Below, piece after piece: positions 1 through 64,000 of a DNA stretch of 64,000 bases. The notes below the pieces were generated by a model. The model was not told the DNA's origin. It saw only the letters and a list, made by a program, of their open reading frames with translations, and did not search any database. This DNA comes from Candidatus Limnocylindrales bacterium (GTDB lineage Bacteria; Moduliflexota; Moduliflexia; Moduliflexales; JAUQPW01): positions 124,001 to 188,000 of the forward strand of contig DATMBG010000051.1 in assembly GCA_035559535.1 (NCBI GenBank), in the 5' to 3' direction. The translations under genes and the position numbers were made by a program. Within the stretch, counting starts at the first letter, position 1. Every line of letters begins with the position of its first letter.

Positions 1-97
1 TTTGTTCGGCCATACGATCTGATAGTTTTTAAGAAACTCTCTAGTAAGGGCACGGCGCGCCGTACCCCTAACCTTGAATCGGACAGACCTATAAGAT

Positions 98-291
98 TCA
101 AGCTGCTCTGATTCCAATGGGATAGAGCCTCTCGACTACCCGATATTGTTCATTAATAAATCCTCTCGCATCTTGCGGACACGGGGATTGCCTCCCAGCC
201 CATCAATGTGCTGACTAATTAAACGAGCATAATCCTTAGGCAAGTCGGCTATATCCTTGATGACTTGCCGAAGTCTGCGCACACTATACAT
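98..291 (-). pseudogene. Broken RelE/ParE-like toxin remnant
   Basis: The minus-strand reading from the ATG at 291 begins MYSVRRLRQVIKDIADLPKD and continues through HIDGLGGNPRVRKM, which resembles the N-terminal half of RelE/ParE-type ribosome-dependent or gyrase toxins. The frame then hits a stop at about 136. A shift near 161-170 would let it continue as RGFINEQYRVVERLYP to a stop at 98, still without a normal toxin C-terminus. The start overlaps the end of the upstream antitoxin (ATG inside gATGTATAG), the usual toxin-antitoxin coupling. Seen: the overlap and the frame break. Inferred: the family and loss of function. A sequencing error could also explain the shift. Confidence 0.5.
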
Positions 292-505
292 CGACTTCCT
301 TAGCTCGTAATTCTGCTTTAGCCTGCTCCCAAGGAACGGCTTCTTCTCCAGCTTCACGAAGACGGCGAATTTCCTCAGCGTCTTCTAGGTCCTCCAATAA
401 AGTGAGCAGTTCCTCCCAGATTGCATAATCCAACACTACGGCTTTCTCGTCGCCTGGGGTGTCCACTAAAAATTGGACCTTTTGCAACAGTTCACTGATA
501 CTCAT
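284..505 (-). CDS. Type II antitoxin-like small protein
   Basis: This 73-residue acidic protein begins MSISELLQKVQFLVDTPGDE, continues with a DYAIWEELLTLLEDLEDAEEI stretch, and ends in a charged helix. That layout resembles antitoxins of the Phd/YefM/RelB type, in which an N-terminal DNA-binding part is followed by an acidic toxin-wrapping helix. It lies directly before, and overlaps by 8 bases, a RelE-like reading frame that is disrupted. It would normally neutralise the toxin and repress the pair. With the toxin broken it may be a relic. The frame itself is intact; the family call rests on composition and context. Confidence 0.6.
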   Translation of the reverse strand: MSISELLQKVQFLVDTPGDEKAVVLDYAIWEELLTLLEDLEDAEEIRRLREAGEEAVPWEQAKAELRAKEVDV

Positions 506-1174
506 TTAAATCTCTGTATGGTTCTTACCGAGTCCTAACTTATATTGGACGGCCCAATCACCGCAAAAAAGACGGCTTTTAGGCAGCCTAATCCTTCTAA
601 ATACCGCATAAATGCCACCAGATAACCATCTAACATCTAAAATTCTTGTCTTAGACAGCTCATTTTGAGCCGGCTAATTTTTTATCGGTCCTTATGATAT
701 TTCTAGACGACAATAAGGCGTAAAAAACGTTCTTTTCCAAAAAGATTGCCCATCTAGAAACATTATAAAACTATTTTATAAAAGGAGAGTCAAATGGTCA
801 AGCAAAACCGCTGGATCAAGTAAAAAATCTAATCTGATTAAAACATTATAGCATCAGGACCGAGGAACCTTACATAAACCGGATTAAAGGATTCATTATC
901 TTCCCTGTGGAAAACCTCATCCTGGCAAAATGGCAAAATGGAGGAATCTGAGGTTACTCCGTAGCGATGAAACAGTTCTACAAAGAACTGTCAATAGTAC
1001 AAAACCCAAATTTTGCAGGGATAGAAGGAGATAGGTTTCGGAACCGACCCTTGAGGTTTTTTCCTCAAGATACTACTTATATTATAATACGAAGGTTATC
1101 GTGATGCTCAGCAAGACGAGAATACAAAATGATTTAATTTAAGAGCCTCACCGGCTTAGGAGGAGACTATTTAT
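506..1174. other. Gene-free stretch with decayed mobile DNA
   Basis: About 670 bases between the antitoxin and the first dioxygenase hold no intact gene. They contain the integrase remnant at 805-951, a 45-codon open frame from 967 with no recognisable product, and a short inverted repeat (CTTGAGG, six T, CCTCAAG) near 1048-1068. A strong AGGAGG ribosome site at about 1159-1164 belongs to the gene that follows. Confidence 0.5.
805..951 (+). pseudogene. Tyrosine-recombinase (integrase) N-terminal remnant
   Basis: Reading from 805 gives KPLDQVKNLI, a TGA stop at 835, then LKHYSIRTEEPYINRIKGFI and a second TGA at 949. This strongly resembles the SAM-like N-terminal domain of integron or XerC/D-type integrases, which commonly read D-V-R-x-x-I-R-L-K-H-Y-S-x-R-T-E-x-x-Y-x-x-W-I-x-R-F-I. 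The TGA at 835 sits where those proteins have arginine, so a CGA to TGA change is likely. No catalytic domain (R-H-R-Y) follows. Seen: the motif and the stops. Inferred: an old mobile-element insertion. Confidence 0.55.
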
Positions 1175-2086
1175 ATGGCAACTCAACTTCTGGAGACATC
1201 ATCTTCACCCCTTCGACTTACCGAAAAACAAATTGCCTTTTATCATGAAAAGGGTTACCTGATCATCGAAAGGGTCTTAGACGAAGAGAGGTTGATCGCT
1301 TTGCGGGAGGTTACAGATCGAATTGTTGAGGGAGCGCGAGGACTGACCCAACATACCGAGGTATATGACCTGGAAGATTCCCACATACCGGATGAGCCAC
1401 GGGTTCGACGGATTAAAAATCCTTCCAAAGTACACCCTCTCTATTGGGAATTATCCAGGGATAAAACTATCCTCGGTATTGTAGCTCAATTGATCGGCCC
1501 TAATATACGGTTTCACAGCGAAAAACTGAATATGAAATCGGCCGGTTATGGGGCACCGGTCGAGTGGCATCAAGATTGGGCTTTCTATCCCCATACCAAC
1601 GATGATGTGCTGGCGGTAGGTATTTTGTTGGATGATAGTACCCCGGATAATGGACCTCTCATGGTCATTCCGGGATCTCATAGGGGGCCTGTCTACGATC
1701 ACCATGCAAACGGTCGGTTTTGTGGAGCTATCCATCCTTCCTGTAAGGTAAATTATGAAGATGCTGTGCCTTTGTTATGTAGCGCCGGAGGAATGACGAT
1801 TCATCACGTTCGCGCCGTTCATGGTTCGGCACCTAATTACTCCCATAAACCGCGTCGATTGCTTCTGTTCGCCTATGCTGCTGTCGATGCCTGGCCTTTA
1901 ATGGGTATGAGCCAATCTGGAGCCAAAACCTATGAGGAGTTCAATGAACTCATCGTCGCCGGCGAAGCCACCAATCAACCGCGTCTTATTCCAGTACCGG
2001 TACGTATGCCATTACCTCCGGCATTGTATGGCGGTTCCATTTACGAAAACCAGAAAGGGAAAATTAGCAGCTACTTCCAAGACTAA
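1175..2086 (+). CDS. Phytanoyl-CoA dioxygenase (PhyH) family protein
   Basis: This 303-residue cytoplasmic enzyme is a predicted Fe(II)/2-oxoglutarate-dependent oxygenase. The metal triad is visible as WHQDW (H132, D134) and a distal histidine in AVHGSAPN (H216). An arginine in the KPRRLL segment (about 227) should bind 2-oxoglutarate. The N-terminal LTEKQIAFYHEKGYLIIERV is the usual PhyH opening, and length is normal. The start has an AGGAGG ribosome site. The PhyH family hydroxylates fatty acyl-CoAs, but bacterial members act on many small molecules, so the substrate is unknown. The next gene, converging from the other strand, is a second dioxygenase of a different subfamily, which hints at a small catabolic or modification locus. 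Confidence 0.88.
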   Translation: MATQLLETSSSPLRLTEKQIAFYHEKGYLIIERVLDEERLIALREVTDRIVEGARGLTQHTEVYDLEDSHIPDEPRVRRIKNPSKVHPLYWELSRDKTILGIVAQLIGPNIRFHSEKLNMKSAGYGAPVEWHQDWAFYPHTNDDVLAVGILLDDSTPDNGPLMVIPGSHRGPVYDHHANGRFCGAIHPSCKVNYEDAVPLLCSAGGMTIHHVRAVHGSAPNYSHKPRRLLLFAYAAVDAWPLMGMSQSGAKTYEEFNELIVAGEATNQPRLIPVPVRMPLPPALYGGSIYENQKGKISSYFQD

Positions 2087-2158
2087 GCAATAAGCCTCTG
2101 TAAGGGAGAAGCCGGTAAGAATAATTCAAGGGGCCAACCCGGTCGGTGGATCACTCTA

Positions 2159-3025
2159 TTAAGGTCCTTGTACTGTTGGTCCATCTCCCGCGATCGTTGT
2201 CCGATGCATGACCCGCCGGTATTTGGAGGTATCCCAGGGTCTGCCCCGATGTAAGCAGCGACGATTGTCCCACATGACCAGGTCTTTGGGTCGCCACTTA
2301 TGGCGATAAACGAACTGAGGTTGGGTTGCCCATTCCAGTAACTCCTTCAGCAAGGCCCGGCCTTCTTCAATCGGCCAGCCGACAATATGGGAGGCATGTG
2401 AGCCGATAAAAAGCGCCTTTTCGCCGGTCTCTGGAATAGTTCGCACCAGGATTTGCTTTACCGGTGGTACTTCGTTCTTGAAGGCCTCATCCATCAGGTC
2501 GGGAGAAATCAAACTCCGGGAGTAGGCCAGGCTATGGACGGCAACAAGACCCTCTAACATGGCTTTTTTATCGTCCGGTAAGGCATCATAAGCGGCCCGC
2601 GTGCTGGCATATTCGGTTTCTCCCCCTTCAGGAGGTACCTCCCGGGCTGATAAGAGAGAGGCTTTAGCAGGAATCCTCTTAAACGAACTGTCAGAGTGCC
2701 AAAGCATATTGGCAGAAAGATGATATATGCGTTTGTCTTCCGGCGAGATCATCTCATTTTTTTCATCAACATTGGAAAGGTTGTTAATAAGACCTCCACC
2801 CCCGGTGAAGTCATTTTTCATGGTTGATTCCAATGGTCCAAACCGTTGACTAAAGGCAATTTGCTGTTCGTCATTTAAATCTTGATCATGAAAGACCAAC
2901 ACCGAATACCTGTTGAAAGCCTCCCGGATCTGCTCAAAAGTTTCTTCATCCAAAGGTTTTGTAATATCAACACCCAAAATTTCTGCACCGAAACAATCGG
3001 TCAGTGGATTGATGGTTATCGCCAT
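2159..3025 (-). CDS. TauD/TfdA family 2-oxoglutarate dioxygenase
   Basis: This 288-residue protein has the full TauD/TfdA layout. It opens with the N-terminal G-A-E-I-x-G-V-D-I segment, followed by LWHSDSSF (iron ligands H110 and D112), a distal histidine in NRRCLHRGRPWD (H259), and R270/R271 for the co-substrate. Known members oxidise taurine, 2,4-D or other acids, releasing sulfite or an aldehyde. The substrate here cannot be told from sequence. A sulfite-oxidase-family gene lies in the window (54786) but is more than 50 kb away, so a link to taurine use is only speculation. It converges with the PhyH gene and diverges from the beta-propeller gene. Confidence 0.88.
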   Translation of the reverse strand: MAITINPLTDCFGAEILGVDITKPLDEETFEQIREAFNRYSVLVFHDQDLNDEQQIAFSQRFGPLESTMKNDFTGGGGLINNLSNVDEKNEMISPEDKRIYHLSANMLWHSDSSFKRIPAKASLLSAREVPPEGGETEYASTRAAYDALPDDKKAMLEGLVAVHSLAYSRSLISPDLMDEAFKNEVPPVKQILVRTIPETGEKALFIGSHASHIVGWPIEEGRALLKELLEWATQPQFVYRHKWRPKDLVMWDNRRCLHRGRPWDTSKYRRVMHRTTIAGDGPTVQGP

Positions 3026-3071
3026 AGTGGTTTTACCTCATCAGGAAGTTATATCCTTTTCATTTTGACAT

Positions 3072-3203
3072 AAGTCCTAAACTCATAAGTTTGTGTCTTC
3101 AGGACTTTATAGTCAGACCCCTGTTTTTAATTTTCTATAAAAATTCTCTTGCTTTTATCCTGCATCATGTATTTTATCGAGGATAAATGCAAGAATTTTT
3201 TTT
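3072..3203 (+). promoter_or_regulatory. Structured leader with terminator-like hairpin
   Basis: Between the divergent dioxygenase and beta-propeller genes, AAGTCCT (3072-3078) can pair with AGGACTT (3101-3107), enclosing a smaller stem AAACT-cata-AGTTT (3079-3092). Further on, 3140-3160 pairs with 3181-3199 with only a small bulge, and a run of eight T follows (3196-3203). On the plus strand this is a strong-hairpin-plus-U-tract pattern about 65 bases before the propeller gene. It could be an attenuator or a terminator for upstream transcription. The pairing is seen; the function is inferred. Confidence 0.45.
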
Positions 3204-3266
3204 AAAAAATAAGGTCTGGAAGGGACTTTTGTTTAAAATTCTTTAAAAAAGAAGGGAGAGAAGGTA

Positions 3267-3971
3267 ATGACTCGACCCATCGAAAAACTTTTCCGTGCCC
3301 CTTATGCTGTGCCCAATGATTTACAAATGACCGAACAGGGACTTTGGATCGTGGATCAAATGACCGATCGGGTGGCTCTTACCGAGATTACGCAAATTGT
3401 TCCGGAGTGCAGGGTTCCCAGGCTCATTCGAGATATTCCCAGCGAATCCTCCAATACCAGCGGATTAACTTATGGAGATGGCGTACTCTGGCTGGGTGTT
3501 AACGGTCCGGCTACGCTATGGCGATCGGCACGACTGACCGACGCCGGACCGGATCAGGGGGAGATCCTGAAAGTTGATCCCTATACAGGGAAAACTCTGG
3601 GACGGTATCCGGTCCCGGGCGGGGGTCCTACCCATGGAATCGAATATGACCCTTTCGAAGAAGGTTATCTCTGGATAACCCTTCTTAAAGATCAAACTTT
3701 GGGTAAGGTATGGATTGTCGATTGGACTCTTCAACACGTGATTCCCTTACCTTATGAAAGGGCCCACGGGGTGGTACGGGTAGAGGATGGAATCTGGGTT
3801 GTACATACCTCCCGCCGGGTTATTGTCAAGCTTGATGTGAAAAGCGGAACGGAACTGGACCGGATAACCATCTCAAAGTCGGATCCAGAACCCCACGGAT
3901 TATCCATTTTTGGTAAAGATCTCCTCTATTGCGATGCAACCTCCGGATGGATCGTAAAAATTACACTATGA
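3267..3971 (+). CDS. Beta-propeller protein, SMP-30/Vgb lyase-like
   Basis: This 234-residue protein carries repeated propeller-blade signatures such as GLWIVDQMTDRV, SGLTYGDGVLWLGV, HGIEYDPFEEGYLWIT, AHGVVRVEDGIWVV and PHGLSIFGKDLLYCD. That pattern is typical of gluconolactonase/SMP-30, NHL or virginiamycin-lyase-like six-bladed propellers. It has no signal peptide, so it is probably cytoplasmic. Such proteins hydrolyse lactones or bind small molecules, and the reaction cannot be assigned here. It has a GGGAGAG ribosome site, and its last codons overlap by 6 bases the 3' end of the convergent binding-protein gene. Membership of one metabolic locus with the two dioxygenases is plausible. Confidence 0.65.
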   Translation: MTRPIEKLFRAPYAVPNDLQMTEQGLWIVDQMTDRVALTEITQIVPECRVPRLIRDIPSESSNTSGLTYGDGVLWLGVNGPATLWRSARLTDAGPDQGEILKVDPYTGKTLGRYPVPGGGPTHGIEYDPFEEGYLWITLLKDQTLGKVWIVDWTLQHVIPLPYERAHGVVRVEDGIWVVHTSRRVIVKLDVKSGTELDRITISKSDPEPHGLSIFGKDLLYCDATSGWIVKITL

Positions 3972-5345
3972 TCGATAAATCTGGCGAAGCTCACCGACGG
4001 CCCATTCTATTACTTTTTTAGGTGCTTCACCTCGAATGGCTCGTGCAAAGATATCTACAATAATATATTTCGATAGGGCTTCTGCAGCATTTCGGGTAGG
4101 AGGTCCTGGATAGCCGATCGAGCGACCCAGTTTTGCCGTGTGCCTGAAAGCTAAGACCCGGGGATCTTTCTGCCATAAGGGATGAGTTTCATGATCAGGA
4201 CCTGGAGCAACATTCACACCGCCTCCTATCTCAAACCATTTATAGAAATTGGGTTTGTCCATCAAAAATAGGAGGAACTCTTTTGCTGCATCGATGTGGG
4301 GAGAGTATTTCATAACAGCGAACTCAAGCGTGGTATTATAGTGGAAACTTCCGGCCGGTCCCGCAGGCATGATGGCATGGTTTATGTGCTGAGCTATTTG
4401 AGGGGACTGATTTCTCGCTACTACGTAAATACTGGCACTGTTCAGGGTACAGGAAATCTGTTCGGCTAAAAAGGCCCGGTTATTGCTGGTATCATCCCAG
4501 GCAAGCCCTGTTTCGTCAAAGACGTCTTTCCAAAGAACCGGAATAAATTCCACGGCTTCTAAGGTCTCCGGACTGTCTAAGGCAATAGTCTTACCATCCT
4601 CCTCCACAGGCTTTCCCCCAAAGCTCCACAGATAAGGATACGCAAAAGTGGGCGCATCTCCAAAGGTATGCCCGAAGGTTTGTCCAAAAGGCCGACCCAG
4701 GTCTTTAAGAAGTTTTCCCACCTTTCTATATTCCTCCCAGGTCTCGGGGAATTTCTCAACCCCTACCTCCTGGAACCAGTCTTCCCGATGGACCATAGCC
4801 GTACCTGCAATGGCATAAGGCATCGCCTTATAATGGTCCTCTACAAAACAAACATCCTGAATCTGCCGATAAAAACCCCCATACATCTCTCCCACTTTTT
4901 CAGCCACATCGTCTATATCTATACACCCCTTCGCATACAGGTGCGGCCAGTTATGAAGCATCTGCATGATATCTGGTCCGGTACCGGTCTCAATGGCCGC
5001 TGCAATCCGCGCCTGCAAATCGTTGGCATTGATGGTCTCGATGGTTACCTGGACACCTGTTTGTTTGCCCCATTCTGATGCCTGCCTTCGGATTTCATCA
5101 TCGGTGGGTGGAACAAAGCTGCTTAACTGCAAAAGATGTAGTTTTGTTCCTTTCAAAATTGCCGGAGCCGCTATTTTTTGAGTGCCTGGGAATAAAACAC
5201 CCTTTGTAAAAGTTATTCCGGTCGTTAACCCAACCACCTTCAGAAACTGACGCCGTGTGAACAGGTTTTCTCTATTAACTGCAGAATCTGATGGCGGAGT
5301 AACGGAGGGGCCAGGTTCGGGGAGACTGCTGACACATGGGCTCAT
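3966..5345 (-). CDS. Tat-exported ABC substrate-binding protein (family 1)
   Basis: This 459-residue extracellular solute-binding protein resembles maltose/sugar (family 1) binding proteins. A twin-arginine signal is visible at residues 30-40 (TRRQFLKVVG), followed by a hydrophobic stretch and a KIAAPAILKG region near the likely cleavage point. The mature part has the usual W-x-x-x-T-G-V-x-V opening, GPDIMQM, and KFPETWEEYRKVGKLL. It should capture a sugar or similar solute in the periplasm for an ABC importer. No permease or ATPase gene lies next to it, so it is either an orphan or works with a transporter encoded elsewhere. It may feed the neighbouring dioxygenases. Confidence 0.85.
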   Translation of the reverse strand: MSPCVSSLPEPGPSVTPPSDSAVNRENLFTRRQFLKVVGLTTGITFTKGVLFPGTQKIAAPAILKGTKLHLLQLSSFVPPTDDEIRRQASEWGKQTGVQVTIETINANDLQARIAAAIETGTGPDIMQMLHNWPHLYAKGCIDIDDVAEKVGEMYGGFYRQIQDVCFVEDHYKAMPYAIAGTAMVHREDWFQEVGVEKFPETWEEYRKVGKLLKDLGRPFGQTFGHTFGDAPTFAYPYLWSFGGKPVEEDGKTIALDSPETLEAVEFIPVLWKDVFDETGLAWDDTSNNRAFLAEQISCTLNSASIYVVARNQSPQIAQHINHAIMPAGPAGSFHYNTTLEFAVMKYSPHIDAAKEFLLFLMDKPNFYKWFEIGGGVNVAPGPDHETHPLWQKDPRVLAFRHTAKLGRSIGYPGPPTRNAAEALSKYIIVDIFARAIRGEAPKKVIEWAVGELRQIYRS

Positions 5346-6107
5346 AGGTGATTTCCTCCTTGTTTTACTCCCTCCCAGGTTTTTGGGGCTGAACTCCTCA
5401 CCAATACCCGGAAACTCACCTCAGATAAGCACCGCCCTATAGCCGCCAATCTTTCGGCGTCTCTCAAACCTGATGGAGCAGTAACCCCTGAACTCGAATC
5501 TCTTTCAATTTTAAATTTTAAATACGACCTATGCACTTATAGACCCAAGAACCTGAGGGTTCTCAAACTTTTTTATCTTCTAAAAAGAAAATCATAGACT
5601 AACCCTATTTATTCGTCAAGATACTTTTTATAAGATTAAAATTCGGTCGATCTATCTAACCCCTGGATCTTTGTCAAGTGATTTATGTCAGTTTTTTAAC
5701 TAATCCAAATTAAAAACGGAAAATTTCTATACTTATCTCTCCTCTTCTAAGATTCGGTAGATTTAATTTTTAGAAGTTCAAAGTTTTAGGAACCGGAGAA
5801 TTTTTGAAGTTTTAGGAAATGGGACGGTTTATTTAAGAGATAGAATTAAACAAAATCTCTTCTCCATTACAAATGTGATAGAATTTAGGGAGAAAGGATC
5901 TATCTTAGCAAATTTATGAGGGTTAAAATTTTTAGCTAAAAAAAGCTTGAAAAAGTTTTTGGGGTGATGCAACCTTTATTCTGTTAAATTGTTTTAAATA
6001 AATGACTTTTTAACAATCTTTTGTAGATAAGCTGGATATTTTCTTCTTCAACTTTAGATAAAAATGATTGTTATAAAGTTATCCACCCCTGTGGATAAAT
6101 CATCCCT
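5346..6107. other. AT-rich region upstream of dnaA, oriC candidate
   Basis: These 760 bases hold no convincing gene. The part from about 5540 to 6075 is strongly AT-rich with many T and A runs, and it carries a direct repeat AAGTTTTAGGAA near 5783 and 5806. It ends in two DnaA boxes directly before dnaA. An AT-rich stretch next to DnaA boxes and dnaA is the common plan of a bacterial replication origin, but only two good boxes are visible, which is few. It may instead be only the autoregulated dnaA promoter. Confidence 0.4.
6079..6098. promoter_or_regulatory. dnaA box: Pair of DnaA boxes
   Basis: TTATCCACC (6079-6087, plus strand, one mismatch to TTATCCACA) and TGTGGATAA (6090-6098, a perfect box on the minus strand) face each other two bases apart. 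They end only nine bases before the dnaA start codon, where a ribosome site would normally be, and no clear Shine-Dalgarno sequence is present. Binding of DnaA here could repress its own expression or form part of the origin. Confidence 0.75.
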
Positions 6108-7508
6108 ATGAATCCAAATTTGTGGGAGAACATTCTCAAACATATAGCGGACCGGATTAACAGACAAAGCTTTGAGACATGGTTTAGGCCTGTTCGACCC
6201 CTATCCTTCGAATCAGGGACTATTAAACTGGGAGTGCCTGATCAAAACTTTATAAGCTGGCTCAACGAGCATTACCTGGAAGTCCTACTGGGCGCCATTA
6301 AAGAGGTGATGGGAGAACTCCCGGCAGTTTCCTTTGTGGTCTACAAAGAATCCGATGAGGCCAAAAACTCCGAAGTTTCAAGTTTTCCCTCGTCCAGGGA
6401 AATGCGGGAGCGTCAAATGGAATTGCCCACACCCATAGAAACTCCTTACAGGAAAAACCCTTCTCGGGTCTTTGAAGAGTCCGAAGAGGAGGTGGCCCTT
6501 AATCCCAGATATACGTTTAGTACCTATGTAGTGGGTTCAGGAAGCCGATTTGCCCACGCAGCTTCTTTAGCAGTTGCAGAGCAGATGTCCTCTACCTATA
6601 ACCCCTTATTCATTTACGGGGGAGTAGGATTAGGAAAAACCCATCTCCTTCATGCGATCGGTCATAAAACCTTAGGATTAAGGAAGAAAGTAAGACTCCT
6701 GTATATCTCTTCAGAACGTTTTGTCAATGAATTGATCAATTCCATTCGATATGATTCCCTGCCGAGCTTCCGGGAGAAATATCGTCAGATTGATTTCCTT
6801 CTTATCGATGATATCCAGTTTATAGCCGGGAAAGACAGGACCCAGGAAGAATTCTTCCATACCTTCAACGCCCTCCATAATGCACGGAAACAAATTGTTA
6901 TTACCAGTGATTGTCCGCCGAAACAGATTCCAACTCTGGAGGAGCGGTTGAGATCCCGATTTGAATGGGGGCTCATTGCGGACATTCAACCTCCAGACCT
7001 GGAAACCAAGATCGCCATTCTCCAGAAAAAAGCGGAAGAAAGAAAAGTTCATCTTCCAGATGAAGTAGCTTTATTCATAGCCAGCAAAGTGAAATCCAAC
7101 ATTCGGGAATTGGAGGGCTGTTTGACTAAAGTAGCTGCCTCTGCCGCCTTTAAAGGATGTAGCATCAACCTGGAACTGGCCCAAGAAGTCCTTCAGGATT
7201 TATTCGATACGAAGGTAAAACCTATTACCGTTGACCTTGTCCAGAAGGTCGTAGCCAATTATTACCAAATTCCTCAACAGGAGTTGAAAGCCCAGACCCG
7301 GGTCAAAAATATTGCATTTCCCAGACAGGTAGCCATGTATCTGTGTCGCGAATTAACCCAGTTATCCCTGCCCGAGATTGGAAGAAGTTTCGGTGGTAAA
7401 GACCATACGACGATTCTTCACGCCTGCCGTAAAATAGAGCAAGAGATGAGCAAAAATCCGGAACTGAGGGGATTGATTAATAAACTTAAAAACTTGATTC
7501 AGTCTTAA
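6108..7508 (+). CDS. dnaA: Chromosomal replication initiator DnaA
   Basis: DnaA (466 residues) binds DnaA boxes and opens the origin using ATP. Domain I spans about 1-80, followed by a charged linker to about 130. The AAA+ domain has Walker A GGVGLGKTHLLH (from 171) and Walker B LLIDDIQF (231-238). The C-terminal helix-turn-helix carries the DnaA signature GRSFGGKDHTTILHACRKI (from about 425). Length and all motifs are normal. The downstream neighbour is nuoA rather than dnaN-recF-gyrB, so the classic origin cluster is not conserved. The DnaA boxes immediately upstream suggest autoregulation. Confidence 0.98.
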   Translation: MNPNLWENILKHIADRINRQSFETWFRPVRPLSFESGTIKLGVPDQNFISWLNEHYLEVLLGAIKEVMGELPAVSFVVYKESDEAKNSEVSSFPSSREMRERQMELPTPIETPYRKNPSRVFEESEEEVALNPRYTFSTYVVGSGSRFAHAASLAVAEQMSSTYNPLFIYGGVGLGKTHLLHAIGHKTLGLRKKVRLLYISSERFVNELINSIRYDSLPSFREKYRQIDFLLIDDIQFIAGKDRTQEEFFHTFNALHNARKQIVITSDCPPKQIPTLEERLRSRFEWGLIADIQPPDLETKIAILQKKAEERKVHLPDEVALFIASKVKSNIRELEGCLTKVAASAAFKGCSINLELAQEVLQDLFDTKVKPITVDLVQKVVANYYQIPQQELKAQTRVKNIAFPRQVAMYLCRELTQLSLPEIGRSFGGKDHTTILHACRKIEQEMSKNPELRGLINKLKNLIQS

Positions 7509-7510
7509 CC

Positions 7511-7636
7511 CATAATTCATAGTCTGCTTTAACATCCTGGGGACGAAGCTTTGGTTTTGTAGATAAGATCAGGATATGGTGGTTAGCTAACCGATGAAGA
7601 CTTCGTCCCCTGAAATTAGCATAAGCAGGAATTATG
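7511..7636. repeat. 126-bp interrupted inverted repeat after dnaA
   Basis: The ends CATAATTC (7511-7518) and GAATTATG (7629-7636) are reverse complements. CTGCTT (7524-7529) pairs with AAGCAG (7623-7628), and GGGGACGAAG (7539-7548) pairs with CTTCGTCCCC (7601-7610). The middle contains a perfect palindrome, GGTTAGCTAACC (7581-7592). The nested layout suggests a MITE-like element or a folded RNA in the dnaA 3' region. No coding frame is evident. Pairing is seen; identity is inferred. Confidence 0.6.
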
Positions 7637-7769
7637 AAGGTTTTATGACAAAAAGTTTAGGTTTTTGTGAAGACCGCTGAAAACCCAGGTTGATCCCTGT
7701 TGAGAAACGGCTTTTTTGCTTGACAAATTTCAAGTAAAAATGTTAACTGATATTAAAGTAAAGAAAAAT

Positions 7770-7799
7770 TTGTCCTTGCGGCTACTTGTCTGTTATGCT
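7770..7799 (+). promoter_or_regulatory. Candidate promoter of the nuo operon
   Basis: TTGTCC (7770-7775) and TATGCT (7794-7799) are separated by 18 bases, about 50 bases before nuoA. An upstream TTGACA (7720-7725) has only a weak partner. The alaS upstream region has a similar box ending (TCTGTTATG), which supports a housekeeping sigma-70 type promoter. It was assigned by eye only. Confidence 0.4.
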
Positions 7800-7851
7800 T
7801 AAAGGGGATCCTTTTTCTGCTTTTCAATCCACCTGGAGGGGGGCGTAAATT

Positions 7852-8286
7852 ATGTTATTCGATTACGTAAACGTTTTGGTTTTCATGACCGTAGGAGTTC
7901 TCTTTCTGGTAGGGAGTTTGCTTGCAGCTCGCCTGGCATCCAGACTGCTCCATTCCAGGACCCTGAATCCGGATAAGTTAACCAATTATGAATGTGGGGA
8001 ACGCCCGATTGGAGGAACGGCGATTCAGTTTAATATACGATTTTATGTAATAGCCCTGATTTTTGTCATTTTTGAAGTGGAAGTGGTTTTCCTCTATCCC
8101 TGGGCCGTAGTATTTAAAGACTTAGGATTTTTTGCCTTTGTAGAGATGTCGGTATTTATCTTCATTCTTCTCTTGGGACTGGCCTATGTTTGGTGTAAAG
8201 GAGACCTTGAATGGGTTAAACCCTCTGAAATCTCTCTGGCTCGAGAAAGAAGCTCTCAAGAGCATGGTGAGACACTTCATAGATGA
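7852..8286 (+). CDS. nuoA: NADH-quinone oxidoreductase subunit A
   Basis: NuoA (144 residues) is a small membrane subunit of respiratory complex I next to the quinone site. Three hydrophobic segments are visible (about 7-28, 64-84 and 93-112). The conserved loop NYECGERPIGG and the segment RFYVIALIFVIFEVEVVFLYPWAVVF are diagnostic. The charged tail after LEWVKP is somewhat longer than usual. The ribosome site is GGAGG. It is the first gene of an eleven-gene operon, all on the plus strand. Confidence 0.97.
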   Translation: MLFDYVNVLVFMTVGVLFLVGSLLAARLASRLLHSRTLNPDKLTNYECGERPIGGTAIQFNIRFYVIALIFVIFEVEVVFLYPWAVVFKDLGFFAFVEMSVFIFILLLGLAYVWCKGDLEWVKPSEISLARERSSQEHGETLHR

Positions 8287-8310
8287 GTCCTCGCAGGGAG
8301 GTGTTTTAGA

Positions 8311-8820
8311 ATGAAATTACTGGAAAGCACCTTTCGGGATAATATCCTGATAACTCGCGTAGATTATTTTCTTAATTGGGCAAGGTTGTCTTCTCTATGG
8401 CCCATGCTCTTTGGGTTGGCCTGTTGTGCCATTGAAATGATGGCGACGGGAGCGGCTCGATATGATCTGGATAGATTTGGAGCAGGGGTTTTCCGTGGCA
8501 CTCCCCGACAATCGGACCTTATGATTGTTGCCGGAACGGTTACCATTAAAATGTCCTCCAGACTTAAGCTACTCTATGAGCAAATGCCAGAGCCCAAGTA
8601 TGTGATATCCATGGGAAGTTGTGCCACCAGCGGAGGTCCTTACTGGCAACACGGTTATCATGTCTTAAAGGGAGTTGACCTGGTGGTACCTGTGGACGTC
8701 TATGTCCCCGGCTGTCCGCCTCGTCCGGAGTCTTTAATAGAAGGGGTTTTAAAACTTCAAGAAAAGATCCGAAATGAAAGGTTGTTGGCCCGTGGGATTT
8801 CATCGGTTATGTCTTCTTAA
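8311..8820 (+). CDS. nuoB: NADH-quinone oxidoreductase subunit B (N2 cluster)
   Basis: NuoB (169 residues) is a peripheral-arm subunit that carries the terminal iron-sulfur cluster N2, which hands electrons to quinone. The four ligands are visible: the tandem pair C38-C39 in [11 protein letters not shown]104 in GSCATSGG, and C135 in PGCPPRPE. Length is standard. The start follows an AGGGAGG ribosome site 24 bases after nuoA, so the two genes are translated as neighbours. Confidence 0.98.
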
Positions 8821-8945
8821 AAGTCAGGGGAGGGAGGAAGGTTATCCAGAGGCAGGACCGACGCCTTTGGAGTCGTGAATGGTAGTTCGAGTTTACGCCC
8901 TTTACGGATAAATTTAGAAAAGTCCAGGAACTGCTGAGTAAGGAG

Positions 8946-9551
8946 ATGGGTATCCAGGAGATTTTGGAAAAGCTAAAGGCCAGGTTTGAGGGGGTTTCTT
9001 TTGAGTTGGTAGATACGAAGGTAGACCCCTTTATCAAGGTTCCTGCTAAAAACATCGCAGAGGTCGCCGCCTTCCTTAAAGACGATGAAGCTCTCGCCTT
9101 CGACTCTCTCATGTGTTTGAGTGGGGTTGATTACCTCCATACCCTCGCGGTGGTTTACCACCTCTTTTCCTTCAAGCATGGTCATAAATTAGTCCTAAAG
9201 GTGGAAACCCCCCGGGATAATCCTTCCGTACCCACAGTAGAAAATGTCTGGAAAACGGCCAATTGGCATGAACGGGAAGCCTTTGATATGTTCGGAATTC
9301 ATTTTGAGAACCATAGTGATCTGAGAAGGATCCTCTGCCCGGATGATTGGGAAGGTTATCCACTTCGTAAAGATTATAAAACCCAAGAGTTCTATCACGG
9401 TATTCGGGTGGAAGTTGCCGAGCCTCCAGATCCTCTCTACGAAGTTAAACAGAAGCCCAAGGCAGACAAAGCAGTAAAACCTGCCGGAGCTGCGGCTGCC
9501 AAAACTGCCAAACCGGATCCCAAGGCCACAACCGAGAAAAAAGCTGAGTAG
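8946..9551 (+). CDS. nuoC: NADH-quinone oxidoreductase subunit C
   Basis: NuoC (201 residues) is a 30-kDa-type scaffold subunit of the peripheral arm, separate here from NuoD. The signature WHEREAFDMFGIHFENHSDLRRIL followed by GYPLRKDY is present. After about residue 165 there is a low-complexity tail rich in alanine, lysine and proline that is not part of the conserved fold. The AGGAG just before the ATG touches it directly, an unusually short spacing. The frame is open upstream to a stop at 8883 but offers no better start codon. Confidence 0.95.
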   Translation: MGIQEILEKLKARFEGVSFELVDTKVDPFIKVPAKNIAEVAAFLKDDEALAFDSLMCLSGVDYLHTLAVVYHLFSFKHGHKLVLKVETPRDNPSVPTVENVWKTANWHEREAFDMFGIHFENHSDLRRILCPDDWEGYPLRKDYKTQEFYHGIRVEVAEPPDPLYEVKQKPKADKAVKPAGAAAAKTAKPDPKATTEKKAE

Positions 9552-9564
9552 TTCCTGGTTCATC

Positions 9565-9601
9565 GCCCGTTGTTTGAAGAGGTTTATCCCCTACAACGGG
9601 C
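9565..9601. repeat. Stem-loop in the nuoC-nuoD gap
   Basis: GCCCGTTGT (9565-9573) is the exact reverse complement of ACAACGGGC (9593-9601), separated by 19 bases. The hairpin ends about 20 bases before the nuoD start. No T-run follows, so it is unlikely to be a terminator. It may be an mRNA-stability element or a mobile palindrome. Confidence 0.65.
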
Positions 9602-9622
9602 AACAGATAACAAACTAAAGCT

Positions 9623-10780
9623 ATGTTAGAAACAGCGGATCTTCTTAAAGAAGGGATCAAGGGAGAACTCAAAAGTGATGAGATGCTCCTTAACATGGGG
9701 CCTCAGCATCCCAGTACCCATGGAGTTCTACGGTTGGTCCTGAGGACCGATGGGGAAGTTGTTAAAGAGGCAATTCCCCATATCGGTTATCTGCATCGGT
9801 GTTTTGAGAAACATGCGGAAAACGTAACCTACCCCCAGGTTATTCCCTACACCGACCGGATGGATTATGTGGGTTCCATGAACAACGCGTTGGGTTATGT
9901 GATCGCCGTTGAAAAGTTAATGGGAATCAAAGTGCCGGAGCGGGCGGAATATATCCGGGTCATTGTGGCAGAACTGAATCGAATTGCCAGTCATTTGCTG
10001 GCTTTTGGGACCTATGGTCTGGATATAGGGGCTTTTACCCCTTTTATGCATGCCTTCCGGGATCGGGAAAAAATTTTGGATCTTTTCGAGGAAGCTTCCG
10101 GGGCACGCCTTCTCTATAATTATCCCCGAATCGGCGGGGTTGCTAAGGATGTCCCACCGGGTTGGCTTGAAAAAACCCGGGCGTTTATCGATTACTTTGA
10201 ACCTAAAATTAAAGAGTACAATGACCTTTTAACCTTCAATAAAATTTTCATTGAACGGACGGCTAATGTAGGAGTCCTGCCCCTGGATTTGGCTATCAGT
10301 TATGGGGTTACCGGTCCTAATCTTCGAGGCTCCGGCATGAAGTGGGATCTGCGAAGGAATGATCCCTATTCCATCTACGACCGGTTTGAGTTCGATATTC
10401 CGGTTGGAACCGGTGAGATGGGAACCGTAGGGGATTGCTGGGACCGGTATTGGGTCCGAATCCGGGAAATGGGAGAGAGCATTAAGATCATTCGCCAGGC
10501 CCTGGACCAGATACCCCCAGGAGAGGTTATGGCCCCGGAAGGATTAAAAGCTATTAAACCCCCCAAAGGGGAAGTCTATGTCCGTACCGAAACCCCTCGA
10601 GGTGAGTTAGGTTACTATTTGATCAGTGATGGCTCTCAACAACCTTATCGCCTGAAAGTTCGCTCCCCCTGCTTCACGGCCATGAGTGTATTTCATGAGA
10701 TCGCTCGAGGTGGAATGATTGCAGATATGGTAGCCATCGTCGGAAGTCTGGACATCGTACTCGGAGAGATTGATCGGTAG
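9623..10780 (+). CDS. nuoD: NADH-quinone oxidoreductase subunit D
   Basis: NuoD (385 residues) is a 49-kDa-type subunit that forms the quinone pocket with NuoB. The conserved LLNMGPQHPSTHGVLRLVL (about 22-40) carries the quinone-site histidines. IGYLHRCFEKHAE, DRMDYVGSMNNALGY and the C-terminal RGELGYYLISDG...PYRLKVRSPCF segments are all present. The ending GSLDIVLGEIDR is the normal C-terminus of the family. Its ribosome site is weak. The gene that usually follows (nuoE) is absent; nuoH comes next. Confidence 0.98.
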   Translation: MLETADLLKEGIKGELKSDEMLLNMGPQHPSTHGVLRLVLRTDGEVVKEAIPHIGYLHRCFEKHAENVTYPQVIPYTDRMDYVGSMNNALGYVIAVEKLMGIKVPERAEYIRVIVAELNRIASHLLAFGTYGLDIGAFTPFMHAFRDREKILDLFEEASGARLLYNYPRIGGVAKDVPPGWLEKTRAFIDYFEPKIKEYNDLLTFNKIFIERTANVGVLPLDLAISYGVTGPNLRGSGMKWDLRRNDPYSIYDRFEFDIPVGTGEMGTVGDCWDRYWVRIREMGESIKIIRQALDQIPPGEVMAPEGLKAIKPPKGEVYVRTETPRGELGYYLISDGSQQPYRLKVRSPCFTAMSVFHEIARGGMIADMVAIVGSLDIVLGEIDR

Positions 10781-10794
10781 TCAGGGACTGAAAC

Positions 10795-10821
10795 CAGTGG
10801 GGAAGTTACATGACCCCACTG
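10795..10821. repeat. Stem-loop in the nuoD-nuoH gap
   Basis: CAGTGGGG (10795-10802) is the exact reverse complement of CCCCACTG (10814-10821) with an 11-base loop. It lies between the nuoD stop and the ATG at 10845, which supports that ATG rather than the upstream TTG as the nuoH start. Confidence 0.6.
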
Positions 10822-10844
10822 CTTCAATCCCTTACCATCCCCCG

Positions 10845-11906
10845 ATGCGTAATTTTGTAGACCAGCTCGTCAATAGTTATGAGTTCTTGGAAATCCTTCC
10901 CAGACCTCTCCTGTATCTGATGGCCATGGTGGCGGCCAGTGCTATTATTCTGGGTTTTATTGCGATCCTGGTCATGTTTTTTGTCTGGCTGGAACGAAAA
11001 GTTGCAGGGCATATGCAAGACCGCTACGGACCCATGGAGGTGGGGCGACATGGTTGGCTTCAATCCATCGCTGATGGCATCAAGCTCTTTCTTAAGGAGG
11101 ATATCATCCCCGCTTTAGCCGATAAACCCCTGTTTGTTATAGCTCCCATCATCGTCTTTGTTGGAGCATTCTCGGCCTTTGTCGTTGTGCCCTTCAGTGA
11201 AAATCTCATGGTTGCAGACCTGAACATCGGAATCTTTTATATTCTGGCCGTCTCATCTCTGACTGTTATCGGTATTATCATGGCCGGCTGGTCTTCCAAT
11301 AATAAATGGGCCCTTTATGGAGCCATGCGCTCAGCAGCTCAGATTATCAGCTATGAAATCCCAGTAGGAATTGCTTTACTGGCAGCCGTTCTGCCAGCAG
11401 GGAGCTTGAGCATGCGAGATATCGTCTTAGCACAAAGTGGAGGATTTTGGAATTGGTTTATTTTTCGTAATCCTCCCTTTGGCTTTGTGGCCTGCATTAT
11501 TTATTTCGTTGCAGCTTTGGCCGAGGTTAACCGAACCCCCTTCGATATCCCAGAGGCAGAATCTGAACTGGTAGCGGGTTATCACACTGAATATACCGGA
11601 ATGCGCTTTGCTTTCTTTTTCCTGGCCGAATATGCCAACATGTTTTTAGTGGGAACCATCGTCACCACTCTGTTTTTGGGAGGTTGGGAATTCCCTATTT
11701 TTCCCTCAGCCTTCGCCTTTTTAAATCCTATCATATTTGTCCTTAAGGGAATTGCCCTTGTTTTCATTATGATGTGGCTACGCTGGACCTTACCCCGCTT
11801 ACGGGTGGATCAGCTTATGTACGTCTCCTGGAAGGTTCTCCTTCCCTTTGCCTTTGCTTGTTTGTTCGGCGTTAGTGCCTGGATGCTGCTCCTGCAGTCA
11901 GCTTAA
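10845..11906 (+). CDS. nuoH: NADH-quinone oxidoreductase subunit H
   Basis: NuoH is the membrane subunit that links the quinone site to the proton-pumping arm. About eight transmembrane helices are visible. Conserved loops are present: WLERKVAGHMQDRYGPMEVG, ADGIKLFLKEDIIP, and the quinone loop AEVNRTPFDIPEAESELVAGYHTEY. I place the start at the ATG at 10845 (353 residues). The frame is open back to a TTG at 10770 that overlaps nuoD and has a GGAGAG before it, but those extra residues look non-conserved and include a stem-loop. The next gene is nuoI; nuoG is missing. Confidence 0.95.
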   Translation: MRNFVDQLVNSYEFLEILPRPLLYLMAMVAASAIILGFIAILVMFFVWLERKVAGHMQDRYGPMEVGRHGWLQSIADGIKLFLKEDIIPALADKPLFVIAPIIVFVGAFSAFVVVPFSENLMVADLNIGIFYILAVSSLTVIGIIMAGWSSNNKWALYGAMRSAAQIISYEIPVGIALLAAVLPAGSLSMRDIVLAQSGGFWNWFIFRNPPFGFVACIIYFVAALAEVNRTPFDIPEAESELVAGYHTEYTGMRFAFFFLAEYANMFLVGTIVTTLFLGGWEFPIFPSAFAFLNPIIFVLKGIALVFIMMWLRWTLPRLRVDQLMYVSWKVLLPFAFACLFGVSAWMLLLQSA

Positions 11907-11943
11907 TAAAACCTCGTTATCTGTTGTTGATCTGGGAATCTAG

Positions 11944-11993
11944 CCAGGTAAACCTGGAGCGGAGACAAAGAGATACGGGGACATGGAGACACA
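11944..11993. repeat. Repeat tract in the nuoH-nuoI gap
   Basis: CCAGGT-aa-ACCTGG (11944-11957) is a perfect palindrome. It is followed by a purine-rich tract with GGAGACAAAGAGATACGGGG and GGAGACAC. The same vocabulary (GGGGAC, GGAGAC, and their complements GTCTCC, GTCCCC) builds the larger inverted repeat between nuoI and nuoJ, so these are probably relatives of one repeat family. Confidence 0.5.
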
Positions 11994-12019
11994 ATGAACA
12001 ATAAAGAACAGACAGCTTT

Positions 12020-12472
12020 ATGAAAGCATATTTTCAAAATATTTTTGAAGCAGTCCGGTCTATTCTCATAGGAATGAAAGTAACCTGGCGTCATCTATTT
12101 ACTAAACCGGTTACTTTACAATATCCCCATGAAAAACTGGATTATCCAGAAAGAACCCGAGGCATGTTGTTTTGCAAAATAGAAGATTGTATAGGATGTC
12201 TCCAGTGCGCCAGGGCCTGTCCGGTGAACTGTATCTACATCGATGCTCCTAAAGCTCCTAAAGAGGTAGACCTGGGGGTAACTTCAGATGGGACCAAGAA
12301 AAGATTATATGTTACCCAGTTTGATATCGATATGACCTTGTGTTGCTATTGCGGGCTTTGTACAGAACCCTGTCCTACAGAATGCCTGATCATGACCGAG
12401 GCCTATGAGTATACCGTCTATGACCGATCAGACTTGCTTCTTCGTTTCGCCAAGAAAGGAGTCTCTTATTAA
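12020..12472 (+). CDS. nuoI: NADH-quinone oxidoreductase subunit I (2x4Fe-4S)
   Basis: NuoI (150 residues) is the ferredoxin-like subunit that carries clusters N6a and N6b in the peripheral arm. Two motifs are complete: C57-x2-C60-x2-C63-x3-C67-P and C108-x2-C111-x2-C114-x3-C118-P. The N-terminal amphipathic helix and GMKVTWRHLFTKPVTLQYP are typical. No strong ribosome site is visible. A large palindrome begins at its stop codon. Confidence 0.97.
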   Translation: MKAYFQNIFEAVRSILIGMKVTWRHLFTKPVTLQYPHEKLDYPERTRGMLFCKIEDCIGCLQCARACPVNCIYIDAPKAPKEVDLGVTSDGTKKRLYVTQFDIDMTLCCYCGLCTEPCPTECLIMTEAYEYTVYDRSDLLLRFAKKGVSY

Positions 12473-12474
12473 TG

Positions 12475-12600
12475 AAGACCCGGGGATTTTGGGACACGGA
12501 GCCCTGGGGACGCAGAGACGTGGAGATAGACTTCCCCGTGTCTCCGTGTCCCCGCGTCCCCGTGTCTCTTTGTCTCCGCGTCCCAAAATCCCCGGGTCTT
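12475..12600. repeat. 126-bp inverted repeat between nuoI and nuoJ
   Basis: The outer arms, 12475-12495 and 12580-12600, are perfect 21-base reverse complements (starting AAGACCCGGGGATTTT and ending AAAATCCCCGGGTCTT). The interior is built of GGGGACGCAGAGACG-like and GTGTCTCCGTGTCCCC-like blocks that can also pair. The right arm ends four bases before the nuoJ start codon, so no normal ribosome site is left for nuoJ. The sequence is open in more than one frame, but I see no protein in it. Confidence 0.85.
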
Positions 12601-12604
12601 ACGT

Positions 12605-13102
12605 ATGCTGTTAGCCATTATCTTTACCATCTTTGCAGCTATTACCATTATTTCTGCAGGTATGGTGGTCTTCTCCCAAAATATCGTTTATTCGGCCTTC
12701 TCCCTACTTTTTACTTTCTTTGGAATAGCCGGATTATATGTCCTTTTAGCTGCCGATTTCCTTGCAGCCACGCAATTGTTGATTTATGTGGGTGGGATTC
12801 TCGTGTTACTTTTATTCGGGGTCATGCTGACCCATAAAATCCATGAAGTAAATTTGAGCAATGAATCCATGCGGTTGGCTCCCGCCGCCATCGTTGTTTT
12901 ATCTTTCCTTGGTTTATTGAGCATCGTGGTTTATCGAACCCAATGGCCGACAGTTCCCGTACCGGAATTAACCCCAACCACAGCCCGAATCGGAACTCTT
13001 TTTATGACAGATTATCTCCTTCCCTTTGAAATAGCCTCCCTGGTTCTTTTAACTGCCCTGGTAGGGGCGGTATTCATTGCAAGGGGAAGGGTTAAAAAAT
13101 GA
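12605..13102 (+). CDS. nuoJ: NADH-quinone oxidoreductase subunit J
   Basis: NuoJ (165 residues) is a membrane subunit with five predicted helices. The diagnostic core FLAATQLLIYVGGILVLLLFGVML (about 56-79) is present, and length is normal. The start codon lies directly behind a long hairpin with no visible Shine-Dalgarno, so translation may depend on coupling or on unfolding of the hairpin. It overlaps nuoK by four bases (ATGA). Confidence 0.95.
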   Translation: MLLAIIFTIFAAITIISAGMVVFSQNIVYSAFSLLFTFFGIAGLYVLLAADFLAATQLLIYVGGILVLLLFGVMLTHKIHEVNLSNESMRLAPAAIVVLSFLGLLSIVVYRTQWPTVPVPELTPTTARIGTLFMTDYLLPFEIASLVLLTALVGAVFIARGRVKK

Positions 13103-13410
13103 ATATGATCGTGCTGGAACATTACCTCCTGGTGGGTGCCATATTATTCTGCCTGGGGTTTTTCTGTGTTTTAACCCGACGCAACGCTGTAGCCGTCCTT
13201 ATGGGCGTTGAATTAATTTTCAACGCTGCTAACCTTAATTTTGTGGCCTTTGCTCGTTTTGGAACTCTGAACATCGATGGAATTATGTTTGCCATCTTCA
13301 TTATTATGTTGGCCGCAGCAGAGGCTACGGTGGCTCTGGCCATCGTACTAAATATCTACCGGCAACTGGATACGGTTAACCTGGATGAAGCCGATCTCAT
13401 GAAAGGATAA
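13099..13410 (+). CDS. nuoK: NADH-quinone oxidoreductase subunit K
   Basis: NuoK (103 residues) is a three-helix antiporter-like membrane subunit. The two helix-buried glutamates needed for proton translocation are visible: E38 in LMGVELIFNAANLN and E75 in LAAAEATVALAI. Length is standard, and it is coupled to nuoJ by an ATGA overlap. After it, the operon is interrupted by about 250 bases of non-coding repeat before nuoL. Confidence 0.97.
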   Translation: MNMIVLEHYLLVGAILFCLGFFCVLTRRNAVAVLMGVELIFNAANLNFVAFARFGTLNIDGIMFAIFIIMLAAAEATVALAIVLNIYRQLDTVNLDEADLMKG

Positions 13411-13423
13411 AAAAAGAAAATCT

Positions 13424-13649
13424 AAAGTCTAATTGGCGAGTAGCGCATAGCGAGTACCTTACCCCCCTCCTTCCTCCCTAATCTCCATCAATGGGGGGTA
13501 GGAACTTCGGGTTTTCCAGATTGACGGAGCACCCCATACGACCCGGTTAACCCCGTCTGACAGGGAAAACGGGACTTCAGGAAAGGAGGAGGGTAGGAAT
13601 GAGGCAGTTGCGGGTTATAAGTGAACTCTCCGTTTGGACTTTAGACTTT
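13424..13649. repeat. Composite inverted repeat in the nuoK-nuoL gap
   Basis: AAAGTCTAA (13424-13432) and TTAGACTTT (13641-13649) are reverse complements that bound most of the 258-base gap. Inside, a pyrimidine block with CCCCCCTCCTTCCTCC (about 13462) opposes a purine block GGAAAGGAGGAGGG (about 13580), and GGTTTTCC opposes GGGAAAAC. No open frame of interest was found. It looks like a nested or degenerate mobile palindrome. Confidence 0.55.
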
Positions 13650-13668
13650 GAACTTCGGAACTTTGGGC

Positions 13669-15834
13669 ATGCAACACTTGATCTGGATCATCCCTCTAAT
13701 GCCCTTATTAGGGGCCGTGATAAACGGTTTGTTGGGTTATCGATTTATTAAAACCCTCGGTGAAGAAAAAGGTAAGCGTCTGATCAGTCAGATAGCCTGT
13801 GGAACTGTTTTTATCTCCTTTTTGATCTCTCTTTTCAGCTTTATTCATCTGCTCCTACGTCCGGTAGATCAAAGAGTTCTGGTGAATACGGTCTATACCT
13901 GGTTCCATATCGGGAACTTAAAAACAGAGGTCTCCTTCCTGATTGATCCCCTTTCCGGAATCATGATTCTTGTCGTAACGGGAGTAGGATTCTTAATTCA
14001 CTTCTACTCCATAGGTTACATGGGTCACGATGAATATGATGAACAGGGTTATCGGTATGTCAGCTACTGGCGATACTTTTCTTACCTGAACCTTTTTGCC
14101 TTCTCCATGTTGCTTCTTGTTTTAGCAGATAATATTCTCTTGATGTTTGTGGGTTGGGAAGGGGTTGGGCTTTGCTCTTATCTCCTTATCAGCTTTTGGT
14201 ATAGAAAACAGGCTAACGCCGTGGCAGGGATGAAAGCCTTTGTGGTGAACCGTATTGGTGATTTTGGATTCCTGATCGGAATCTTTGCATTATTTTGGTC
14301 TTTGGGAGGGCATGGGATTTGGACCGTTAACTTTAGACAAATCGGGGAGCATGCCTACTTACTGGCAGAGGATACGATTCTGGGTATTCCGGCAGCCACG
14401 TTTATCACGTTCTTTCTGTTCTTGGGAGCTACAGGTAAATCTGCCCAAATTCCCCTCTACATCTGGCTGCCCGATGCCATGGCAGGTCCTACCCCGGTGA
14501 GCGCCCTCATCCATGCAGCAACCATGGTTACAGCCGGAGTCTATATGATCGGAAGATTAAACTTCCTGTACAGCATGGCTCCGGTTACCCTGACCCTCGT
14601 GGCCCTGATTGGTGCCGCAACGGCCTTCTTTGCAGCAACTATTGGTCTGGTACAAAATGATATTAAAAGGATTCTGGCTTACTCGACGGTGAGTCAGTTG
14701 GGATATATGTTCCTGGGAATGGGTGTTGCTGCCTATGGGGCCGGTATCTTTCACCTTATGACCCATGCCTTCTTTAAGGCTTTGTTATTCTTAGGGGCTG
14801 GAAGTGTTATCCATGCCATGGGGGGAAAACAGGATATACGAGATATGGGGGGGTTAAGAGAATATCTCCCTACAACCTTTCGAACTTTTCTCATCGGCTG
14901 GCTGGCCATTTGTGGGATCTTTCCTTTTGCAGGCTTTTTCAGTAAAGATGAAATATTATGGAACGTTTTTAACTACTCCCATCCTGTTTTGCCCTTTCTA
15001 CCTAAGTTACTCTGGTTAATAGGTCTTCTGGGGGCAGGCTTTACGGCTTTTTATATGTCTCGTCTGGTATTTATGACTTTTTTCGGAGAACTCCGCTCAG
15101 AACCTGCCGAGCCACATGGGGGACATGGAAAGGATGCGAAGCCACAAGGCCCTGGAGGCATAGGACTTCAGGGACATGGAAATGAGAAAATAATCTCCCT
15201 GTCTCCGCAGCGGGAACCCCGGGAGTCTCCGGGGACTATGACGTATCCTCTTATCGCATTGGCTGTTCTTTCGGTTATCGGAGGATGGTTTGGCGTACCT
15301 CATTTTCTGGATCCGGTCTTTGGGGGTCATGGCGGAGTGGCGCCTGTAGCTGCTGAAACTGGTGAACATTCCACGGTATTGGAAATTTTTCTTATGATGA
15401 TCTCCATGGCTGTTGCCTTGGGAGGGATGGCAGTGGCCGCGGTCATGTACCTGATTATGCCGGAATTACCGGATTTGCTATCGGTCCGGTTGAGTAGACT
15501 CTACGAGCTCCTTTTGAACAAGTACTACGTAGACGAAATCTACCAGGCTGTTTTTGTTAATGGGCTTCTAGCCCTTACGACGGCTTCTGCCCGATTTGAT
15601 CTGAAGTTTATAGATGGAATTGTCAATGGGAGCGCACGCGTTACGGCGGCGTTTTCCACCTTTAATGGCTGGCTGGATCTCAGGTTTGTGGATGGAATTG
15701 TCAATACCCTGGCAAGTGGAACGATCTTTTCGGGAAGTCGATTAAGAAAAGTTCAGACCGGACAGGTTCAAAGCTATCTTTTCGCCGTCTTAGGCGGAGT
15801 GGTTATTATTATCCTGATAAGAACGTTTATTTAA
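13669..15834 (+). CDS. nuoL: NADH-quinone oxidoreductase subunit L
   Basis: NuoL (721 residues) is the distal antiporter-like proton-pumping subunit, with about 16 helices and the long lateral helix. Key residues are visible: the glutamate in GWEGVGLCSYLLI, the lysine-containing LGATGKSAQIPLYIWLPDAMAGPTPVSALIHAATMV, and YSTVSQLGYMFLGMG. The ATG at 13669 (MQHLIWIIPLMPLLG) is preferred over an upstream TTG at 13648. A glycine-rich loop of roughly 35-40 extra residues at about 482-523 (GGHGKDAKPQG onward) is unlike the family and appears derived from repeat DNA, yet the frame stays open. Confidence 0.97.
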   Translation: MQHLIWIIPLMPLLGAVINGLLGYRFIKTLGEEKGKRLISQIACGTVFISFLISLFSFIHLLLRPVDQRVLVNTVYTWFHIGNLKTEVSFLIDPLSGIMILVVTGVGFLIHFYSIGYMGHDEYDEQGYRYVSYWRYFSYLNLFAFSMLLLVLADNILLMFVGWEGVGLCSYLLISFWYRKQANAVAGMKAFVVNRIGDFGFLIGIFALFWSLGGHGIWTVNFRQIGEHAYLLAEDTILGIPAATFITFFLFLGATGKSAQIPLYIWLPDAMAGPTPVSALIHAATMVTAGVYMIGRLNFLYSMAPVTLTLVALIGAATAFFAATIGLVQNDIKRILAYSTVSQLGYMFLGMGVAAYGAGIFHLMTHAFFKALLFLGAGSVIHAMGGKQDIRDMGGLREYLPTTFRTFLIGWLAICGIFPFAGFFSKDEILWNVFNYSHPVLPFLPKLLWLIGLLGAGFTAFYMSRLVFMTFFGELRSEPAEPHGGHGKDAKPQGPGGIGLQGHGNEKIISLSPQREPRESPGTMTYPLIALAVLSVIGGWFGVPHFLDPVFGGHGGVAPVAAETGEHSTVLEIFLMMISMAVALGGMAVAAVMYLIMPELPDLLSVRLSRLYELLLNKYYVDEIYQAVFVNGLLALTTASARFDLKFIDGIVNGSARVTAAFSTFNGWLDLRFVDGIVNTLASGTIFSGSRLRKVQTGQVQSYLFAVLGGVVIIILIRTFI
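15113..15238. repeat. Repeat-derived insertion inside nuoL
   Basis: This coding stretch contains CTCCCTGTCTCCGC and CCCCGG-gagtct-CCGGGG (15217-15234), matching in style the CCGTGTCTCCG and CCCCGGGTCT blocks of the nuoI-nuoJ palindrome. It is translated as a Gly/Pro/Ser-rich segment between conserved helices of NuoL. I infer that a member of the same repeat family was inserted in frame and tolerated in a surface loop. Confidence 0.45.
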
Positions 15835-15845
15835 TTAAAGGCTGG

Positions 15846-15888
15846 AAGTCAGAATTTCTCGCGTCTTCTGCCTTCCGGTTTCTGACTT
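15846..15888. repeat. Stem-loop in the nuoL-nuoM gap
   Basis: AAGTCAGAA (15846-15854) and TTCTGACTT (15880-15888) are exact reverse complements with a 25-base interior that holds a second pairing option (GTCTTCTGCC near 15863 with GGAAG-like bases). The right arm ends seven bases before the nuoM ATG, so it covers the ribosome-site position. Confidence 0.6.
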
Positions 15889-15894
15889 GAGAGC

Positions 15895-17466
15895 ATGGAA
15901 ATACTGGCACGATTAGCCTATATTCTGGTAGCCATTCCGGGACTGATTTCTCTTTTTATGCTGGAAAAGCATGTGTTATCCTGGATTATCTTTTTTCCTT
16001 TAATAGGCGCAGCGATTATTCTTTTCCTTCCCAAGGGACAAGAGGAGCTCATGAAACGGGTCGCAGCCCTTACGACCTTCTTCCCCCTGGTCATGGCTTT
16101 TTATATTTTCCTCAAATTTAATCGTACCTCGACTGATTTCCAGTTTGTAGAACATGCGCCCTGGATTCCTTATTTCAATATCGATTATTTCCTTGGGATT
16201 GATGGAATCAGCGTTTCCATGGTTCTGTTAACAGCCCTCCTGAGCTTTCTCTGTATTTTTGCCTCCTGGGGAATTGATAAAGCCGTTCGAGGTTATCTGT
16301 GTCTTTTCCTGCTTTTGGATACCGGAATGATGGGAGTTTTCGCAGCTCTGGACTTCTTCCTGTTCTTTATTTTCTGGGAAGTGATGCTCCTTCCCATGTA
16401 TTTCCTTATCGGAATTTGGGGAAGCCCCTCTCGGGTAGATCCTGATGGAATGGTTCGAGGAGGTCCTTACGCAGCCATTAAATTCTTCTTATATACCCTG
16501 GTAGGAAGTGCCCTCATGCTCATCTGTATCTTATACTTCTATTTCGTTCATGAGCCGCATACCTTCGATATGACCAAATTGATGGCATCCCATGCCTCTT
16601 ACAGCCCAAGAGCCCAGTGGTGGCTTTGGGTAGCCCTTTATATTGGGTTTGCTATTAAGGTTCCGGTCTTTCCTTTTCATACCTGGTTACCCGATGCCCA
16701 CGTAGAAGCCCCTACAGCGATTAGTGTCATTCTGGCTGGTATCCTGCTTAAAATGGGCACTTACGGACTCCTTCGAATCAATTATCCCATGCTCCCCCAG
16801 GCGACCGTCCAGTTCTCGTATTTCCTAGCCGTTATGGGAATGATAAATATTATCTACGGAGCTCTATGCGCCATGGCCCAGAAAGATCTGAAGAAATTGG
16901 TGGCTTATTCCAGTATCAGTCATATGGGGTATGTGCTTTTGGGTATGTCCAGTTTTACACCGGAGGGGATCAACGGTGCGGTCTTCCAGATGTTCAATCA
17001 TGGGACCATCACGGCCATGCTTTTCTTGATCGTAGGGGTCATCTATGATCGAGCACATCACCGACAAATCGAAGAATTTGGAGGCCTGGCGCAACAAATG
17101 CCTATTTATAGTGGTATTACCGGACTTGCGTTCTTTGCAGCTCTGGGGTTACCCGGATTAAGTGCCTTTATCAGTGAGGCTTTGGTATTTCTGGGAGCTT
17201 TTCAACGTTATACTTTGATTACTATGATCTCGGTGACCGGAGTTATTTTAGGGGCCGGATATATGCTTTGGACCATGCAACGGGTGTTCCTGGGACCTTT
17301 AAATCCTAAATATGCAACCCTTCCAGAAATCAACAAACGGGAATTATTTACCCTGGTACCCCTGGGTATTATTGTCATTATTCTCGGTTTTTATCCAATG
17401 CCGGTGCTCAACTTGCTTAATACTTCCCTGGTTCAACTCAATGAACTTGTCCGGTCGTTCCTGTAA
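15895..17466 (+). CDS. nuoM: NADH-quinone oxidoreductase subunit M
   Basis: NuoM (523 residues) is an antiporter-like proton-pumping subunit with about 14 helices. The conserved glutamate sits in FFIFWEVMLLPMYFLIGIWG. The broken-helix lysine regions are in AIKVPVFPFHTWLPDAHVEAPTAISVILAG and KLVAYSSISHMGYVLLG. Length is standard. The start ATG follows a palindrome without a clear ribosome site. Confidence 0.97.
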   Translation: MEILARLAYILVAIPGLISLFMLEKHVLSWIIFFPLIGAAIILFLPKGQEELMKRVAALTTFFPLVMAFYIFLKFNRTSTDFQFVEHAPWIPYFNIDYFLGIDGISVSMVLLTALLSFLCIFASWGIDKAVRGYLCLFLLLDTGMMGVFAALDFFLFFIFWEVMLLPMYFLIGIWGSPSRVDPDGMVRGGPYAAIKFFLYTLVGSALMLICILYFYFVHEPHTFDMTKLMASHASYSPRAQWWLWVALYIGFAIKVPVFPFHTWLPDAHVEAPTAISVILAGILLKMGTYGLLRINYPMLPQATVQFSYFLAVMGMINIIYGALCAMAQKDLKKLVAYSSISHMGYVLLGMSSFTPEGINGAVFQMFNHGTITAMLFLIVGVIYDRAHHRQIEEFGGLAQQMPIYSGITGLAFFAALGLPGLSAFISEALVFLGAFQRYTLITMISVTGVILGAGYMLWTMQRVFLGPLNPKYATLPEINKRELFTLVPLGIIVIILGFYPMPVLNLLNTSLVQLNELVRSFL

Positions 17467-17513
17467 AAAATGCTTCCGGTGGACTAAAGTGTCTAAAGTT
17501 GATTTCTAAGTAA

Positions 17514-17534
17514 GGACAGGTTTCAAACCTGTCC
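17514..17534. repeat. Perfect palindrome in the nuoM-nuoN gap
   Basis: GGACAGGTTT (17514-17523) and AAACCTGTCC (17525-17534) are exact complements around a single base. GTCTAAAGT before and CCTTTAGATAC after can extend the fold. It is different in sequence from the other hairpins of this operon. Confidence 0.65.
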
Positions 17535-17582
17535 CCACTACCTTTAGATACTCCAGGCACATGGAATATCGCTTTCTATTTT

Positions 17583-19133
17583 ATGGAACTGAGTAATTTT
17601 CAAAGCCTCTCCTTTTTTTACCCGGAACTCATTCTATCCGGATTTATTGTACTACTCTTCCTGGTGGATTTGATCTTTTTGCAGTTGAGGAGTTCCAACT
17701 TAAATTTTCGATTCTTTCAGAAAGAAGATCTTCTGGCCGGATTAACTTTAATGGGATTGGGCCTTGCCCTGATTTCCGTTATCCTGATGTTTCCGGCTCT
17801 CAGGACTCCCCTGGAAGGATATTGGCTCTTTCACAGGATGATTGCCGTGGATAACTTCGCCCTTTTCTTTAAGATCCTGGTTATCCTGGCAACCATTTTA
17901 ATCGTCCTCATCTCGGTGAGATCTAAGGAAGTTTCCTTGGTAGAAAAAGCAGAGTATTACACGCTTTTACTGGCTATTACTCTGGCCATGATGCTATTTG
18001 CTTCGGCTACGAATCTTCTCATGGTTTATATGGCCCTTGAAATGGTTAGTGTGATTTCCTACGTGCTGAGCGGATATCTGAAGACCCAGCGGAAGTCCAG
18101 TGAAGCCGCTTTAAAGTATTGTATTTACGGAGGAGTAGCCTCAGGAGTCATGGTCTATGGGATTTCTTTCGTTTACGGATTGACAGGTAGCTTAAACTTC
18201 AGTAAGGTCCATGAGGCATTGGACCTTTTAGCCGAGCAGAAACAACTACCGTCCTTTACACTCCTGGTGGCCTCTATTCTCATGTTAGCCGGTTTTGGGT
18301 ATAAAATTGCTTCCGTTCCTTTCCATATGTGGGTACCAGACGTCTACGAAGGTGCGCCAACTCCCATTACGGCATTTTTCTCCATCGGTCCTAAGGCCGC
18401 AGGTTTTGCCGCTTTGATTCGATTTTTTTATGAGGTTTTGTCGGTTCCATCCTCCTCTCAGCCGGGAACCTGGATAGCCCTAGGTAACTTAGAATGGCCC
18501 ATGTTGATGGCCATAGTTTCGGCTGTGACCATGACCCTGGGAAACCTGGTAGCTATTGTACAGAACAATCTCAAACGGCTCTTAGCCTATTCCAGTATTG
18601 CCCATGTCGGCTATATTCTCATGGGCTTTTCTGTCCTGACCGATCAGGGCATCCGGGCCATGATATTCTATTTAATGATCTATTTAATTATGAACCTGGG
18701 AGCTTTTCTGGTGGTTATTTATGTTTCCGATCGGTTAGGAAGTGAGGAAATAAGTGGTTATACGGGATTGGCCTGGCGTATGCCTTATATAGCCTGTGCC
18801 ATGGGCGTCTTTTTGTTCTCCTTAACGGGTATACCTCCTCTGGCCGGGTTTATCGGGAAGTTCTTCCTTTTTGCGGCTGTTATCGAGAAGAAACTGTATT
18901 GGTTGGCCTTGATAGGACTTCTGAACAGTGTTATCTCTTTATACTACTATGCTCGAATTATTAAAGCTATGTTCCTGGACCAGGCCGTTGAACAGAGTCC
19001 CCAAGACGCTTATACCTCCCATCCTTTATATGAGGGCTTGTTGGGGGCTCTGATGATTTTGACGGTTTTATTTGGAGTCTACTGGTCTCCACTGGTTCGG
19101 TTGGCGGACCATTCTCTGAAATTTTTAAGATAA
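17583..19133 (+). CDS. nuoN: NADH-quinone oxidoreductase subunit N
   Basis: NuoN (516 residues) is the third antiporter-like proton-pumping subunit and the last gene of the operon, with about 14 helices. The glutamate in YMALEMVSVISYVLSGY, the lysine in GYKIASVPFHMWVPDVYEGAPTPITAFFS, and LLAYSSIAHVGYILMGF are all visible. Length is standard. A GTAGGGGAG-type repeat follows it. Confidence 0.97.
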   Translation: MELSNFQSLSFFYPELILSGFIVLLFLVDLIFLQLRSSNLNFRFFQKEDLLAGLTLMGLGLALISVILMFPALRTPLEGYWLFHRMIAVDNFALFFKILVILATILIVLISVRSKEVSLVEKAEYYTLLLAITLAMMLFASATNLLMVYMALEMVSVISYVLSGYLKTQRKSSEAALKYCIYGGVASGVMVYGISFVYGLTGSLNFSKVHEALDLLAEQKQLPSFTLLVASILMLAGFGYKIASVPFHMWVPDVYEGAPTPITAFFSIGPKAAGFAALIRFFYEVLSVPSSSQPGTWIALGNLEWPMLMAIVSAVTMTLGNLVAIVQNNLKRLLAYSSIAHVGYILMGFSVLTDQGIRAMIFYLMIYLIMNLGAFLVVIYVSDRLGSEEISGYTGLAWRMPYIACAMGVFLFSLTGIPPLAGFIGKFFLFAAVIEKKLYWLALIGLLNSVISLYYYARIIKAMFLDQAVEQSPQDAYTSHPLYEGLLGALMILTVLFGVYWSPLVRLADHSLKFLR

Positions 19134-19151
19134 GTAAGTCGATAATAAAAC

Positions 19152-19222
19152 GTAGGGGAGTAGGGGAGTAGGGGCCTATAGCCGGTGTCCCATACTCCCG
19201 CACTTCCATACTCTTATACTCC
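19152..19222. repeat. GTAGGGGA / TACTCC inverted repeat tract
   Basis: Three copies of GTAGGGGA(G) on one side (from 19152) face CATACTCCCGCACTTCCATACTC and TATACTCC on the other. Together they can form an imperfect hairpin between nuoN and the small gene that follows. The tract provides no ribosome site for the next gene beyond ACTCCTGG. Confidence 0.5.
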
Positions 19223-19226
19223 TGGT

Positions 19227-19529
19227 ATGATCGTACGAGAGTATAACGGGAATGTCCATAACCAACGAATAGGAGAAGCAGAAAAGGGGATTATTGTTAA
19301 AGCCGAAATCATTCATTTTGAGGATCTTACCGTTCCTAGAATTGCCCACAGTGTAGGTATTTTAAGAGCTCCCGATGGAAATGAGGTTAAACGAATCGAG
19401 GTTCTCTCCTTTACGGGAAGAGATCGGGTTCAACGGGAACGCAAAATCCGGGAATGGATGAAGGAACACACCAACCTGGAACCTATTGTGATGGATGGAT
19501 TAAATCCTGCTCTTACCGGTAAAAAGTGA
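19227..19529 (+). CDS. Small hypothetical protein
   Basis: This 100-residue basic, soluble protein begins MIVREYNGNVHNQRIGEAEK and ends in a charged helix (GRDRVQRERKIREWMKEH). I do not recognise the family. It has no signal peptide, membrane segment or metal motif. The start is placed at the ATG at 19227, because the open frame before it (from 19185) is repeat DNA. It lies between nuoN and a strong bidirectional hairpin, so it could be read with the nuo operon. Well-mixed composition and a frame ending right at the terminator support it as a real gene. Confidence 0.5.
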   Translation: MIVREYNGNVHNQRIGEAEKGIIVKAEIIHFEDLTVPRIAHSVGILRAPDGNEVKRIEVLSFTGRDRVQRERKIREWMKEHTNLEPIVMDGLNPALTGKK

Positions 19530-19531
19530 AA

Positions 19532-19580
19532 GGGAAAAGGCAAAAGGGAAAAAGAAAGTTTTTCCCTTTTGCCTTTTCCC
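19532..19580. terminator. Bidirectional terminator-like hairpin
   Basis: The arms 19532-19553 and 19559-19580 are perfect 22-base complements (GGGAAAAGGCAAAAGGGAAA... against ...TTTCCCTTTTGCCTTTTCCC) with a five-base loop. The element sits between two convergent genes, two bases after one stop and one base before the other, so it probably ends both transcripts. The A-rich/T-rich arms also make it resemble a mobile palindrome. A related GGCAAAAGGCAAAAA piece occurs at 62332-62346. Confidence 0.8.
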
Positions 19581-19581
19581 A

Positions 19582-21426
19582 TCAGGGAGCAAAAGAAAAA
19601 CTGACCGATGAAGAACTAACCCAATTATAAATATTTCCCACATCGGTTCCCGGAAGAACCAGCATGGCCGTCCAGGTATAAATACCGGGAGATTCCCTAC
19701 CTTTAAACAAATAGCTCATGATTAATTTCTCCGTTTCCTGGACGGTAAGTCCGGTTCTGAGGGGAATGATGGTGTTGGGTGCTCCCAGTTTATTCGGTCC
19801 TACCAGATAATATACGGTGCCTTTCGGAGTTGATAAGCTGACGTAAAGATCCAGGGTCCCGGCGGTTATAGAAAGATCCAGATACGTCTGGAGTAGACCG
19901 AAAATTGGGAAATTGGCAGCGTTTTGAATAAGCAAGACAGAACCCTCAATCCGTATTCCTAACACTCCGTTGAACCAGGTCTCCGCCATAAGGTCATAGC
20001 CCTGCCCATTGGGATGATGAAAGTCTGCGTAAAGTGTATCTCGATAGTCCGGGTAAGTGTTAAAAGCTTGAAACTGATCTACCAGGATAACCCCCCGATC
20101 CTGGGCAAGTTGTCGGATTTGATCGTTTAAATCCATCGTTTCTATATTCCCGGGATCCACCATGGGATCTCCCGGAAGGTTACGCAGGGGAATAATGGTA
20201 GCCAATACAGGGATGGTTCCAAATGCACGGGATTTGTCCACCATCATACCCAGGTTAAAGACGATACTACTGGTAGAATAATGAAGATAAATATCATTGG
20301 TTCCCTCCATGAGGAGAATGTACCGGCCCTGATCTTGTTGAAGTACCTTATCAATCCGGTTAACTCCCTGGAAAGTTGTCTCTCCGGGATATCCTTCATT
20401 AAGAACGGTCGAAAGGGCTACCTGCTGATCTAAAAGAGTTTCAAGTCTGGGGGGATAACCTCCAAGGTTTTCTTCGTCTCCAACCCCGGCGGTAATGCTA
20501 TCTCCGAAGGCGATGTAAGTCTCATTACGGGCGAGATTTAACTTGCTGGGGGCCTGTCGCCTGTTAGCCGTTGTGGGTCGCTGATTCTCTATCCCAACAG
20601 GTGGAGACCACCCCCTTGAAGTCCAGTAACTGGCGTAGGTTCGATAGCCTTGACCATCAAATCCATACCATGTAACCCATATGACTCCCGACTCATCCGC
20701 CTTCACGGAAGGGTTTACATCGGGTACCGCGTTGTCGGGATTAACCCGGGCTTCCGGTTGCCAGGTATGGCCGTTCCAATAAGAATAATAAATATCATCA
20801 TCGACCCCATCGAACCCAGACCAGAAAATCCAGAGTCTTCCTTGAGGATCCATAACCATCTGAGGAGATAGGTTAGAAGTAACCTGTGAAGAATTGACTT
20901 TTTGAGGGAGAGTCCATTCAGAACCTTCCCAATAAGTTACATAGATATCCTTTTCGATGGTAGAACCTGCCCTGCATTCTGTTCCTGCAACCGGGTCTAG
21001 ATTCCGTCCGGAGTTCCTCAAAGGGGTAGGTAGAGAAGGGTTACAGCCCAAAAGCTTTCTTTTCCAGCGGGACCAGGCGACCCAAACCGTTCCTTTACCG
21101 TCCACCAGGATAAAGGGAGTTTTATCGAGACTGGAAACATCCGGTGCCACTCTGCCCTCCGCAGTCCACTCAGACCCATTCCAATGGCTATAAAAAAGGT
21201 CCTCATCTTTCCCATCATAGCCGATCCAAACAACCCAGGGATAACCCTTTGGATCCAGAGCCAGGGTGAAGGCATAGCGATTCTGAATATCGGTAGAAGT
21301 AAATACTTGAGAGGTAATTAAGGAGTTTAAGAAAGGAAATTCTTCTTGGGCAAAACAAGAAAGAGAAAAAAACCAGGTGCATAACCCCACCAACAGGATT
21401 TTCCACATGGATGATCCGCCACTCAT
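19582..21426 (-). CDS. Secreted SGNH/GDSL hydrolase with N-terminal repeats
   Basis: This protein of about 614 residues starts with a signal peptide (MWKILLVGLCTWFFSLSCFA, seven residues in). Residues about 40-280 hold four repeats of the type D-x-Y-x-S-Y-W-N-G-x-x-W...V-W-V-x-W, probably a beta-propeller or sialidase-like binding domain. The SGNH hydrolase follows: FGDSITAG (catalytic Ser about 310), GTNDIY (Asn about 377) and DFHHPNG (Asp 468, His 471). The last 110 residues resemble a bacterial pre-peptidase-like beta domain. It should deacylate carbohydrates or esters outside the membrane. The start at 21426 has a GAGGA before it; the longer frame to 21486 lacks one. Confidence 0.8.
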   Translation of the reverse strand: MSGGSSMWKILLVGLCTWFFSLSCFAQEEFPFLNSLITSQVFTSTDIQNRYAFTLALDPKGYPWVVWIGYDGKDEDLFYSHWNGSEWTAEGRVAPDVSSLDKTPFILVDGKGTVWVAWSRWKRKLLGCNPSLPTPLRNSGRNLDPVAGTECRAGSTIEKDIYVTYWEGSEWTLPQKVNSSQVTSNLSPQMVMDPQGRLWIFWSGFDGVDDDIYYSYWNGHTWQPEARVNPDNAVPDVNPSVKADESGVIWVTWYGFDGQGYRTYASYWTSRGWSPPVGIENQRPTTANRRQAPSKLNLARNETYIAFGDSITAGVGDEENLGGYPPRLETLLDQQVALSTVLNEGYPGETTFQGVNRIDKVLQQDQGRYILLMEGTNDIYLHYSTSSIVFNLGMMVDKSRAFGTIPVLATIIPLRNLPGDPMVDPGNIETMDLNDQIRQLAQDRGVILVDQFQAFNTYPDYRDTLYADFHHPNGQGYDLMAETWFNGVLGIRIEGSVLLIQNAANFPIFGLLQTYLDLSITAGTLDLYVSLSTPKGTVYYLVGPNKLGAPNTIIPLRTGLTVQETEKLIMSYLFKGRESPGIYTWTAMLVLPGTDVGNIYNWVSSSSVSFSFAP

Positions 21427-21563
21427 TGTTCGTTGTCCTCTGGAGTTTTTGATGCAGTAGAGGGTTGCCTTAAAAGTGCCCGACACTTTTCACCGAATTT
21501 GTAAAGAATTTTGCGCTACTCATCAACGATGAACAAAGGACAATGGACAAGGAGACAAAGAAG

Positions 21564-23423
21564 TTAACTGGCCAGTTTCACACCATTTTTGAAGTGCTGT
21601 TTAACATGATACATAGCCTGATCTGCTTTTTGGATAAGTTCTTCCTCTTCCAATCCATGATCTGGATAGGTGGCTACCCCAATACTGACACTCAAGGCAG
21701 AGATATCTACATCGAAGTCTCTCAGGACTTTTAAGTCTTCAATGGCCTGTCGAATTCTTTCTGCAATGGCAACGGCTTGCTCGGACCCCGTTTCAGGCAA
21801 AATAATAATAAATTCATCTCCTCCAAACCGTCCCACCACATCCTTTTCCCTGACTTTACTTTTCATAATCTGACCCACTTCAACCAGCGTTTGACTCCCT
21901 ACCAGGTGACCGTAGGTATCATTAACCTGTTTAAAATTGTCTAGATCTAGTAGAAGAATAGAAGTTTTAAAACCCTCTCGTTTGGACCGTTGAAGCTCTT
22001 GAATCAAAAACCGATGCAGGTAACGGGAATTGTAAAGTTTCGTGAGATCATCGGTGATAGCCGCCAGCTCCACCTGTCGGTACAGGGTTGCGTTTTCAAT
22101 GGCAATAGCGGCATGATCTGCAAGGGTTAAGACTAACTGGAAGTCTTTTTCTGTAAACGAAGTCCCGTCGGCCTTATTAATAATCTCCACGACCCCTAAG
22201 AGTTTATTTTTGGAAATTAAAGGCGCGCAGATAATCGACTTGCTCTCAAAATTACTTATCTTATCGACTTCTTTAAAGAATCGGGGATCTTTTTTTACAT
22301 CCTCTACGAAAAGAGGTTCTTTGGTGCTGGCCACCCAGCCGGCTATTCCCTGTCCGAGTTTTAATCGTAATCCTTCGACGGTACCCCCTCGAAGGGTCTC
22401 CGAAGCAGAGAAAACAAGTTCTTTTTTCTCTTCGTCCAGAAGCAGTATAGAAAGGGCCTCTGCTTTTATAAAATTCCTTACCTCGGCAATTAAATTTCTG
22501 AGGATTTTATCTGTTTCGGGAGTTAAATTCTGATACCTTAAGGCCTGACCGTGTTTTTCAGAAAATCGAGAAGACAACTCAACCAAGATTTGTAATTCTT
22601 CATGGGAGAAGTTACCTCCCCCATACTTATTAACAACCTCTATAACCCCAACCAGTTCATTGCGATACAGAAGGGGTGCACACATAATCGATCGTGTCTT
22701 AAATCCCTGCATCTTATCGATATCTTGAAAGAATCGGGTATCTTTATAGACATCTTCTACCAGGATAGGTTGCATGGTTTTGGCAACCCATCCGGCAATG
22801 CCCTGTCCCCACTTCAGTCGAATTCCTTCCAATTTATCGGCTTCAGCCGTCTCTGTTGCGGAAAAAACCAGCTCTTTCGTTTTTTCATCTATCAACAACA
22901 GGGATAAGGCCTGGGATTTAACCAAATCTTTAATTTTATCCATAATAATCTGAAGAACTTCCTTCAACTGAAGGGTTGAGGTGAGGGTCCTGGCCAGTTC
23001 ATTAAACGTGGAAAGTTCATGTATTTTTTTTTCAAGTTCGACCAGCAGGTTAGGTTTTTCGGGGGAGAAGGAGGGAGAGTTCTGCAAGTGATATTCGATT
23101 CTGGTAAAGAGTTTTTCAGGTTTTACAGATTTAGGAAGTAGATCCTGGATATTTAGTTTGAGGAGGTTTTGAACAAGTTCAAAGGAGAGTTGGGTTGAAA
23201 CAGCCAGAACAGGAACATGGGGATGGATCTGGCGGACCAGGGATAATTTCTCCAATCCTTTCCCATCTAAATCTATCAGGATCAAATCGGCAGGTTTAGC
23301 AAGTTGCTCCTGAAGCACGTTTTTATCCTCTATAAAAGAGCAAATATATCCCTTCGTTATCAGGAGCTTTTGATAAGCCTCGATGAAAAACTTGTTTGGA
23401 TCGATCAGGAGTAGATGGACCAT
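21564..23423 (-). CDS. Diguanylate cyclase: receiver, two GAF, GGDEF
   Basis: This is a 619-residue cytoplasmic signalling enzyme. The N-terminal response-regulator-like domain (1-115) has an aspartate at 51 in LILIDLDG. Two GAF sensor domains follow (about 150-290 and 300-440), then a GGDEF domain with GGDEF at 534-538. It should make cyclic di-GMP from two GTP. The inhibitory-site motif RxxD (REKD) lies five residues before GGDEF, so feedback control is likely. The two GAF domains share long similar stretches (GQGIAGWVA, LFVEDVKKDPRFF versus ILVEDVYKDTRFF), which points to an internal duplication. It stands alone, with no kinase in the same operon. Confidence 0.92.
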   Translation of the reverse strand: MVHLLLIDPNKFFIEAYQKLLITKGYICSFIEDKNVLQEQLAKPADLILIDLDGKGLEKLSLVRQIHPHVPVLAVSTQLSFELVQNLLKLNIQDLLPKSVKPEKLFTRIEYHLQNSPSFSPEKPNLLVELEKKIHELSTFNELARTLTSTLQLKEVLQIIMDKIKDLVKSQALSLLLIDEKTKELVFSATETAEADKLEGIRLKWGQGIAGWVAKTMQPILVEDVYKDTRFFQDIDKMQGFKTRSIMCAPLLYRNELVGVIEVVNKYGGGNFSHEELQILVELSSRFSEKHGQALRYQNLTPETDKILRNLIAEVRNFIKAEALSILLLDEEKKELVFSASETLRGGTVEGLRLKLGQGIAGWVASTKEPLFVEDVKKDPRFFKEVDKISNFESKSIICAPLISKNKLLGVVEIINKADGTSFTEKDFQLVLTLADHAAIAIENATLYRQVELAAITDDLTKLYNSRYLHRFLIQELQRSKREGFKTSILLLDLDNFKQVNDTYGHLVGSQTLVEVGQIMKSKVREKDVVGRFGGDEFIIILPETGSEQAVAIAERIRQAIEDLKVLRDFDVDISALSVSIGVATYPDHGLEEEELIQKADQAMYHVKQHFKNGVKLAS

Positions 23424-23810
23424 ATCATTGGGTATCTAAAGGATTGGATGGATACAAGATCTGTCCCAAATTTCTTAAAGGTTCATCTTTTAAATACTCA
23501 AATTTTATGTTAGATATCAGATGGAGCAAAAAGTTTGCCTTTATTTAAGCTCTCCACCGGTTTTATGCACTTTTGTTTATCTCTTTGGGTAAGAATAGAA
23601 AAGTCTTTTTATAGCCAGTGGGAAAAGACAGAAAAATTATATCTTTTTGCTTTAAGAAGTCAAGAGTTTTAGAGGCGGTTATTTACTTTTGTAAAAGTAG
23701 AAGTTGACAAATCGTATGAGCCCTGCTATGGTTTCAACTAAAAAGATAAGAATAGGGATTCAATATTTATAAAAAATTATGAATTTTTTTGCATAAAGAA
23801 GGGAGATTCC
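23424..23810. other. Divergent intergenic region before recA
   Basis: The 387 bases between the cyclase gene (minus) and recA (plus) hold no gene. They are AT-rich and contain the recA promoter candidate and the imperfect palindrome ACTTTTGTAAAAGT (23685-23698), whose six-base arms flank two bases just upstream of the -35 box. That could be a repressor operator, but it does not match the known LexA consensus sites I can recall. Confidence 0.4.
23704..23732 (+). promoter_or_regulatory. Candidate recA promoter
   Basis: TTGACA (23704-23709), a 17-base spacer and TATGGT (23727-23732) form a near-consensus sigma-70 promoter about 80 bases before the recA start. The palindrome at 23685-23698 lies immediately upstream. 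Confidence 0.6.
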
Positions 23811-24851
23811 ATGATTGTAGATAACGAAAAAAAGAGAAAGGCCCTGGAGGTGGCCATGGCCCAGATTGACAGGCAGTATGGGAAGGGGACGATTATGCGG
23901 TTGGGGGAGGAAGGGGCCATCGAGAAGGTTTCGGTTATTCCAACGGGTTGTTTGTCTTTGGATATTGCCTTAGGAGTTGGTGGAATTCCCAGGGGTCGGA
24001 TTATTGAAATTTACGGACCGGAGTCTTCCGGTAAAACAACTTTAGCTTTACATGTAGCTGCGGAAGCTCAGAAACGAGGCGGTGTGGCGGCCTTCATTGA
24101 TGCCGAGCACGCTTTAGATGCAAAATATGCCAGAAAACTTGGAGTCAATACCGATGAGTTGTTGATCTCTCAACCCGATACCGGGGAGCAGGCCTTAGAA
24201 ATTACCGAAATATTGGTTCGAAGTACCGCAGTTGATCTGATCATCATTGATTCGGTTGCAGCCCTGGTTCCCAAAGCAGAACTGGAAGGAGAGATGGGAG
24301 ATGCTCAAATGGGGCTTCAAGCCAGACTGATGTCTCAAGCTCTAAGAAAGTTAACGGCGGCCATCAGTAAGTCCCGAACCACGGTTATCTTTATTAATCA
24401 GGTTCGTGACAAAATCGGTGTCATGTTTGGAAACCCGGAGACAACCACCGGGGGAAGAGCCCTTAAATTTTATGCCAGTCAGCGCCTCGAAATTCGGCGT
24501 ATTGCTTCTATTAAGCAGGGTCAGGATATTGTCGGAAATCAAACCAGGGTTAAGGTGGTTAAAAATAAAGTCGCAGCACCCTTTAAAGAAGTAGAATTCG
24601 ACATCATGTATGACGAAGGTATCTCGCGGGAAGGTGATATTCTAGAATTAGCCGTTAATGCCGGACTGATAGATAAAAGTGGAACCTGGTATGCTTATGG
24701 AGAGGAAAGGATTGGTCAGGGGAAAGAAAACGCCAAAATTTATTTAAAGGAGCATCCGGAGTTAACCCGGTTATTAGAGGAGAAAATCCGAGAAAAATAT
24801 GGATTATTAGAATTTTTACAGGAACCAGCTGGGGAAGAGATAGGAGGGTAA
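23811..24851 (+). CDS. recA: Recombinase A
   Basis: RecA (346 residues) forms filaments on single-stranded DNA, drives strand exchange and triggers LexA-type self-cleavage. Walker A GPESSGKT is at 69-76. [24 protein letters not shown], the Walker [11 protein letters not shown], and loop L1/L2 segments ([41 protein letters not shown]) are all intact. The ribosome site is AGGGAGA. It is followed after three bases by pilT and then by recX, so the three probably share a transcript. Confidence 0.99.
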
Positions 24852-24854
24852 TCT

Positions 24855-26042
24855 ATGGACGTTAATGAGCTCTTAAAACAGATGATGGAACGTCAGGCAT
24901 CTGATCTCCACCTTAAGGTGGGAAGTCCTCCCGTTATTCGGGTTAATGGAAATCTTCATCCCATTACTGAACATCAAAGACTCCGACACGAAGACCTGGT
25001 GGCGATGGCTTCCCAGATTCTTACCAATAAGAAGCAAAAACAGGAATTTGTGGAAAACAATGAGATAGATACAGCTTATAGTATACCGGGTTTAGGGAGG
25101 TTTCGATGTAATATCTTTCGCCAGCGGGGAAGTATTGGCATTGTACTCAGAGCAATCCCCATAAACATCCTGACCATTCGAGAACTCGGCCTCCCTCCCG
25201 TTTTAGAAGAATTAGCCTTAGAGCCTCGAGGTTTGATCCTGGTAACGGGAATCACCGGAAGTGGTAAATCCACAACCCTGGCCGCTATGATCGATCATAT
25301 CAATACCCATGTGGATGCCCACGTCATTACCATCGAGGATCCCATCGAATTCCTCCACCGGGATAAAAAGAGTCTGGTTAATCAGCGAGAGGTAGGGAGT
25401 GATACCCTGGGATTTAATAAAGCCCTGCGAAGCGCTCTTCGACAGGATCCTGATGTTATCCTGGTTGGAGAGATGCGAGATCAGGAAACGATGGCCACGG
25501 CAATTACCGCCGCTCAGACCGGTCATCTCGTCATGAGTACTTTGCATACGGCTGATGCCATGGGAACCATTAACCGAATTCTCTCCATGTTTCCTCCCCA
25601 TCAGAACCAGCAAATCAGACTGGAGTTGGCCGAAGTGTTGCGAGGAATTATCTCCATGAGACTGGTTCGGAGAGCGGATGGAAAAGGACGGGTTCCTGCA
25701 GTTGAAGTCTTAATCGTGACCGATATTATTCGTGAATGCATCGTAGATCCGGCCAAGACGTTCAGGATCCCCGATATCATTGCCGCCGGTACTTCCCAAT
25801 ATGGAATGCAAACCTTCGATCAGGCTTTAATGAAGCTTCTTCAAGACGGACTTATTACTTATGAGGAAGCTCTGCTCCAGAGCACCAAGCCCAGTGATTT
25901 TGCCCTTAAAGTCAAAGGTATTCAATCCACTGAGGATACCATCAAGGAGCGATTGGCCGCCGAACAGATTGCCTTAGCCGGTGCAAAAGAAAAAAACAAA
26001 CGACCTCCAACCCCCTCCTCCGGGGCGTTTACCAGGTATTAA
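24855..26042 (+). CDS. pilT: Twitching motility / pilus retraction ATPase PilT
   Basis: PilT (395 residues) is the hexameric ATPase that depolymerises type IV pili at the inner membrane. The opening DVNELLKQMMERQASDLHLKVGSPP is typical. Walker A GITGSGKST is at 132-140, the aspartate-box region ITIEDPIEFLH follows, and Walker B is in DVILVGEMRDQET, with the histidine box in TGHLVMSTLHTADA. The C-terminal tail after about 350 is slightly longer than usual. No other pilus gene lies nearby. It is set between recA and recX with a three-base gap. Confidence 0.95.
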   Translation: MDVNELLKQMMERQASDLHLKVGSPPVIRVNGNLHPITEHQRLRHEDLVAMASQILTNKKQKQEFVENNEIDTAYSIPGLGRFRCNIFRQRGSIGIVLRAIPINILTIRELGLPPVLEELALEPRGLILVTGITGSGKSTTLAAMIDHINTHVDAHVITIEDPIEFLHRDKKSLVNQREVGSDTLGFNKALRSALRQDPDVILVGEMRDQETMATAITAAQTGHLVMSTLHTADAMGTINRILSMFPPHQNQQIRLELAEVLRGIISMRLVRRADGKGRVPAVEVLIVTDIIRECIVDPAKTFRIPDIIAAGTSQYGMQTFDQALMKLLQDGLITYEEALLQSTKPSDFALKVKGIQSTEDTIKERLAAEQIALAGAKEKNKRPPTPSSGAFTRY

Positions 26043-26097
26043 ACCGGGGTGATCCTGAGATCGGTTTCCCGGCCTCATCCAAACAGGCTTTAAACTT

Positions 26098-26610
26098 ATG
26101 AAAGGATCGCTCCTCCCCTTCATGGATCAGGAAATTTTTCTTAAAGCGAAAACCCTTGCCTACAAGCTTCTGGCTCGACGATCCAGATCTGTTCAAGAAC
26201 TCCGGGATAAACTCCTTGCCCACCATATTCCACCAGAAATCTCTTCCCGGGTCATCAGGGATCTAAAAAAATCTCATTACCTGGATGATGAAGATTACGC
26301 GCGCACCTGGGCACAAAATCGATTGAACTTGAAGGCTTATGGACCTCAACGGATTGAACAAGAATTATTTCACAAAGGAATTTCTTCAGAAGTGGTGGAG
26401 AAGGTTATGTCCGAGGTCTACCAGAAGGTAGATCTTGTAGAGCTGGCTAAAAGGGCTCTTCTTAAGAAAAAAGGAAGAGGAACAGATCTAGATGTTAAAA
26501 CGCGACGGCGTTTGTATACTTATCTCTGGCGTAGAGGTTTTCCGACCGATATCATTCAACAGGTTTTGAGTCCAGGAAATGAAGATCCGGCAGAAGGCCA
26601 TCCAAGCTAG
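26098..26610 (+). CDS. recX: Regulatory protein RecX
   Basis: RecX (170 residues) is a helical-repeat protein that caps or inhibits RecA filaments. The family signatures are LLARRSRSVQELRDKL, VIRDLKKSHYLDDEDYARTWAQNRLNLKAYGPQRIEQEL and YTYLWRRGFPTDIIQQVL, three tandem three-helix modules. It normally follows recA directly; here pilT lies between. The ribosome site is weak. Confidence 0.93.
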   Translation: MKGSLLPFMDQEIFLKAKTLAYKLLARRSRSVQELRDKLLAHHIPPEISSRVIRDLKKSHYLDDEDYARTWAQNRLNLKAYGPQRIEQELFHKGISSEVVEKVMSEVYQKVDLVELAKRALLKKKGRGTDLDVKTRRRLYTYLWRRGFPTDIIQQVLSPGNEDPAEGHPS

Positions 26611-26632
26611 CACGTTGTAAAGTTAATCTTCT

Positions 26633-26666
26633 ACTTTTGTTCCCGAAGGCTCAATTCTGCAAAAGT
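26633..26666. terminator. Weak stem-loop between convergent genes
   Basis: ACTTTTG (26633-26639) pairs with CAAAAGT (26660-26666) in the 64-base gap between recX (plus) and the histidine kinase (minus). It might end both transcripts, but the stem is short. Confidence 0.3.
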
Positions 26667-26674
26667 GGAATAAC

Positions 26675-29326
26675 CTATTTATTCGTATCCAGGATTACTT
26701 TGCGTAGGGTTTGGCTTAGCTCTTCGATTTTATAAGGCTTTGAAATAACTCCACTGAAACCATACTGTTTATATTCGGCCATTATGGGATCATTGGAATA
26801 GCCGCTGGAAACAATGGCCTTAACCTGAGGATTTATTTCTAGCAGTCTCCGAAGGGTTTCCTTCCCTCCCATACCTCCTGGAATTGTTAAATCCATAATC
26901 ACAACTTCAAAGGGTTGATGGGATTCCATGGCCTTTTTATATAATTCTATCGCCTCAACTCCATCTCTGGAAAGCGCTACTTCATATCCCATCTGTTCCA
27001 GTATCTGACTCGTAGCCTCTCTAAGGATCTCTTCATCATCCATGATCAAAATTCTTTTCTTACTCATCTGTGGATTAACCTCTATACCGGCTTCCATAGA
27101 ATCTTTAGGGAGAGGAATTTCTTTTCGGGATGCAGGAAGATAAATAGAGAAAGTAGTTCCCACTCCCAATTTGGATTCCACTCCAATGTAACCCCCATGC
27201 CTTTTTATAATCGAATACGTTGTCGCAAGCCCAAGACCACTTCCCTTTTGTTTGGTAGTAAAATAGGGGTCAAAGATCTTCGGCAAGTGTTCTGCAGGAA
27301 TACCCGTTCCTTCATCCTGTATGGACAGCTTGATATAAGGTCCCATGGGCAGAGGGAGTTCTTGCTCTCCTTCGACCCCAACCATCTTATTTTCAGCCGT
27401 TACTTTGATGATCCCTCCTTCCGGCATGGCTTGTTGGGCGTTGAGGATTAAGTTATGGATCACCTGGCTCATCTGCCCTTTATCCACTTCAACAAGCCAG
27501 AGGTCCTCGGGAATAGAAAATTCACATCGAACATTAGAGCCTCTCAAGGCAAAGTTAGCCGAATCTTTGACTAATTCTGCGATAGAAGCTGTTTTCTTAA
27601 TCGGTGCTCCACCTTTAGAGAAGGTCAGTAACTGCTGGGTTAGATCCTTTGCCCGTAAGGAAGCTTTTTCTGCCTCATCGAGATTTTTAAATATCTCCCC
27701 TTCGGGATCTACCTTCATTTTTGCCAGGGATATATTCAGCAGAATAGCGGTTAGAATATTATTAAAATCGTGGGCGATACCACCGGCCAGGACACCGATC
27801 GATTCCAGTTTTTGGGCTTTCAGAAGCTCTGCTTCCATCTTCTTACGATCGGTGATGTCGGTTGCAATTCCGGCAATCCGGTAAACTTCTCCAAGCCCAT
27901 TCCGAACCGGAAAAGCCCGATCCCTTATCCAACGAATTGATCCATCGGGTTGCAGAATCCGATACTCTTCATCGTACTCGCCACGGATCTGTTTCTCAAG
28001 AGCCGCTCGAATGCGTTCACGATCTTCAGGATGAATGGCATCTATCCAGGATCTGGGTTGTTCATAGAGACTCTTACAGGTACGACCCCATATCCTCTCG
28101 TAAGCAGGGCTTACATAGATCATCTGGCTCTTATCGGGAGAAGTCATCCAGAAAACCTCACCGATATTCTCAGCTATTTGGCGAAATTTTTCTTCACTTT
28201 GTTGGGCAGCCTGGATGGCTACTTCCAGATGATACTTGGAAGCTTCTGCTTCCCGACGCCGTTTCTCAGACTCTTCGAATAGTCTGGCATTTTCAATGGC
28301 CATGGCCAGTTGTCCGGCAATTTGATATAAGACATCGAGGACTTTTTCTTCGTAGTAATTGGGTTGATAACTATTCAGAAAGAGGAGACCCAGAACTTTA
28401 TCTTTAACCATCAAAGGAACCCGGACAACAGACCGAACTCCCCAAGAAAGCAGAGTCTGGTCGGGTAAAAAAACCTGATTTTTCCTGAGATCTTTCTGAA
28501 TATGGGCCTGTCGTGAGGTCAACATCCACTCCAGCGCGCTCCCTTTAAGAGGAAAAACGATCTCTGGAGGCGGAGTACTCTTACTCCCTTCCCTTACCGG
28601 GGATTTTACAATGATATTTTCTCCCGATTCGTCGATCAGAGTAATTCCTGCATGATCGTAGTTCACCAGGTCTTTTAAATTGGTCAGGGTCTGATAAATG
28701 ATGATCTCTAAGTCCAGGCTTGATCTGATCTTATTGGTGAGATCATAGATAAGCGCCAGTTGTTTTGCTTTTTCCCTGGATTCTTCATAAAGTCTGGCAT
28801 TTTCAATGGCAATAGCTGCTTGGTTGGCAAAACTGGAAACCAGCTGGATCTCTTCTTCGGAAAAAAGCCGGGTTTGATCGGCGATCATACCCAGAACCCC
28901 GATCACTTTATCTCGGATTTTCAAAGGAACTCCCAAAAAAGACTTAAGGCCGTGTTTTTTCGCAATATGGGCATGGACATTTCGCCCATCCAACGTAACA
29001 TCCTCAACGATCAGGGGTTCACCTCGTGCTACAATCCAACCCGAGAGGCTTTCACCTATTTTTAATTTGCGAAATTCCTGTTGGGAATCTTTATAAACTC
29101 CTGAAGCGGCTGCAAACACCAGTTCGTTGTTCTCATTAAGCAATCGAATATGGCAGGCAGGGACCTTCATGAGATTGGCACAGGCCTCCACAATGAAAAC
29201 AAGAACTTCTTTAAGATTTAGAGATGAAGTAATGAGTTGCTGACTCCTGGCCAGCGTAGAAAGCTCATGATTTCGTTTCTCCAGGGCCTGTTCTAAAGAG
29301 AATTTGTCCTTCAAATCACTGTCCAT
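26675..29326 (-). CDS. Hybrid sensor histidine kinase (GAF-GAF-PAS-HK-REC)
   Basis: This 883-residue cytoplasmic two-component protein has two GAF domains (about 36-176 and 205-345), a PAS domain (about 380-495), an H-box GVLAGGIAHDFNNIL with phospho-accepting H519, and an ATPase domain (NLILNAQQAMPEGG; DEGTGIPAEHLPKIFDPYFTT; GSGLGLATTYSI). The C-terminal receiver carries D812 in VVIMDLTIPGG. No membrane segment is visible, so it senses an internal signal. No output regulator lies adjacent. The first GAF is similar in style to those of the cyclase at 21564, which suggests related inputs. Confidence 0.93.
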   Translation of the reverse strand: MDSDLKDKFSLEQALEKRNHELSTLARSQQLITSSLNLKEVLVFIVEACANLMKVPACHIRLLNENNELVFAAASGVYKDSQQEFRKLKIGESLSGWIVARGEPLIVEDVTLDGRNVHAHIAKKHGLKSFLGVPLKIRDKVIGVLGMIADQTRLFSEEEIQLVSSFANQAAIAIENARLYEESREKAKQLALIYDLTNKIRSSLDLEIIIYQTLTNLKDLVNYDHAGITLIDESGENIIVKSPVREGSKSTPPPEIVFPLKGSALEWMLTSRQAHIQKDLRKNQVFLPDQTLLSWGVRSVVRVPLMVKDKVLGLLFLNSYQPNYYEEKVLDVLYQIAGQLAMAIENARLFEESEKRRREAEASKYHLEVAIQAAQQSEEKFRQIAENIGEVFWMTSPDKSQMIYVSPAYERIWGRTCKSLYEQPRSWIDAIHPEDRERIRAALEKQIRGEYDEEYRILQPDGSIRWIRDRAFPVRNGLGEVYRIAGIATDITDRKKMEAELLKAQKLESIGVLAGGIAHDFNNILTAILLNISLAKMKVDPEGEIFKNLDEAEKASLRAKDLTQQLLTFSKGGAPIKKTASIAELVKDSANFALRGSNVRCEFSIPEDLWLVEVDKGQMSQVIHNLILNAQQAMPEGGIIKVTAENKMVGVEGEQELPLPMGPYIKLSIQDEGTGIPAEHLPKIFDPYFTTKQKGSGLGLATTYSIIKRHGGYIGVESKLGVGTTFSIYLPASRKEIPLPKDSMEAGIEVNPQMSKKRILIMDDEEILREATSQILEQMGYEVALSRDGVEAIELYKKAMESHQPFEVVIMDLTIPGGMGGKETLRRLLEINPQVKAIVSSGYSNDPIMAEYKQYGFSGVISKPYKIEELSQTLRKVILDTNK

Positions 29327-29469
29327 GAGACATAAAAATATCGGAACAATCCATTTACTGACTCAGATAGAATGGAGCTCATTTGTTTCCCTTTTTAACT
29401 ATCCTATATATAATTATTTGTCAACATTTTTGTACAAAGCAGGAAACCGAGGGTTTACTCGGATTTTAC

Positions 29470-29498
29470 TTGCGAGTTTCTTGTTTCTCTGTTATGTT
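29470..29498 (+). promoter_or_regulatory. Candidate alaS promoter
   Basis: TTGCGA (29470-29475), a 17-base spacer and TATGTT (29493-29498) lie about 75 bases before alaS. The TCTGTTATG at its -10 matches the nuo promoter candidate. No T-box leader is present. Confidence 0.5.
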
Positions 29499-29509
29499 AA
29501 AATAGATAA

Positions 29510-32206
<2,697 letters not shown>

Positions 32207-32513
32207 ACAGGTAGAATTTCGTCTTTATCCTGGCTCGAGGGAAAAACAGAGCCTGCTTCTTGCCTTACTGTTGGACAAATCAGAGAAAATCTCATCCAAG
32301 ACTCCCTGGAAAACTCTATAGGATTCTTTCGTCTTTAAGGAAAGGGATTTCTGCTGGATCCTCAAAAAAGGGTAAGTTTATATTGACAAGGGTTCTGAAT
32401 AGAATAATATTTGCAGGAGATTAAATTATCGTCATCTGAGGAAGTTTAAAGATACCTTGTTGAGGTGACTGGAAGTTTAAAGTTGTTTCAACATACTTAG
32501 AAAGGGAGTGCTA
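32207..32513. other. Intergenic region between alaS and radical SAM gene
   Basis: About 307 bases hold the radical SAM promoter candidate. A short open frame continues behind alaS (about 32190-32321), but it has no standard start and no recognisable product, so I do not call it a gene. Confidence 0.35.
32383..32410 (+). promoter_or_regulatory. Candidate promoter of the radical SAM gene
   Basis: TTGACA (32383-32388), a 16-base spacer and TAATAT (32405-32410) form a near-consensus promoter about 100 bases before the gene. Confidence 0.55.
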
Positions 32514-34382
32514 ATGAGAAAAATAGTTTTGGTGGAAACAAAATCTACATATATTCATGTGTACAGTCATGTTCCTATTCCTCGAGTAGGCTCTGTTCTT
32601 CTGGGAACGATTTTAAGGGATCTGGGATATGAAGTGAAAGTCTATATTGAGGAATTGGGAGAGGTAGATTTTAGAGAATTTTTAGATGCGGATCTGATCG
32701 GAATTTCTACCCTGACTTCTACAGCGCCTCGATCCTATAAATTGGCGAAAATTGCCCGTGAAGCGGGTATTCCCGTAGTATTGGGAGGTACTCATCCCAC
32801 CTTTGAGCCGGATGAATGCCTGGACCATGCAGACTTCCTGATTCGTGGTGAAGGAGAAGAAACCCTGGTAGAACTCATCCGCTGTATAGAAGAAAAAGGC
32901 GACTTCAGTAAAATTCTAGGGTTGTCCTATTGGCAGGATGGTCGAAAGGTGCATAATCCCCCTCGTCCTTTAAAAGAAAATTTAGATGTCTATCCCATTC
33001 CGGATTTTACTCTGGTTGAAGGGAATATAAAACACTCCATTGTTTCCGTCGTAACCGGCCGAGGATGCCCCTTTGATTGCACGTTTTGCTCTGTACCGGC
33101 TTTTAACGGGAAAGGCTACCGGGGACTTTCTATCGATAAGGTTCTAAAGGAAATAGAATTTCACATGAGCCGGTTTAATCTCAGCTTTCTGTTCTTCGCC
33201 GATGATATTTTTAACTATAATAAGAAACGAACCAAAGAGATTTTAAGGGGAATGATCGAAAATAAATTGACGCCCAAGTGGGGGGCCCAGGTTCGCCATG
33301 AAGCATCCCGGGATCCAGAACTGTTAGAGCTCATGAAAAAAGCCAATTGCGACAGGGTTTTTGTCGGATTTGAATCAATCAACCCTAAAACCCTGGAACT
33401 CTTCCATAAGAAAGAGACCGTAGAAAATATAGAAAATGCCATTAAAGCTTTTCATGGCCATGGGATCAAAATCCACGGCATGTTTGTGGTAGGGTCGGAT
33501 GAAGATAGTGTGGAAACTATTCGCGAAACCCGAAGGTTCGTTGAAAAGTGGGATATCGATACCATCCAGTTTATGATTCTTACCCCCATTCCAGGATCTC
33601 ACGATTATATCCAATTTAAGGCCAGCGGCAGGAAGTTTTTGACCCAGGATTGGACACTCTTTGATGGTCACCATGTGGTCCATGTTCCTAAAGGAATGAC
33701 CCCCTATGAGCTTCAAGTTGAAACTTTAACGGCCATGAAAGATTTTTATTCTCTGAAAGCAGCTTTTAAACGGGCGATTCGGGGAGATTTTTATGAGGCC
33801 GGTTTACGTCTCACCGCTCACCGACTTCTCAAGAATTGGTTTAAGATCAATGAAGATTACATTCAAAAGTTGAAAACGGATCTTTATAATGAAGTTAAAG
33901 AACTCGTCGGACAGGAGCCGATTAAGAAAACAGGCGTTATTGCCATTGCCGACATCGCTTCCAGTGAGACGATTAAACGGGCTTTAGAAACTTTCTTCCA
34001 GGAATTGGGCGTTAAAGTTGAAGATTCCATTAAAGGGCTTGGAGAATTGGTCACAGAAAGGCAAGAGCAACTGGCTCAGGGAAAAGAGAAGATCGTCAAG
34101 ATCGTTTATGATTATATGGAAAGCTTAAAAGGGAAAGTAGATTATGTAATTGTGCCTATCGTTGAGGATTTGGAAGAATATCCCTCTAAATGGATTGCCA
34201 GTATTGAGGAAGTCGCAAAGGCTATTAAATCTACTGTAAACTCTCTCCCCCATATCATTCGGGTCCAGGCAGATGTGAAAAGTAAATCCTTACAACAAAC
34301 GCTCACTCAAATAGGATTGATTTTTACCGATGATTTAAATAAAATTAGAAGGGCCTGTAGTAAAGCTTTAACTCCTGCCTGA
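32514..34382 (+). CDS. B12-binding radical SAM protein
   Basis: This protein of about 622 residues belongs to the cobalamin-binding radical SAM group. An N-terminal Rossmann-like B12 domain spans about 1-140 (GSVLLGTILRDLGYEVKVY, ADLIGISTLTSTAPRSY, VVLGGTHPTF). The radical SAM core has the cluster motif C185-x3-C189-x2-C192 (GCPFDCTFC) and continues to about 430. Family members methylate or rearrange unactivated carbons. The last 190 residues are not typical: an alpha-helical, lysine- and glutamate-rich segment with VIAIADIASSETIKRALETF and VDYVIVPIVEDLEEYPSKW, whose role I cannot name. The ATG at 32514 is chosen over a GTG at 32508 because of the AGGGAG spacing. Confidence 0.88.
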   Translation: MRKIVLVETKSTYIHVYSHVPIPRVGSVLLGTILRDLGYEVKVYIEELGEVDFREFLDADLIGISTLTSTAPRSYKLAKIAREAGIPVVLGGTHPTFEPDECLDHADFLIRGEGEETLVELIRCIEEKGDFSKILGLSYWQDGRKVHNPPRPLKENLDVYPIPDFTLVEGNIKHSIVSVVTGRGCPFDCTFCSVPAFNGKGYRGLSIDKVLKEIEFHMSRFNLSFLFFADDIFNYNKKRTKEILRGMIENKLTPKWGAQVRHEASRDPELLELMKKANCDRVFVGFESINPKTLELFHKKETVENIENAIKAFHGHGIKIHGMFVVGSDEDSVETIRETRRFVEKWDIDTIQFMILTPIPGSHDYIQFKASGRKFLTQDWTLFDGHHVVHVPKGMTPYELQVETLTAMKDFYSLKAAFKRAIRGDFYEAGLRLTAHRLLKNWFKINEDYIQKLKTDLYNEVKELVGQEPIKKTGVIAIADIASSETIKRALETFFQELGVKVEDSIKGLGELVTERQEQLAQGKEKIVKIVYDYMESLKGKVDYVIVPIVEDLEEYPSKWIASIEEVAKAIKSTVNSLPHIIRVQADVKSKSLQQTLTQIGLIFTDDLNKIRRACSKALTPA

Positions 34383-34422
34383 GAGCGGTAAAAGTTATTT
34401 CTATAGAATGACCCATTTTAAA

Positions 34423-34449
34423 GTAGGGCGAAATGTCCTTTCGCCCTAC
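34423..34449. repeat. GTAGGGCGAAA hairpin
   Basis: GTAGGGCGAAA (34423-34433) and TTTCGCCCTAC (34439-34449) are perfect 11-base complements around a five-base loop. It lies between the convergent radical SAM and membrane-protein genes. The GTAGGG...CCCTAC ends match the 28-bp palindrome family found further along, so it may be a diverged member. Confidence 0.7.
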
Positions 34450-34513
34450 AGCAGGGATTGCCCGGTTTTGTGTTTCTACCCCTGTTTGGAACTTTTGAGA
34501 CCGTTTCCCTGGA

Positions 34514-35446
34514 CTATTTAACTTCCGGTGCGAAGTGGGTATGGTAGAAAAAAATAAATAGGGCAAAAATAGGACCTGCAAAGAAAAATGGGGCCAGGGC
34601 AGAAGAAAGACTCGCCTGTATATTTGCTGCACGAACCCCGTCAAACCTGAAAACTAAGAACAAAAATCTACCAACCGTCCATGCTATCTTCTCCCGCAAG
34701 AAGGTTCCTATTTTAAGAAATATTAAGAGTATTGCTGTAAAAATAGGGTAAAAGAGGAACAACAAAGGGAATTTATTTAAGATATCCGGCAAGGTATCCC
34801 GGGTATAAAACCCCATCATAATAGGCACAGAGCCGAAAAAGGTTAGGATATGAAGATCATCAAAGAAATTTCCCAGTTTAGGTATTAAAGCTAGTAGATA
34901 GACGACCATCATCACAAAGGTTGCACCCGCCAAAGAGGTCAAAAGATAATTATCGGATAATTCGAAGGTGGTTCTCTCAGAAGGGTTAATAACAGTAGGA
35001 ATGACAAAAAAAAGATAAACAGACAGCAAGAGGCTATACAAGGGAAAGTTTATAAGAAAGTTTTTAAGTAAGGAAAGGATCCCCAGGGTCATCTTTTTGA
35101 ATAAACCGGGTGGGGGAGGGGATGGGGGAGAAAATCCCGATGGGGGTAAGGGTGAGGCCTGCAAAGGGGCCGGTAAAGGTTTTGGAGGTCCTGGTTGAGG
35201 ATTCGGAACTGAAGAGGGGGGAATCTGGGAAGGTGGAGCCGATACAGGCTGGGGGTTCGGAGTCGAAGGTAGAGGGGCAGGTGAGTTAACAGGAGGAGGT
35301 TTTACCACCGGCTTTGCATAGGGTGGTACCTTCTTCCGCCAAATCGGAACCCGGTACATTAAAACAGAAAAGACCAGGGTAGTCAGAAATACGCGCCACT
35401 CCATGAGGGCAAAAAGTCCTTGTAAGAGAGCTTCTAACTCGCTCAT
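34514..35446 (-). CDS. Proline-rich membrane protein, function unknown
   Basis: This 310-residue protein has one hydrophobic segment near the N-terminus (about 15-35) and then a strikingly proline-rich linker (about 40-113, PxP-type repeats). Five or so further transmembrane segments follow (about 128-150, 165-190, 200-213, 223-245 and 285-303). I do not recognise the family; the C-terminal part is reminiscent of Yip1-type membrane domains. The linker may span the periplasm or tether a partner. The start follows a weak ribosome site. Confidence 0.6.
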   Translation of the reverse strand: MSELEALLQGLFALMEWRVFLTTLVFSVLMYRVPIWRKKVPPYAKPVVKPPPVNSPAPLPSTPNPQPVSAPPSQIPPSSVPNPQPGPPKPLPAPLQASPLPPSGFSPPSPPPPGLFKKMTLGILSLLKNFLINFPLYSLLLSVYLFFVIPTVINPSERTTFELSDNYLLTSLAGATFVMMVVYLLALIPKLGNFFDDLHILTFFGSVPIMMGFYTRDTLPDILNKFPLLFLFYPIFTAILLIFLKIGTFLREKIAWTVGRFLFLVFRFDGVRAANIQASLSSALAPFFFAGPIFALFIFFYHTHFAPEVK

Positions 35447-35590
35447 AACAGTGAGTAGAGTAAAGACTTTTTACCAATTGTCAAGCTGTATTTATAAGAT
35501 AAAAACCGGAAAGGAAAGAAGAAAGAGAGAATAAGAGGGGAAAAACCCCGCAAGGACAGGGATCCACAGACTTTCCTATCATTAAAAGGC

Positions 35591-35622
35591 AAAGGAGCCG
35601 GTAAAGTACTCCCGGCTCCTTT
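35591..35622 (-). terminator. Stem-loop after the RRM gene
   Basis: AAAGGAGCCGG (35591-35601) and CCGGCTCCTTT (35612-35622) pair perfectly over 11 bases. The hairpin lies about 80 bases beyond the stop of the minus-strand RRM gene and before the next minus-strand gene. On the plus strand a T-rich run follows (ATATAATTTTTT), and on the minus strand a weaker one does, so it may act in both directions. Confidence 0.6.
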
Positions 35623-35703
35623 ATATAATTTTTTAACTTTTTCTCGGGGTCCGTTGTAGATGCTTGAGCAGCCTCACCTCACAAACTTCAAATAATAATT
35701 TAA

Positions 35704-36051
35704 TTATTCCATATCTTCCTCGTACTGAACTCTCTTGGGCTTGGAACCTCCTCGTTTTCCTGCGCCGCTTCCCTTAAAATCACGACTTTTATAATTGTTG
35801 GTGCGCTTTGGTTTTGCTTTATCTACCACCATTTCTCGATCTTTAAAACTGTATCCGTTAAACATATTGATCGCATTTTGCGCCTCTTCTTCAGAGGCCA
35901 TTTCAACAAATCCAAACCCTTTAGAACGACCTGACGTCGCATCGGTAATAATTCTTACAGATTCAACGGTTCCTGCCTGTCCAAAAAGTCGATTTAAATC
36001 TTCTTCACTGGTTTGATAAGATAAATTTCCTACATAAAGTTTACTTAACAT
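35704..36051 (-). CDS. RRM-domain RNA-binding protein
   Basis: This 115-residue protein has a single RNA-recognition motif. RNP2 is LYVGNL (5-10) and RNP1 is KGFGFVEM (about 44-51), with the conserved beta-alpha order around them. The tail (about 84-115) is rich in lysine, arginine and glycine. Bacterial proteins of this type bind single-stranded RNA and are often cold-induced. It is a monocistronic gene with a long leader that contains a terminator-like hairpin directly before the ribosome site (GAGAGG), which points to control by premature termination. Confidence 0.93.
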   Translation of the reverse strand: MLSKLYVGNLSYQTSEEDLNRLFGQAGTVESVRIITDATSGRSKGFGFVEMASEEEAQNAINMFNGYSFKDREMVVDKAKPKRTNNYKSRDFKGSGAGKRGGSKPKRVQYEEDME

Positions 36052-36421
36052 TTTTCACACCTCTCTTAAAAGAAAAAACCCTCAAAGCCCTTAGAAAGTC
36101 TTTGAGGGTTTACAAACGAAACGATCAAAAACGATCCAGAAACTTTGGGTGCTGCTTTGTCTACAATGTACCTTTATGTTTGGGAGATTAAAAATCTCCA
36201 CATTTTGGATACTTTCGACTAGGCAGGTACTTATATTGTCAACTACAATCGCAATATAACCCGGACTCTATAGGGTGTCAAGATGATATTTTAAATTTTC
36301 CGTAAAAATTATACCCACCCCTTGTAAAAATACGGTATCCAGGGTAAGGACCATCTTCCCACAAGGTCGACCTTCAACCGAATAGCCCCTTTGTTAGATC
36401 CCACCTCAACACGGAAAAGTA
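36052..36421 (-). promoter_or_regulatory. Long leader of the RRM gene
   Basis: These 370 bases between the RRM gene and the lipoprotein gene (both minus strand) hold no gene. The part nearest the RRM start carries the hairpin at 36076-36111. A TTGACA is present on the minus strand near 36243, but no good -10 box lies at the right spacing, so the promoter is not located. Confidence 0.45.
36076..36111 (-). promoter_or_regulatory. Attenuator-like hairpin in the RRM leader
   Basis: Read on the minus strand, AAACCCTCAAAG (36111-36100) pairs perfectly with CTTTGAGGGTTT (36087-36076) around a 12-base loop. A run of T follows at once (TTTTTT ending at 36073), and then the GAGAGG ribosome site and ATG at 36051. 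This is the form of an intrinsic terminator placed inside a 5' leader. Confidence 0.65.
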
Positions 36422-36838
36422 TTAGTAAAGCTTGTCGATAAGAATATCCACTTTCTGATCGCCTACTTTAACCGGGTTACCCTTCCAACTCCCTTCTAAA
36501 TCACCGGGTTGTGGAGGACCGGCCTGACCATCCTTATCAATTCGGGCGATCACCGTAACTTCACCTGTAAACTCAACCCCCGGTATCATGACATCTTCCG
36601 GACTGAGCCAATATTTAAGCGGAAACTCTGGATTGACTATTTTTTGAACGGCCAGGGGAGGACCTCCTTCCGGTCGCCGGGCTATAATAAATAAACGATC
36701 ATTACGACCTACTTTGGCAGCGAGGGAAGGGTCGATATAAATGGTTCCAGATAAAGTAAGTTTTTTATTCTGTCCTCCCTCTCCCTGACTGCAGGAAACT
36801 AAAAATAAAACGACTAAAACGAAAAAAAGGTTTTTCAT
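36422..36838 (-). CDS. Lipoprotein with CcmI/CycH C-terminal-like domain
   Basis: This 138-residue protein has a short signal and a lipobox ending at C16 (LFLVSC). The remainder reads LSGTIYIDPSLAAKVGRNDRLFIIARRPEGGPPLAVQKI, then an EFTGEVTVIARIDKDGQAGPPQPGDLEG stretch. This closely follows the C-terminal domain of the cytochrome c maturation protein CcmI (CycH), where that domain binds apocytochrome. Here it stands alone on a lipid anchor, with no ccm gene nearby. It lies seven bases behind the CoxE-like gene on the same strand, so it may belong to that unit. Confidence 0.75.
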   Translation of the reverse strand: MKNLFFVLVVLFLVSCSQGEGGQNKKLTLSGTIYIDPSLAAKVGRNDRLFIIARRPEGGPPLAVQKIVNPEFPLKYWLSPEDVMIPGVEFTGEVTVIARIDKDGQAGPPQPGDLEGSWKGNPVKVGDQKVDILIDKLY

Positions 36839-36845
36839 AGGGTTT

Positions 36846-38291
36846 TTACAGAACCAGGGTATCTATAACTGCCGCAAGTTGTTTGATATTTCGGCACTCG
36901 ACGACACTATCGCAATAGGGTTCGTAGTGGCCCATGATGCTATCTCCAAAGTTCCAACTCCAACTAGATTCCGGATTTAACCAGATGATTCGTTTAGCCT
37001 GTGCTCTGATCTCCTTCAAAGCCCCTTCTCGGGGATGGTATTGGTTATTGCGAGCATCTCCCATGATAATAACCGTCGTTTTACTGGTGACGGCGGACAG
37101 GTAGTTATCACAGAAAGCTGAAAAGGCACTTCCAAAATCACTCAGATGATTGTAGGCAATTCCCATTTGGGTCATCGCCCGGGTAATTGCCTCTTCCAGG
37201 GGGTAAGTTTTAAAAAGATCTGTGACTTCCGCAATTTCATCGACGAAAATAAAACTTCGAACCCTGGAAAACTGGTCTTGAAGGCTATAAAGGAATTGTA
37301 ACATAAACCGCGAGGCATTTCGAACCGAGTTGGAAACATCACAGAGGGTTACAATCTGGGGTTTACGTTTTTTCTTTTCTTTAAAGGATAAATCCAGGGG
37401 AATCCCTCCGTATTTCAGATTTTTTCTAAAGATGCCTTTTACATTAAGCCTGCTTCTTCGGGCTTTTTTCTGACGAATGGCTTGAAGCTCCTTCAACCGT
37501 TGGGCCAGTTGGGCAACCATCCCTTTCATGGCCTCTACCTCTCGTTCGGTATACTGTAAGAGGTTTTTATCCATCAAAGCTTCTTCCGCCAATTTCTGCC
37601 TAAATCTAAAATCCTTTTTCTCGAACTCCTGCCGTACATACTGTCGGATCGTGTTTTTGAGAAGATTCACCCGATAATTGAGAAGTTTTTTTGTTTGGTT
37701 GAGATTACGACCATCCAGACCTTTTTGGGCCAGGATCTTTAAAAGAAGATTGAGATCTGTTTCGATTTCCCTCCAGTCAAAAGATTCCATAATTTTCTGG
37801 GTATAGTAATTCACCTGGAGAAAATAACTCATGTTTTGAATCCCGACTTCCTGTCCTTTCGCTTTGATCCATCGATGTAATTGCCCTCCGTTACCTCCCA
37901 GAATATGCCTGGATAAGGCCGTTATGTTAGTACTTGCTTCTTCTAAAGCCAGGTCAATCTTTTCTGCAAGGGTATTATAATCCAGGAGGTTTTCTTCTAG
38001 GGGGTTATGGGGGGCCATCAGGGAATTTTTTTCTGTAGGGGCGTAAGGCCTTACGCCCGTACTATTTTTTTTATCTTCAAAGTTAAAATGAAGATCGAAA
38101 AGGTTTTGAAAGGTGGGAATGTCGGCAACACGCTTGATCAAGGTCGTCTGAAGGGTCATGCGGAATATCTCTTTTTCTTCCAAAGGGATATGGCTCAGAG
38201 AGTGAAGGCAATCTATCTCCTCTGAAGGGGTTACACGAATATTGGATTTTCGAAGGGCCTGGACAAATTCTAAAATTTTTTCTTCCATCAA
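36846..38291 (-). CDS. VWA domain protein, CoxE-like
   Basis: This 481-residue protein has a long helical N-terminal part and a von Willebrand A domain in the last third. The metal-binding MIDAS motif D-x-S-x-S is DVSNS from residue 318, with later pieces SDFGSAF and IIMGDARNN. CoxE-type proteins partner a MoxR-type AAA+ ATPase to insert metals into or mature enzymes such as CO dehydrogenase. The ATPase is the gene just upstream, overlapping by four bases. Residues 77-86 (STGVRPYAPT) are encoded by a palindromic repeat inserted in frame. No target oxidoreductase lies adjacent. Confidence 0.88.
   Translation of the reverse strand: MMEEKILEFVQALRKSNIRVTPSEEIDCLHSLSHIPLEEKEIFRMTLQTTLIKRVADIPTFQNLFDLHFNFEDKKNSTGVRPYAPTEKNSLMAPHNPLEENLLDYNTLAEKIDLALEEASTNITALSRHILGGNGGQLHRWIKAKGQEVGIQNMSYFLQVNYYTQKIMESFDWREIETDLNLLLKILAQKGLDGRNLNQTKKLLNYRVNLLKNTIRQYVRQEFEKKDFRFRQKLAEEALMDKNLLQYTEREVEAMKGMVAQLAQRLKELQAIRQKKARRSRLNVKGIFRKNLKYGGIPLDLSFKEKKKRKPQIVTLCDVSNSVRNASRFMLQFLYSLQDQFSRVRSFIFVDEIAEVTDLFKTYPLEEAITRAMTQMGIAYNHLSDFGSAFSAFCDNYLSAVTSKTTVIIMGDARNNQYHPREGALKEIRAQAKRIIWLNPESSWSWNFGDSIMGHYEPYCDSVVECRNIKQLAAVIDTLVL
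38035..38062. repeat. 28-bp palindrome inside the CoxE-like gene
   Basis: This copy has the form GTAGGGGCGTAAGG (38035-38048) followed by CCTTACGCCCGTAC (38049-38062), with one mismatch between halves. It is read in frame as ten residues of the VWA protein. It shares the GTA...GGCC...TAC framework with five other copies in the window. Confidence 0.85.
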
Positions 38292-39202
38292 CCAATCTCT
38301 TTGATGATTTGAGGTAAATGATTCCGTACTTTTTCGATATCCCTCTCGTATTTAAGAATAAGATTTAAGGTACTATCCAGGGTAGTCTGGTCCAATTTAT
38401 CGGCATTAAGAACTATTAAAGATTTTGCCCAATCCAAAGTCTCACTGATACTGGGAGATTTTTTTAGATCCAATTTCCTTAGCCTGTAGACAACCTCTAC
38501 AATCTGCCGGGCTAAGGTATCGGATAAATCGGGAATACGCATCTGAAGCATCCGCAGTTCTTCCTCCTTTTCCGGGAAATGGATATAAAGATGCAGGCAG
38601 CGACGTTTCAGGGCATCGGTCATTTCTCTACTATTATTACTGGTTAAGATCACCAGAGGAATATGTTTGGCCCGAAGGGTACCCAATTCTGGAATACTGA
38701 CTTGAAAATCACTTAAAACTTCCAGCAGGAAAGCTTCAAATTCTGGATCTGACCGGTCCACCTCATCGATCAGGAGGACTGTAGGTTCATCGGCTAAAAT
38801 CGCTTTAAGAAGAGGCCTGGGCTCTAAAAATCGCTCTGAAAAAAAAACATCCTCCTCTTCTGAAATCCGATCTACCGCCTCCTGAAGGGTTACACTCTCA
38901 TTGAGAATACTCCCGATTTTATCCTTTAGAATCTGGGTATAAAGTAGCTGTTTTGCATATTTCCATTCATAAAGGGCTTTAGCTTCATCCAATCCTTCAT
39001 AACATTGAAGCCGGATCAATTCTATACCCAGAACCTCTGCCAGCGTTTTTCCCAACTCTGTTTTTCCAACTCCTGGAGGACCCTCCACCAGAATAGGCTT
39101 TTTCATTCTGCTAGCTAAGTAAATAACCGTGGCTACCTGCCGGTTACAAAGATAACCTTTACCTTCAAACCGTTCCTGTACATCAGAAATCGATTTAAAC
39201 AT
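38288..39202 (-). CDS. MoxR-family AAA+ ATPase, CoxD-like
   Basis: This protein of about 304 residues starts MFKSISDVQERFEGKGYLCN, the normal opening of MoxR/CoxD ATPases. The frame extends to an ATG at 39250, but the extra 16 residues are not typical. Walker A is GPPGVGKTELGK (from about 41), and Walker B is VLLIDEVDRSD. The sensor region VILTSNNSREMTDALKRRCLHLYIHFP is complete. It should act as a chaperone-like motor with the VWA protein encoded next, whose gene overlaps it by four bases. Confidence 0.9.
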   Translation of the reverse strand: MFKSISDVQERFEGKGYLCNRQVATVIYLASRMKKPILVEGPPGVGKTELGKTLAEVLGIELIRLQCYEGLDEAKALYEWKYAKQLLYTQILKDKIGSILNESVTLQEAVDRISEEEDVFFSERFLEPRPLLKAILADEPTVLLIDEVDRSDPEFEAFLLEVLSDFQVSIPELGTLRAKHIPLVILTSNNSREMTDALKRRCLHLYIHFPEKEEELRMLQMRIPDLSDTLARQIVEVVYRLRKLDLKKSPSISETLDWAKSLIVLNADKLDQTTLDSTLNLILKYERDIEKVRNHLPQIIKEIG

Positions 39203-40181
39203 GTTTTTTAATTTTCCCCTGCTATTTCTTACCCATGCGAATCCATCCATCGGGGACTCTCTTTCAAGTGAGCAGGCTCTTCTTTTATTCCGAGGTTAAA
39301 AATGATTTTTCAACTCTTCGATGTTCAGGGTAGGGTCTCAGGGAATGGAAACTGGCTACCCTTGTTAATTTCATTATTTTCACGAAGCAAGTCAAGGGAT
39401 TTATTAAAAGGGAAGGGGAGGGGGGGGTGACAAATTTTGACACCTACCAGAAAAGTTTTGTAAAAGGAACTTGAAGGGTTGGATTAATTTTTATTCGACT
39501 TTCTGGGCTTTTAGTTTAATTCCCCATGTTTCAAAACGACTCCCTTGAGCTGGCCTTAATTTTGCTCTAAACAAAAAGGTCAGTAAGATTATCCCAAAGA
39601 AATAAGTAGCTGTAACAATGTAGTAGGTGTCACTTTTTTCTGTCTGAACATCCCTTTAGCCCCCTCCAGAGGGGACTGATACGGGGTTGCTGCTACTGAA
39701 GTTCCTCCTCCAGGGAGGTCAGAGGCATGCACGCCATGGGAAGGTCAGCCCTGGCGGGGCAACCTGTGGGTAGCCCCTGGTGTAAGCCAGGGGAAACAGG
39801 ATAACAGGATCCTCTAAGCCCCGTCAGGGGCAACCTGTTTACCAGGATGTGAAAAAAATTCTGAATTTCTGAATCCACCGACGCAGGTCGGGGGCTACTA
39901 ACTGTTCGCCCCTGACGGGGCTTTTCAGCTTATCCTGGCGCATGGGGGGGGGTTAGAGGATGTTTCTTTTTCCCTCTACTAAACGGCTATGACCCGTTGG
40001 GTCGCCACAAGGCATGAAAATCGTAGCGTGGGAAATTGATACAGCTATAATAGATAAAAGGGTTATTGACTTGTTTTTTTATTCTGTTAATCTTATGGTA
40101 CTCTGTTAATTTTCCTATCCTGATAAAAGAAGTAATAAAGTTTATTTTGCAGGGGTAATCCCGGCAAGAGATTCTTTTTCT
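39203..40181. other. Repeat-rich gene-free block before the glycan cluster
   Basis: About 980 bases separate the MoxR gene (minus) from the glycan cluster (plus). The block holds GC-rich repeats between about 39650 and 39950 and AT-rich DNA on both sides. A direct repeat TCTGTTAAT occurs twice near 40083-40110 in the likely promoter area of the ABC gene. Short open frames here are read through the repeats and are not believable as genes. Confidence 0.5.
39774..39921. repeat. Cluster of GCCCC(GTC/TGA)GGGGC palindromes
   Basis: CCCCTGG-tgtaag-CCAGGGG (39774-39793) is followed by GCCCCGTCAGGGGC (39818-39831), and then by its exact reverse complement GCCCCTGACGGGGC (39908-39921). Copies of CAACCTGTxx flank two of them. 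Together these form an inverted pair about 100 bases long with smaller hairpins inside. Confidence 0.65.
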
Positions 40182-41480
40182 ATGAATCTGGCTATTCGGG
40201 CTGAAAATCTGGGTAAAATGTATCAAATCGGTCCACGGGAGCCCTACAAGGCTCTGCGAGATGTATTGGCCCATGCCCTCTATGCACCTTTCCGGGCTGT
40301 TTTCCCCCTCTCCCGTCCCTCATCTTCCGTTCAGGATTCTCGATCCAACCGTTTCATTTGGGCACTTAAAGAAGTCTCCTTTGAAATCGAGCGAGGTGAA
40401 GTGGTAGGCATTATTGGTCGAAATGGAGCCGGGAAAAGTACTTTGTTGAAAATTCTTTCTCGCATTACCGAACCGACAGAAGGCAGTGCCATTATTTATG
40501 GCCGGGTCGGGTCTTTACTGGAAGTGGGTACCGGTTTTCATAACGAGCTGACCGGACGGGAAAATATTTACCTGAATGGTTCTATTTTGGGGATGAAAAA
40601 GGCAGAAATTGACCGTAAATTCGATGAGATTGTAGTCTTTGCGGAGATAGAGAAATTTATCGATACCCCGGTAAAGTATTACTCCAGTGGAATGTATGTA
40701 CGCCTGGCCTTTGCCGTTGCTGCTCACCTGGAACCTGAGATTCTGGTTGTAGATGAAGTACTTGCGGTGGGGGACATGGCTTTTCAGAAGAAATGCCTGG
40801 GGAAGATGGGCGATGTGGCAAAAGAGGGACGAACCGTATTGTTTGTAAGCCACAATATGGCTGCTATAGCCCGGCTTTGTAAACGGGGCATCCTTCTGGA
40901 GAAGGGGCGCGTAACCTGTATAGGTCCTGTGGAAGACGTCATCAGTAAATATCAGATGGCAGCTGCACAAGGGACAGCAGGGGGTACGAAAATCTTTGCA
41001 GCAAGGACAGGTACCGGTTTAATTCGCTTTAAAGAAGTTGCCGTTTTCAATCAAAATGGAGAATCCTGGCTGTACTCAGGGTGTGCAGCATCCATAAAAA
41101 TGGAACTTGAAGCCGTTACAGCTTTCCATTCTTCAAACGTAAAAATCGGCATCGGCATTAACGGCCCTTATGGAGATAGGTTGATTACCCTGCTGAATAG
41201 ATTCGATCCCAATGCCCAGGCCCATATGGGAAGTATCACAAACGGTACGGTAGTGATGTGCAACCTGCCCAGATTACTGCTTCGTCCCGGCATATATTAC
41301 CTCTCCCTTTATATAGACATCAATGGGGAAATCTCCGACCAGATTAAAGATGCGTTGAGTATAGAAGTTCATGAAGCAGATTTTTACGGTACGGGAGTTA
41401 TGCCTTCAAGCAGTCAAGGTCCCTTTTTACTGGATCAAACATGGCATTACTTCCCTATGGAAAATAATGAAATCCCTTGA
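40182..41480 (+). CDS. Polysaccharide ABC exporter ATPase, Wzt-like
   Basis: This 432-residue protein is the ATP-binding subunit of an O-antigen or teichoic-type glycan exporter. Walker A GRNGAGKST is at 79-87. The signature region is YYSSGMYVRLAFAVAAHLEP, and the Walker B is EILVVDEVLAVGD. After about residue 265 comes an extra beta-rich domain of the Wzt C-terminal type, which recognises the finished, often end-modified, glycan chain. The partner permease (Wzm) is not in this window. It is the first gene of a fourteen-gene plus-strand cluster, so export of a capped polysaccharide is the likely theme. Confidence 0.9.
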   Translation: MNLAIRAENLGKMYQIGPREPYKALRDVLAHALYAPFRAVFPLSRPSSSVQDSRSNRFIWALKEVSFEIERGEVVGIIGRNGAGKSTLLKILSRITEPTEGSAIIYGRVGSLLEVGTGFHNELTGRENIYLNGSILGMKKAEIDRKFDEIVVFAEIEKFIDTPVKYYSSGMYVRLAFAVAAHLEPEILVVDEVLAVGDMAFQKKCLGKMGDVAKEGRTVLFVSHNMAAIARLCKRGILLEKGRVTCIGPVEDVISKYQMAAAQGTAGGTKIFAARTGTGLIRFKEVAVFNQNGESWLYSGCAASIKMELEAVTAFHSSNVKIGIGINGPYGDRLITLLNRFDPNAQAHMGSITNGTVVMCNLPRLLLRPGIYYLSLYIDINGEISDQIKDALSIEVHEADFYGTGVMPSSSQGPFLLDQTWHYFPMENNEIP

Positions 41481-41496
41481 GGAGAGGAAAACCCCT

Positions 41497-42210
41497 GTGA
41501 ATTTAATCAAACGTCTACTTCAGAGGCTATTGAATCCCTCAGGCTCTGGCCTAGATTATAAGGCTGCAGTAGGAGGACACTGGGAGGACGTTGGACGGAA
41601 TCAATTTGAGTTCCTGATAAAAGAAGGGCTTAAACCCCATCACTATTTGCTGGATGTTGCCTGTGGGTCCTTTCGAGGGGGTCATTTCTTTATCAAATAT
41701 TTGATGGAAGGTCATTACTTTGCCCTAGATAAAGATTCAACCCTTATTAAGGCCGGGATCGAACGGGTTTTAAAACCTTTGCATCTTTTAGAAAAGAAAC
41801 CACAGATTTATACTGTTGAATTGGGTAAGGAACCGGTCCCTTTAAAGGAAATTCTTAAAACCTCCTTTGATTACATTTGGATTCATGCTTTGTTTGATCA
41901 TATCCCGCCTGAAGCTATTCGGCGTTGTTTTCATGATCTGACAAAAGTCATGGGATCCGGAGGTCGGTTGTATGCGACGATCTTTCTGAATCCACATGGC
42001 CCGAATTTTTTAGAACCTATTATCCATCCGCGTAATGGTTCTCTCCAGGGGGCTATTGTAACATTCCCGGACCGTGAGTACTGGCATCATACCTTAGAGT
42101 TCTTTGAAGGGATTGTAAACGAAATACCTGAACTGCGATTAGATGCTTGTTTGTACGATTATCCTCATCCTCTTGGACTGAGAGTATTACGCTTTATAAA
42201 AGCTTGCTAA
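41497..42210 (+). CDS. SAM-dependent methyltransferase
   Basis: This class I methyltransferase has about 237 residues. Motif I is LLDVACGSFRGG, followed by YFALDKDSTLI and FDYIWIHALFDHIPPEAI. It is placed directly behind the Wzt-like ATPase and could add the methyl cap that some Wzt C-terminal domains recognise, but the acceptor is unknown. The start is taken at the GTG at 41497 because GGAGAGG precedes it. The ATG at 41467, overlapping the previous gene, is an alternative, and the frame runs back to 41371. Confidence 0.78.
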   Translation: MNLIKRLLQRLLNPSGSGLDYKAAVGGHWEDVGRNQFEFLIKEGLKPHHYLLDVACGSFRGGHFFIKYLMEGHYFALDKDSTLIKAGIERVLKPLHLLEKKPQIYTVELGKEPVPLKEILKTSFDYIWIHALFDHIPPEAIRRCFHDLTKVMGSGGRLYATIFLNPHGPNFLEPIIHPRNGSLQGAIVTFPDREYWHHTLEFFEGIVNEIPELRLDACLYDYPHPLGLRVLRFIKAC

Positions 42211-42226
42211 ATAGGAAGAGTTTACT

Positions 42227-42940
42227 ATGCAACGGGTGATGATTGTGGGGATGGGTCGTAGTGGAACGACTTATCTCACTGAATTCTTAGGTAAGTGTGG
42301 AGTATTCCTGGATGACGTGAATTGGGCCTACGAACATGAACTGGCTCGACTCGTGAACGATTCGGTTTTGATACAAGAATTCGGTGCGAAACCCGGATTG
42401 CCCTACGGAAGGCTTCCGGCCAGAGAGATCAAACTTTCGGATTCCTGGCATACCTTGGCCCGATTTTTTATAAAGTACATGGATTCCCAGGCAAAAGCGA
42501 ATAGCCCCCTTTCCTATTGGGCTTTTAAAGATCCCAGGACGACCATTTTGCATGATATCTGGCTGGACCATTTCGATATTGTTATCGGCATGTTTCGAGC
42601 TCCCCAGGAAGTGGTTGCGTCTTATCTGGGTCAGGGATGGATCAAAGGGCTTTGGAGAAGACGACAGGCTTTACAATACTGGAAACGCTTTAATCGATCG
42701 CTCTTATATATTTATCATGCCTGTGAAGGTAAAAAACCTGTGTACCTTCTCGATTATAACGGAGATGTAATCGAGCAAACAACCTTACTTTGTAAAAAGT
42801 TGGGGATTCCTCTCACCGGAGAGGCCCGAGCTCTGTTCGATTCTTCACGCAAGCATTATAACCATAGTGAACTTCCCGGGGATAGAGAAGCCGTTGAAAT
42901 TTATCAAACCCTGCAATCTCTAAGGATGATTCCAACATGA
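42227..42940 (+). CDS. Sulfotransferase-family protein
   Basis: This 237-residue protein begins MQRVMIVGMGRSGTTYLTEFL, the 5'-phosphosulfate loop of PAPS-dependent sulfotransferases (residues 8-15). A second motif, GMFRAPQEVVASYL, resembles the 3'-phosphate-binding R-x-P-x-x-x-x-x-S-Y element. It would transfer sulfate from PAPS to a sugar or lipid acceptor. Within a glycan cluster the acceptor is most likely the exported polysaccharide. It overlaps the next gene by four bases (ATGA). Confidence 0.8.
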   Translation: MQRVMIVGMGRSGTTYLTEFLGKCGVFLDDVNWAYEHELARLVNDSVLIQEFGAKPGLPYGRLPAREIKLSDSWHTLARFFIKYMDSQAKANSPLSYWAFKDPRTTILHDIWLDHFDIVIGMFRAPQEVVASYLGQGWIKGLWRRRQALQYWKRFNRSLLYIYHACEGKKPVYLLDYNGDVIEQTTLLCKKLGIPLTGEARALFDSSRKHYNHSELPGDREAVEIYQTLQSLRMIPT

Positions 42941-44073
42941 TCCATGTCTTTCAACCTGCTTTAGGTAAAGAAGAATTAAAAGCTGTTAAAGAAGTTTTCG
43001 AATCAAATTGGGTAGGTAAAGGAAAAATAACTAATCAATTCGAGGAGAAATTTGCTTCTCACTTAGGTGTGAAGCGGGAGTTAGTTCGAAGCCTCAGTTG
43101 CTGTACGGAAGGTCTGTTCCTATCTATGGAATTACTGGGTATAGGTCCGGGGGATGAGGTTATTCTTCCTTCCATCAGTTTCGTAGGTGCGGCCAATGCC
43201 GTAGCTTCGGCGGGTATTCAACCTACCTTTTGTGATGTTAACAAAAGAACTCTCAATACGACGGCCGATTTTATCGAGGAGAAAATCACTCCCAGGACCA
43301 AAGCTGTCATCATTTTACATTATGGAGGAGTGCCCTGTCAGATGGATGAAATTTGTGAGCTCGTGCGGGACAAAGGAATTGCACTTATCGAAGACAGCGC
43401 CTGTAGTGTTGCCTCTCGATATAAAGGCCGGGCCTGCGGAACCTTTGGAGACATAGGGGTATGGTCCTTTGATGCCATGAAAATCCTGGTGACCGGAGAC
43501 GGGGCCATGCTTTACTGCAGAACCCCGGAGGTAGCCCAACGGGCCGAAAAACTCCTTTATCTGGGTTTAACAACCCAGAGTGGACTTTCCAGCAGCGTAG
43601 ACACCAAGTGGTGGGAATTTGAGATTTCCTGTTATGGAAGGCGGGCTATCATGAATGATATCGCTTCCGCCATTGGAGTTGAACAATTAAGAAAACTCCC
43701 CGATTTTATTAATCGTCGCAGAGAAATCCATGAATATTATAATCAGGCCCTCTCTAAACTGGACTGGCTGCAACTGCCACCTCAGATCCCGGCTTATGTG
43801 GAATCTTCTTACTACTTCTATTGGATCCAGACCCAACCCAAGATCCGGGATCGACTGGCTAAATATCTAAGAGAAAAAGGCATCTATACCACTTTCCGCT
43901 ACTACCCTCTACACTGGGTGAAATTTTATGGGGTAACAACCCATTTGCCCCATGCCGAAGAAGCAGCCCGCTCAACCCTTTGCCTGCCTATCCATCAATC
44001 TCTATCCGATGAAGAGGTTAATAAAATCATTGAATCTATTTATGACTTTGGTAAGGATTTATCGAACCCATGA
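42937..44073 (+). CDS. DegT/DnrJ/EryC1 sugar aminotransferase
   Basis: This 378-residue PLP enzyme adds an amino group to a keto-sugar nucleotide. IEDSACS (D153 contacts the pyridine nitrogen) and the Schiff-base lysine in FDAMKILVTGDGAM (K182) are present. The usual family opening W-V-G-K-G at 25-29 is also clear. It supplies an amino-deoxy sugar for the neighbouring glycosyltransferases. No dehydratase partner is adjacent, so the keto-sugar must be made elsewhere. It overlaps genes on both sides by four bases, showing tight coupling. Confidence 0.92.
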   Translation: MIHVFQPALGKEELKAVKEVFESNWVGKGKITNQFEEKFASHLGVKRELVRSLSCCTEGLFLSMELLGIGPGDEVILPSISFVGAANAVASAGIQPTFCDVNKRTLNTTADFIEEKITPRTKAVIILHYGGVPCQMDEICELVRDKGIALIEDSACSVASRYKGRACGTFGDIGVWSFDAMKILVTGDGAMLYCRTPEVAQRAEKLLYLGLTTQSGLSSSVDTKWWEFEISCYGRRAIMNDIASAIGVEQLRKLPDFINRRREIHEYYNQALSKLDWLQLPPQIPAYVESSYYFYWIQTQPKIRDRLAKYLREKGIYTTFRYYPLHWVKFYGVTTHLPHAEEAARSTLCLPIHQSLSDEEVNKIIESIYDFGKDLSNP

Positions 44074-45152
44074 TTTACATCTTTACGTTTCTGGGTGAGT
44101 TTGGTTACGAATTATTCAACTGGCAAGGCGTTATCCGAAAGTTTTCCAGGACCCTTTCGCCTTCTGATAAGATTATCTGCTGCAGCCGGGCAAATCTTTA
44201 TCCCCTGTATGAAAAGGCTTCTCAATACATCGATATTTCCCAGGTAAAGTCTTTTCAGAGGAGTGTCGCTTGTGGGTATTTTGCTCTACATCCCTACGAC
44301 CTTACCTCTGGTTTAAAAAGAAAATTGACCTTTTATCAGCGCCACAGATTCGATCACCGGCTCAAAGCAGAACTTAAATCTTTTATTCTTCAACATCTGG
44401 AAGGGGTAAAACAATCCAGAAATCCAAAATTTCGGTGGTGGAATTTATTTTCACCGCAAGGATCTGACCGATCCGGAGAACCCTATACCTTTATCTTCAG
44501 CTCCGACAAAATCCGGTTAAACGGCTGTACCTTTGGTTGCGATCGCAGGCGATATGGCGTGGATATTGCGGAAGGTAATATTTACGACCTGCTGGATCTC
44601 AATAACAATCTTTTTCAAAAGATCGAACCGGATTTGAGGGTACGGGCTTCTGTTGAGGAGAAACTGGGTTGGGATTTAACCGAACCCTTTGTACTTTGCC
44701 AAACAAGAAACCGGGAGATTGTAATTAGATCTCAGGAAGTTGTACCCAAGGAACGGCTTATTGAAGCCCTGGCCAGGGAAATTAAGGTAGTTCTTTTATC
44801 TTTTCATACCGGTCGATATCTGGATAGTTATTCGGCTTTTAAGAAGTTGCCCAACTGTTTTCAGTACTCCTGTAGCTCCTTCACAGAGCAGATCTGCCTG
44901 ATCCACTTTGCCAGACACTGTTTGTTTTTCACAGAAAGGGATTTCGGGAGTCATATCTACGTTCCCCCATTCCTGGGAAAAGATGTAACCGCCATTGCCC
45001 CTGCGACCGTTTATCAATTAGGTACGACCCCCATAGACTTTTGGAATCAAAACGTCTTTCGGTTTGGAGGTCAAATTATCCCCAAAGTTTCCGAGGAGGT
45101 CTTTGCAACTCCCACAAAAGTTCGAGAGTTAATCCATGAAATCCTTTCATAG
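44070..45152 (+). CDS. Unknown protein of the glycan cluster
   Basis: This 360-residue soluble protein begins MIYIFTFLGEFGYELFNWQG and contains KIICCSRANLYPLYEKA, LCQTRNREI and a C-terminal FTERDFGSHIYVPPFLGKDVTAIAP segment. I do not recognise the family with certainty. The GEFGYEL start followed by alternating strands and helices is loosely like glycosyltransferases of the GT-B type or polysaccharide biosynthesis enzymes. It is translationally coupled to the aminotransferase (ATGA) and overlaps the next gene by 17 bases. Confidence 0.6.
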   Translation: MIYIFTFLGEFGYELFNWQGVIRKFSRTLSPSDKIICCSRANLYPLYEKASQYIDISQVKSFQRSVACGYFALHPYDLTSGLKRKLTFYQRHRFDHRLKAELKSFILQHLEGVKQSRNPKFRWWNLFSPQGSDRSGEPYTFIFSSDKIRLNGCTFGCDRRRYGVDIAEGNIYDLLDLNNNLFQKIEPDLRVRASVEEKLGWDLTEPFVLCQTRNREIVIRSQEVVPKERLIEALAREIKVVLLSFHTGRYLDSYSAFKKLPNCFQYSCSSFTEQICLIHFARHCLFFTERDFGSHIYVPPFLGKDVTAIAPATVYQLGTTPIDFWNQNVFRFGGQIIPKVSEEVFATPTKVRELIHEILS

Positions 45153-45840
45153 TAAATATTTAGAGGACTTGGAACACATTTCTTCAAAAGAAGATGTTGC
45201 AGATTATTATCTGTGGCCGAGAACCCCTATTGGAGATGGCATCCAGGATAGAATCGTTCAGAGGGTAGGTGTGTCGGATTATGAAGTGACCCATAAACGT
45301 TCCAGATCCGGCCAGATTATTTCTTATCTGAATACCCTTATTGAGCACCATCTCCTGGAACCCGGCTTTTCTCTTCTGGATATTGCCTGTGGAGATGCCG
45401 TTATACTCTGGCAGATCAAGAAAGCATTCCCTGAAGCCCACTGTTTTGGAATTGATTGTAATAAGGGCAAGTTTAGCACACACTCTAAAGTTCAACAGGA
45501 AGGGGTTCAACTTTTCAATGTTTTTATACAACACCTTTTTAGGACCTGCCCAGAAATTCCCTTCGACGTGGTGATGATGCTAAATACTTACCGGGGTTGG
45601 GAATCTGCAGACCTTCGTGAGCATGAGCAACATTTACCCGAGCTGGCAGATAAATGGTTTGAAAAAAATGCCCGCTACACCATTTTGACGGCAACCGACG
45701 AACAGATAACTCATCTAAGGCGGTTAAACTTTTCTGTCCAGAAGATTGGAAGAGGTGAAGACGATTCTACCCTGATAGGCCTTTCCAGGTTAAAGCTACC
45801 GGAACCCTTCTGGAAGAGAGTTTTATCTTTCTATAAGTAG
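45136..45840 (+). CDS. SAM-dependent methyltransferase
   Basis: This 234-residue protein has methyltransferase motif I in LLDIACGDAVILW (about 75-88), then an acidic end-of-strand residue in CFGIDCNKGKF and a FDVVMMLNTYRGW motif. It is probably a sugar or peptide methylase of the glycan pathway. Its start lies inside the end of the previous gene, so the two are co-translated. Confidence 0.72.
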   Translation: MKSFHSKYLEDLEHISSKEDVADYYLWPRTPIGDGIQDRIVQRVGVSDYEVTHKRSRSGQIISYLNTLIEHHLLEPGFSLLDIACGDAVILWQIKKAFPEAHCFGIDCNKGKFSTHSKVQQEGVQLFNVFIQHLFRTCPEIPFDVVMMLNTYRGWESADLREHEQHLPELADKWFEKNARYTILTATDEQITHLRRLNFSVQKIGRGEDDSTLIGLSRLKLPEPFWKRVLSFYK

Positions 45841-45865
45841 CTGCAACCTGCAGCGCAGCGTAAGT

Positions 45866-47047
45866 ATGAAATTTCTTATCCTTAACACAGATTATACCGA
45901 GTTCTTACAGTGGCTTTACTCTCAACATCCGGGGTTAGAGAGTCAACCCTATGAAGAACAAATGCGGGTCCGCAACGAGAGTTTATTTGGGCTTGCAGAT
46001 TTTTATTCCGACAATCTCCATAAACTCGGCAATGAAGCCTGGGACATCCACGTTAATAATGAATTCATGCAGAGAGCGTGGGCTCAACAATATAATATCC
46101 AACCAGTCCAACCAGACGAGGCGGTTTCCATAGCACAGCCGGGGTGGAACGCTTTACGGCAAATTCGGTATGTTACTGCCCGAACGCCCTTGAGACACCT
46201 TAAGCCACTCTTTCGCCCGGTACTTCGTTCACTGGATAAACGGCAGTACAAAATCCTGGCTGCACAAATCAAGCACTACCGACCGGATGTTCTTTTTAAT
46301 CTGGATATGAAAAGTATGAGCAGTTTGTTTTTAAAAGAGATGAAACCTTACACCCGCTTGCTGGTAGGGCAAATTGCTTCTCCCTTACCCCCTAACCAGG
46401 ACTTTCGTTGCTATGATTTGATCCTTTCGTCCCTGCCTAATTTTGTTGAGGATTTCCGACGGAGAGGGGTTCCTGCCGAATTACATAGGTTTGCCTTTGA
46501 GCCGAAAATATTAGAGCGATTGGAACAGAGGGAGAGTAAAATTTCCATCTCCTTTGTAGGGAGTCTATCCTCGCATCATAAAGCCCGGGTTCAGCTCCTC
46601 GAACAGCTATGTGCACGTCAGGATATGGAGATATGGGGACAGGGAATTCAGAGTCTGTCGGAGACTTCCTCTATTCGTCGGTGTTACCGGGGCGAAGCCT
46701 GGGGTATCGAAATGTATCAAATCCTTTCCAACTCCAAAATAACCCTGAATCACCACATTAATATAGCGGGTCCCTATGCCAACAATATGCGCCTTTTCGA
46801 AGCAACCGGGGTTGGAACTTTACTCGTGACCGATTGGAAAGAAAATTTGCACGAGATGTTTGAACCGGGTAAAGAAATCGTAAGCTATCGAACTCCCGAA
46901 GAATGTGCCGAACTCATTCAATATTACCTGGAACACGATGAAGAACGTAAATCCATTGCCTGTGCCGGTCAAAAACGGGTCTTACAAGAACATACCTATT
47001 CCCACCGCATGCAGGAGTTTGTGGATATGGTTCGTAAATATCTTTAA
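45866..47047 (+). CDS. CgeB-like glycosyltransferase
   Basis: This 393-residue protein has the two-domain pattern of CgeB/DUF3880-type glycosyltransferases. The C-terminal part has KITLNHHINIAGPYANNMRLFEATGVGTLLVTDWKENL followed by FEPGKEIVSYRTPEECAELI and YSHRMQEFVDMV, all typical. The N-terminal half holds FNLDMKSMSSLFL and an ILSSLPNFVEDFRRRGV linker. It would add one sugar to the growing chain. Donor and acceptor are unknown. Confidence 0.85.
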   Translation: MKFLILNTDYTEFLQWLYSQHPGLESQPYEEQMRVRNESLFGLADFYSDNLHKLGNEAWDIHVNNEFMQRAWAQQYNIQPVQPDEAVSIAQPGWNALRQIRYVTARTPLRHLKPLFRPVLRSLDKRQYKILAAQIKHYRPDVLFNLDMKSMSSLFLKEMKPYTRLLVGQIASPLPPNQDFRCYDLILSSLPNFVEDFRRRGVPAELHRFAFEPKILERLEQRESKISISFVGSLSSHHKARVQLLEQLCARQDMEIWGQGIQSLSETSSIRRCYRGEAWGIEMYQILSNSKITLNHHINIAGPYANNMRLFEATGVGTLLVTDWKENLHEMFEPGKEIVSYRTPEECAELIQYYLEHDEERKSIACAGQKRVLQEHTYSHRMQEFVDMVRKYL

Positions 47048-47084
47048 TTAATAACGGGTGGAAAGGTCTCGATTTTGGCATGTT

Positions 47085-47169
47085 ATACCAATTCGATAGG
47101 GAAACATAGTCCCTCCGTCCCCACGTCCGGAGAGGGGGGTAAGGCCTAATCTTTATGGGGAATTGGTAT
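47085..47169. repeat. MITE-like element with ATACCAATTC ends
   Basis: ATACCAATTC (47085-47094) and GAATTGGTAT (47160-47169) are perfect 10-base terminal inverted repeats around 65 bases without a gene. TTATACCAATTC-type ends are familiar from small non-autonomous elements of several bacteria. The element lies in the gap between the CgeB-like gene and a methyltransferase, whose open frame runs into its right end. Confidence 0.6.
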
Positions 47170-47195
47170 TACCTGTCCAACAACGAAATTTTCAG

Positions 47196-48017
47196 ATGGT
47201 TTTCACTTCGACCTCTTTGAAGCTAAAGGCCGTTGCACGCAGGATATTACCTTTCCGTTTACGACGAGTATTAGGGGAGTGGCTTCGGAAGAACGGAAAC
47301 ACGGGACAGAATCTACCGGTGTCCTCTAACCTTGAAGTGATAAAGGAGGAAGTTCCACCGGAACTCCTATACGGATGGCAAGATCGGGCTGTTGCCGAAA
47401 GGCAGCATGCAGCCTTTGACCCTTTACTCCGACAAATGTATGAAGGGAATCCACGGGAGGATTTTGTCGCGGTAGCTAAGGCTGTGCAGATGACCGCCTT
47501 AAAAAACCCCTTGATTATTGAGGTAGGATGTGGAAGTGGCTGGAATTTTGAGGTTTTAACCCATCTCCTGAAGCGGCCTGTCCGCTATATCGGTCTGGAT
47601 TATTCCTTTGCCATGACCGATTTAGGGAAACGATCTTATCCTGAGGTTCAATTTGTCGTCGGGGATGCCACAGCCCTTCCTCTGAGGGATGAAGCCTGCG
47701 ATATTTTGTTATCGGGTACGGTATTGATGCATGTGTTAGGCTACCGGGAAGCCATCCGTGAAAGTCGTCGGGTCACCCGAAAATGGTGTATTTTTCATAC
47801 GGTACCTGTCCTGCAGAAGAGATCCACAACTCTGTTACGTAAATCTGCCTACGGACAACCCGTGATAGAAGTGATTTTTAACGAGGAGGAGTTACAGGAT
47901 TTGATAAGGCAAAATGGATTAATTCTTCGTCACGTGCTATCCAGTCTCCCCTACAACCTGGAAGAAGTACTTCAAGAGACAAGTAAGACCTATACCTATA
48001 TCTGTGAGGTTGGTTGA
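47196..48017 (+). CDS. SAM-dependent methyltransferase (type 11)
   Basis: This methyltransferase has about 273 residues. Motif I is IIEVGCGSGWNFEVL, then YIGLDYSFAMTDLGKR, FVVGDATALPLRDEACDILLSGTVLMHV and a REAIRESRRV helix. It resembles ubiquinone/menaquinone-type or sugar methylases. A basic leader of about 45 residues (ARRILPFRLRRVLG) might associate with membranes. The ATG at 47196 is chosen because the upstream TTG at 47163 lies within the MITE-like element. It overlaps the next gene by 14 bases. Confidence 0.82.
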   Translation: MVFTSTSLKLKAVARRILPFRLRRVLGEWLRKNGNTGQNLPVSSNLEVIKEEVPPELLYGWQDRAVAERQHAAFDPLLRQMYEGNPREDFVAVAKAVQMTALKNPLIIEVGCGSGWNFEVLTHLLKRPVRYIGLDYSFAMTDLGKRSYPEVQFVVGDATALPLRDEACDILLSGTVLMHVLGYREAIRESRRVTRKWCIFHTVPVLQKRSTTLLRKSAYGQPVIEVIFNEEELQDLIRQNGLILRHVLSSLPYNLEEVLQETSKTYTYICEVG

Positions 48018-48771
48018 AGTGAATTGGGTTCTACGGTGCTTAAGGCTGATATACCTCACGAGCAAGGGTGTTTTACTTCATATTCCTGGAGGTCCCTGGT
48101 TACTGGCATGGACAGATCCCTTGCATCTTGCCCGTCGGTTATTGCGGCAGGCAATCCAGGAGCACTCTCACTACGCCCGAGGATCACTATTGGATATTGG
48201 CTGTGGAGGAAAGCCTTATCGGGATCTGTTTCAATTTGTGGACCGATATATTGGTCTGGATATTCCATCCGGTGGTAAAGTAGATGTCATAGGTGATGCC
48301 ATGAGATTACCCTTTCGGAGTCAAGTCTTTGATACGGTCCTGTGTAACGAAGTTCTGGAACATGTACCAGAACCTTCTGTGGTAATGGCAGAAGCAGTTC
48401 AGGTGCTTAAACCCGGAGGTTATCTCCTCTTAACTACTCCTCAAACCTGGGGCCTTCATCTAGAACCTTATGATTTCTACCGGTATACCCATTATGGACT
48501 GCGTTATCTTGCCGAAAAGAATGGATTGGAAGTCATTAAGGTGATTCCCACATGTGGGCTTTGGGCAACCCTGGCACAACGCATGGTAGATACAATTATT
48601 CATACCTATGTTATCCATCGACCGCCGTGGGTGATTCTGGCCTTATCGATCCTGCTTTCACCAGTGCTACTGACTGGATTTATATTAGATAAGCTATTGG
48701 GCAAGCGAGGGGATACGTTAGATAACGTGCTGATAGCGCGAAAGCCCGAACTTGTTTTTAAGCAAGATTGA
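48004..48771 (+). CDS. SAM-dependent methyltransferase
   Basis: This 255-residue methyltransferase has motif I LLDIGCGGKPYRDLF, then YIGLDIPSGGKVDVIGDAMRLPF, VLCNEVLEHVPEP and AEAVQVLKPGGYLLLTTP. These make it a typical type 11 enzyme. The last 60 residues contain a hydrophobic segment (WVILALSILLSPVLLTGFIL) that could anchor it to the membrane near the export machinery. The start is a GTG at 48004, or possibly the GTG at 48019. It is the fourth methyltransferase in the cluster. Confidence 0.82.
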   Translation: MRLVEVNWVLRCLRLIYLTSKGVLLHIPGGPWLLAWTDPLHLARRLLRQAIQEHSHYARGSLLDIGCGGKPYRDLFQFVDRYIGLDIPSGGKVDVIGDAMRLPFRSQVFDTVLCNEVLEHVPEPSVVMAEAVQVLKPGGYLLLTTPQTWGLHLEPYDFYRYTHYGLRYLAEKNGLEVIKVIPTCGLWATLAQRMVDTIIHTYVIHRPPWVILALSILLSPVLLTGFILDKLLGKRGDTLDNVLIARKPELVFKQD

Positions 48772-48839
48772 TTCAAGGAGAAAATATTACACTGTAACTT
48801 TAATTGTGATTAATGTTTAAGCGGCCCTCACCCCAAGTC

Positions 48840-48862
48840 CCTCTCCCACGCTGCGGGAGAGG
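48840..48862. repeat. CCTCTCCC / GGGAGAGG hairpin
   Basis: CCTCTCCC (48840-48847) and GGGAGAGG (48855-48862) pair perfectly around seven bases in the 175-base gap after the fourth methyltransferase. It differs in sequence from the GGCC palindrome family. Confidence 0.6.
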
Positions 48863-48946
48863 AGGTTTAAACAGTGTTCTATATCAGGATCTGAGGTTCG
48901 ATAAGTAAACTTCTGATCTTGTTTAAAGAATGATTGTCTTTTTAGT

Positions 48947-49963
48947 TTGATGTACTATTTCTGTACCTATTTTGATCATCATTATTTATTACGGGGACTG
49001 GCCCTTTATCACTCGCTTAAGCGTTATTGCCCTTCGTTTCGGTTGTGGGTGCTATGTCTGGATGCTGAGTGCCAGAGGATTCTTTCCCAACTGAACTTGC
49101 CAGATGTCCATTTAATTTCCCTCGAAGAATTCGAGAAAGGAGATGAAGAACTTCTTAAGGCCAGGCAGAACCGTTCTCTCATGGAATACTATTTCACCTG
49201 TACCCCTTCCCTCCTTTTGTTTGTACTAAGGAACTTTCCTGAAGTAGATCATATTACCTATCTGGATGCAGATCTTTTCTTTTTCTCTGATTTAGCCCCT
49301 ATTTATCAAGAAATCGGCAACCACTCCATTGCCATTGTTGAACATCGGTTTCCACCCTATCTTCGCGACCGAGAGCGGTACGGAATTTACAACGTAGGCT
49401 GGCTTTCCTTCAAGCGTGATAGTCATGCCTTTACCTGCCTTTATTGGTGGCGTGAACGTTGCATTGAGTGGTGTTATGATCGCTGCGAAGAGGGTCGCTA
49501 TGCAGACCAAAAATATCTGGATACCTGGCCTGATCGCTTCCAAAACGTCGTGGTTTTACAGCACAAAGGGGTTAATCTGGCTCCCTGGAATCTGGCTAAC
49601 TATCAAATTCAAGAATATAAAAATGAGATTTGGGTGGATGACCAGCCCCTCATTTTTTTCCATTTCCATGGCTTTAAACAGATCACCGGCTGGCTCTATG
49701 ATCCTAACTTTGCAGATTACAATTTGAAACCCTCTAAAGTTATACGGCAAAGTATTTATGCACCTTATATCTATACTCTTTTCACAAAAGCCCAACAAGT
49801 TCCCTTTCTTTCACCAAAAGCTTCCCTTCAATCCAATGTAAGAGGTCAAACAGTGAAATCCCGATTACCCCAGAGGGTAAGAAAATTGAGGAGAATGTTC
49901 CAGATTGGAAAGGGTTTTTTGACACAAAGATATATCCTGGTCATCAACGGACATGTTTTATAG
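48947..49963 (+). CDS. Glycosyltransferase, GT-A fold (GT8-like)
   Basis: This 338-residue protein opens YYFCTYFDHHYLLRGLALYHSLKRYCPSFRLWVLCLD, typical of family-8-like glycosyltransferases. The metal and nucleotide-sugar D-x-D motif is in HITYLDADLFFF (about residues 105-107). Later come GIYNVGWLSFKRD and YADQKYLDTWP. The tail (about 285-338) is basic. It would transfer a hexose to the glycan or its lipid carrier. Confidence 0.78.
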   Translation: MMYYFCTYFDHHYLLRGLALYHSLKRYCPSFRLWVLCLDAECQRILSQLNLPDVHLISLEEFEKGDEELLKARQNRSLMEYYFTCTPSLLLFVLRNFPEVDHITYLDADLFFFSDLAPIYQEIGNHSIAIVEHRFPPYLRDRERYGIYNVGWLSFKRDSHAFTCLYWWRERCIEWCYDRCEEGRYADQKYLDTWPDRFQNVVVLQHKGVNLAPWNLANYQIQEYKNEIWVDDQPLIFFHFHGFKQITGWLYDPNFADYNLKPSKVIRQSIYAPYIYTLFTKAQQVPFLSPKASLQSNVRGQTVKSRLPQRVRKLRRMFQIGKGFLTQRYILVINGHVL

Positions 49964-49996
49964 ATAAATTGGAATTAATTAAAAAATTTTTGTTAC

Positions 49997-50024
49997 GTAC
50001 GGGCGCACGGCCGTGCGCCCGTAC
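49997..50024. repeat. Perfect 28-bp palindrome before a glycosyltransferase
   Basis: GTACGGGCGCACGG (49997-50010) is followed at once by its exact reverse complement (50011-50024). It lies just before the ATG at 50032 and can be read in frame with it from an upstream TTG (49969). It is a member of the GGCC-centred palindrome family. Confidence 0.9.
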
Positions 50025-50031
50025 TGGTGCC

Positions 50032-50946
50032 ATGCAAACTGCAACTTACCTTCATCCAGACCTTTTAAGAAGATTCCCTAAAATTTCCATTATCACCCCT
50101 TCCTTTAATCAGGCCCCATTTCTGGAAGAAACCATCTGTTCGGTGCTTAATCAGCGCTATCCTCACTTAGAGTACATTATTATTGATGGAGGAAGTACAG
50201 ATGGAAGTGTAGAGATTATTAAGCGTTACGAGTCCCATCTGGCCTATTGGGTTAGCGAACCCGATCGGGGACAGGCCCATGCCCTCAATAAGGGTCTGAG
50301 GCAGGTGACCGGGGAAATTGTAGCCTTCCTCAACAGTGATGATCTTTATCTACCCGGTGCTTTGATGGCTGTAGCCGAATATTTTTGTGAACATGCAGAT
50401 TGTAAATGGTTGTGTGGTGATACACTCTTTTTCGGGAATGAGGGATGTCGGACCGAACTGATTCAAGCCAGAGTTCCGCAGTCTGTAGCCCATTGCCTGA
50501 TGTGTGCCTACAATGCGCCACAACCCGGAATGTTCTGGAGGCGAGAATTGCTGAACGCTGGGTTTCAGGAGCGCCTGCGCTATAGCTTTGACCACGAATT
50601 GTATGTCCGTTTGCTCCTGGCGGGATATCGCTGTGAACATCTGACCATACCTGTTGCTGCTTACCGCTATCATGTCGGTAGTAAGTCTGTAGCCGAAGGG
50701 CACAGGTTTGGAAATGAATTCGATGAAATCGCCGAGCGTTATGAGAATCAGTTGACAGGAACCGGACGCCGGTGGTGTCGGTCGGTCCGTTTTCTTAAAC
50801 AAGCTTATCAGGCAGGTCAGGTGGGGAAGACCCGGGAAGCCATGAAATATCTTTTCCTTGCATTCCTCATACATCCGGAAGGTACTCCGCGACGCCGTTT
50901 GTTCTGGAAATGTTTACATCAATTACTGAGAAGTTCATTTTTATAA
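50032..50946 (+). CDS. Family 2 glycosyltransferase
   Basis: This GT2 enzyme has about 304 residues. The GT-A core begins KISIITPSFNQAPFLEETICSVLNQRYPHLEYIIIDGGSTDGS, with the D-x-D-like element in VAFLNSDDLYLPGA. PQPGMFWRREL and SFDHELYVRLL follow. I prefer the ATG at 50032. The frame is open back to a TTG at 49969, but this extra part is mostly palindromic repeat (TGARPCARTGA). No clear ribosome site is visible for either start. Confidence 0.88.
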   Translation: MQTATYLHPDLLRRFPKISIITPSFNQAPFLEETICSVLNQRYPHLEYIIIDGGSTDGSVEIIKRYESHLAYWVSEPDRGQAHALNKGLRQVTGEIVAFLNSDDLYLPGALMAVAEYFCEHADCKWLCGDTLFFGNEGCRTELIQARVPQSVAHCLMCAYNAPQPGMFWRRELLNAGFQERLRYSFDHELYVRLLLAGYRCEHLTIPVAAYRYHVGSKSVAEGHRFGNEFDEIAERYENQLTGTGRRWCRSVRFLKQAYQAGQVGKTREAMKYLFLAFLIHPEGTPRRRLFWKCLHQLLRSSFL

Positions 50947-50964
50947 ATCCAGTGGAGGAGATCT

Positions 50965-52092
50965 ATGCGTATCGGTATTGATATTCGATCCCTTCAAACA
51001 GAAAGTCAATTTCGTGGAATAGGAACGTTTACCTCCAATGTGGTGAACCATCTGGTTGAAGTAGATTCAGAAAATGAGTATTTTTTCTTTGCCTCAGCTT
51101 ATAAAAAAATCAGAGGCTTACGAGAGGATTTACAATCCAAGGTTATCTGGCTAAAACGTCCAACCCGACTCACTTCCCTAACCGATCAGTTCCTGTGGTA
51201 TCCTGTTTTAAAAGCCTATCGAATAGATATCTTCCATGCCATGGAGTTTGCAATTCCCAGGTTTTCTCCATGTAAGCGGGTGATTACGATTTACGATCTG
51301 ATCCCTTTGATTTTTCAGGAATACAAGACCCTCCGAAAATTGCCCCATCATCTGGTGTATCTGTTAAAGTTTCACTCAACGCGATGGGCCGAGAAAGTCA
51401 TAGCCATCTCGGAAAGTGTCAAGAACGATTTGATACGAATTCTAGGGCTTCCCGAGGAGAAGATAGAGGTGATCCTGGGAGGAGTCCGGGAGATTTTTCA
51501 ACCCTCTCTGCCGGCAGATCAGGTGGAAGCCATGAAAAAGAAGTACCACCTCGAGGGGGATTATCTTATTTTTCCCTGTGGATTCGAACCTCGGAAGAAC
51601 GTACTGTTAACTATTCTTGCCTTTCAACGAGCTCTTCAGGTACTTCCCGGAAATTATCAACTGGCCCTGGTTGGGAATTTAAGTCCGGAATCTCAACGGA
51701 TTAGACGGTATATTTCAGAAAAGGGACTGGATAAGCAGGTTATCCTAACCGGTTATGCTTCCCCTGAAGATCTCAGTTATCTCTACAATGGTGCAAAACT
51801 CTGCTTGTTTCCTTCCCTTTATGAAGGATTTGGCTTGCCGGCTTTGGAGGCTATGGCCTGTGGATTACCGGTAATTACTTCCAACGATACTTCCCTCCCC
51901 GAAGTGGTCGGAGATGCGGCGGTATCGGTAAATCCCTACTCGGTAACCTCCATCACAGAGGCTATTATCAGGGTTTTGACAAACCCGGATTTGCAAAAAA
52001 CTCTGAAAGAAAAAGGTTTAAAACGGGCTGCATCCTTTTCCTGGCATACCATCGCCAGACAAACCCTTGAAGTTTATCAACATTTAAAATGA
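50965..52092 (+). CDS. Family 4 glycosyltransferase (first of a pair)
   Basis: This 375-residue GT-B enzyme opens [22 protein letters not shown]. The C-terminal donor domain has the E-x7-E motif in [24 protein letters not shown] and the linker [15 protein letters not shown]. It is a retaining transferase, often mannosyl- or rhamnosyl-specific. The ribosome site is GGAGGAG. It overlaps the next gene by four bases (ATGA), and the two are similar throughout, so they probably arose by duplication and add successive sugars. Confidence 0.92.
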
Positions 52093-53234
52093 AAATCGGG
52101 ATCGATGCCAGAACCTTATTCAAACCGTCTGGGGGCGTAGGAACCTATCTGAAAAATTTATTGGAAGGCTTAAGTGTCCTGGATCCTGACAATCAGTACG
52201 TCCTTTTTTTTGACGAACAGCCCCTGGTAAGGGGGCACGGCCGTGCGCCCTTACTTGATTTCTTGAAAAAACCGAACTTCACGATCCGAACGCTGCGTCT
52301 GCCCTTAGGGCAGAACCTGACGACCTGGAACAACCTCCGACTCCCCTTGGAATTAAGGTTCCATCCGGTTGATATATTCCACTTTCCTTTTTATACGGTT
52401 CCTCTGCTGAAATCAGGCAAATGGGTGGTCAGTATCCATGATATTACCTATAAAATCCATCCGGAGTGGTTTGATTGGAAAGGATGGTTGACCTTTCGGC
52501 CTTTTTCTTATTGGGCCGTAAAAACGGCCGAATGTATCCTGACCTGCTCTTATGCCTCGAAAGAAGATATCCTTCGTTATTACAAAGTTCCAGAACAAAG
52601 GGTGGTTGTCACCTATTACGGGGTCTCCAAAGATTTCCAACCCCTCGATAACCCGGATAAGCTGGCTCAAATCCAGGATAAGTACAACCTTCGCCGTCCT
52701 TTGATCCTCTATGTGGGATCCCTTACCCTACGAAAAAATTTAGTTCGGCTTATCCGGGCGTTTCATCAAATCATTACGGAGAAAAAAACCGAAGCCTATC
52801 TTCTCCTGGTCGGACGGCCTTTATCTCCTTATCCCGATTTACCTTCCCTGGTAAAAGAACTAGGTCTTGAACCCAGGATTTCTTTTTTATCTGAACCTGT
52901 CTCCCAGGAAGTTTTATGCCTTCTTTACAATTTAGCCGATCTTTTTGTATATCCCTCCCTGTATGAAGGTTTTGGTTTACCGCCGTTAGAAGCTATGGCT
53001 TGCGGAACTCCGGTTGTTACCTCTAATATATCTTCTTTACCTGAAATAGTTGGGGATGCTGCCATTTTGATAAACCCCTATAACCCCGGGGAAATAGCCG
53101 AAGCTCTTTTTGAAGGTCTTACCAATGGGGTACTCAGAAAAGAGCTGGTTCAAAGGGGACGAGAAAGGGTCCAACAATTCTCCTGGAAGAAAACGGCCCA
53201 GGAAACCCTTCAGGTTTATCAGAGTCTCAAGTAG
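52089..53234 (+). CDS. Family 4 glycosyltransferase (second of a pair)
   Basis: This 381-residue GT-B enzyme is a paralogue of the preceding gene. It opens [21 protein letters not shown] and has YVGSLTLRKNLVRLI and [24 protein letters not shown]. Residues 47-56 (VRGHGRAPLL) are encoded by a 28-bp palindrome inserted in frame in the acceptor domain, between DEQPL and DFLKKPN. The TAG stop lies within another copy of the same palindrome family. Apart from the insertion the protein is of normal length and looks functional. Confidence 0.92.
   Translation: MKIGIDARTLFKPSGGVGTYLKNLLEGLSVLDPDNQYVLFFDEQPLVRGHGRAPLLDFLKKPNFTIRTLRLPLGQNLTTWNNLRLPLELRFHPVDIFHFPFYTVPLLKSGKWVVSIHDITYKIHPEWFDWKGWLTFRPFSYWAVKTAECILTCSYASKEDILRYYKVPEQRVVVTYYGVSKDFQPLDNPDKLAQIQDKYNLRRPLILYVGSLTLRKNLVRLIRAFHQIITEKKTEAYLLLVGRPLSPYPDLPSLVKELGLEPRISFLSEPVSQEVLCLLYNLADLFVYPSLYEGFGLPPLEAMACGTPVVTSNISSLPEIVGDAAILINPYNPGEIAEALFEGLTNGVLRKELVQRGRERVQQFSWKKTAQETLQVYQSLK
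52227..52254. repeat. 28-bp palindrome inside a glycosyltransferase gene
   Basis: GTAAGGGGGCACGG (52227-52240) meets CCGTGCGCCCTTAC (52241-52254), one mismatch between halves. It is read in frame within the acceptor domain. Confidence 0.85.
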
Positions 53235-53260
53235 GGGTGCACGGCCGTGCACCCCTCTAC
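53231..53260. repeat. GGCC palindrome overlapping a stop codon
   Basis: GTAGGGGTGCACGG (53231-53244) meets CCGTGCACCCCTCTAC (53245-53260), with a two-base extension on the right side. The TAG at 53232-53234 serves as the stop codon of the preceding glycosyltransferase. Confidence 0.85.
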
Positions 53261-53285
53261 CTAAAAAGCATTTTAGACCTTTCTT

Positions 53286-54317
53286 ATGCGGGTTTCGGTA
53301 GTCGTTGTAAATTGGAATGGAGCAAGATTTTTGAAGAACTGTCTGGATTCGATCTTGATCCAATCCTATACAGATCTCGACATCTTGATTATTGACAATG
53401 CTTCGGAGGACCATTCGGTTCAGATAATTCGAGAAGGTTATCCCCAACTTCGACTTATAGAGAACCCCGAAAACAGAGGGTATTGTCAGGGATGCAATCA
53501 AGGAATCAATTCCTCTTCCGGGAGTTATGTTTTGATTTTGAACCCCGATACCATTCTGACTCCTGATTTTATTAAAAACCTGGTCAGCGCGATTGAACGG
53601 GATCCTCGGATCGGGATGGTGTCGGGAAAACTTCTCCGGTTTGATCAAACTACCCTGGATACCACCGGTCAATTCCTCCGATGGAACCTGACTCCCCTGG
53701 AGCGAGGTTATGGAGAGAAGGATATCGGACAATTTGATACGCCCGGGTACTGTTTTTCCACTTGCGGCGCCGCGGCTTTCTACCGCCGGGCGATGCTGGA
53801 AGATATTAAAATTAAAGGCGAGTATTTTGATGGTTCTTTCTTCACCTATTATGAGGATCTGGATTTAGGTTGGCGGGCCCAGTTGTTCGGCTGGAAATGT
53901 TATTATACGCCCCGGGCCCTTGCCTTTCACTACCGGGGTGGTGGCCTCAGCGGTCAATTACCTGTTACCCATTACCCCTCGCCCAAAGTAGCAGATAAAA
54001 ACCCCCGGATCAAGAGCCTTCTTCCCCAATTCAGCTTTTTTAATAAACCTTCCTCCCTTCAAAGACACATTCTCAAGAACAGATATCTGACCCTCCTCAA
54101 GAACCTGGGAGTTAAGGACTTTTTTCTGATTTTTCCCTCCCTTTTTCTCTTCGACCCGTTTATCTGGATCTATGTGGGTTTAATCCAACCTAAATTACTT
54201 CGGATCCTACCGGATTTGCTACCTCTTCTTCCTGAAACCTGGGAAAAACGGAGGATCATCCAATCCCGACGTGTGGTTTCTGCTTCTTATATACGATCCT
54301 TCCTACGCTTTCATTAA
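53286..54317 (+). CDS. Family 2 glycosyltransferase, rhamnosyltransferase-like
   Basis: This 343-residue protein opens RVSVVVVNWNGARFLKNCLDSILIQSYTDLDILIIDNASEDHS. It has VLILNPDTILTPDF (D-x-D-like) and the aspartate-rich FFTYYEDLDLGWRAQLFGWKC, the standard pattern of GT2 rhamnosyl- and galactofuranosyltransferases. A hydrophobic stretch near 280-305 (FFLIFPSLFLFDPFIWIYVGLI) probably attaches it to the membrane. It is the last gene of the glycan cluster. Confidence 0.9.
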   Translation: MRVSVVVVNWNGARFLKNCLDSILIQSYTDLDILIIDNASEDHSVQIIREGYPQLRLIENPENRGYCQGCNQGINSSSGSYVLILNPDTILTPDFIKNLVSAIERDPRIGMVSGKLLRFDQTTLDTTGQFLRWNLTPLERGYGEKDIGQFDTPGYCFSTCGAAAFYRRAMLEDIKIKGEYFDGSFFTYYEDLDLGWRAQLFGWKCYYTPRALAFHYRGGGLSGQLPVTHYPSPKVADKNPRIKSLLPQFSFFNKPSSLQRHILKNRYLTLLKNLGVKDFFLIFPSLFLFDPFIWIYVGLIQPKLLRILPDLLPLLPETWEKRRIIQSRRVVSASYIRSFLRFH

Positions 54318-54785
54318 ATTATTGCCTGATTACAAGAAGATAATCTTGTAGCTCCCCTTAAGCAGGGTAAGAGGGGCGTGGACCTTACCGTTTGGGCGAT
54401 GTTTCAATGTGGGAATGGTATTTGTTCTGATCCGTTTCCATCTCGGCAGAAGTAGGGGTGCACGGCCGTGCACCCCTACAAGGACGTCACTTTTGATATT
54501 TCTATATTTAAATAATTTTAAAAATAATGAAAGAAATTGGTTGACAATCTATTTCCTCCATGGGAGACTCTTGAGGTGAAAATCGTATCCTTTAAAATGA
54601 GGGAGTGGAAGAGGGAGCGGAGAAAGGTAAGGTGTAAAAAGGATTGAATAGGGCTCTAAAGATCTCAATATCATATCTCGTTATCAAGTTTCAAGCATTT
54701 ATCACCACCTTTTCTGGCAAAAGGAGCTGGTTGCAAATTCAGCCATAAGAGCCGATGGCTAAAGTGGTAACCAGCCCTCTGTAAC
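54318..54785. other. Intergenic region with a GGCC palindrome
   Basis: The 468 bases between the glycan cluster and the molybdoenzyme gene hold no gene. A hairpin CCCCTT...AAGAGGGG lies near 54354-54376 and a perfect 28-bp palindrome at 54452-54479. A TTGACA at 54541 lacks a good -10 partner. The last 100 bases before the next gene contain GGTAACCAGCC and GCTGGTTGC, which can pair. Confidence 0.4.
54452..54479. repeat. Perfect 28-bp GGCC palindrome (intergenic)
   Basis: GTAGGGGTGCACGG (54452-54465) is followed by its exact reverse complement (54466-54479). The core GGGTGCACGGCCGTGCACCC is identical to the copy at 53231. This copy has no coding role. Confidence 0.9.
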
Positions 54786-56117
54786 ATGTTATATCAACCA
54801 CGGCATAAAGAAGCCTTATGGCAAGCTGCCGAAAAGGCTGGAATAAGCCGGAGGTGGTTTCTGCATTTGCTGAGCCTGGGTGGGACGAGTGCGGTCCTAA
54901 CCGCTATAAGGTTATCCAGCAAATCGTTGTTGGGATTGTCTCCGGTTTATGCAGCAGGTCCAGAGGAGAACTTTGCCAAACCCACAAAGTCCTATCATAT
55001 TTATCCCTTTGCGGTTGAAGCAGGTACCAGGTGGTGGGATGTCAAAACGTATATCACACCGTGGGAACGGGTTTTTATTCGTAACCGTTACAAAACACCG
55101 CTCCTTGACAAGGCAAAGTGGACACTCAAAATCCATGGCGATGCAGTGGAAAAACCACTGACGCTGACCTACGATGAACTTCTCAAGCTACCAAGTCGTT
55201 CAGAGATTCGTGTACATGAATGCTTCGGTAATGGTCGTACCCTTAATTGGGAGCAACTGGGTCATGAAGTCAGGGGTGGCAACTGGGGATTCTCAGATGT
55301 TGGTCAGGTGGAATGGACCTATGTTCCCATGGCTGAAATTCTAGACCGTGCCAGGGTCAAGACAGATGCGAAAAACTTACTCTTTTGGAGTGGAGTAGAT
55401 GGTCCTGATACGGGGCGTCCCATGCCGATGTCAGAGATTTTTAGTCGTCCGGAGGAGATTGGGCTCGCCTTTGGCATGAACGGCATAGATTTACCCCCAG
55501 ACCATGGAGGACCCGTACGGGCGGTGGTGCCCGGCTGGGGTGGTGCGGCTAGTGTCAAGTGGTTGACAGAAATCATTATCTCTTCAACCAAAGGTTTCTG
55601 GACCCGCATGCACACCAAAGAAGAAGCTTATATAGGACCTGATTACCCTCCTGAAAAGCCCGGTCCCACTGATGAATTCCGTGGTGTTACTGCTCAAGAC
55701 ATTCGTGGTCAGACGGGTACCTGGCTCAAGGTCAAGAGCCACCTGACTATCCCCTATACCATGAAAAACTCAGAACCACCAGAAGGCTATCCACTCAAAC
55801 AGGGGGAACCCTATACCATGCCTGCAGGCAAGTATACCATGTTGGGCTATGCCTATTCACCCCACGGTATTCAAAAAGTGGAATACAGCCTTGATGGAGG
55901 TAAAACGTGGAAAGAGGCTCCTATTAAAGACCCCCTTGGACTTAAATACCGCTGGGTACGCTTTGAGTTTCCGTGGGAAGCGACCCGTGGCACCCATATC
56001 TTAGCAACCAGAGCTACAGATAAACGGGGTGAAGTCCAGCCGGATACCGTGCCCTTCAATGAACTGGGTATCAACTGTAATGCCGTACCGAAGTTTGAGG
56101 TGAATGTGACGTCGTAG
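54786..56117 (+). CDS. Sulfite-oxidase-family molybdoenzyme (SoxC/SorA-like)
   Basis: This 443-residue periplasmic enzyme has a Tat signal SRRWFLHLLSLGG (RR 22-23). The molybdopterin domain carries the molybdenum-ligand cysteine C146 in HECFGNGR, plus GGNWGFSDVGQVEWTYVPM, LFWSGVDGPDTG and HGGPVRAVVPGWGGAASVKWL. A C-terminal Mo-cofactor dimerisation domain follows from about 330 (AYSPHGIQKVEYSLDGGKTWKEA). The overall architecture matches SoxC and SorA sulfite dehydrogenases. It probably oxidises sulfite or a related sulfur compound and passes electrons to the cytochrome encoded next. SoxC proper works with SoxAXYZB, none of which are here. Confidence 0.88.
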   Translation: MLYQPRHKEALWQAAEKAGISRRWFLHLLSLGGTSAVLTAIRLSSKSLLGLSPVYAAGPEENFAKPTKSYHIYPFAVEAGTRWWDVKTYITPWERVFIRNRYKTPLLDKAKWTLKIHGDAVEKPLTLTYDELLKLPSRSEIRVHECFGNGRTLNWEQLGHEVRGGNWGFSDVGQVEWTYVPMAEILDRARVKTDAKNLLFWSGVDGPDTGRPMPMSEIFSRPEEIGLAFGMNGIDLPPDHGGPVRAVVPGWGGAASVKWLTEIIISSTKGFWTRMHTKEEAYIGPDYPPEKPGPTDEFRGVTAQDIRGQTGTWLKVKSHLTIPYTMKNSEPPEGYPLKQGEPYTMPAGKYTMLGYAYSPHGIQKVEYSLDGGKTWKEAPIKDPLGLKYRWVRFEFPWEATRGTHILATRATDKRGEVQPDTVPFNELGINCNAVPKFEVNVTS

Positions 56118-56128
56118 GACTAGCCTAT

Positions 56129-56162
56129 GGAAGAAGGTCTCGATTACAAAGGACCTTCTTCC
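56129..56162. terminator. Stem-loop between molybdoenzyme and cytochrome genes
   Basis: GGAAGAAGGTC (56129-56139) pairs perfectly with GACCTTCTTCC (56152-56162). No T-run follows directly, so within this operon it may act more as a processing or partial-termination element. Confidence 0.5.
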
Positions 56163-56188
56163 TCTCCAGGTTCTTTTATATTTAGATC

Positions 56189-56641
56189 ATGGGCCATGGA
56201 TTTACAATAACAATGAAAGTCGCCGTTGTGTGGGGTTTATATCTGATCTTCGGGGGAGTGGTCCTGGCCACACAATCTCCTTTAACACAGAATACTCCAT
56301 CACCCGGTTCGGTTGTGGAATCAGCACAACTTGCCAAAGGTAGAGAGCTATTCAAGGAGAAGTGCGCACGCTGTCACGGTCCACAGGGTCAGGGCACTCG
56401 GATTGCACCCGCACTTGTTCGCACACCACATCCCCTGGGAGGCTATAAAACGGCTGCAGGTCTGTTCACTTATGTGAGCAAAGCCATGCCCTTTGATGCA
56501 CCGGGAAGTCTCAAAGAGGAGGAGTATTGGGCGGTAGTTGCCTTTCTGGCCGATGCCAATCGGCTATTACCTGACAAGAAGGTGACCCTGGGTCCGGCAA
56601 ACGCTGAGTCGATCCGCCTCGACGTATATCCCGCTCCATGA
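56189..56641 (+). CDS. Periplasmic cytochrome c (SorB/SoxD-like)
   Basis: This class I cytochrome c has up to 150 residues. A signal peptide is visible (KVAVVWGLYLIFGGVVLA), and starting at the ATG at 56213 would give a cleaner one. The heme site is C59-x2-C62-H63 (CARCHGPQGQG), and the distal methionine is M100 in SKAMPFDAPGSL. It sits 71 bases after the molybdoenzyme gene and is the expected electron acceptor. Together they form a sulfite dehydrogenase-like pair feeding the respiratory chain. A palindrome follows its stop codon. Confidence 0.88.
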   Translation: MGHGFTITMKVAVVWGLYLIFGGVVLATQSPLTQNTPSPGSVVESAQLAKGRELFKEKCARCHGPQGQGTRIAPALVRTPHPLGGYKTAAGLFTYVSKAMPFDAPGSLKEEEYWAVVAFLADANRLLPDKKVTLGPANAESIRLDVYPAP

Positions 56642-56642
56642 T

Positions 56643-56670
56643 AAACGGGCGGAAGGCCTTCCGCCCCTAC
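56643..56670. repeat. GGCC palindrome after the cytochrome gene
   Basis: The core GGGCGGAAGGCCTTCCGCCC (56647-56666) is a perfect 20-base palindrome. The left flank (AAAC) has drifted from the family's GTAG, but the right flank (CTAC) is kept. It starts just behind the TGA and separates two convergent genes, so it could also aid termination. Confidence 0.8.
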
Positions 56671-56673
56671 AGT

Positions 56674-57090
56674 TTAACAATCCTCGTCTTTTACCTCGTC
56701 TAGAAGCGCCTCTACCCGTGTGCGGATTTGATCACGTATCTCCCGAACTTTTTCTATGGGCTGACCGGCCGGGTCCTCTAAACCCCAATCCTCCGTGAGG
56801 TAAATGCCCGCCGGGCAGACACTTGCATCTACCCCACAACCCATGGTAATCATCCTTGCAGCACCTGTAACCATCTGAGGCGTAAGCTGCCGGGGTCTCT
56901 GTCCTTCCAAGGAAATACCTATTTCCGTCATAACCTGCTTGATTATGGGGTTAATCTCCTTTCCTGCCATGGTCCCTGCAGAAAGCGCACGGATTTTAAG
57001 CCCCCGCGCTTTGGCAAAGTAATTGAAAAATGCTTCGGCCATCTGCGATCGACCGGCGTTGTGTACACATACAAAAAGGATGGTTTTCAT
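56674..57090 (-). CDS. arsC: Arsenate reductase, thioredoxin-coupled type
   Basis: ArsC (138 residues) has the low-molecular-weight phosphatase fold. The anion loop C-x5-R is C8VHNAGR14. The further cysteines C85 and C92 (CGVDASVC) have the seven-residue spacing of the thioredoxin-linked family. The aspartate is in EDWGLEDP. It reduces arsenate to arsenite. Its start overlaps the end of arsM, and the three ars genes run together on the minus strand. Confidence 0.92.
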   Translation of the reverse strand: MKTILFVCVHNAGRSQMAEAFFNYFAKARGLKIRALSAGTMAGKEINPIIKQVMTEIGISLEGQRPRQLTPQMVTGAARMITMGCGVDASVCPAGIYLTEDWGLEDPAGQPIEKVREIRDQIRTRVEALLDEVKDEDC

Positions 57091-57920
57091 CTTCTTGCCC
57101 CGGTGACCGGTTTAGAAGCCCGTATAAAAGCACTCATAAGAACTCCCTCGAGTTCTGCCTCCACACTTCCACTGCAACAGGAAGAAACGATCTCTGTAAC
57201 ATCCTCTTGGGTATAGATCCGGGTTGGAGTAACCGTTATATCCATAAAACCTGCAGCGGTAAGCTTCATCCGATATTCTTCTTCAGAAAGCGCACCGGCC
57301 ACACAACCGGCCCAAAGCTCGAGGTTTCTTCGAAGAGCCTCGGATACCGGTTTACGAAACACCACATCGGATACTGCCAATCGACCTCCCGGTCGTAATA
57401 CTCGAAAAGCCTCTCTGAACACCTGGTCTTTATCCGGTGAGAGGTTAATAACACAGTTGGAAATGATGACGTCGATGGAATTATCCGGCAAAGGGATATT
57501 CTCGATCGTACCTTTGAGAAACTCTACGTTTTCAACACCTGCCTTTTTCTGGTTCTCTCGGGCAAGTGCCAGCATCTCGTCGGTCATATCCAGGCCGTAA
57601 GCTTTACCGGTCGGACCGACGCGTCGGGCTGAGAGAAGTACATCTATACCACCTCCCGAACCCAGATCCAACACCGTTTCACCGGGTTTAAGTTCAATAA
57701 GAGCCGTCGGGTTTCCACACCCCAGAGAAGCTAAAACCGCCTCTTCAGGAAGCCCTGCCGCTTCATTAACTGTATACAGATCACGGGTAATAGGATCATC
57801 TTCCCTGGTTCCTGATCCGCAGCAACCCGAACTGCCCTGTACTATCTGCCGGGCAAGGGTCGCATACTTCTCCCGGATATACTCTCTTACCTCATCTTTC
57901 CGGTTGTTAACCGCATTCAT
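57087..57920 (-). CDS. arsM: Arsenite S-adenosylmethionine methyltransferase
   Basis: ArsM (277 residues) methylates arsenite to mono-, di- and trimethylated species. The SAM motif is [16 protein letters not shown] (from about 83). The three conserved arsenic-binding cysteines are C68 (LGCGNP), C156 (SNCVINL) and C206 (WAGCVAGAL). An extra CC pair lies at 33-34. The start at 57920 has an AGGAGG ribosome site; the frame extends to 57971 but overlaps arsR more than is needed. No arsenite efflux gene is present, so methylation may be the main detoxification route here. Confidence 0.92.
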
Positions 57921-58281
57921 GGTTTCTACCTCCTTTTTCTTGTTCCTCCAAATAGCGGGCAAGTAAAGCAACGGCTTCCTGATTAATCCGACAAATCATG
58001 TTTTTACCGCGTCGCTTCATGGTAATTAAACCCGCCTGGCGAAGTTCCTTTAGATGAAAGGAAATCCTGGAGGTAATTTGATTTGCTCCGGTAATCTGGC
58101 AGCAAACCTCTCCGGCCGTTGGTCCCTCCAGGGGCCTTACATCCCCCTTCTCATCTATGGCTAAAAGAGACGAAGGGGGGCAACGACGTAGGAACTCAAA
58201 GATTCTCAATCGTGTTGGATCGCCAAGTGCCTTAAACATCCCGGCGATCTTTATAATTCGATCTTCGGTTATGGGGTTCAT
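57907..58281 (-). CDS. arsR: ArsR/SmtB family repressor
   Basis: This 124-residue winged helix regulator starts with [16 protein letters not shown] and has the recognition region [21 protein letters not shown] cysteine pair C60-C61 (EVCCQITG), and possibly C34, could bind arsenite and release the protein from DNA. An insertion at about 38-55 ([15 protein letters not shown]) is characteristic of a subgroup next to arsM. It overlaps arsM and is the first gene of the operon, so it should repress all three. Confidence 0.93.
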
Positions 58282-58282
58282 A

Positions 58283-58313
58283 TTATTTAAATATTTCTAG
58301 ATTTATTTAAATA
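58283..58313 (-). promoter_or_regulatory. Candidate ArsR operator, two TTATTTAAATA copies
   Basis: TTATTTAAATA occurs at 58283-58293 and again at 58303-58313, exactly 20 bases apart, or about two helical turns, directly before the arsR start. Each copy contains the palindrome TATTTAAATA. ArsR-family operators are short AT-rich inverted repeats, so this position and form fit autorepression. Confidence 0.55.
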
Positions 58314-58579
58314 AAGACTCCTTTTATCTCCTGTCAAGATCCATAAAGAAAAATAAGAAAAAATATCGGATAGGTCATCTATAATTTCAAATTGATAAGC
58401 TTAAAAAAGAGGTGGGACAGAAAGGGGCCTCAGGAGTTGGAAGCTCTAAAAGGAAAATAGTACCCCTATCCTTTCCATTACCGGTATAACCTTATCCCTT
58501 GTAACCCTGGAAGGAATAGGAGAAACGGTAAGGAATCCTGGATTTTACACGGACCCTTATCCCTACCCTTAGGGATTCT

Positions 58580-59782
58580 TTAGCGTCTTCCCCGTACCGG
58601 AGAGTAGTTGGTATAAGCAGTCAGAAAGTTATACCAACGGGGATAATCTCGGGTAAAATCCAGCCTGTCATAATTGGGCGCAAAAGTCTTCTTATTTCGT
58701 GGAAAGTAGATGGATACGCCATAGGCATAAGGGAGATCGCTACTTCTGAAATTGTGAAGGACAAATCCATTCCCGGCGTCATTGGAGATAACCCGCCTAA
58801 CCTTCTCGGCGGCACTTTTAATAGACGCTTTCTCCACAGAGCCCATGATGAGACTTGCTAAATCGTACAGATCTACGTAGTTATCGTTGGTAAAGTACTG
58901 AACTTGATTTCGAATTGTAGAGAGAAGATCGCAAATGGCCGGAATCTCTGGAGTCAGAGCCTTTCCCAATTCGTCTACGGCAGCTACCACCTGCTTAATT
59001 TTGCTGATGTCCAGGGCGGATTGGGTTACATTTCGGTTGTTGGGATAGCTTTCTGCATAACACTGGACAATAGCCCGGGCCAGATCTGGGGGAGAAATAT
59101 TGGGATCGGTAAATAAAGTTTCAAAGATTTTGTTATAGGCCCAACCTGCTCCCGGCTCTGTTTCCTCAGAGCCTACAATAAAATTGACACAATCCTTGAT
59201 TTCATAGGCCACTTCCAGCATATTCATCAAGCAGGCATTGAACCCTACGACATCTATTTTGCGATTCGGAACAGTAAGGGCCTTTTTAAGCTCCAGATTA
59301 TCCAAATAATCCCGTGCCGTAACATCCACGGCAATATATCGTTTATGTTGTGGGTCTGTGGTCACTTTTTTAACCGTACTTAAAAAGATCGATTTTCGTA
59401 CTTTTCTTCGGTGATCTACGGGCGTTCCCCGAAGAGAGTCATAATCAAATCCTTCGGGAAGATCTTCCCAACCTCCGCCATGATTCCAGACATCTACCAG
59501 ATAATGCTCTGCCGGATACTTTTGCATGGCCCAGGTTATAAAATCCTGCAGTACAGCGGGATCTCCGGTATTTGTTTCCGAGAGGACTTGAACACATCGG
59601 GCATTATTCTTTTCAATGAGATATCTCTTGACGGTCTGCTCTTTTAAGTTATCGAATTGGACCAGGACTTTAACCTGAGTGTTCGATCCAAACATTTTCA
59701 TTTCATCGATATCATGGTAACCCGATCCTTCCAGGTCATTGTCCCCTGCTATGAAAACCAGAAAAGTCCACTTGGCTGCCAT
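58580..59782 (-). CDS. Clostripain-family (C11) cysteine peptidase
   Basis: This 400-residue protein of the clan CD caspase-like fold has its catalytic histidine in DVWNHGGGWED (H101) and its catalytic cysteine in DVVGFNACLMNMLE (C184). The opening WTFLVFIAGDNDLEGSG is typical. Clostripain relatives cleave after arginine or lysine and are often secreted, but no signal peptide is visible, so it probably acts inside the cell or leaves by another route. It is transcribed alone. Confidence 0.88.
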   Translation of the reverse strand: MAAKWTFLVFIAGDNDLEGSGYHDIDEMKMFGSNTQVKVLVQFDNLKEQTVKRYLIEKNNARCVQVLSETNTGDPAVLQDFITWAMQKYPAEHYLVDVWNHGGGWEDLPEGFDYDSLRGTPVDHRRKVRKSIFLSTVKKVTTDPQHKRYIAVDVTARDYLDNLELKKALTVPNRKIDVVGFNACLMNMLEVAYEIKDCVNFIVGSEETEPGAGWAYNKIFETLFTDPNISPPDLARAIVQCYAESYPNNRNVTQSALDISKIKQVVAAVDELGKALTPEIPAICDLLSTIRNQVQYFTNDNYVDLYDLASLIMGSVEKASIKSAAEKVRRVISNDAGNGFVLHNFRSSDLPYAYGVSIYFPRNKKTFAPNYDRLDFTRDYPRWYNFLTAYTNYSPVRGRR

Positions 59783-59905
59783 GGTGTTTTCCTCCTGTTT
59801 TTAAGCTAAAATTAAGTTGCGCAAATTTTGAGCTTTGCCTAAAATATTCTAGGTAATCGAACCATGTCAAGAAAAATCAACCCTCATCAGGAGAGATAGG
59901 CGACC

Positions 59906-60595
59906 ATGAGCAGGCTTGTTCTTTTTGATATTGACGGAACCCTTATTGGATCTGGAGGTGCCGGTGCCAGATCCATTGTTCGGGCCTTTCAACAGTTATA
60001 TGGAATTGAAAATGCCATGGAAGGGGTAGACCCCAACGGTAATACGGATCCCCGGATCTTCCGGGAAGCCCTGGAGAAGAACTCACCGATTCCCCGCGAC
60101 TTTAAGCAGGAATATCCCCGCATTCTGCAGAAGTATTTAGAGTGTTTGGAAGAAGAAGTTCGGAAGGTTCATACGGCCCATGTTAAGCCCGGAATCCTGG
60201 AACTTTTGGAAGCCTTATCCACGGTACGTGGGGTATTTTTAGGACTGGCCACCGGGAATGTTGAACGGGGGGCCCGGATCAAGCTTCAGGTTCATAATTT
60301 AAACCGCTTTTTCCCGGTGGGTGGTTTTGGAGATGATTCCGAGATCCGGAGAAATCTTACCCGAATAGCCGTGGAAAAAGCAGAAAAACTCTACGGACAA
60401 ACCTTCAAAGGCCGAGACATTTTTGTCATCGGAGACACTCCCCGGGATATTGATTGTGGAAGGGCTCTGGAAGGGGTCTGTATAGCGGTGGCAACGGGCT
60501 CTATCTCCCGGGATGAGCTGTTAGCCTGTAACCCGGATCATTGTTTTGAAGACCTGAGGGAATACCAGGCCCTCCTTGACTTGATTTTAGGTTAG
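59906..60595 (+). CDS. HAD-superfamily phosphatase
   Basis: This 229-residue haloacid dehalogenase-type hydrolase has motif I FDIDGT (D8, D10). The motif II threonine is in GLATGN, the motif III lysine region is in AVEKAEKLYG, and the motif IV aspartates are in FVIGDTPRDIDCG. The helical cap at about 15-90 is of the phosphoglycolate phosphatase type. The substrate is a small phosphate ester, not determinable here. The ribosome site is GGAGA, and it diverges from the peptidase gene. Confidence 0.88.
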   Translation: MSRLVLFDIDGTLIGSGGAGARSIVRAFQQLYGIENAMEGVDPNGNTDPRIFREALEKNSPIPRDFKQEYPRILQKYLECLEEEVRKVHTAHVKPGILELLEALSTVRGVFLGLATGNVERGARIKLQVHNLNRFFPVGGFGDDSEIRRNLTRIAVEKAEKLYGQTFKGRDIFVIGDTPRDIDCGRALEGVCIAVATGSISRDELLACNPDHCFEDLREYQALLDLILG

Positions 60596-60674
60596 TAGGT
60601 TTAGATATCCGCTGCCTGTTGTCCCCTGTAGAAGCAAAGAAAACAGGGAACAATAGACAACGGCCAACAGACCG

Positions 60675-62258
60675 TTGACAGTTTTTGGAAAAGCTCTTAA
60701 ATCCGCCAGTTGGGTCATGGGAATCCTCCTGATTATCAAAGTCTTTGGCTTTGTAGAAAAGCAGGTTTTGGCCTATTTTTTCGGGACCGGATTCCAAATC
60801 GATGCCTATTTTGTCACCTTTGGAATTTTGATCGTCTTCTGGGATTGCATCCGGGATCTCATAGGTCCTTCCTTTCTTCCGGTTTTGGTAGAAACTAAAG
60901 AGAATCAAACCGAGGCCCAAGGCTGGAAACTGATCAGCATCCTTTTAAACCTCCTGGCAATTATTCTGCTTGGCTTATCTCTTCTTTGCGTACTTTTTGC
61001 ACCGTCCCTGGTACACTTTATTGCTCCCGGATTTAAAGACGAACAGTTTCGGGTCGCCGTTAACCTCATCCGAATTATGTTTACCGGAGCTGCTTTTTTT
61101 GGTATTGAGATCCTGACTTTTCAGGTCCTGAATTCTTATCATCGATTCGTTTTAGCCGTCTTAGGAGACTTCTCCTTTAAGGTTTTAGGGCTGTTAGGAC
61201 TTGTGACGCTTTATCATTCTCTGGGGATTTATGGTCTGGGCGTGGGAATTTTAGTCGGCTCCCTGGTTGCACCTCTGATTCACCTGGCAGGACTCTGGCG
61301 GAAAAGATACCTCTATCAACCCACGCTGGATATAAGCTTTGGTCCCTTCCGTAAAGTTATCTCCCTGATGCTTCCCCTGGTGGCCGGGCTCTTTTTCACC
61401 CAGGGGCGTCGTATCATCGATAATGCCTTCGCATCTACCCTGGCCGTTGGAAGTGTTTCTGCCTTAACTTTCGCTTATAGACTCATTGACTTTCCCTTTG
61501 TAGCCATCGCAGAACCCCTGGCCGTCGTTTTATTCCCCTTTTTTTCTGATTTAGCCGTCAGGCAAAGTAAAACAGATTCCCCTTCCCTGAGAAGGGAACG
61601 AATGGGAGAGAATGAGCTGGTTGAAACCCTGATGGTTGCCCTTAAAACGATTTTTTTGATCTTCATCCCCCTCAGCATTGGCTTATTTACCCTTCGAGTT
61701 CCCATCATTCAACTCCTCTTTGAACGGGGTCATTTCGATGCGAATTCTACCCAGATGACCGTCCTTCCTTTGACCTTCTATGCCTGGGGGATGACCAGTA
61801 ACGCTTTGGAAGCCGTTTTGTTGAGATTCTACTATGCCTTATCAGATACCAAAACTCCCATCCTTTTGGAAGTCATCGCCGTCCTATTCCATGTTACCCT
61901 GGTCTATTTCCTGATAGATCCTCTGCAACATGGGGGTATTGCTTTGGCTTTTACCCTCTCTAAAACCCTTAAAGTTTCCCTTCTCTACATTCTTCTTAAA
62001 GGGAAGGTGGTGAACCTCCATTTTTATAATCTTTTAGGATTTTTAGCCAAACTGGGGCTTGCAGGCATCGCCATGGGAGCTTCCATTTACTTTTATCACG
62101 ATTGGGTTAAGGTTTTATTGGACCTCTCTCACCTGGTGGGCCGTGGAATTCTAGTCGGCTCTGCCGGAATGGTAGGACTGTTAACTTTCTTCGGCATGGT
62201 TCTCCTTTTGAGGGTCCGAGAGGTGGGAACTCTGGTTCACTTACTCAGACCTCATTAA
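60675..62258 (+). CDS. murJ: Lipid II flippase MurJ/MviN
   Basis: MurJ (527 residues) is a membrane protein with about 14 helices that flips lipid II for peptidoglycan synthesis. It has the family opening ALKSASWVMGILLIIKVFGFVEKQVLAYFFGTGFQIDAYF. Later come GRRIIDNAFASTLAVGSVSALTFAYRLIDFPFVAIAEPLAVVLFP and LLFERGHFDANSTQMT, both diagnostic. The start codon is a TTG at 60675 that lies at the edge of a short repeat (CGGCCAACAGACCGTTGACAG), so it is not certain. Confidence 0.9.
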   Translation: MTVFGKALKSASWVMGILLIIKVFGFVEKQVLAYFFGTGFQIDAYFVTFGILIVFWDCIRDLIGPSFLPVLVETKENQTEAQGWKLISILLNLLAIILLGLSLLCVLFAPSLVHFIAPGFKDEQFRVAVNLIRIMFTGAAFFGIEILTFQVLNSYHRFVLAVLGDFSFKVLGLLGLVTLYHSLGIYGLGVGILVGSLVAPLIHLAGLWRKRYLYQPTLDISFGPFRKVISLMLPLVAGLFFTQGRRIIDNAFASTLAVGSVSALTFAYRLIDFPFVAIAEPLAVVLFPFFSDLAVRQSKTDSPSLRRERMGENELVETLMVALKTIFLIFIPLSIGLFTLRVPIIQLLFERGHFDANSTQMTVLPLTFYAWGMTSNALEAVLLRFYYALSDTKTPILLEVIAVLFHVTLVYFLIDPLQHGGIALAFTLSKTLKVSLLYILLKGKVVNLHFYNLLGFLAKLGLAGIAMGASIYFYHDWVKVLLDLSHLVGRGILVGSAGMVGLLTFFGMVLLLRVREVGTLVHLLRPH

Positions 62259-62267
62259 AAACCTGGC

Positions 62268-62768
62268 ATGGTGCGTATTTTTCTGAAAATACCCGGGCAA
62301 CTTCATCCCAAAACCGGTGGAAGGAACAACAGGCAAAAGGCAAAAATAATCGGGGTAGTTCCCTTTGCCTTGGGTTTTCTGTTCGTTCTGGGGAGTTGTA
62401 CCAACAAGGGCGAAACCCCTGAGGAGATTGCCAGAATGTTTTTGGATAAGTATTATATCGAAATCGACCAGGAGGGCGCCCTTCCTATCAGTGCCGGGTT
62501 GGCAGAGAAAAAACTCAAAGAAGAATTAAAACTGGTGGAAGGCATCCGGGGCATGGGGGTCTCACCCCAACAGGCAAAGCCCAACATTTATTATAAATTC
62601 CAGGACGTTAAAGAATCCGGTCCTGCCACCAAAGTTTTTCGATACAAAATTATCATCAAGGGAGGACCGCAAGAGGTCCAGAAAGATGCCATTATGATTG
62701 TTTCCAAAGTAAATAATGTCTGGAAGGTAACCAATTACGATACTTTCGAGGCTTCATCTCCCCCATAA
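62268..62768 (+). CDS. Lipoprotein of unknown function
   Basis: This 166-residue protein has a hydrophobic segment and lipobox ending at C44 (FLFVLGSC). Its N-terminal leader is unusually long because it contains about 25 basic residues before the segment, part of them encoded by a CAAAAGGCAAAAA repeat. The mature part (EEIARMFLDKYYIEIDQEGALP) resembles NTF2- or lumazine-binding-like lipoproteins, but I cannot name it. It starts ten bases after murJ and may be co-transcribed. Confidence 0.65.
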   Translation: MVRIFLKIPGQLHPKTGGRNNRQKAKIIGVVPFALGFLFVLGSCTNKGETPEEIARMFLDKYYIEIDQEGALPISAGLAEKKLKEELKLVEGIRGMGVSPQQAKPNIYYKFQDVKESGPATKVFRYKIIIKGGPQEVQKDAIMIVSKVNNVWKVTNYDTFEASSPP

Positions 62769-62835
62769 AGGGTGGTTGAGTGTTATGGATCTGTCCGGAC
62801 ATTAAAGAATATCCCAACGAGTTACTCATCCTTCC

Positions 62836-64000
62836 TTAACGGGTCACACGTACCGATCCCTCTATTTCCACACGATTTTGTGAATGGCTTTTAAAGTGAC
62901 TTATGACTTTTAGCCAACTTACTGCTTTCTGTAACTCTTCCCGAGTAATAGGAACCCCTCCATATCGTGCTTTGTAGTAGAGGCAGGTGATTTCTTGAAC
63001 TTCCGGGGTGTAAGGTACCTGTTTTTCTGCCAGTTGAAAAACAAATTCTTGGGGAGTTTGAGGGCCCTTCTTAGGAAATCCCTTTTTAGCAAGAATTCGA
63101 AGCATCCTCACATATAGCCTGGCTATTTGGAGTTGTTCAGGAGAAGCGGGGGAATGGGGAAAAAGTTTTTTGAACTCGGCCTTTTGCTTAGAGCGAAAGA
63201 GGATAATACCCACGGCAGTTAACCCAATGGCTATAACCGAGAGGGTGATCAGATTTTCTCGACTCAGCAAGGTTTTGATCCGATCCAACCGGGGCAGATC
63301 GGAGGGAAGTTTTTCCAGATACTTTGCCATCTGCCGCTGGAGGCGAAGCGTTTTATTCCTCAGGGTTATGGCCATTTCCACCTGATCCATGAGGTTGTAT
63401 TGGACAATATAACGGTCCCAGCGGGTTCGGATAAAATCAAGGTAGCGGTTTACTCTATTTACAACCGGAATCCGGTCGATAACCGGGGCGTATTCTTCAC
63501 TAAACGCAGCAGGGGGAGTGGGATCGAAGGTAATCCAACCTTTGCCGGGGAAGAAAACCTCAACCCAGGAGTGGGCATCGCTTTGTCGAACCACAAAATA
63601 CTTTCCAAACTCGTTCCACTGGCCTTGCTGGAACCCATTGACTATTCTGGCCGGAATATCCAGGGTTCGCAATAAAACCACCATACCCGTCGCGAAATAT
63701 TCACAATGTCCGGCCCGGTTTTTAAAGAAGAAATCTTCCAGGGGATCGACCCCTTTCTCCCTTTTTACCTCCAGACTATAGGTAAAATTATCCTGTAAAA
63801 ATCGCTCAATGGCCCTGGCTTTATCATAGGGATGTAAAGAGTTTTCAGTGATGGATCTGGCCAGTTTTTTTATTTCCGGAGACAGGGGCGGGAGTTGGGT
63901 ATATCTTTCCTTCAGGTCGGAAACTTCTCCATAGTCCATCGGACCTTCCTTGAGTTCTTCTTCAGAAGGGACTTTAAGATCCGAGTAAACGGTATACTTG
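62836..64000 (-). CDS. Transglutaminase-like protein (TgpA-like), truncated by window
   Basis: This is the C-terminal part of a larger protein. The frame stays open to the right edge (KYTVYSDLKVPSEEEL precedes the first ATG at 63939), so the true start is outside. The triad is visible, counting from that ATG: C79 (GHCEYFATGM), H123 (SDAHSWVEVFF) and D139 (FDPTPP). A transmembrane helix (about 232-252) and a DUF4129-like tail (SPEQLQIARLYVRMLRIL, PQTPQEFV) follow. Membrane proteins of this TgpA type are found beside MoxR ATPases and may process peptidoglycan or proteins in the periplasm. Confidence 0.88.
   Translation of the reverse strand, partial: KYTVYSDLKVPSEEELKEGPMDYGEVSDLKERYTQLPPLSPEIKKLARSITENSLHPYDKARAIERFLQDNFTYSLEVKREKGVDPLEDFFFKNRAGHCEYFATGMVVLLRTLDIPARIVNGFQQGQWNEFGKYFVVRQSDAHSWVEVFFPGKGWITFDPTPPAAFSEEYAPVIDRIPVVNRVNRYLDFIRTRWDRYIVQYNLMDQVEMAITLRNKTLRLQRQMAKYLEKLPSDLPRLDRIKTLLSRENLITLSVIAIGLTAVGIILFRSKQKAEFKKLFPHSPASPEQLQIARLYVRMLRILAKKGFPKKGPQTPQEFVFQLAEKQVPYTPEVQEITCLYYKARYGGVPITREELQKAVSWLKVISHFKSHSQNRVEIEGSVRVTR

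Follow-up and report, generated by a model that had tools for sequence, protein, structure and literature searches.

A candidate transcription attenuator with a conserved antiterminator in the leaders of RRM protein genes and a CarD-like gene

An RRM protein gene in the window, the whole stretch of 64,000 nucleotides analysed here, is preceded by a terminator hairpin, which raises the question of whether this hairpin decides if the gene is read and, if so, what works the switch. The gene, RRM1, does encode the RRM protein of the original prediction, with 115 aa and a PF00076 match of 85.2 bits (E = 2.8e-24), and it carries the RNP motifs LYVGNL and KGFGFVEM. The protein is 100% identical in the sister genome. 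We denote the genome of the window G000 and the sister genome G001, and copies of the element are named accordingly, RRM1_G1 being that of RRM1 in G001. On the minus strand, AAACCCTCAAAG at 36111-36100 is fully complementary to CTTTGAGGGTTT at 36087-36076 across a 12-nt loop, and the stem is followed in order by TTTCTTTT, AGAGAGG and the ATG at 36051 (start codon 36051-36049). The perfect 12-bp stem proposed earlier is present, whereas the count of six T after it does not hold, since three of these sit inside the stem; the terminator can be counted either as a 12-bp stem with TTTCTTTT or as a 9-bp stem with TTTTTTC. The spacer between stem and start codon measures 24 nt, in agreement with the proposed 25 bases or so. 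A simple terminator scan overlooked this hairpin (loop limit 8; actual loop 12 nt). The core pattern CCCTCAAAG-N6-16-CTTTGAGGG occurs once in the 64 kb and in none of 100 dinucleotide shuffles.

The top minus-strand promoter match in 34000-38000 is TTGACA-17-TATATT at 36281-36253, with 11 of 12 positions of a sigma-70-like consensus. The predicted RNA start near 36246 gives a leader of about 195 nt, promoters and RNA start sites being placed throughout by consensus alone. The same scan of 34000-38000 found no promoter between the hairpin and the start codon; a promoter there had been named as what would refute attenuation. Taken together, leader and first codons (212 nt) have a folding z of -3.5. 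The features of the locus are as follows.

35704-36051, minus strand: RRM1 gene, 115 aa; PF00076, 85.2 bits; identical protein in G001
36253-36281, minus strand: predicted promoter TTGACA-17-TATATT, 11/12 consensus; 37 of 39 bases of 36247-36285 kept in G001
36147-36246, minus strand: 5′ leader domain with hairpin; 95 of 100 bases the same in G001; without counterpart in the RRM2 and CarD leaders
36119-36138, minus strand: predicted antiterminator 5′ strand, in the parts 36138-36135, 36132-36125 (GUUUUUGA) and 36122-36119; same-column pairing in the other six copies
36123-36136, minus strand: GATCGTTTTTGATC (GATC) hairpin, possible anti-antiterminator; 5 of 5 pairs here
36092-36111, minus strand: predicted antiterminator 3′ strand, in the parts 36111-36108, 36105-36098 and 36095-36092; overlaps the terminator 5′ arm and loop
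36076-36111, minus strand: intrinsic terminator hairpin with its arms at 36111-36100 and 36087-36076; all 12 pairs present in six copies and 11 of them in G090
36068-36075, minus strand: U-tract TTTCTTTT, read from the sequence
36060-36066, minus strand: Shine-Dalgarno-like AGAGAGG, directly 3′ of the terminator; 18 of 18 bases of 36052-36069 conserved

In the 5′ leader domain, the hairpin at 36183-36199 keeps its stem GGAGATT/AATCTCC when compared with locus L033, and the loop is TTT in one genome and AAA in the other.

The first lead to further copies was a DNA search in which a similar stretch turned up close to the genome's second RRM gene. On reading the sequence, we found the same arrangement before this gene, RRM2, and, facing RRM2, before a CarD-like gene, whose product matches PF02559 with 28.2 bits (cut-off 23) and CarD_C with 21.4 bits, under the cut-off of 23.1. 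An element of about 75 nt thus precedes three genes in both G000 and G001. With at most one mismatch, the pattern GATCRTTTTTGATCG has three sites in each of the two genomes, all in the RRM1, RRM2 and CarD-like leaders. The GATC-motif matches in G002 (two) and G003 (nine) are without a terminator, and the element is present in two of the four genomes examined of the window's own phylum. The intrinsic terminator lies between the gene's own promoter and its start codon not only in RRM1 but also in CarD_G0, where the promoter matches 10 of 12 consensus positions, and in the G090 leader described below; for RRM2 the scan called no promoter on the minus strand, and only a TTGACA was seen by eye. The 5′ parts differ among the leaders and are nearly gone in CarD_G1, whose leader has 104 nt. 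Piece by piece, the stretch from promoter to start codon shows 88-100% identity between G000 and G001, compared with 79% just upstream of the promoter (108/136) and 84% in the 3′ intergenic stretch; coding identity is 97% for RRM and 89-93% for the neighbouring genes. In the RRM1 element, an A-to-G and a T-to-C change between the two genomes convert an A-U pair to G-C and keep the outer antiterminator helix. Separately, several copies of intergenic inverted repeats rich in CCCCCTGG or AGGGGG were seen by eye at L042 3780-3860 and 6040-6150 and at L043 around 6300-6560; these look like a dispersed repeat of the genus.

The attenuator proposed at first gains support from an alternative pairing that is conserved in all seven copies, comprising the six genus leaders and that of G090. 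In each, a conserved strand further upstream (UUUUUGAUCG in the genus) offers the terminator 5′ arm and loop another partner, and their pairing would give three helices of 4-7, 7-8 and 4-7 bp with small internal loops between them. The outer helix uses the terminator loop, the central U-rich helix the loop-proximal half of the 5′ arm and the inner helix its distal half. Loop pairing in the outer helix would explain why the terminator loop is conserved between RRM2 and CarD. The 2 × 2 internal loop between the central and inner helices is UC/CC in five of the six genus copies, UC/CU in the sixth and UU/CU in G090. When the leaders were folded up to the base before the terminator 3′ arm, the mean pairing of the 5′ arm was 0.80-0.84 in all seven copies. 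Shuffling the upstream part alone, 300 times per leader, matched this value 0, 2, 2, 1, 1 and 5 times in the six leaders of the genus. Among 114 control terminators of at least 10 bp in 689 kb of other loci, four reach 0.80 and one of these is the G090 element, which is the only one to do so among the 26 with a loop of at least 9. The own-genome control is small, with 13 terminators from a finder that missed CarD_G1; six are at 0.80 or above, five being the element and one the repeat at L042 3780-3804.

Covariation in the seven-row alignment supports the antiterminator as a structure that excludes the terminator. Across all seven rows, 13 of the 17 antiterminator pairs are predicted in the same columns, and 95.0% of cells pair. 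Four pairs show two-sided change (6-60, 9-57, 12-54 and 23-43; 8 of 500 shuffles as high), as do ten cells (0 of 500), and the covariation score was equalled by 0 of 500 shuffles; the alignment has seven rows from three genomes of two lineages and the antiterminator was read from these same rows, so the shuffle counts are not probabilities. Controls with slid partners gave at most two two-sided pairs or cells. The number of further pair types in the antiterminator is not special (417 of 500 shuffles as high). In the combined terminator and GATC hairpin, two pairs (235 of 500 as high) and five cells (1 of 500) change on both sides, and every one of these belongs to the terminator. Column 43, whose partner is 76 in the terminator and 23 in the antiterminator, varies together with each of them. 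Judged from sequence and computed folds, the element is very probably a transcription attenuator with an antiterminator.

Regarding the balance between the two forms, the summed listed pairs at 37 °C make the terminator the stabler form, by 0.1 kcal/mol in RRM1_G1 and by 4-13 kcal/mol in the others. RRM1_G1 is also the only copy in which the minimum-energy fold of the whole leader is the antiterminator form. The antiterminator of RRM2_G1 is weaker, with a central-helix probability of 0.51 at 37 °C. The GATCGTTTTTGATC hairpin pairs in 91.4% of cells over the seven rows with no two-sided change, its equilibrium probability is about 0.2 in RRM1_G1 and RRM2_G1, and G090 keeps three of its five pairs. 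It is a possible anti-antiterminator, with support limited to the genus.

To follow the element beyond the genus, we scanned 385 genomes with R1, a covariance model of the six genus copies, and used a second model, R2, for follow-up scans. The best R1 match outside the genus (E = 4.1e-5 per genome) is in G090, from another phylum, where it immediately precedes the RRM gene and ends 24 nt before the ATG. The G090 leader has a 12/12 promoter, and its nearest long upstream reading frame is divergent. Folded short of the 3′ arm, it takes the same three-helix form with a 5′-arm pairing of 0.84, and it retains 14 of 17 antiterminator pairs and 11 of 12 terminator pairs. The R1 matches were confined to six of the 385 genomes (G000, G001, G090, G199, G224 and G330); those in G199, G224 and G330 were rejected as members, as they stand at gene ends without the motif, and so was a fourth match in G000 (C20, by eye after a ClpB-like gene) for the same reason.

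The follow-up scans with R2 added no further member. Over 385 relatives of G090, largely the sample of R1, three matches were obtained, in G090, G001 and G313, the last rejected because it falls within a GTPase-like reading frame on the opposite strand. Run on two genomes from the phylum of G090, R2 matched G090 itself and a gene-end site in G230. The 95 genomes of G088's phylum gave two weak matches, in G466 and G396; that in G466 (L187 1577-1501, 31.1 bits) has no RRM frame by eye and was rejected. The match in G396 (L188 1501-1568, E = 9.5e-4) falls at a terminator shortly before an FKBP-type peptidyl-prolyl isomerase-like gene, and was absent from the other six genomes of its genus in the same search. 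Of 80 RRM loci at large (a few of them incomplete), a terminator lies no more than 120 nt from the start in five, that of the sister genome among them, and R2 over these 80 loci gave the sister genome as the sole RRM-leader match. In 54 further sources, R2 found no other RRM leader at E < 0.01. L005 (E = 0.29), L159 (0.32) and L168 (1.0) have weak R2 matches upstream of their RRM genes; that in L005 was discarded as a terminator that follows an apparent 5S gene ahead of the RRM promoter (by eye), and a match in L011 (22.6 bits) was discarded because it is on the opposite strand, upstream of the gene. Rfam, whose leader families include PyrR, trpB, bglG and rnk, gave no match at gathering in the window, L042, L043, L177 or L071.

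RRM leaders of a third phylum, that of G056, carry a different but related-looking arrangement. R2 gave no match at 0.001 in nine genomes of this phylum, and weak matches upstream of both G056 RRM genes. These nine genomes hold 13 RRM loci, of which 11 leaders could be placed, and eight of the 11 have a terminator (L189, L190, L191, L193, L194, L195, L200 and L201), several of them from a shared genus and hence not independent. The stems are 7-11 bp with CUCAAAG/CUUUGAG in seven and CUUGAAG/CUUUAAG in L195, and they lie 30-35 nt or more before the ATG. All eight have AUGGG in the loop and CCCAU just after the U-tract, and loop and downstream strand could pair. Pairing of the 5′ arm with upstream RNA is inconsistent (0.16-0.88), so we do not count these leaders as members, and the antiterminator is not general to RRM leader terminators, given that the stem core occurs here without it. 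That RRM genes of three phyla are preceded by one stem core suggests recognition of the leader by a shared factor, for which an RRM protein is the simplest candidate; this strengthens the reading of these proteins as the ligand, convergence or chance similarity of short stems being the alternative. L071 is identical to L200 over 150 bases.

Other RRM leaders show arrangements of their own. Those of Patescibacteria and similar genomes share GTAAG near the 5′ end and a GTCGRCTTAC-like sequence before the start, which could pair (about 140 bases before the start in L070, L073, L075, L076, L077, L084, L092, L099, L102, L104, L113 and L123), possibly another RRM leader family. L107, L120 and L127, from differently labelled bacteria, share CCCGGGAATTAGCCCGGGTTTTCTG-like hairpins and, ahead of the start, an GGAGGGCAA-like sequence (about 150 bases before the RRM start).

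How the switch might work can be laid out as a sequence of steps. RNA polymerase would start about 195 nt before RRM1, and the emerging terminator 5′ arm and loop would pair with the upstream U-rich strand into the three-helix antiterminator, blocking nucleation of the terminator so that the gene is read. If the U-rich strand were held away, the 12-bp terminator would form and transcription would stop 24 nt before the start codon. By default, read-through is likely, since the antiterminator would be fully formed by the time the 3′ arm is made and would overlie the terminator nucleation site; with the terminator stabler at 37 °C by the listed pairs, read-through would depend on kinetics. RRM proteins bind short stretches of single-stranded RNA, and theirs is the one gene class that has the element in all three genomes, so feedback by these proteins is the simplest reading. 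They might promote termination by binding the UUUUUGAUCG single strand, that strand's small hairpin or the CUCAAAG stem, although to our knowledge no RRM binding motif has been reported for the window's lineage. The outcome, with the sign of control as we infer it, would be negative feedback on both RRM genes and the CarD-like gene. We regard the case for RRM proteins as the ligand as evenly poised. As the best explanation overall, an attenuator with RRM-protein negative feedback on RRM1, RRM2 and the CarD-like gene is somewhat favoured. A common switch probably sets the level of the two RRM genes and the CarD-like gene together, and the CarD-like gene would be a co-regulated target if RRM feedback holds.

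The strongest rival is temperature, which may also act jointly with RRM feedback. Here the switch would need no protein: the antiterminator, rich in A-U and G-U pairs, would melt at about the temperature at which a thermophile grows, the G-C-cored terminator would persist, and cooling would turn the genes on. Cyanobacterial work has reportedly addressed the rbpA1 leader and cold. Computed before the 3′ arm, central-helix occupancy in six of the seven copies is 0.99-1.00 at 37 °C and drops to 0.46-0.76 at 70 °C, and the terminator is still worth -4.1 to -10.1 kcal/mol at 70 °C; however, this is equilibrium folding with parameters extrapolated far from 37 °C, RRM2_G1 is half open already at 37 °C (0.51), and every RNA helix melts with heat to a degree. 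A rough guess from the amino-acid composition of 31 window ORFs puts growth at about 65 °C. By its name, the sister genome bin JZ-2.bins.100.201901 (RRM1 contig JAUQPW010000006.1) fits the JZ (Jinze) hot-spring series, and the Jinze spring was sampled at 75 °C according to the available part of one report (PMC7819960), which does not name this bin. In a Synechocystis table, from the portion of the paper at hand (PMC6789579), the RRM gene rbpA1 is marked as cold-responsive. Taken together, a cold switch free of protein is conceivable but rather doubtful. Equally tentative is a joint scheme in which RRM proteins, as counterparts of eukaryotic cold-inducible RRM proteins, would work through a shared antiterminator whose melting is tuned to about the growth temperature; cooling would thereby switch on a regulon including a CarD-like RNA-polymerase-binding factor; the CUCAAAG-stem terminators elsewhere would be relatives.

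It is unlikely that the attenuator is run by another factor, such as a cold-shock-domain (CSD) protein, NusA/NusG or a small molecule bound in the antiterminator internal loops. The genome has five CSD matches, a finding for which we dropped the idea that RRM replaces CspA, and Csp proteins alter termination in E. coli, as the accessible text of PMC9765468 has it; the UC/CC internal loop kept in five of six genus copies is likewise in its favour. However, the element tracks RRM genes in all three genomes, and the whole-genome scans place no element before any other gene. None of eight CSD loci examined, 4 of the 8 G000/G001 matches included, was convincing (best E = 0.074).

A stand-alone small RNA of about 175 nt, made from the promoter and terminator, is improbable: the leader fold (z -3.5) and the 95 of 100 conserved bases of the 5′ domain would fit it, but the 5′ parts vary among leaders and nearly vanish in CarD_G1, leaving only the gene-adjacent switch in common. 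More improbable still, the hairpin would simply end transcription of the same-strand gene upstream (36422-36838), or be a constitutive terminator without regulation. That neighbour is 310 nt away, yet a promoter lies between it and the hairpin, the nearest long upstream frame of G090 is divergent, and the antiterminator is conserved. Leader-peptide attenuation is hardly credible, as the short TTG frames that overlap the element in the RRM1 and CarD leaders have no counterpart conserved across the seven leaders.

Among known systems, the closest in design are TRAP/trp, PyrR/pyr and L10/rplJL, which likewise have a leader terminator, a competing antiterminator and possible feedback by an encoded RNA-binding protein. 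Sequence and structure are unrelated, however, the PyrR model scoring 20.3 bits against a gathering cut-off of 54 in a permissive Rfam scan of 36030-36420, whose six matches were all sub-threshold (best mir-186, 21.5 of 70); moreover, the ligand here would be an RRM protein and the targets include a CarD-like gene. Targets of ANTAR-type antitermination have two small stems with A1/G4 hexaloops, and we rejected this type because the loop here is GUUUUU or AUUUUU without G4 and the terminator loop of the genus has 12-14 nt. The Bacteroides protein RbpB is alike, being an RRM protein whose own mRNA, rbpB, contains an RbpB binding site, with autoregulation possible, but differs in that the part of the source available describes no leader terminator (PMC11697453); the RbpB motif GUAGGAUA, as cited in the portion of PMC12119571 at hand, is absent from the element. 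In the Csp family, small RNA-binding proteins alter intrinsic termination in a similar manner, E. coli CspD weakening terminators, but these have a cold-shock-domain fold and, in the accessible text, no dedicated switch element (PMC9765468). In B. subtilis, operons of RNA-binding proteins have attenuators in 14% versus about 5%, as stated in the available part of PMC2965389; these predictions concern RNA-binding-protein genes in general, and the terms RRM and cold shock are absent from that paper. In mycobacteria, according to PMC8820732, CarD is an RNA-polymerase-binding protein whose own control runs through antisense RNA and Clp, a different route.

Our search of CC-licensed full text found no description of a bacterial RRM gene with an attenuator. 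RRM proteins are widespread in bacteria. The compact two-state element makes RRM autoregulation and cold control directly testable in vitro. If true, the proposed regulation would link RNA-binding proteins to a factor of the RNA-polymerase-binding family, the CarD-like protein.
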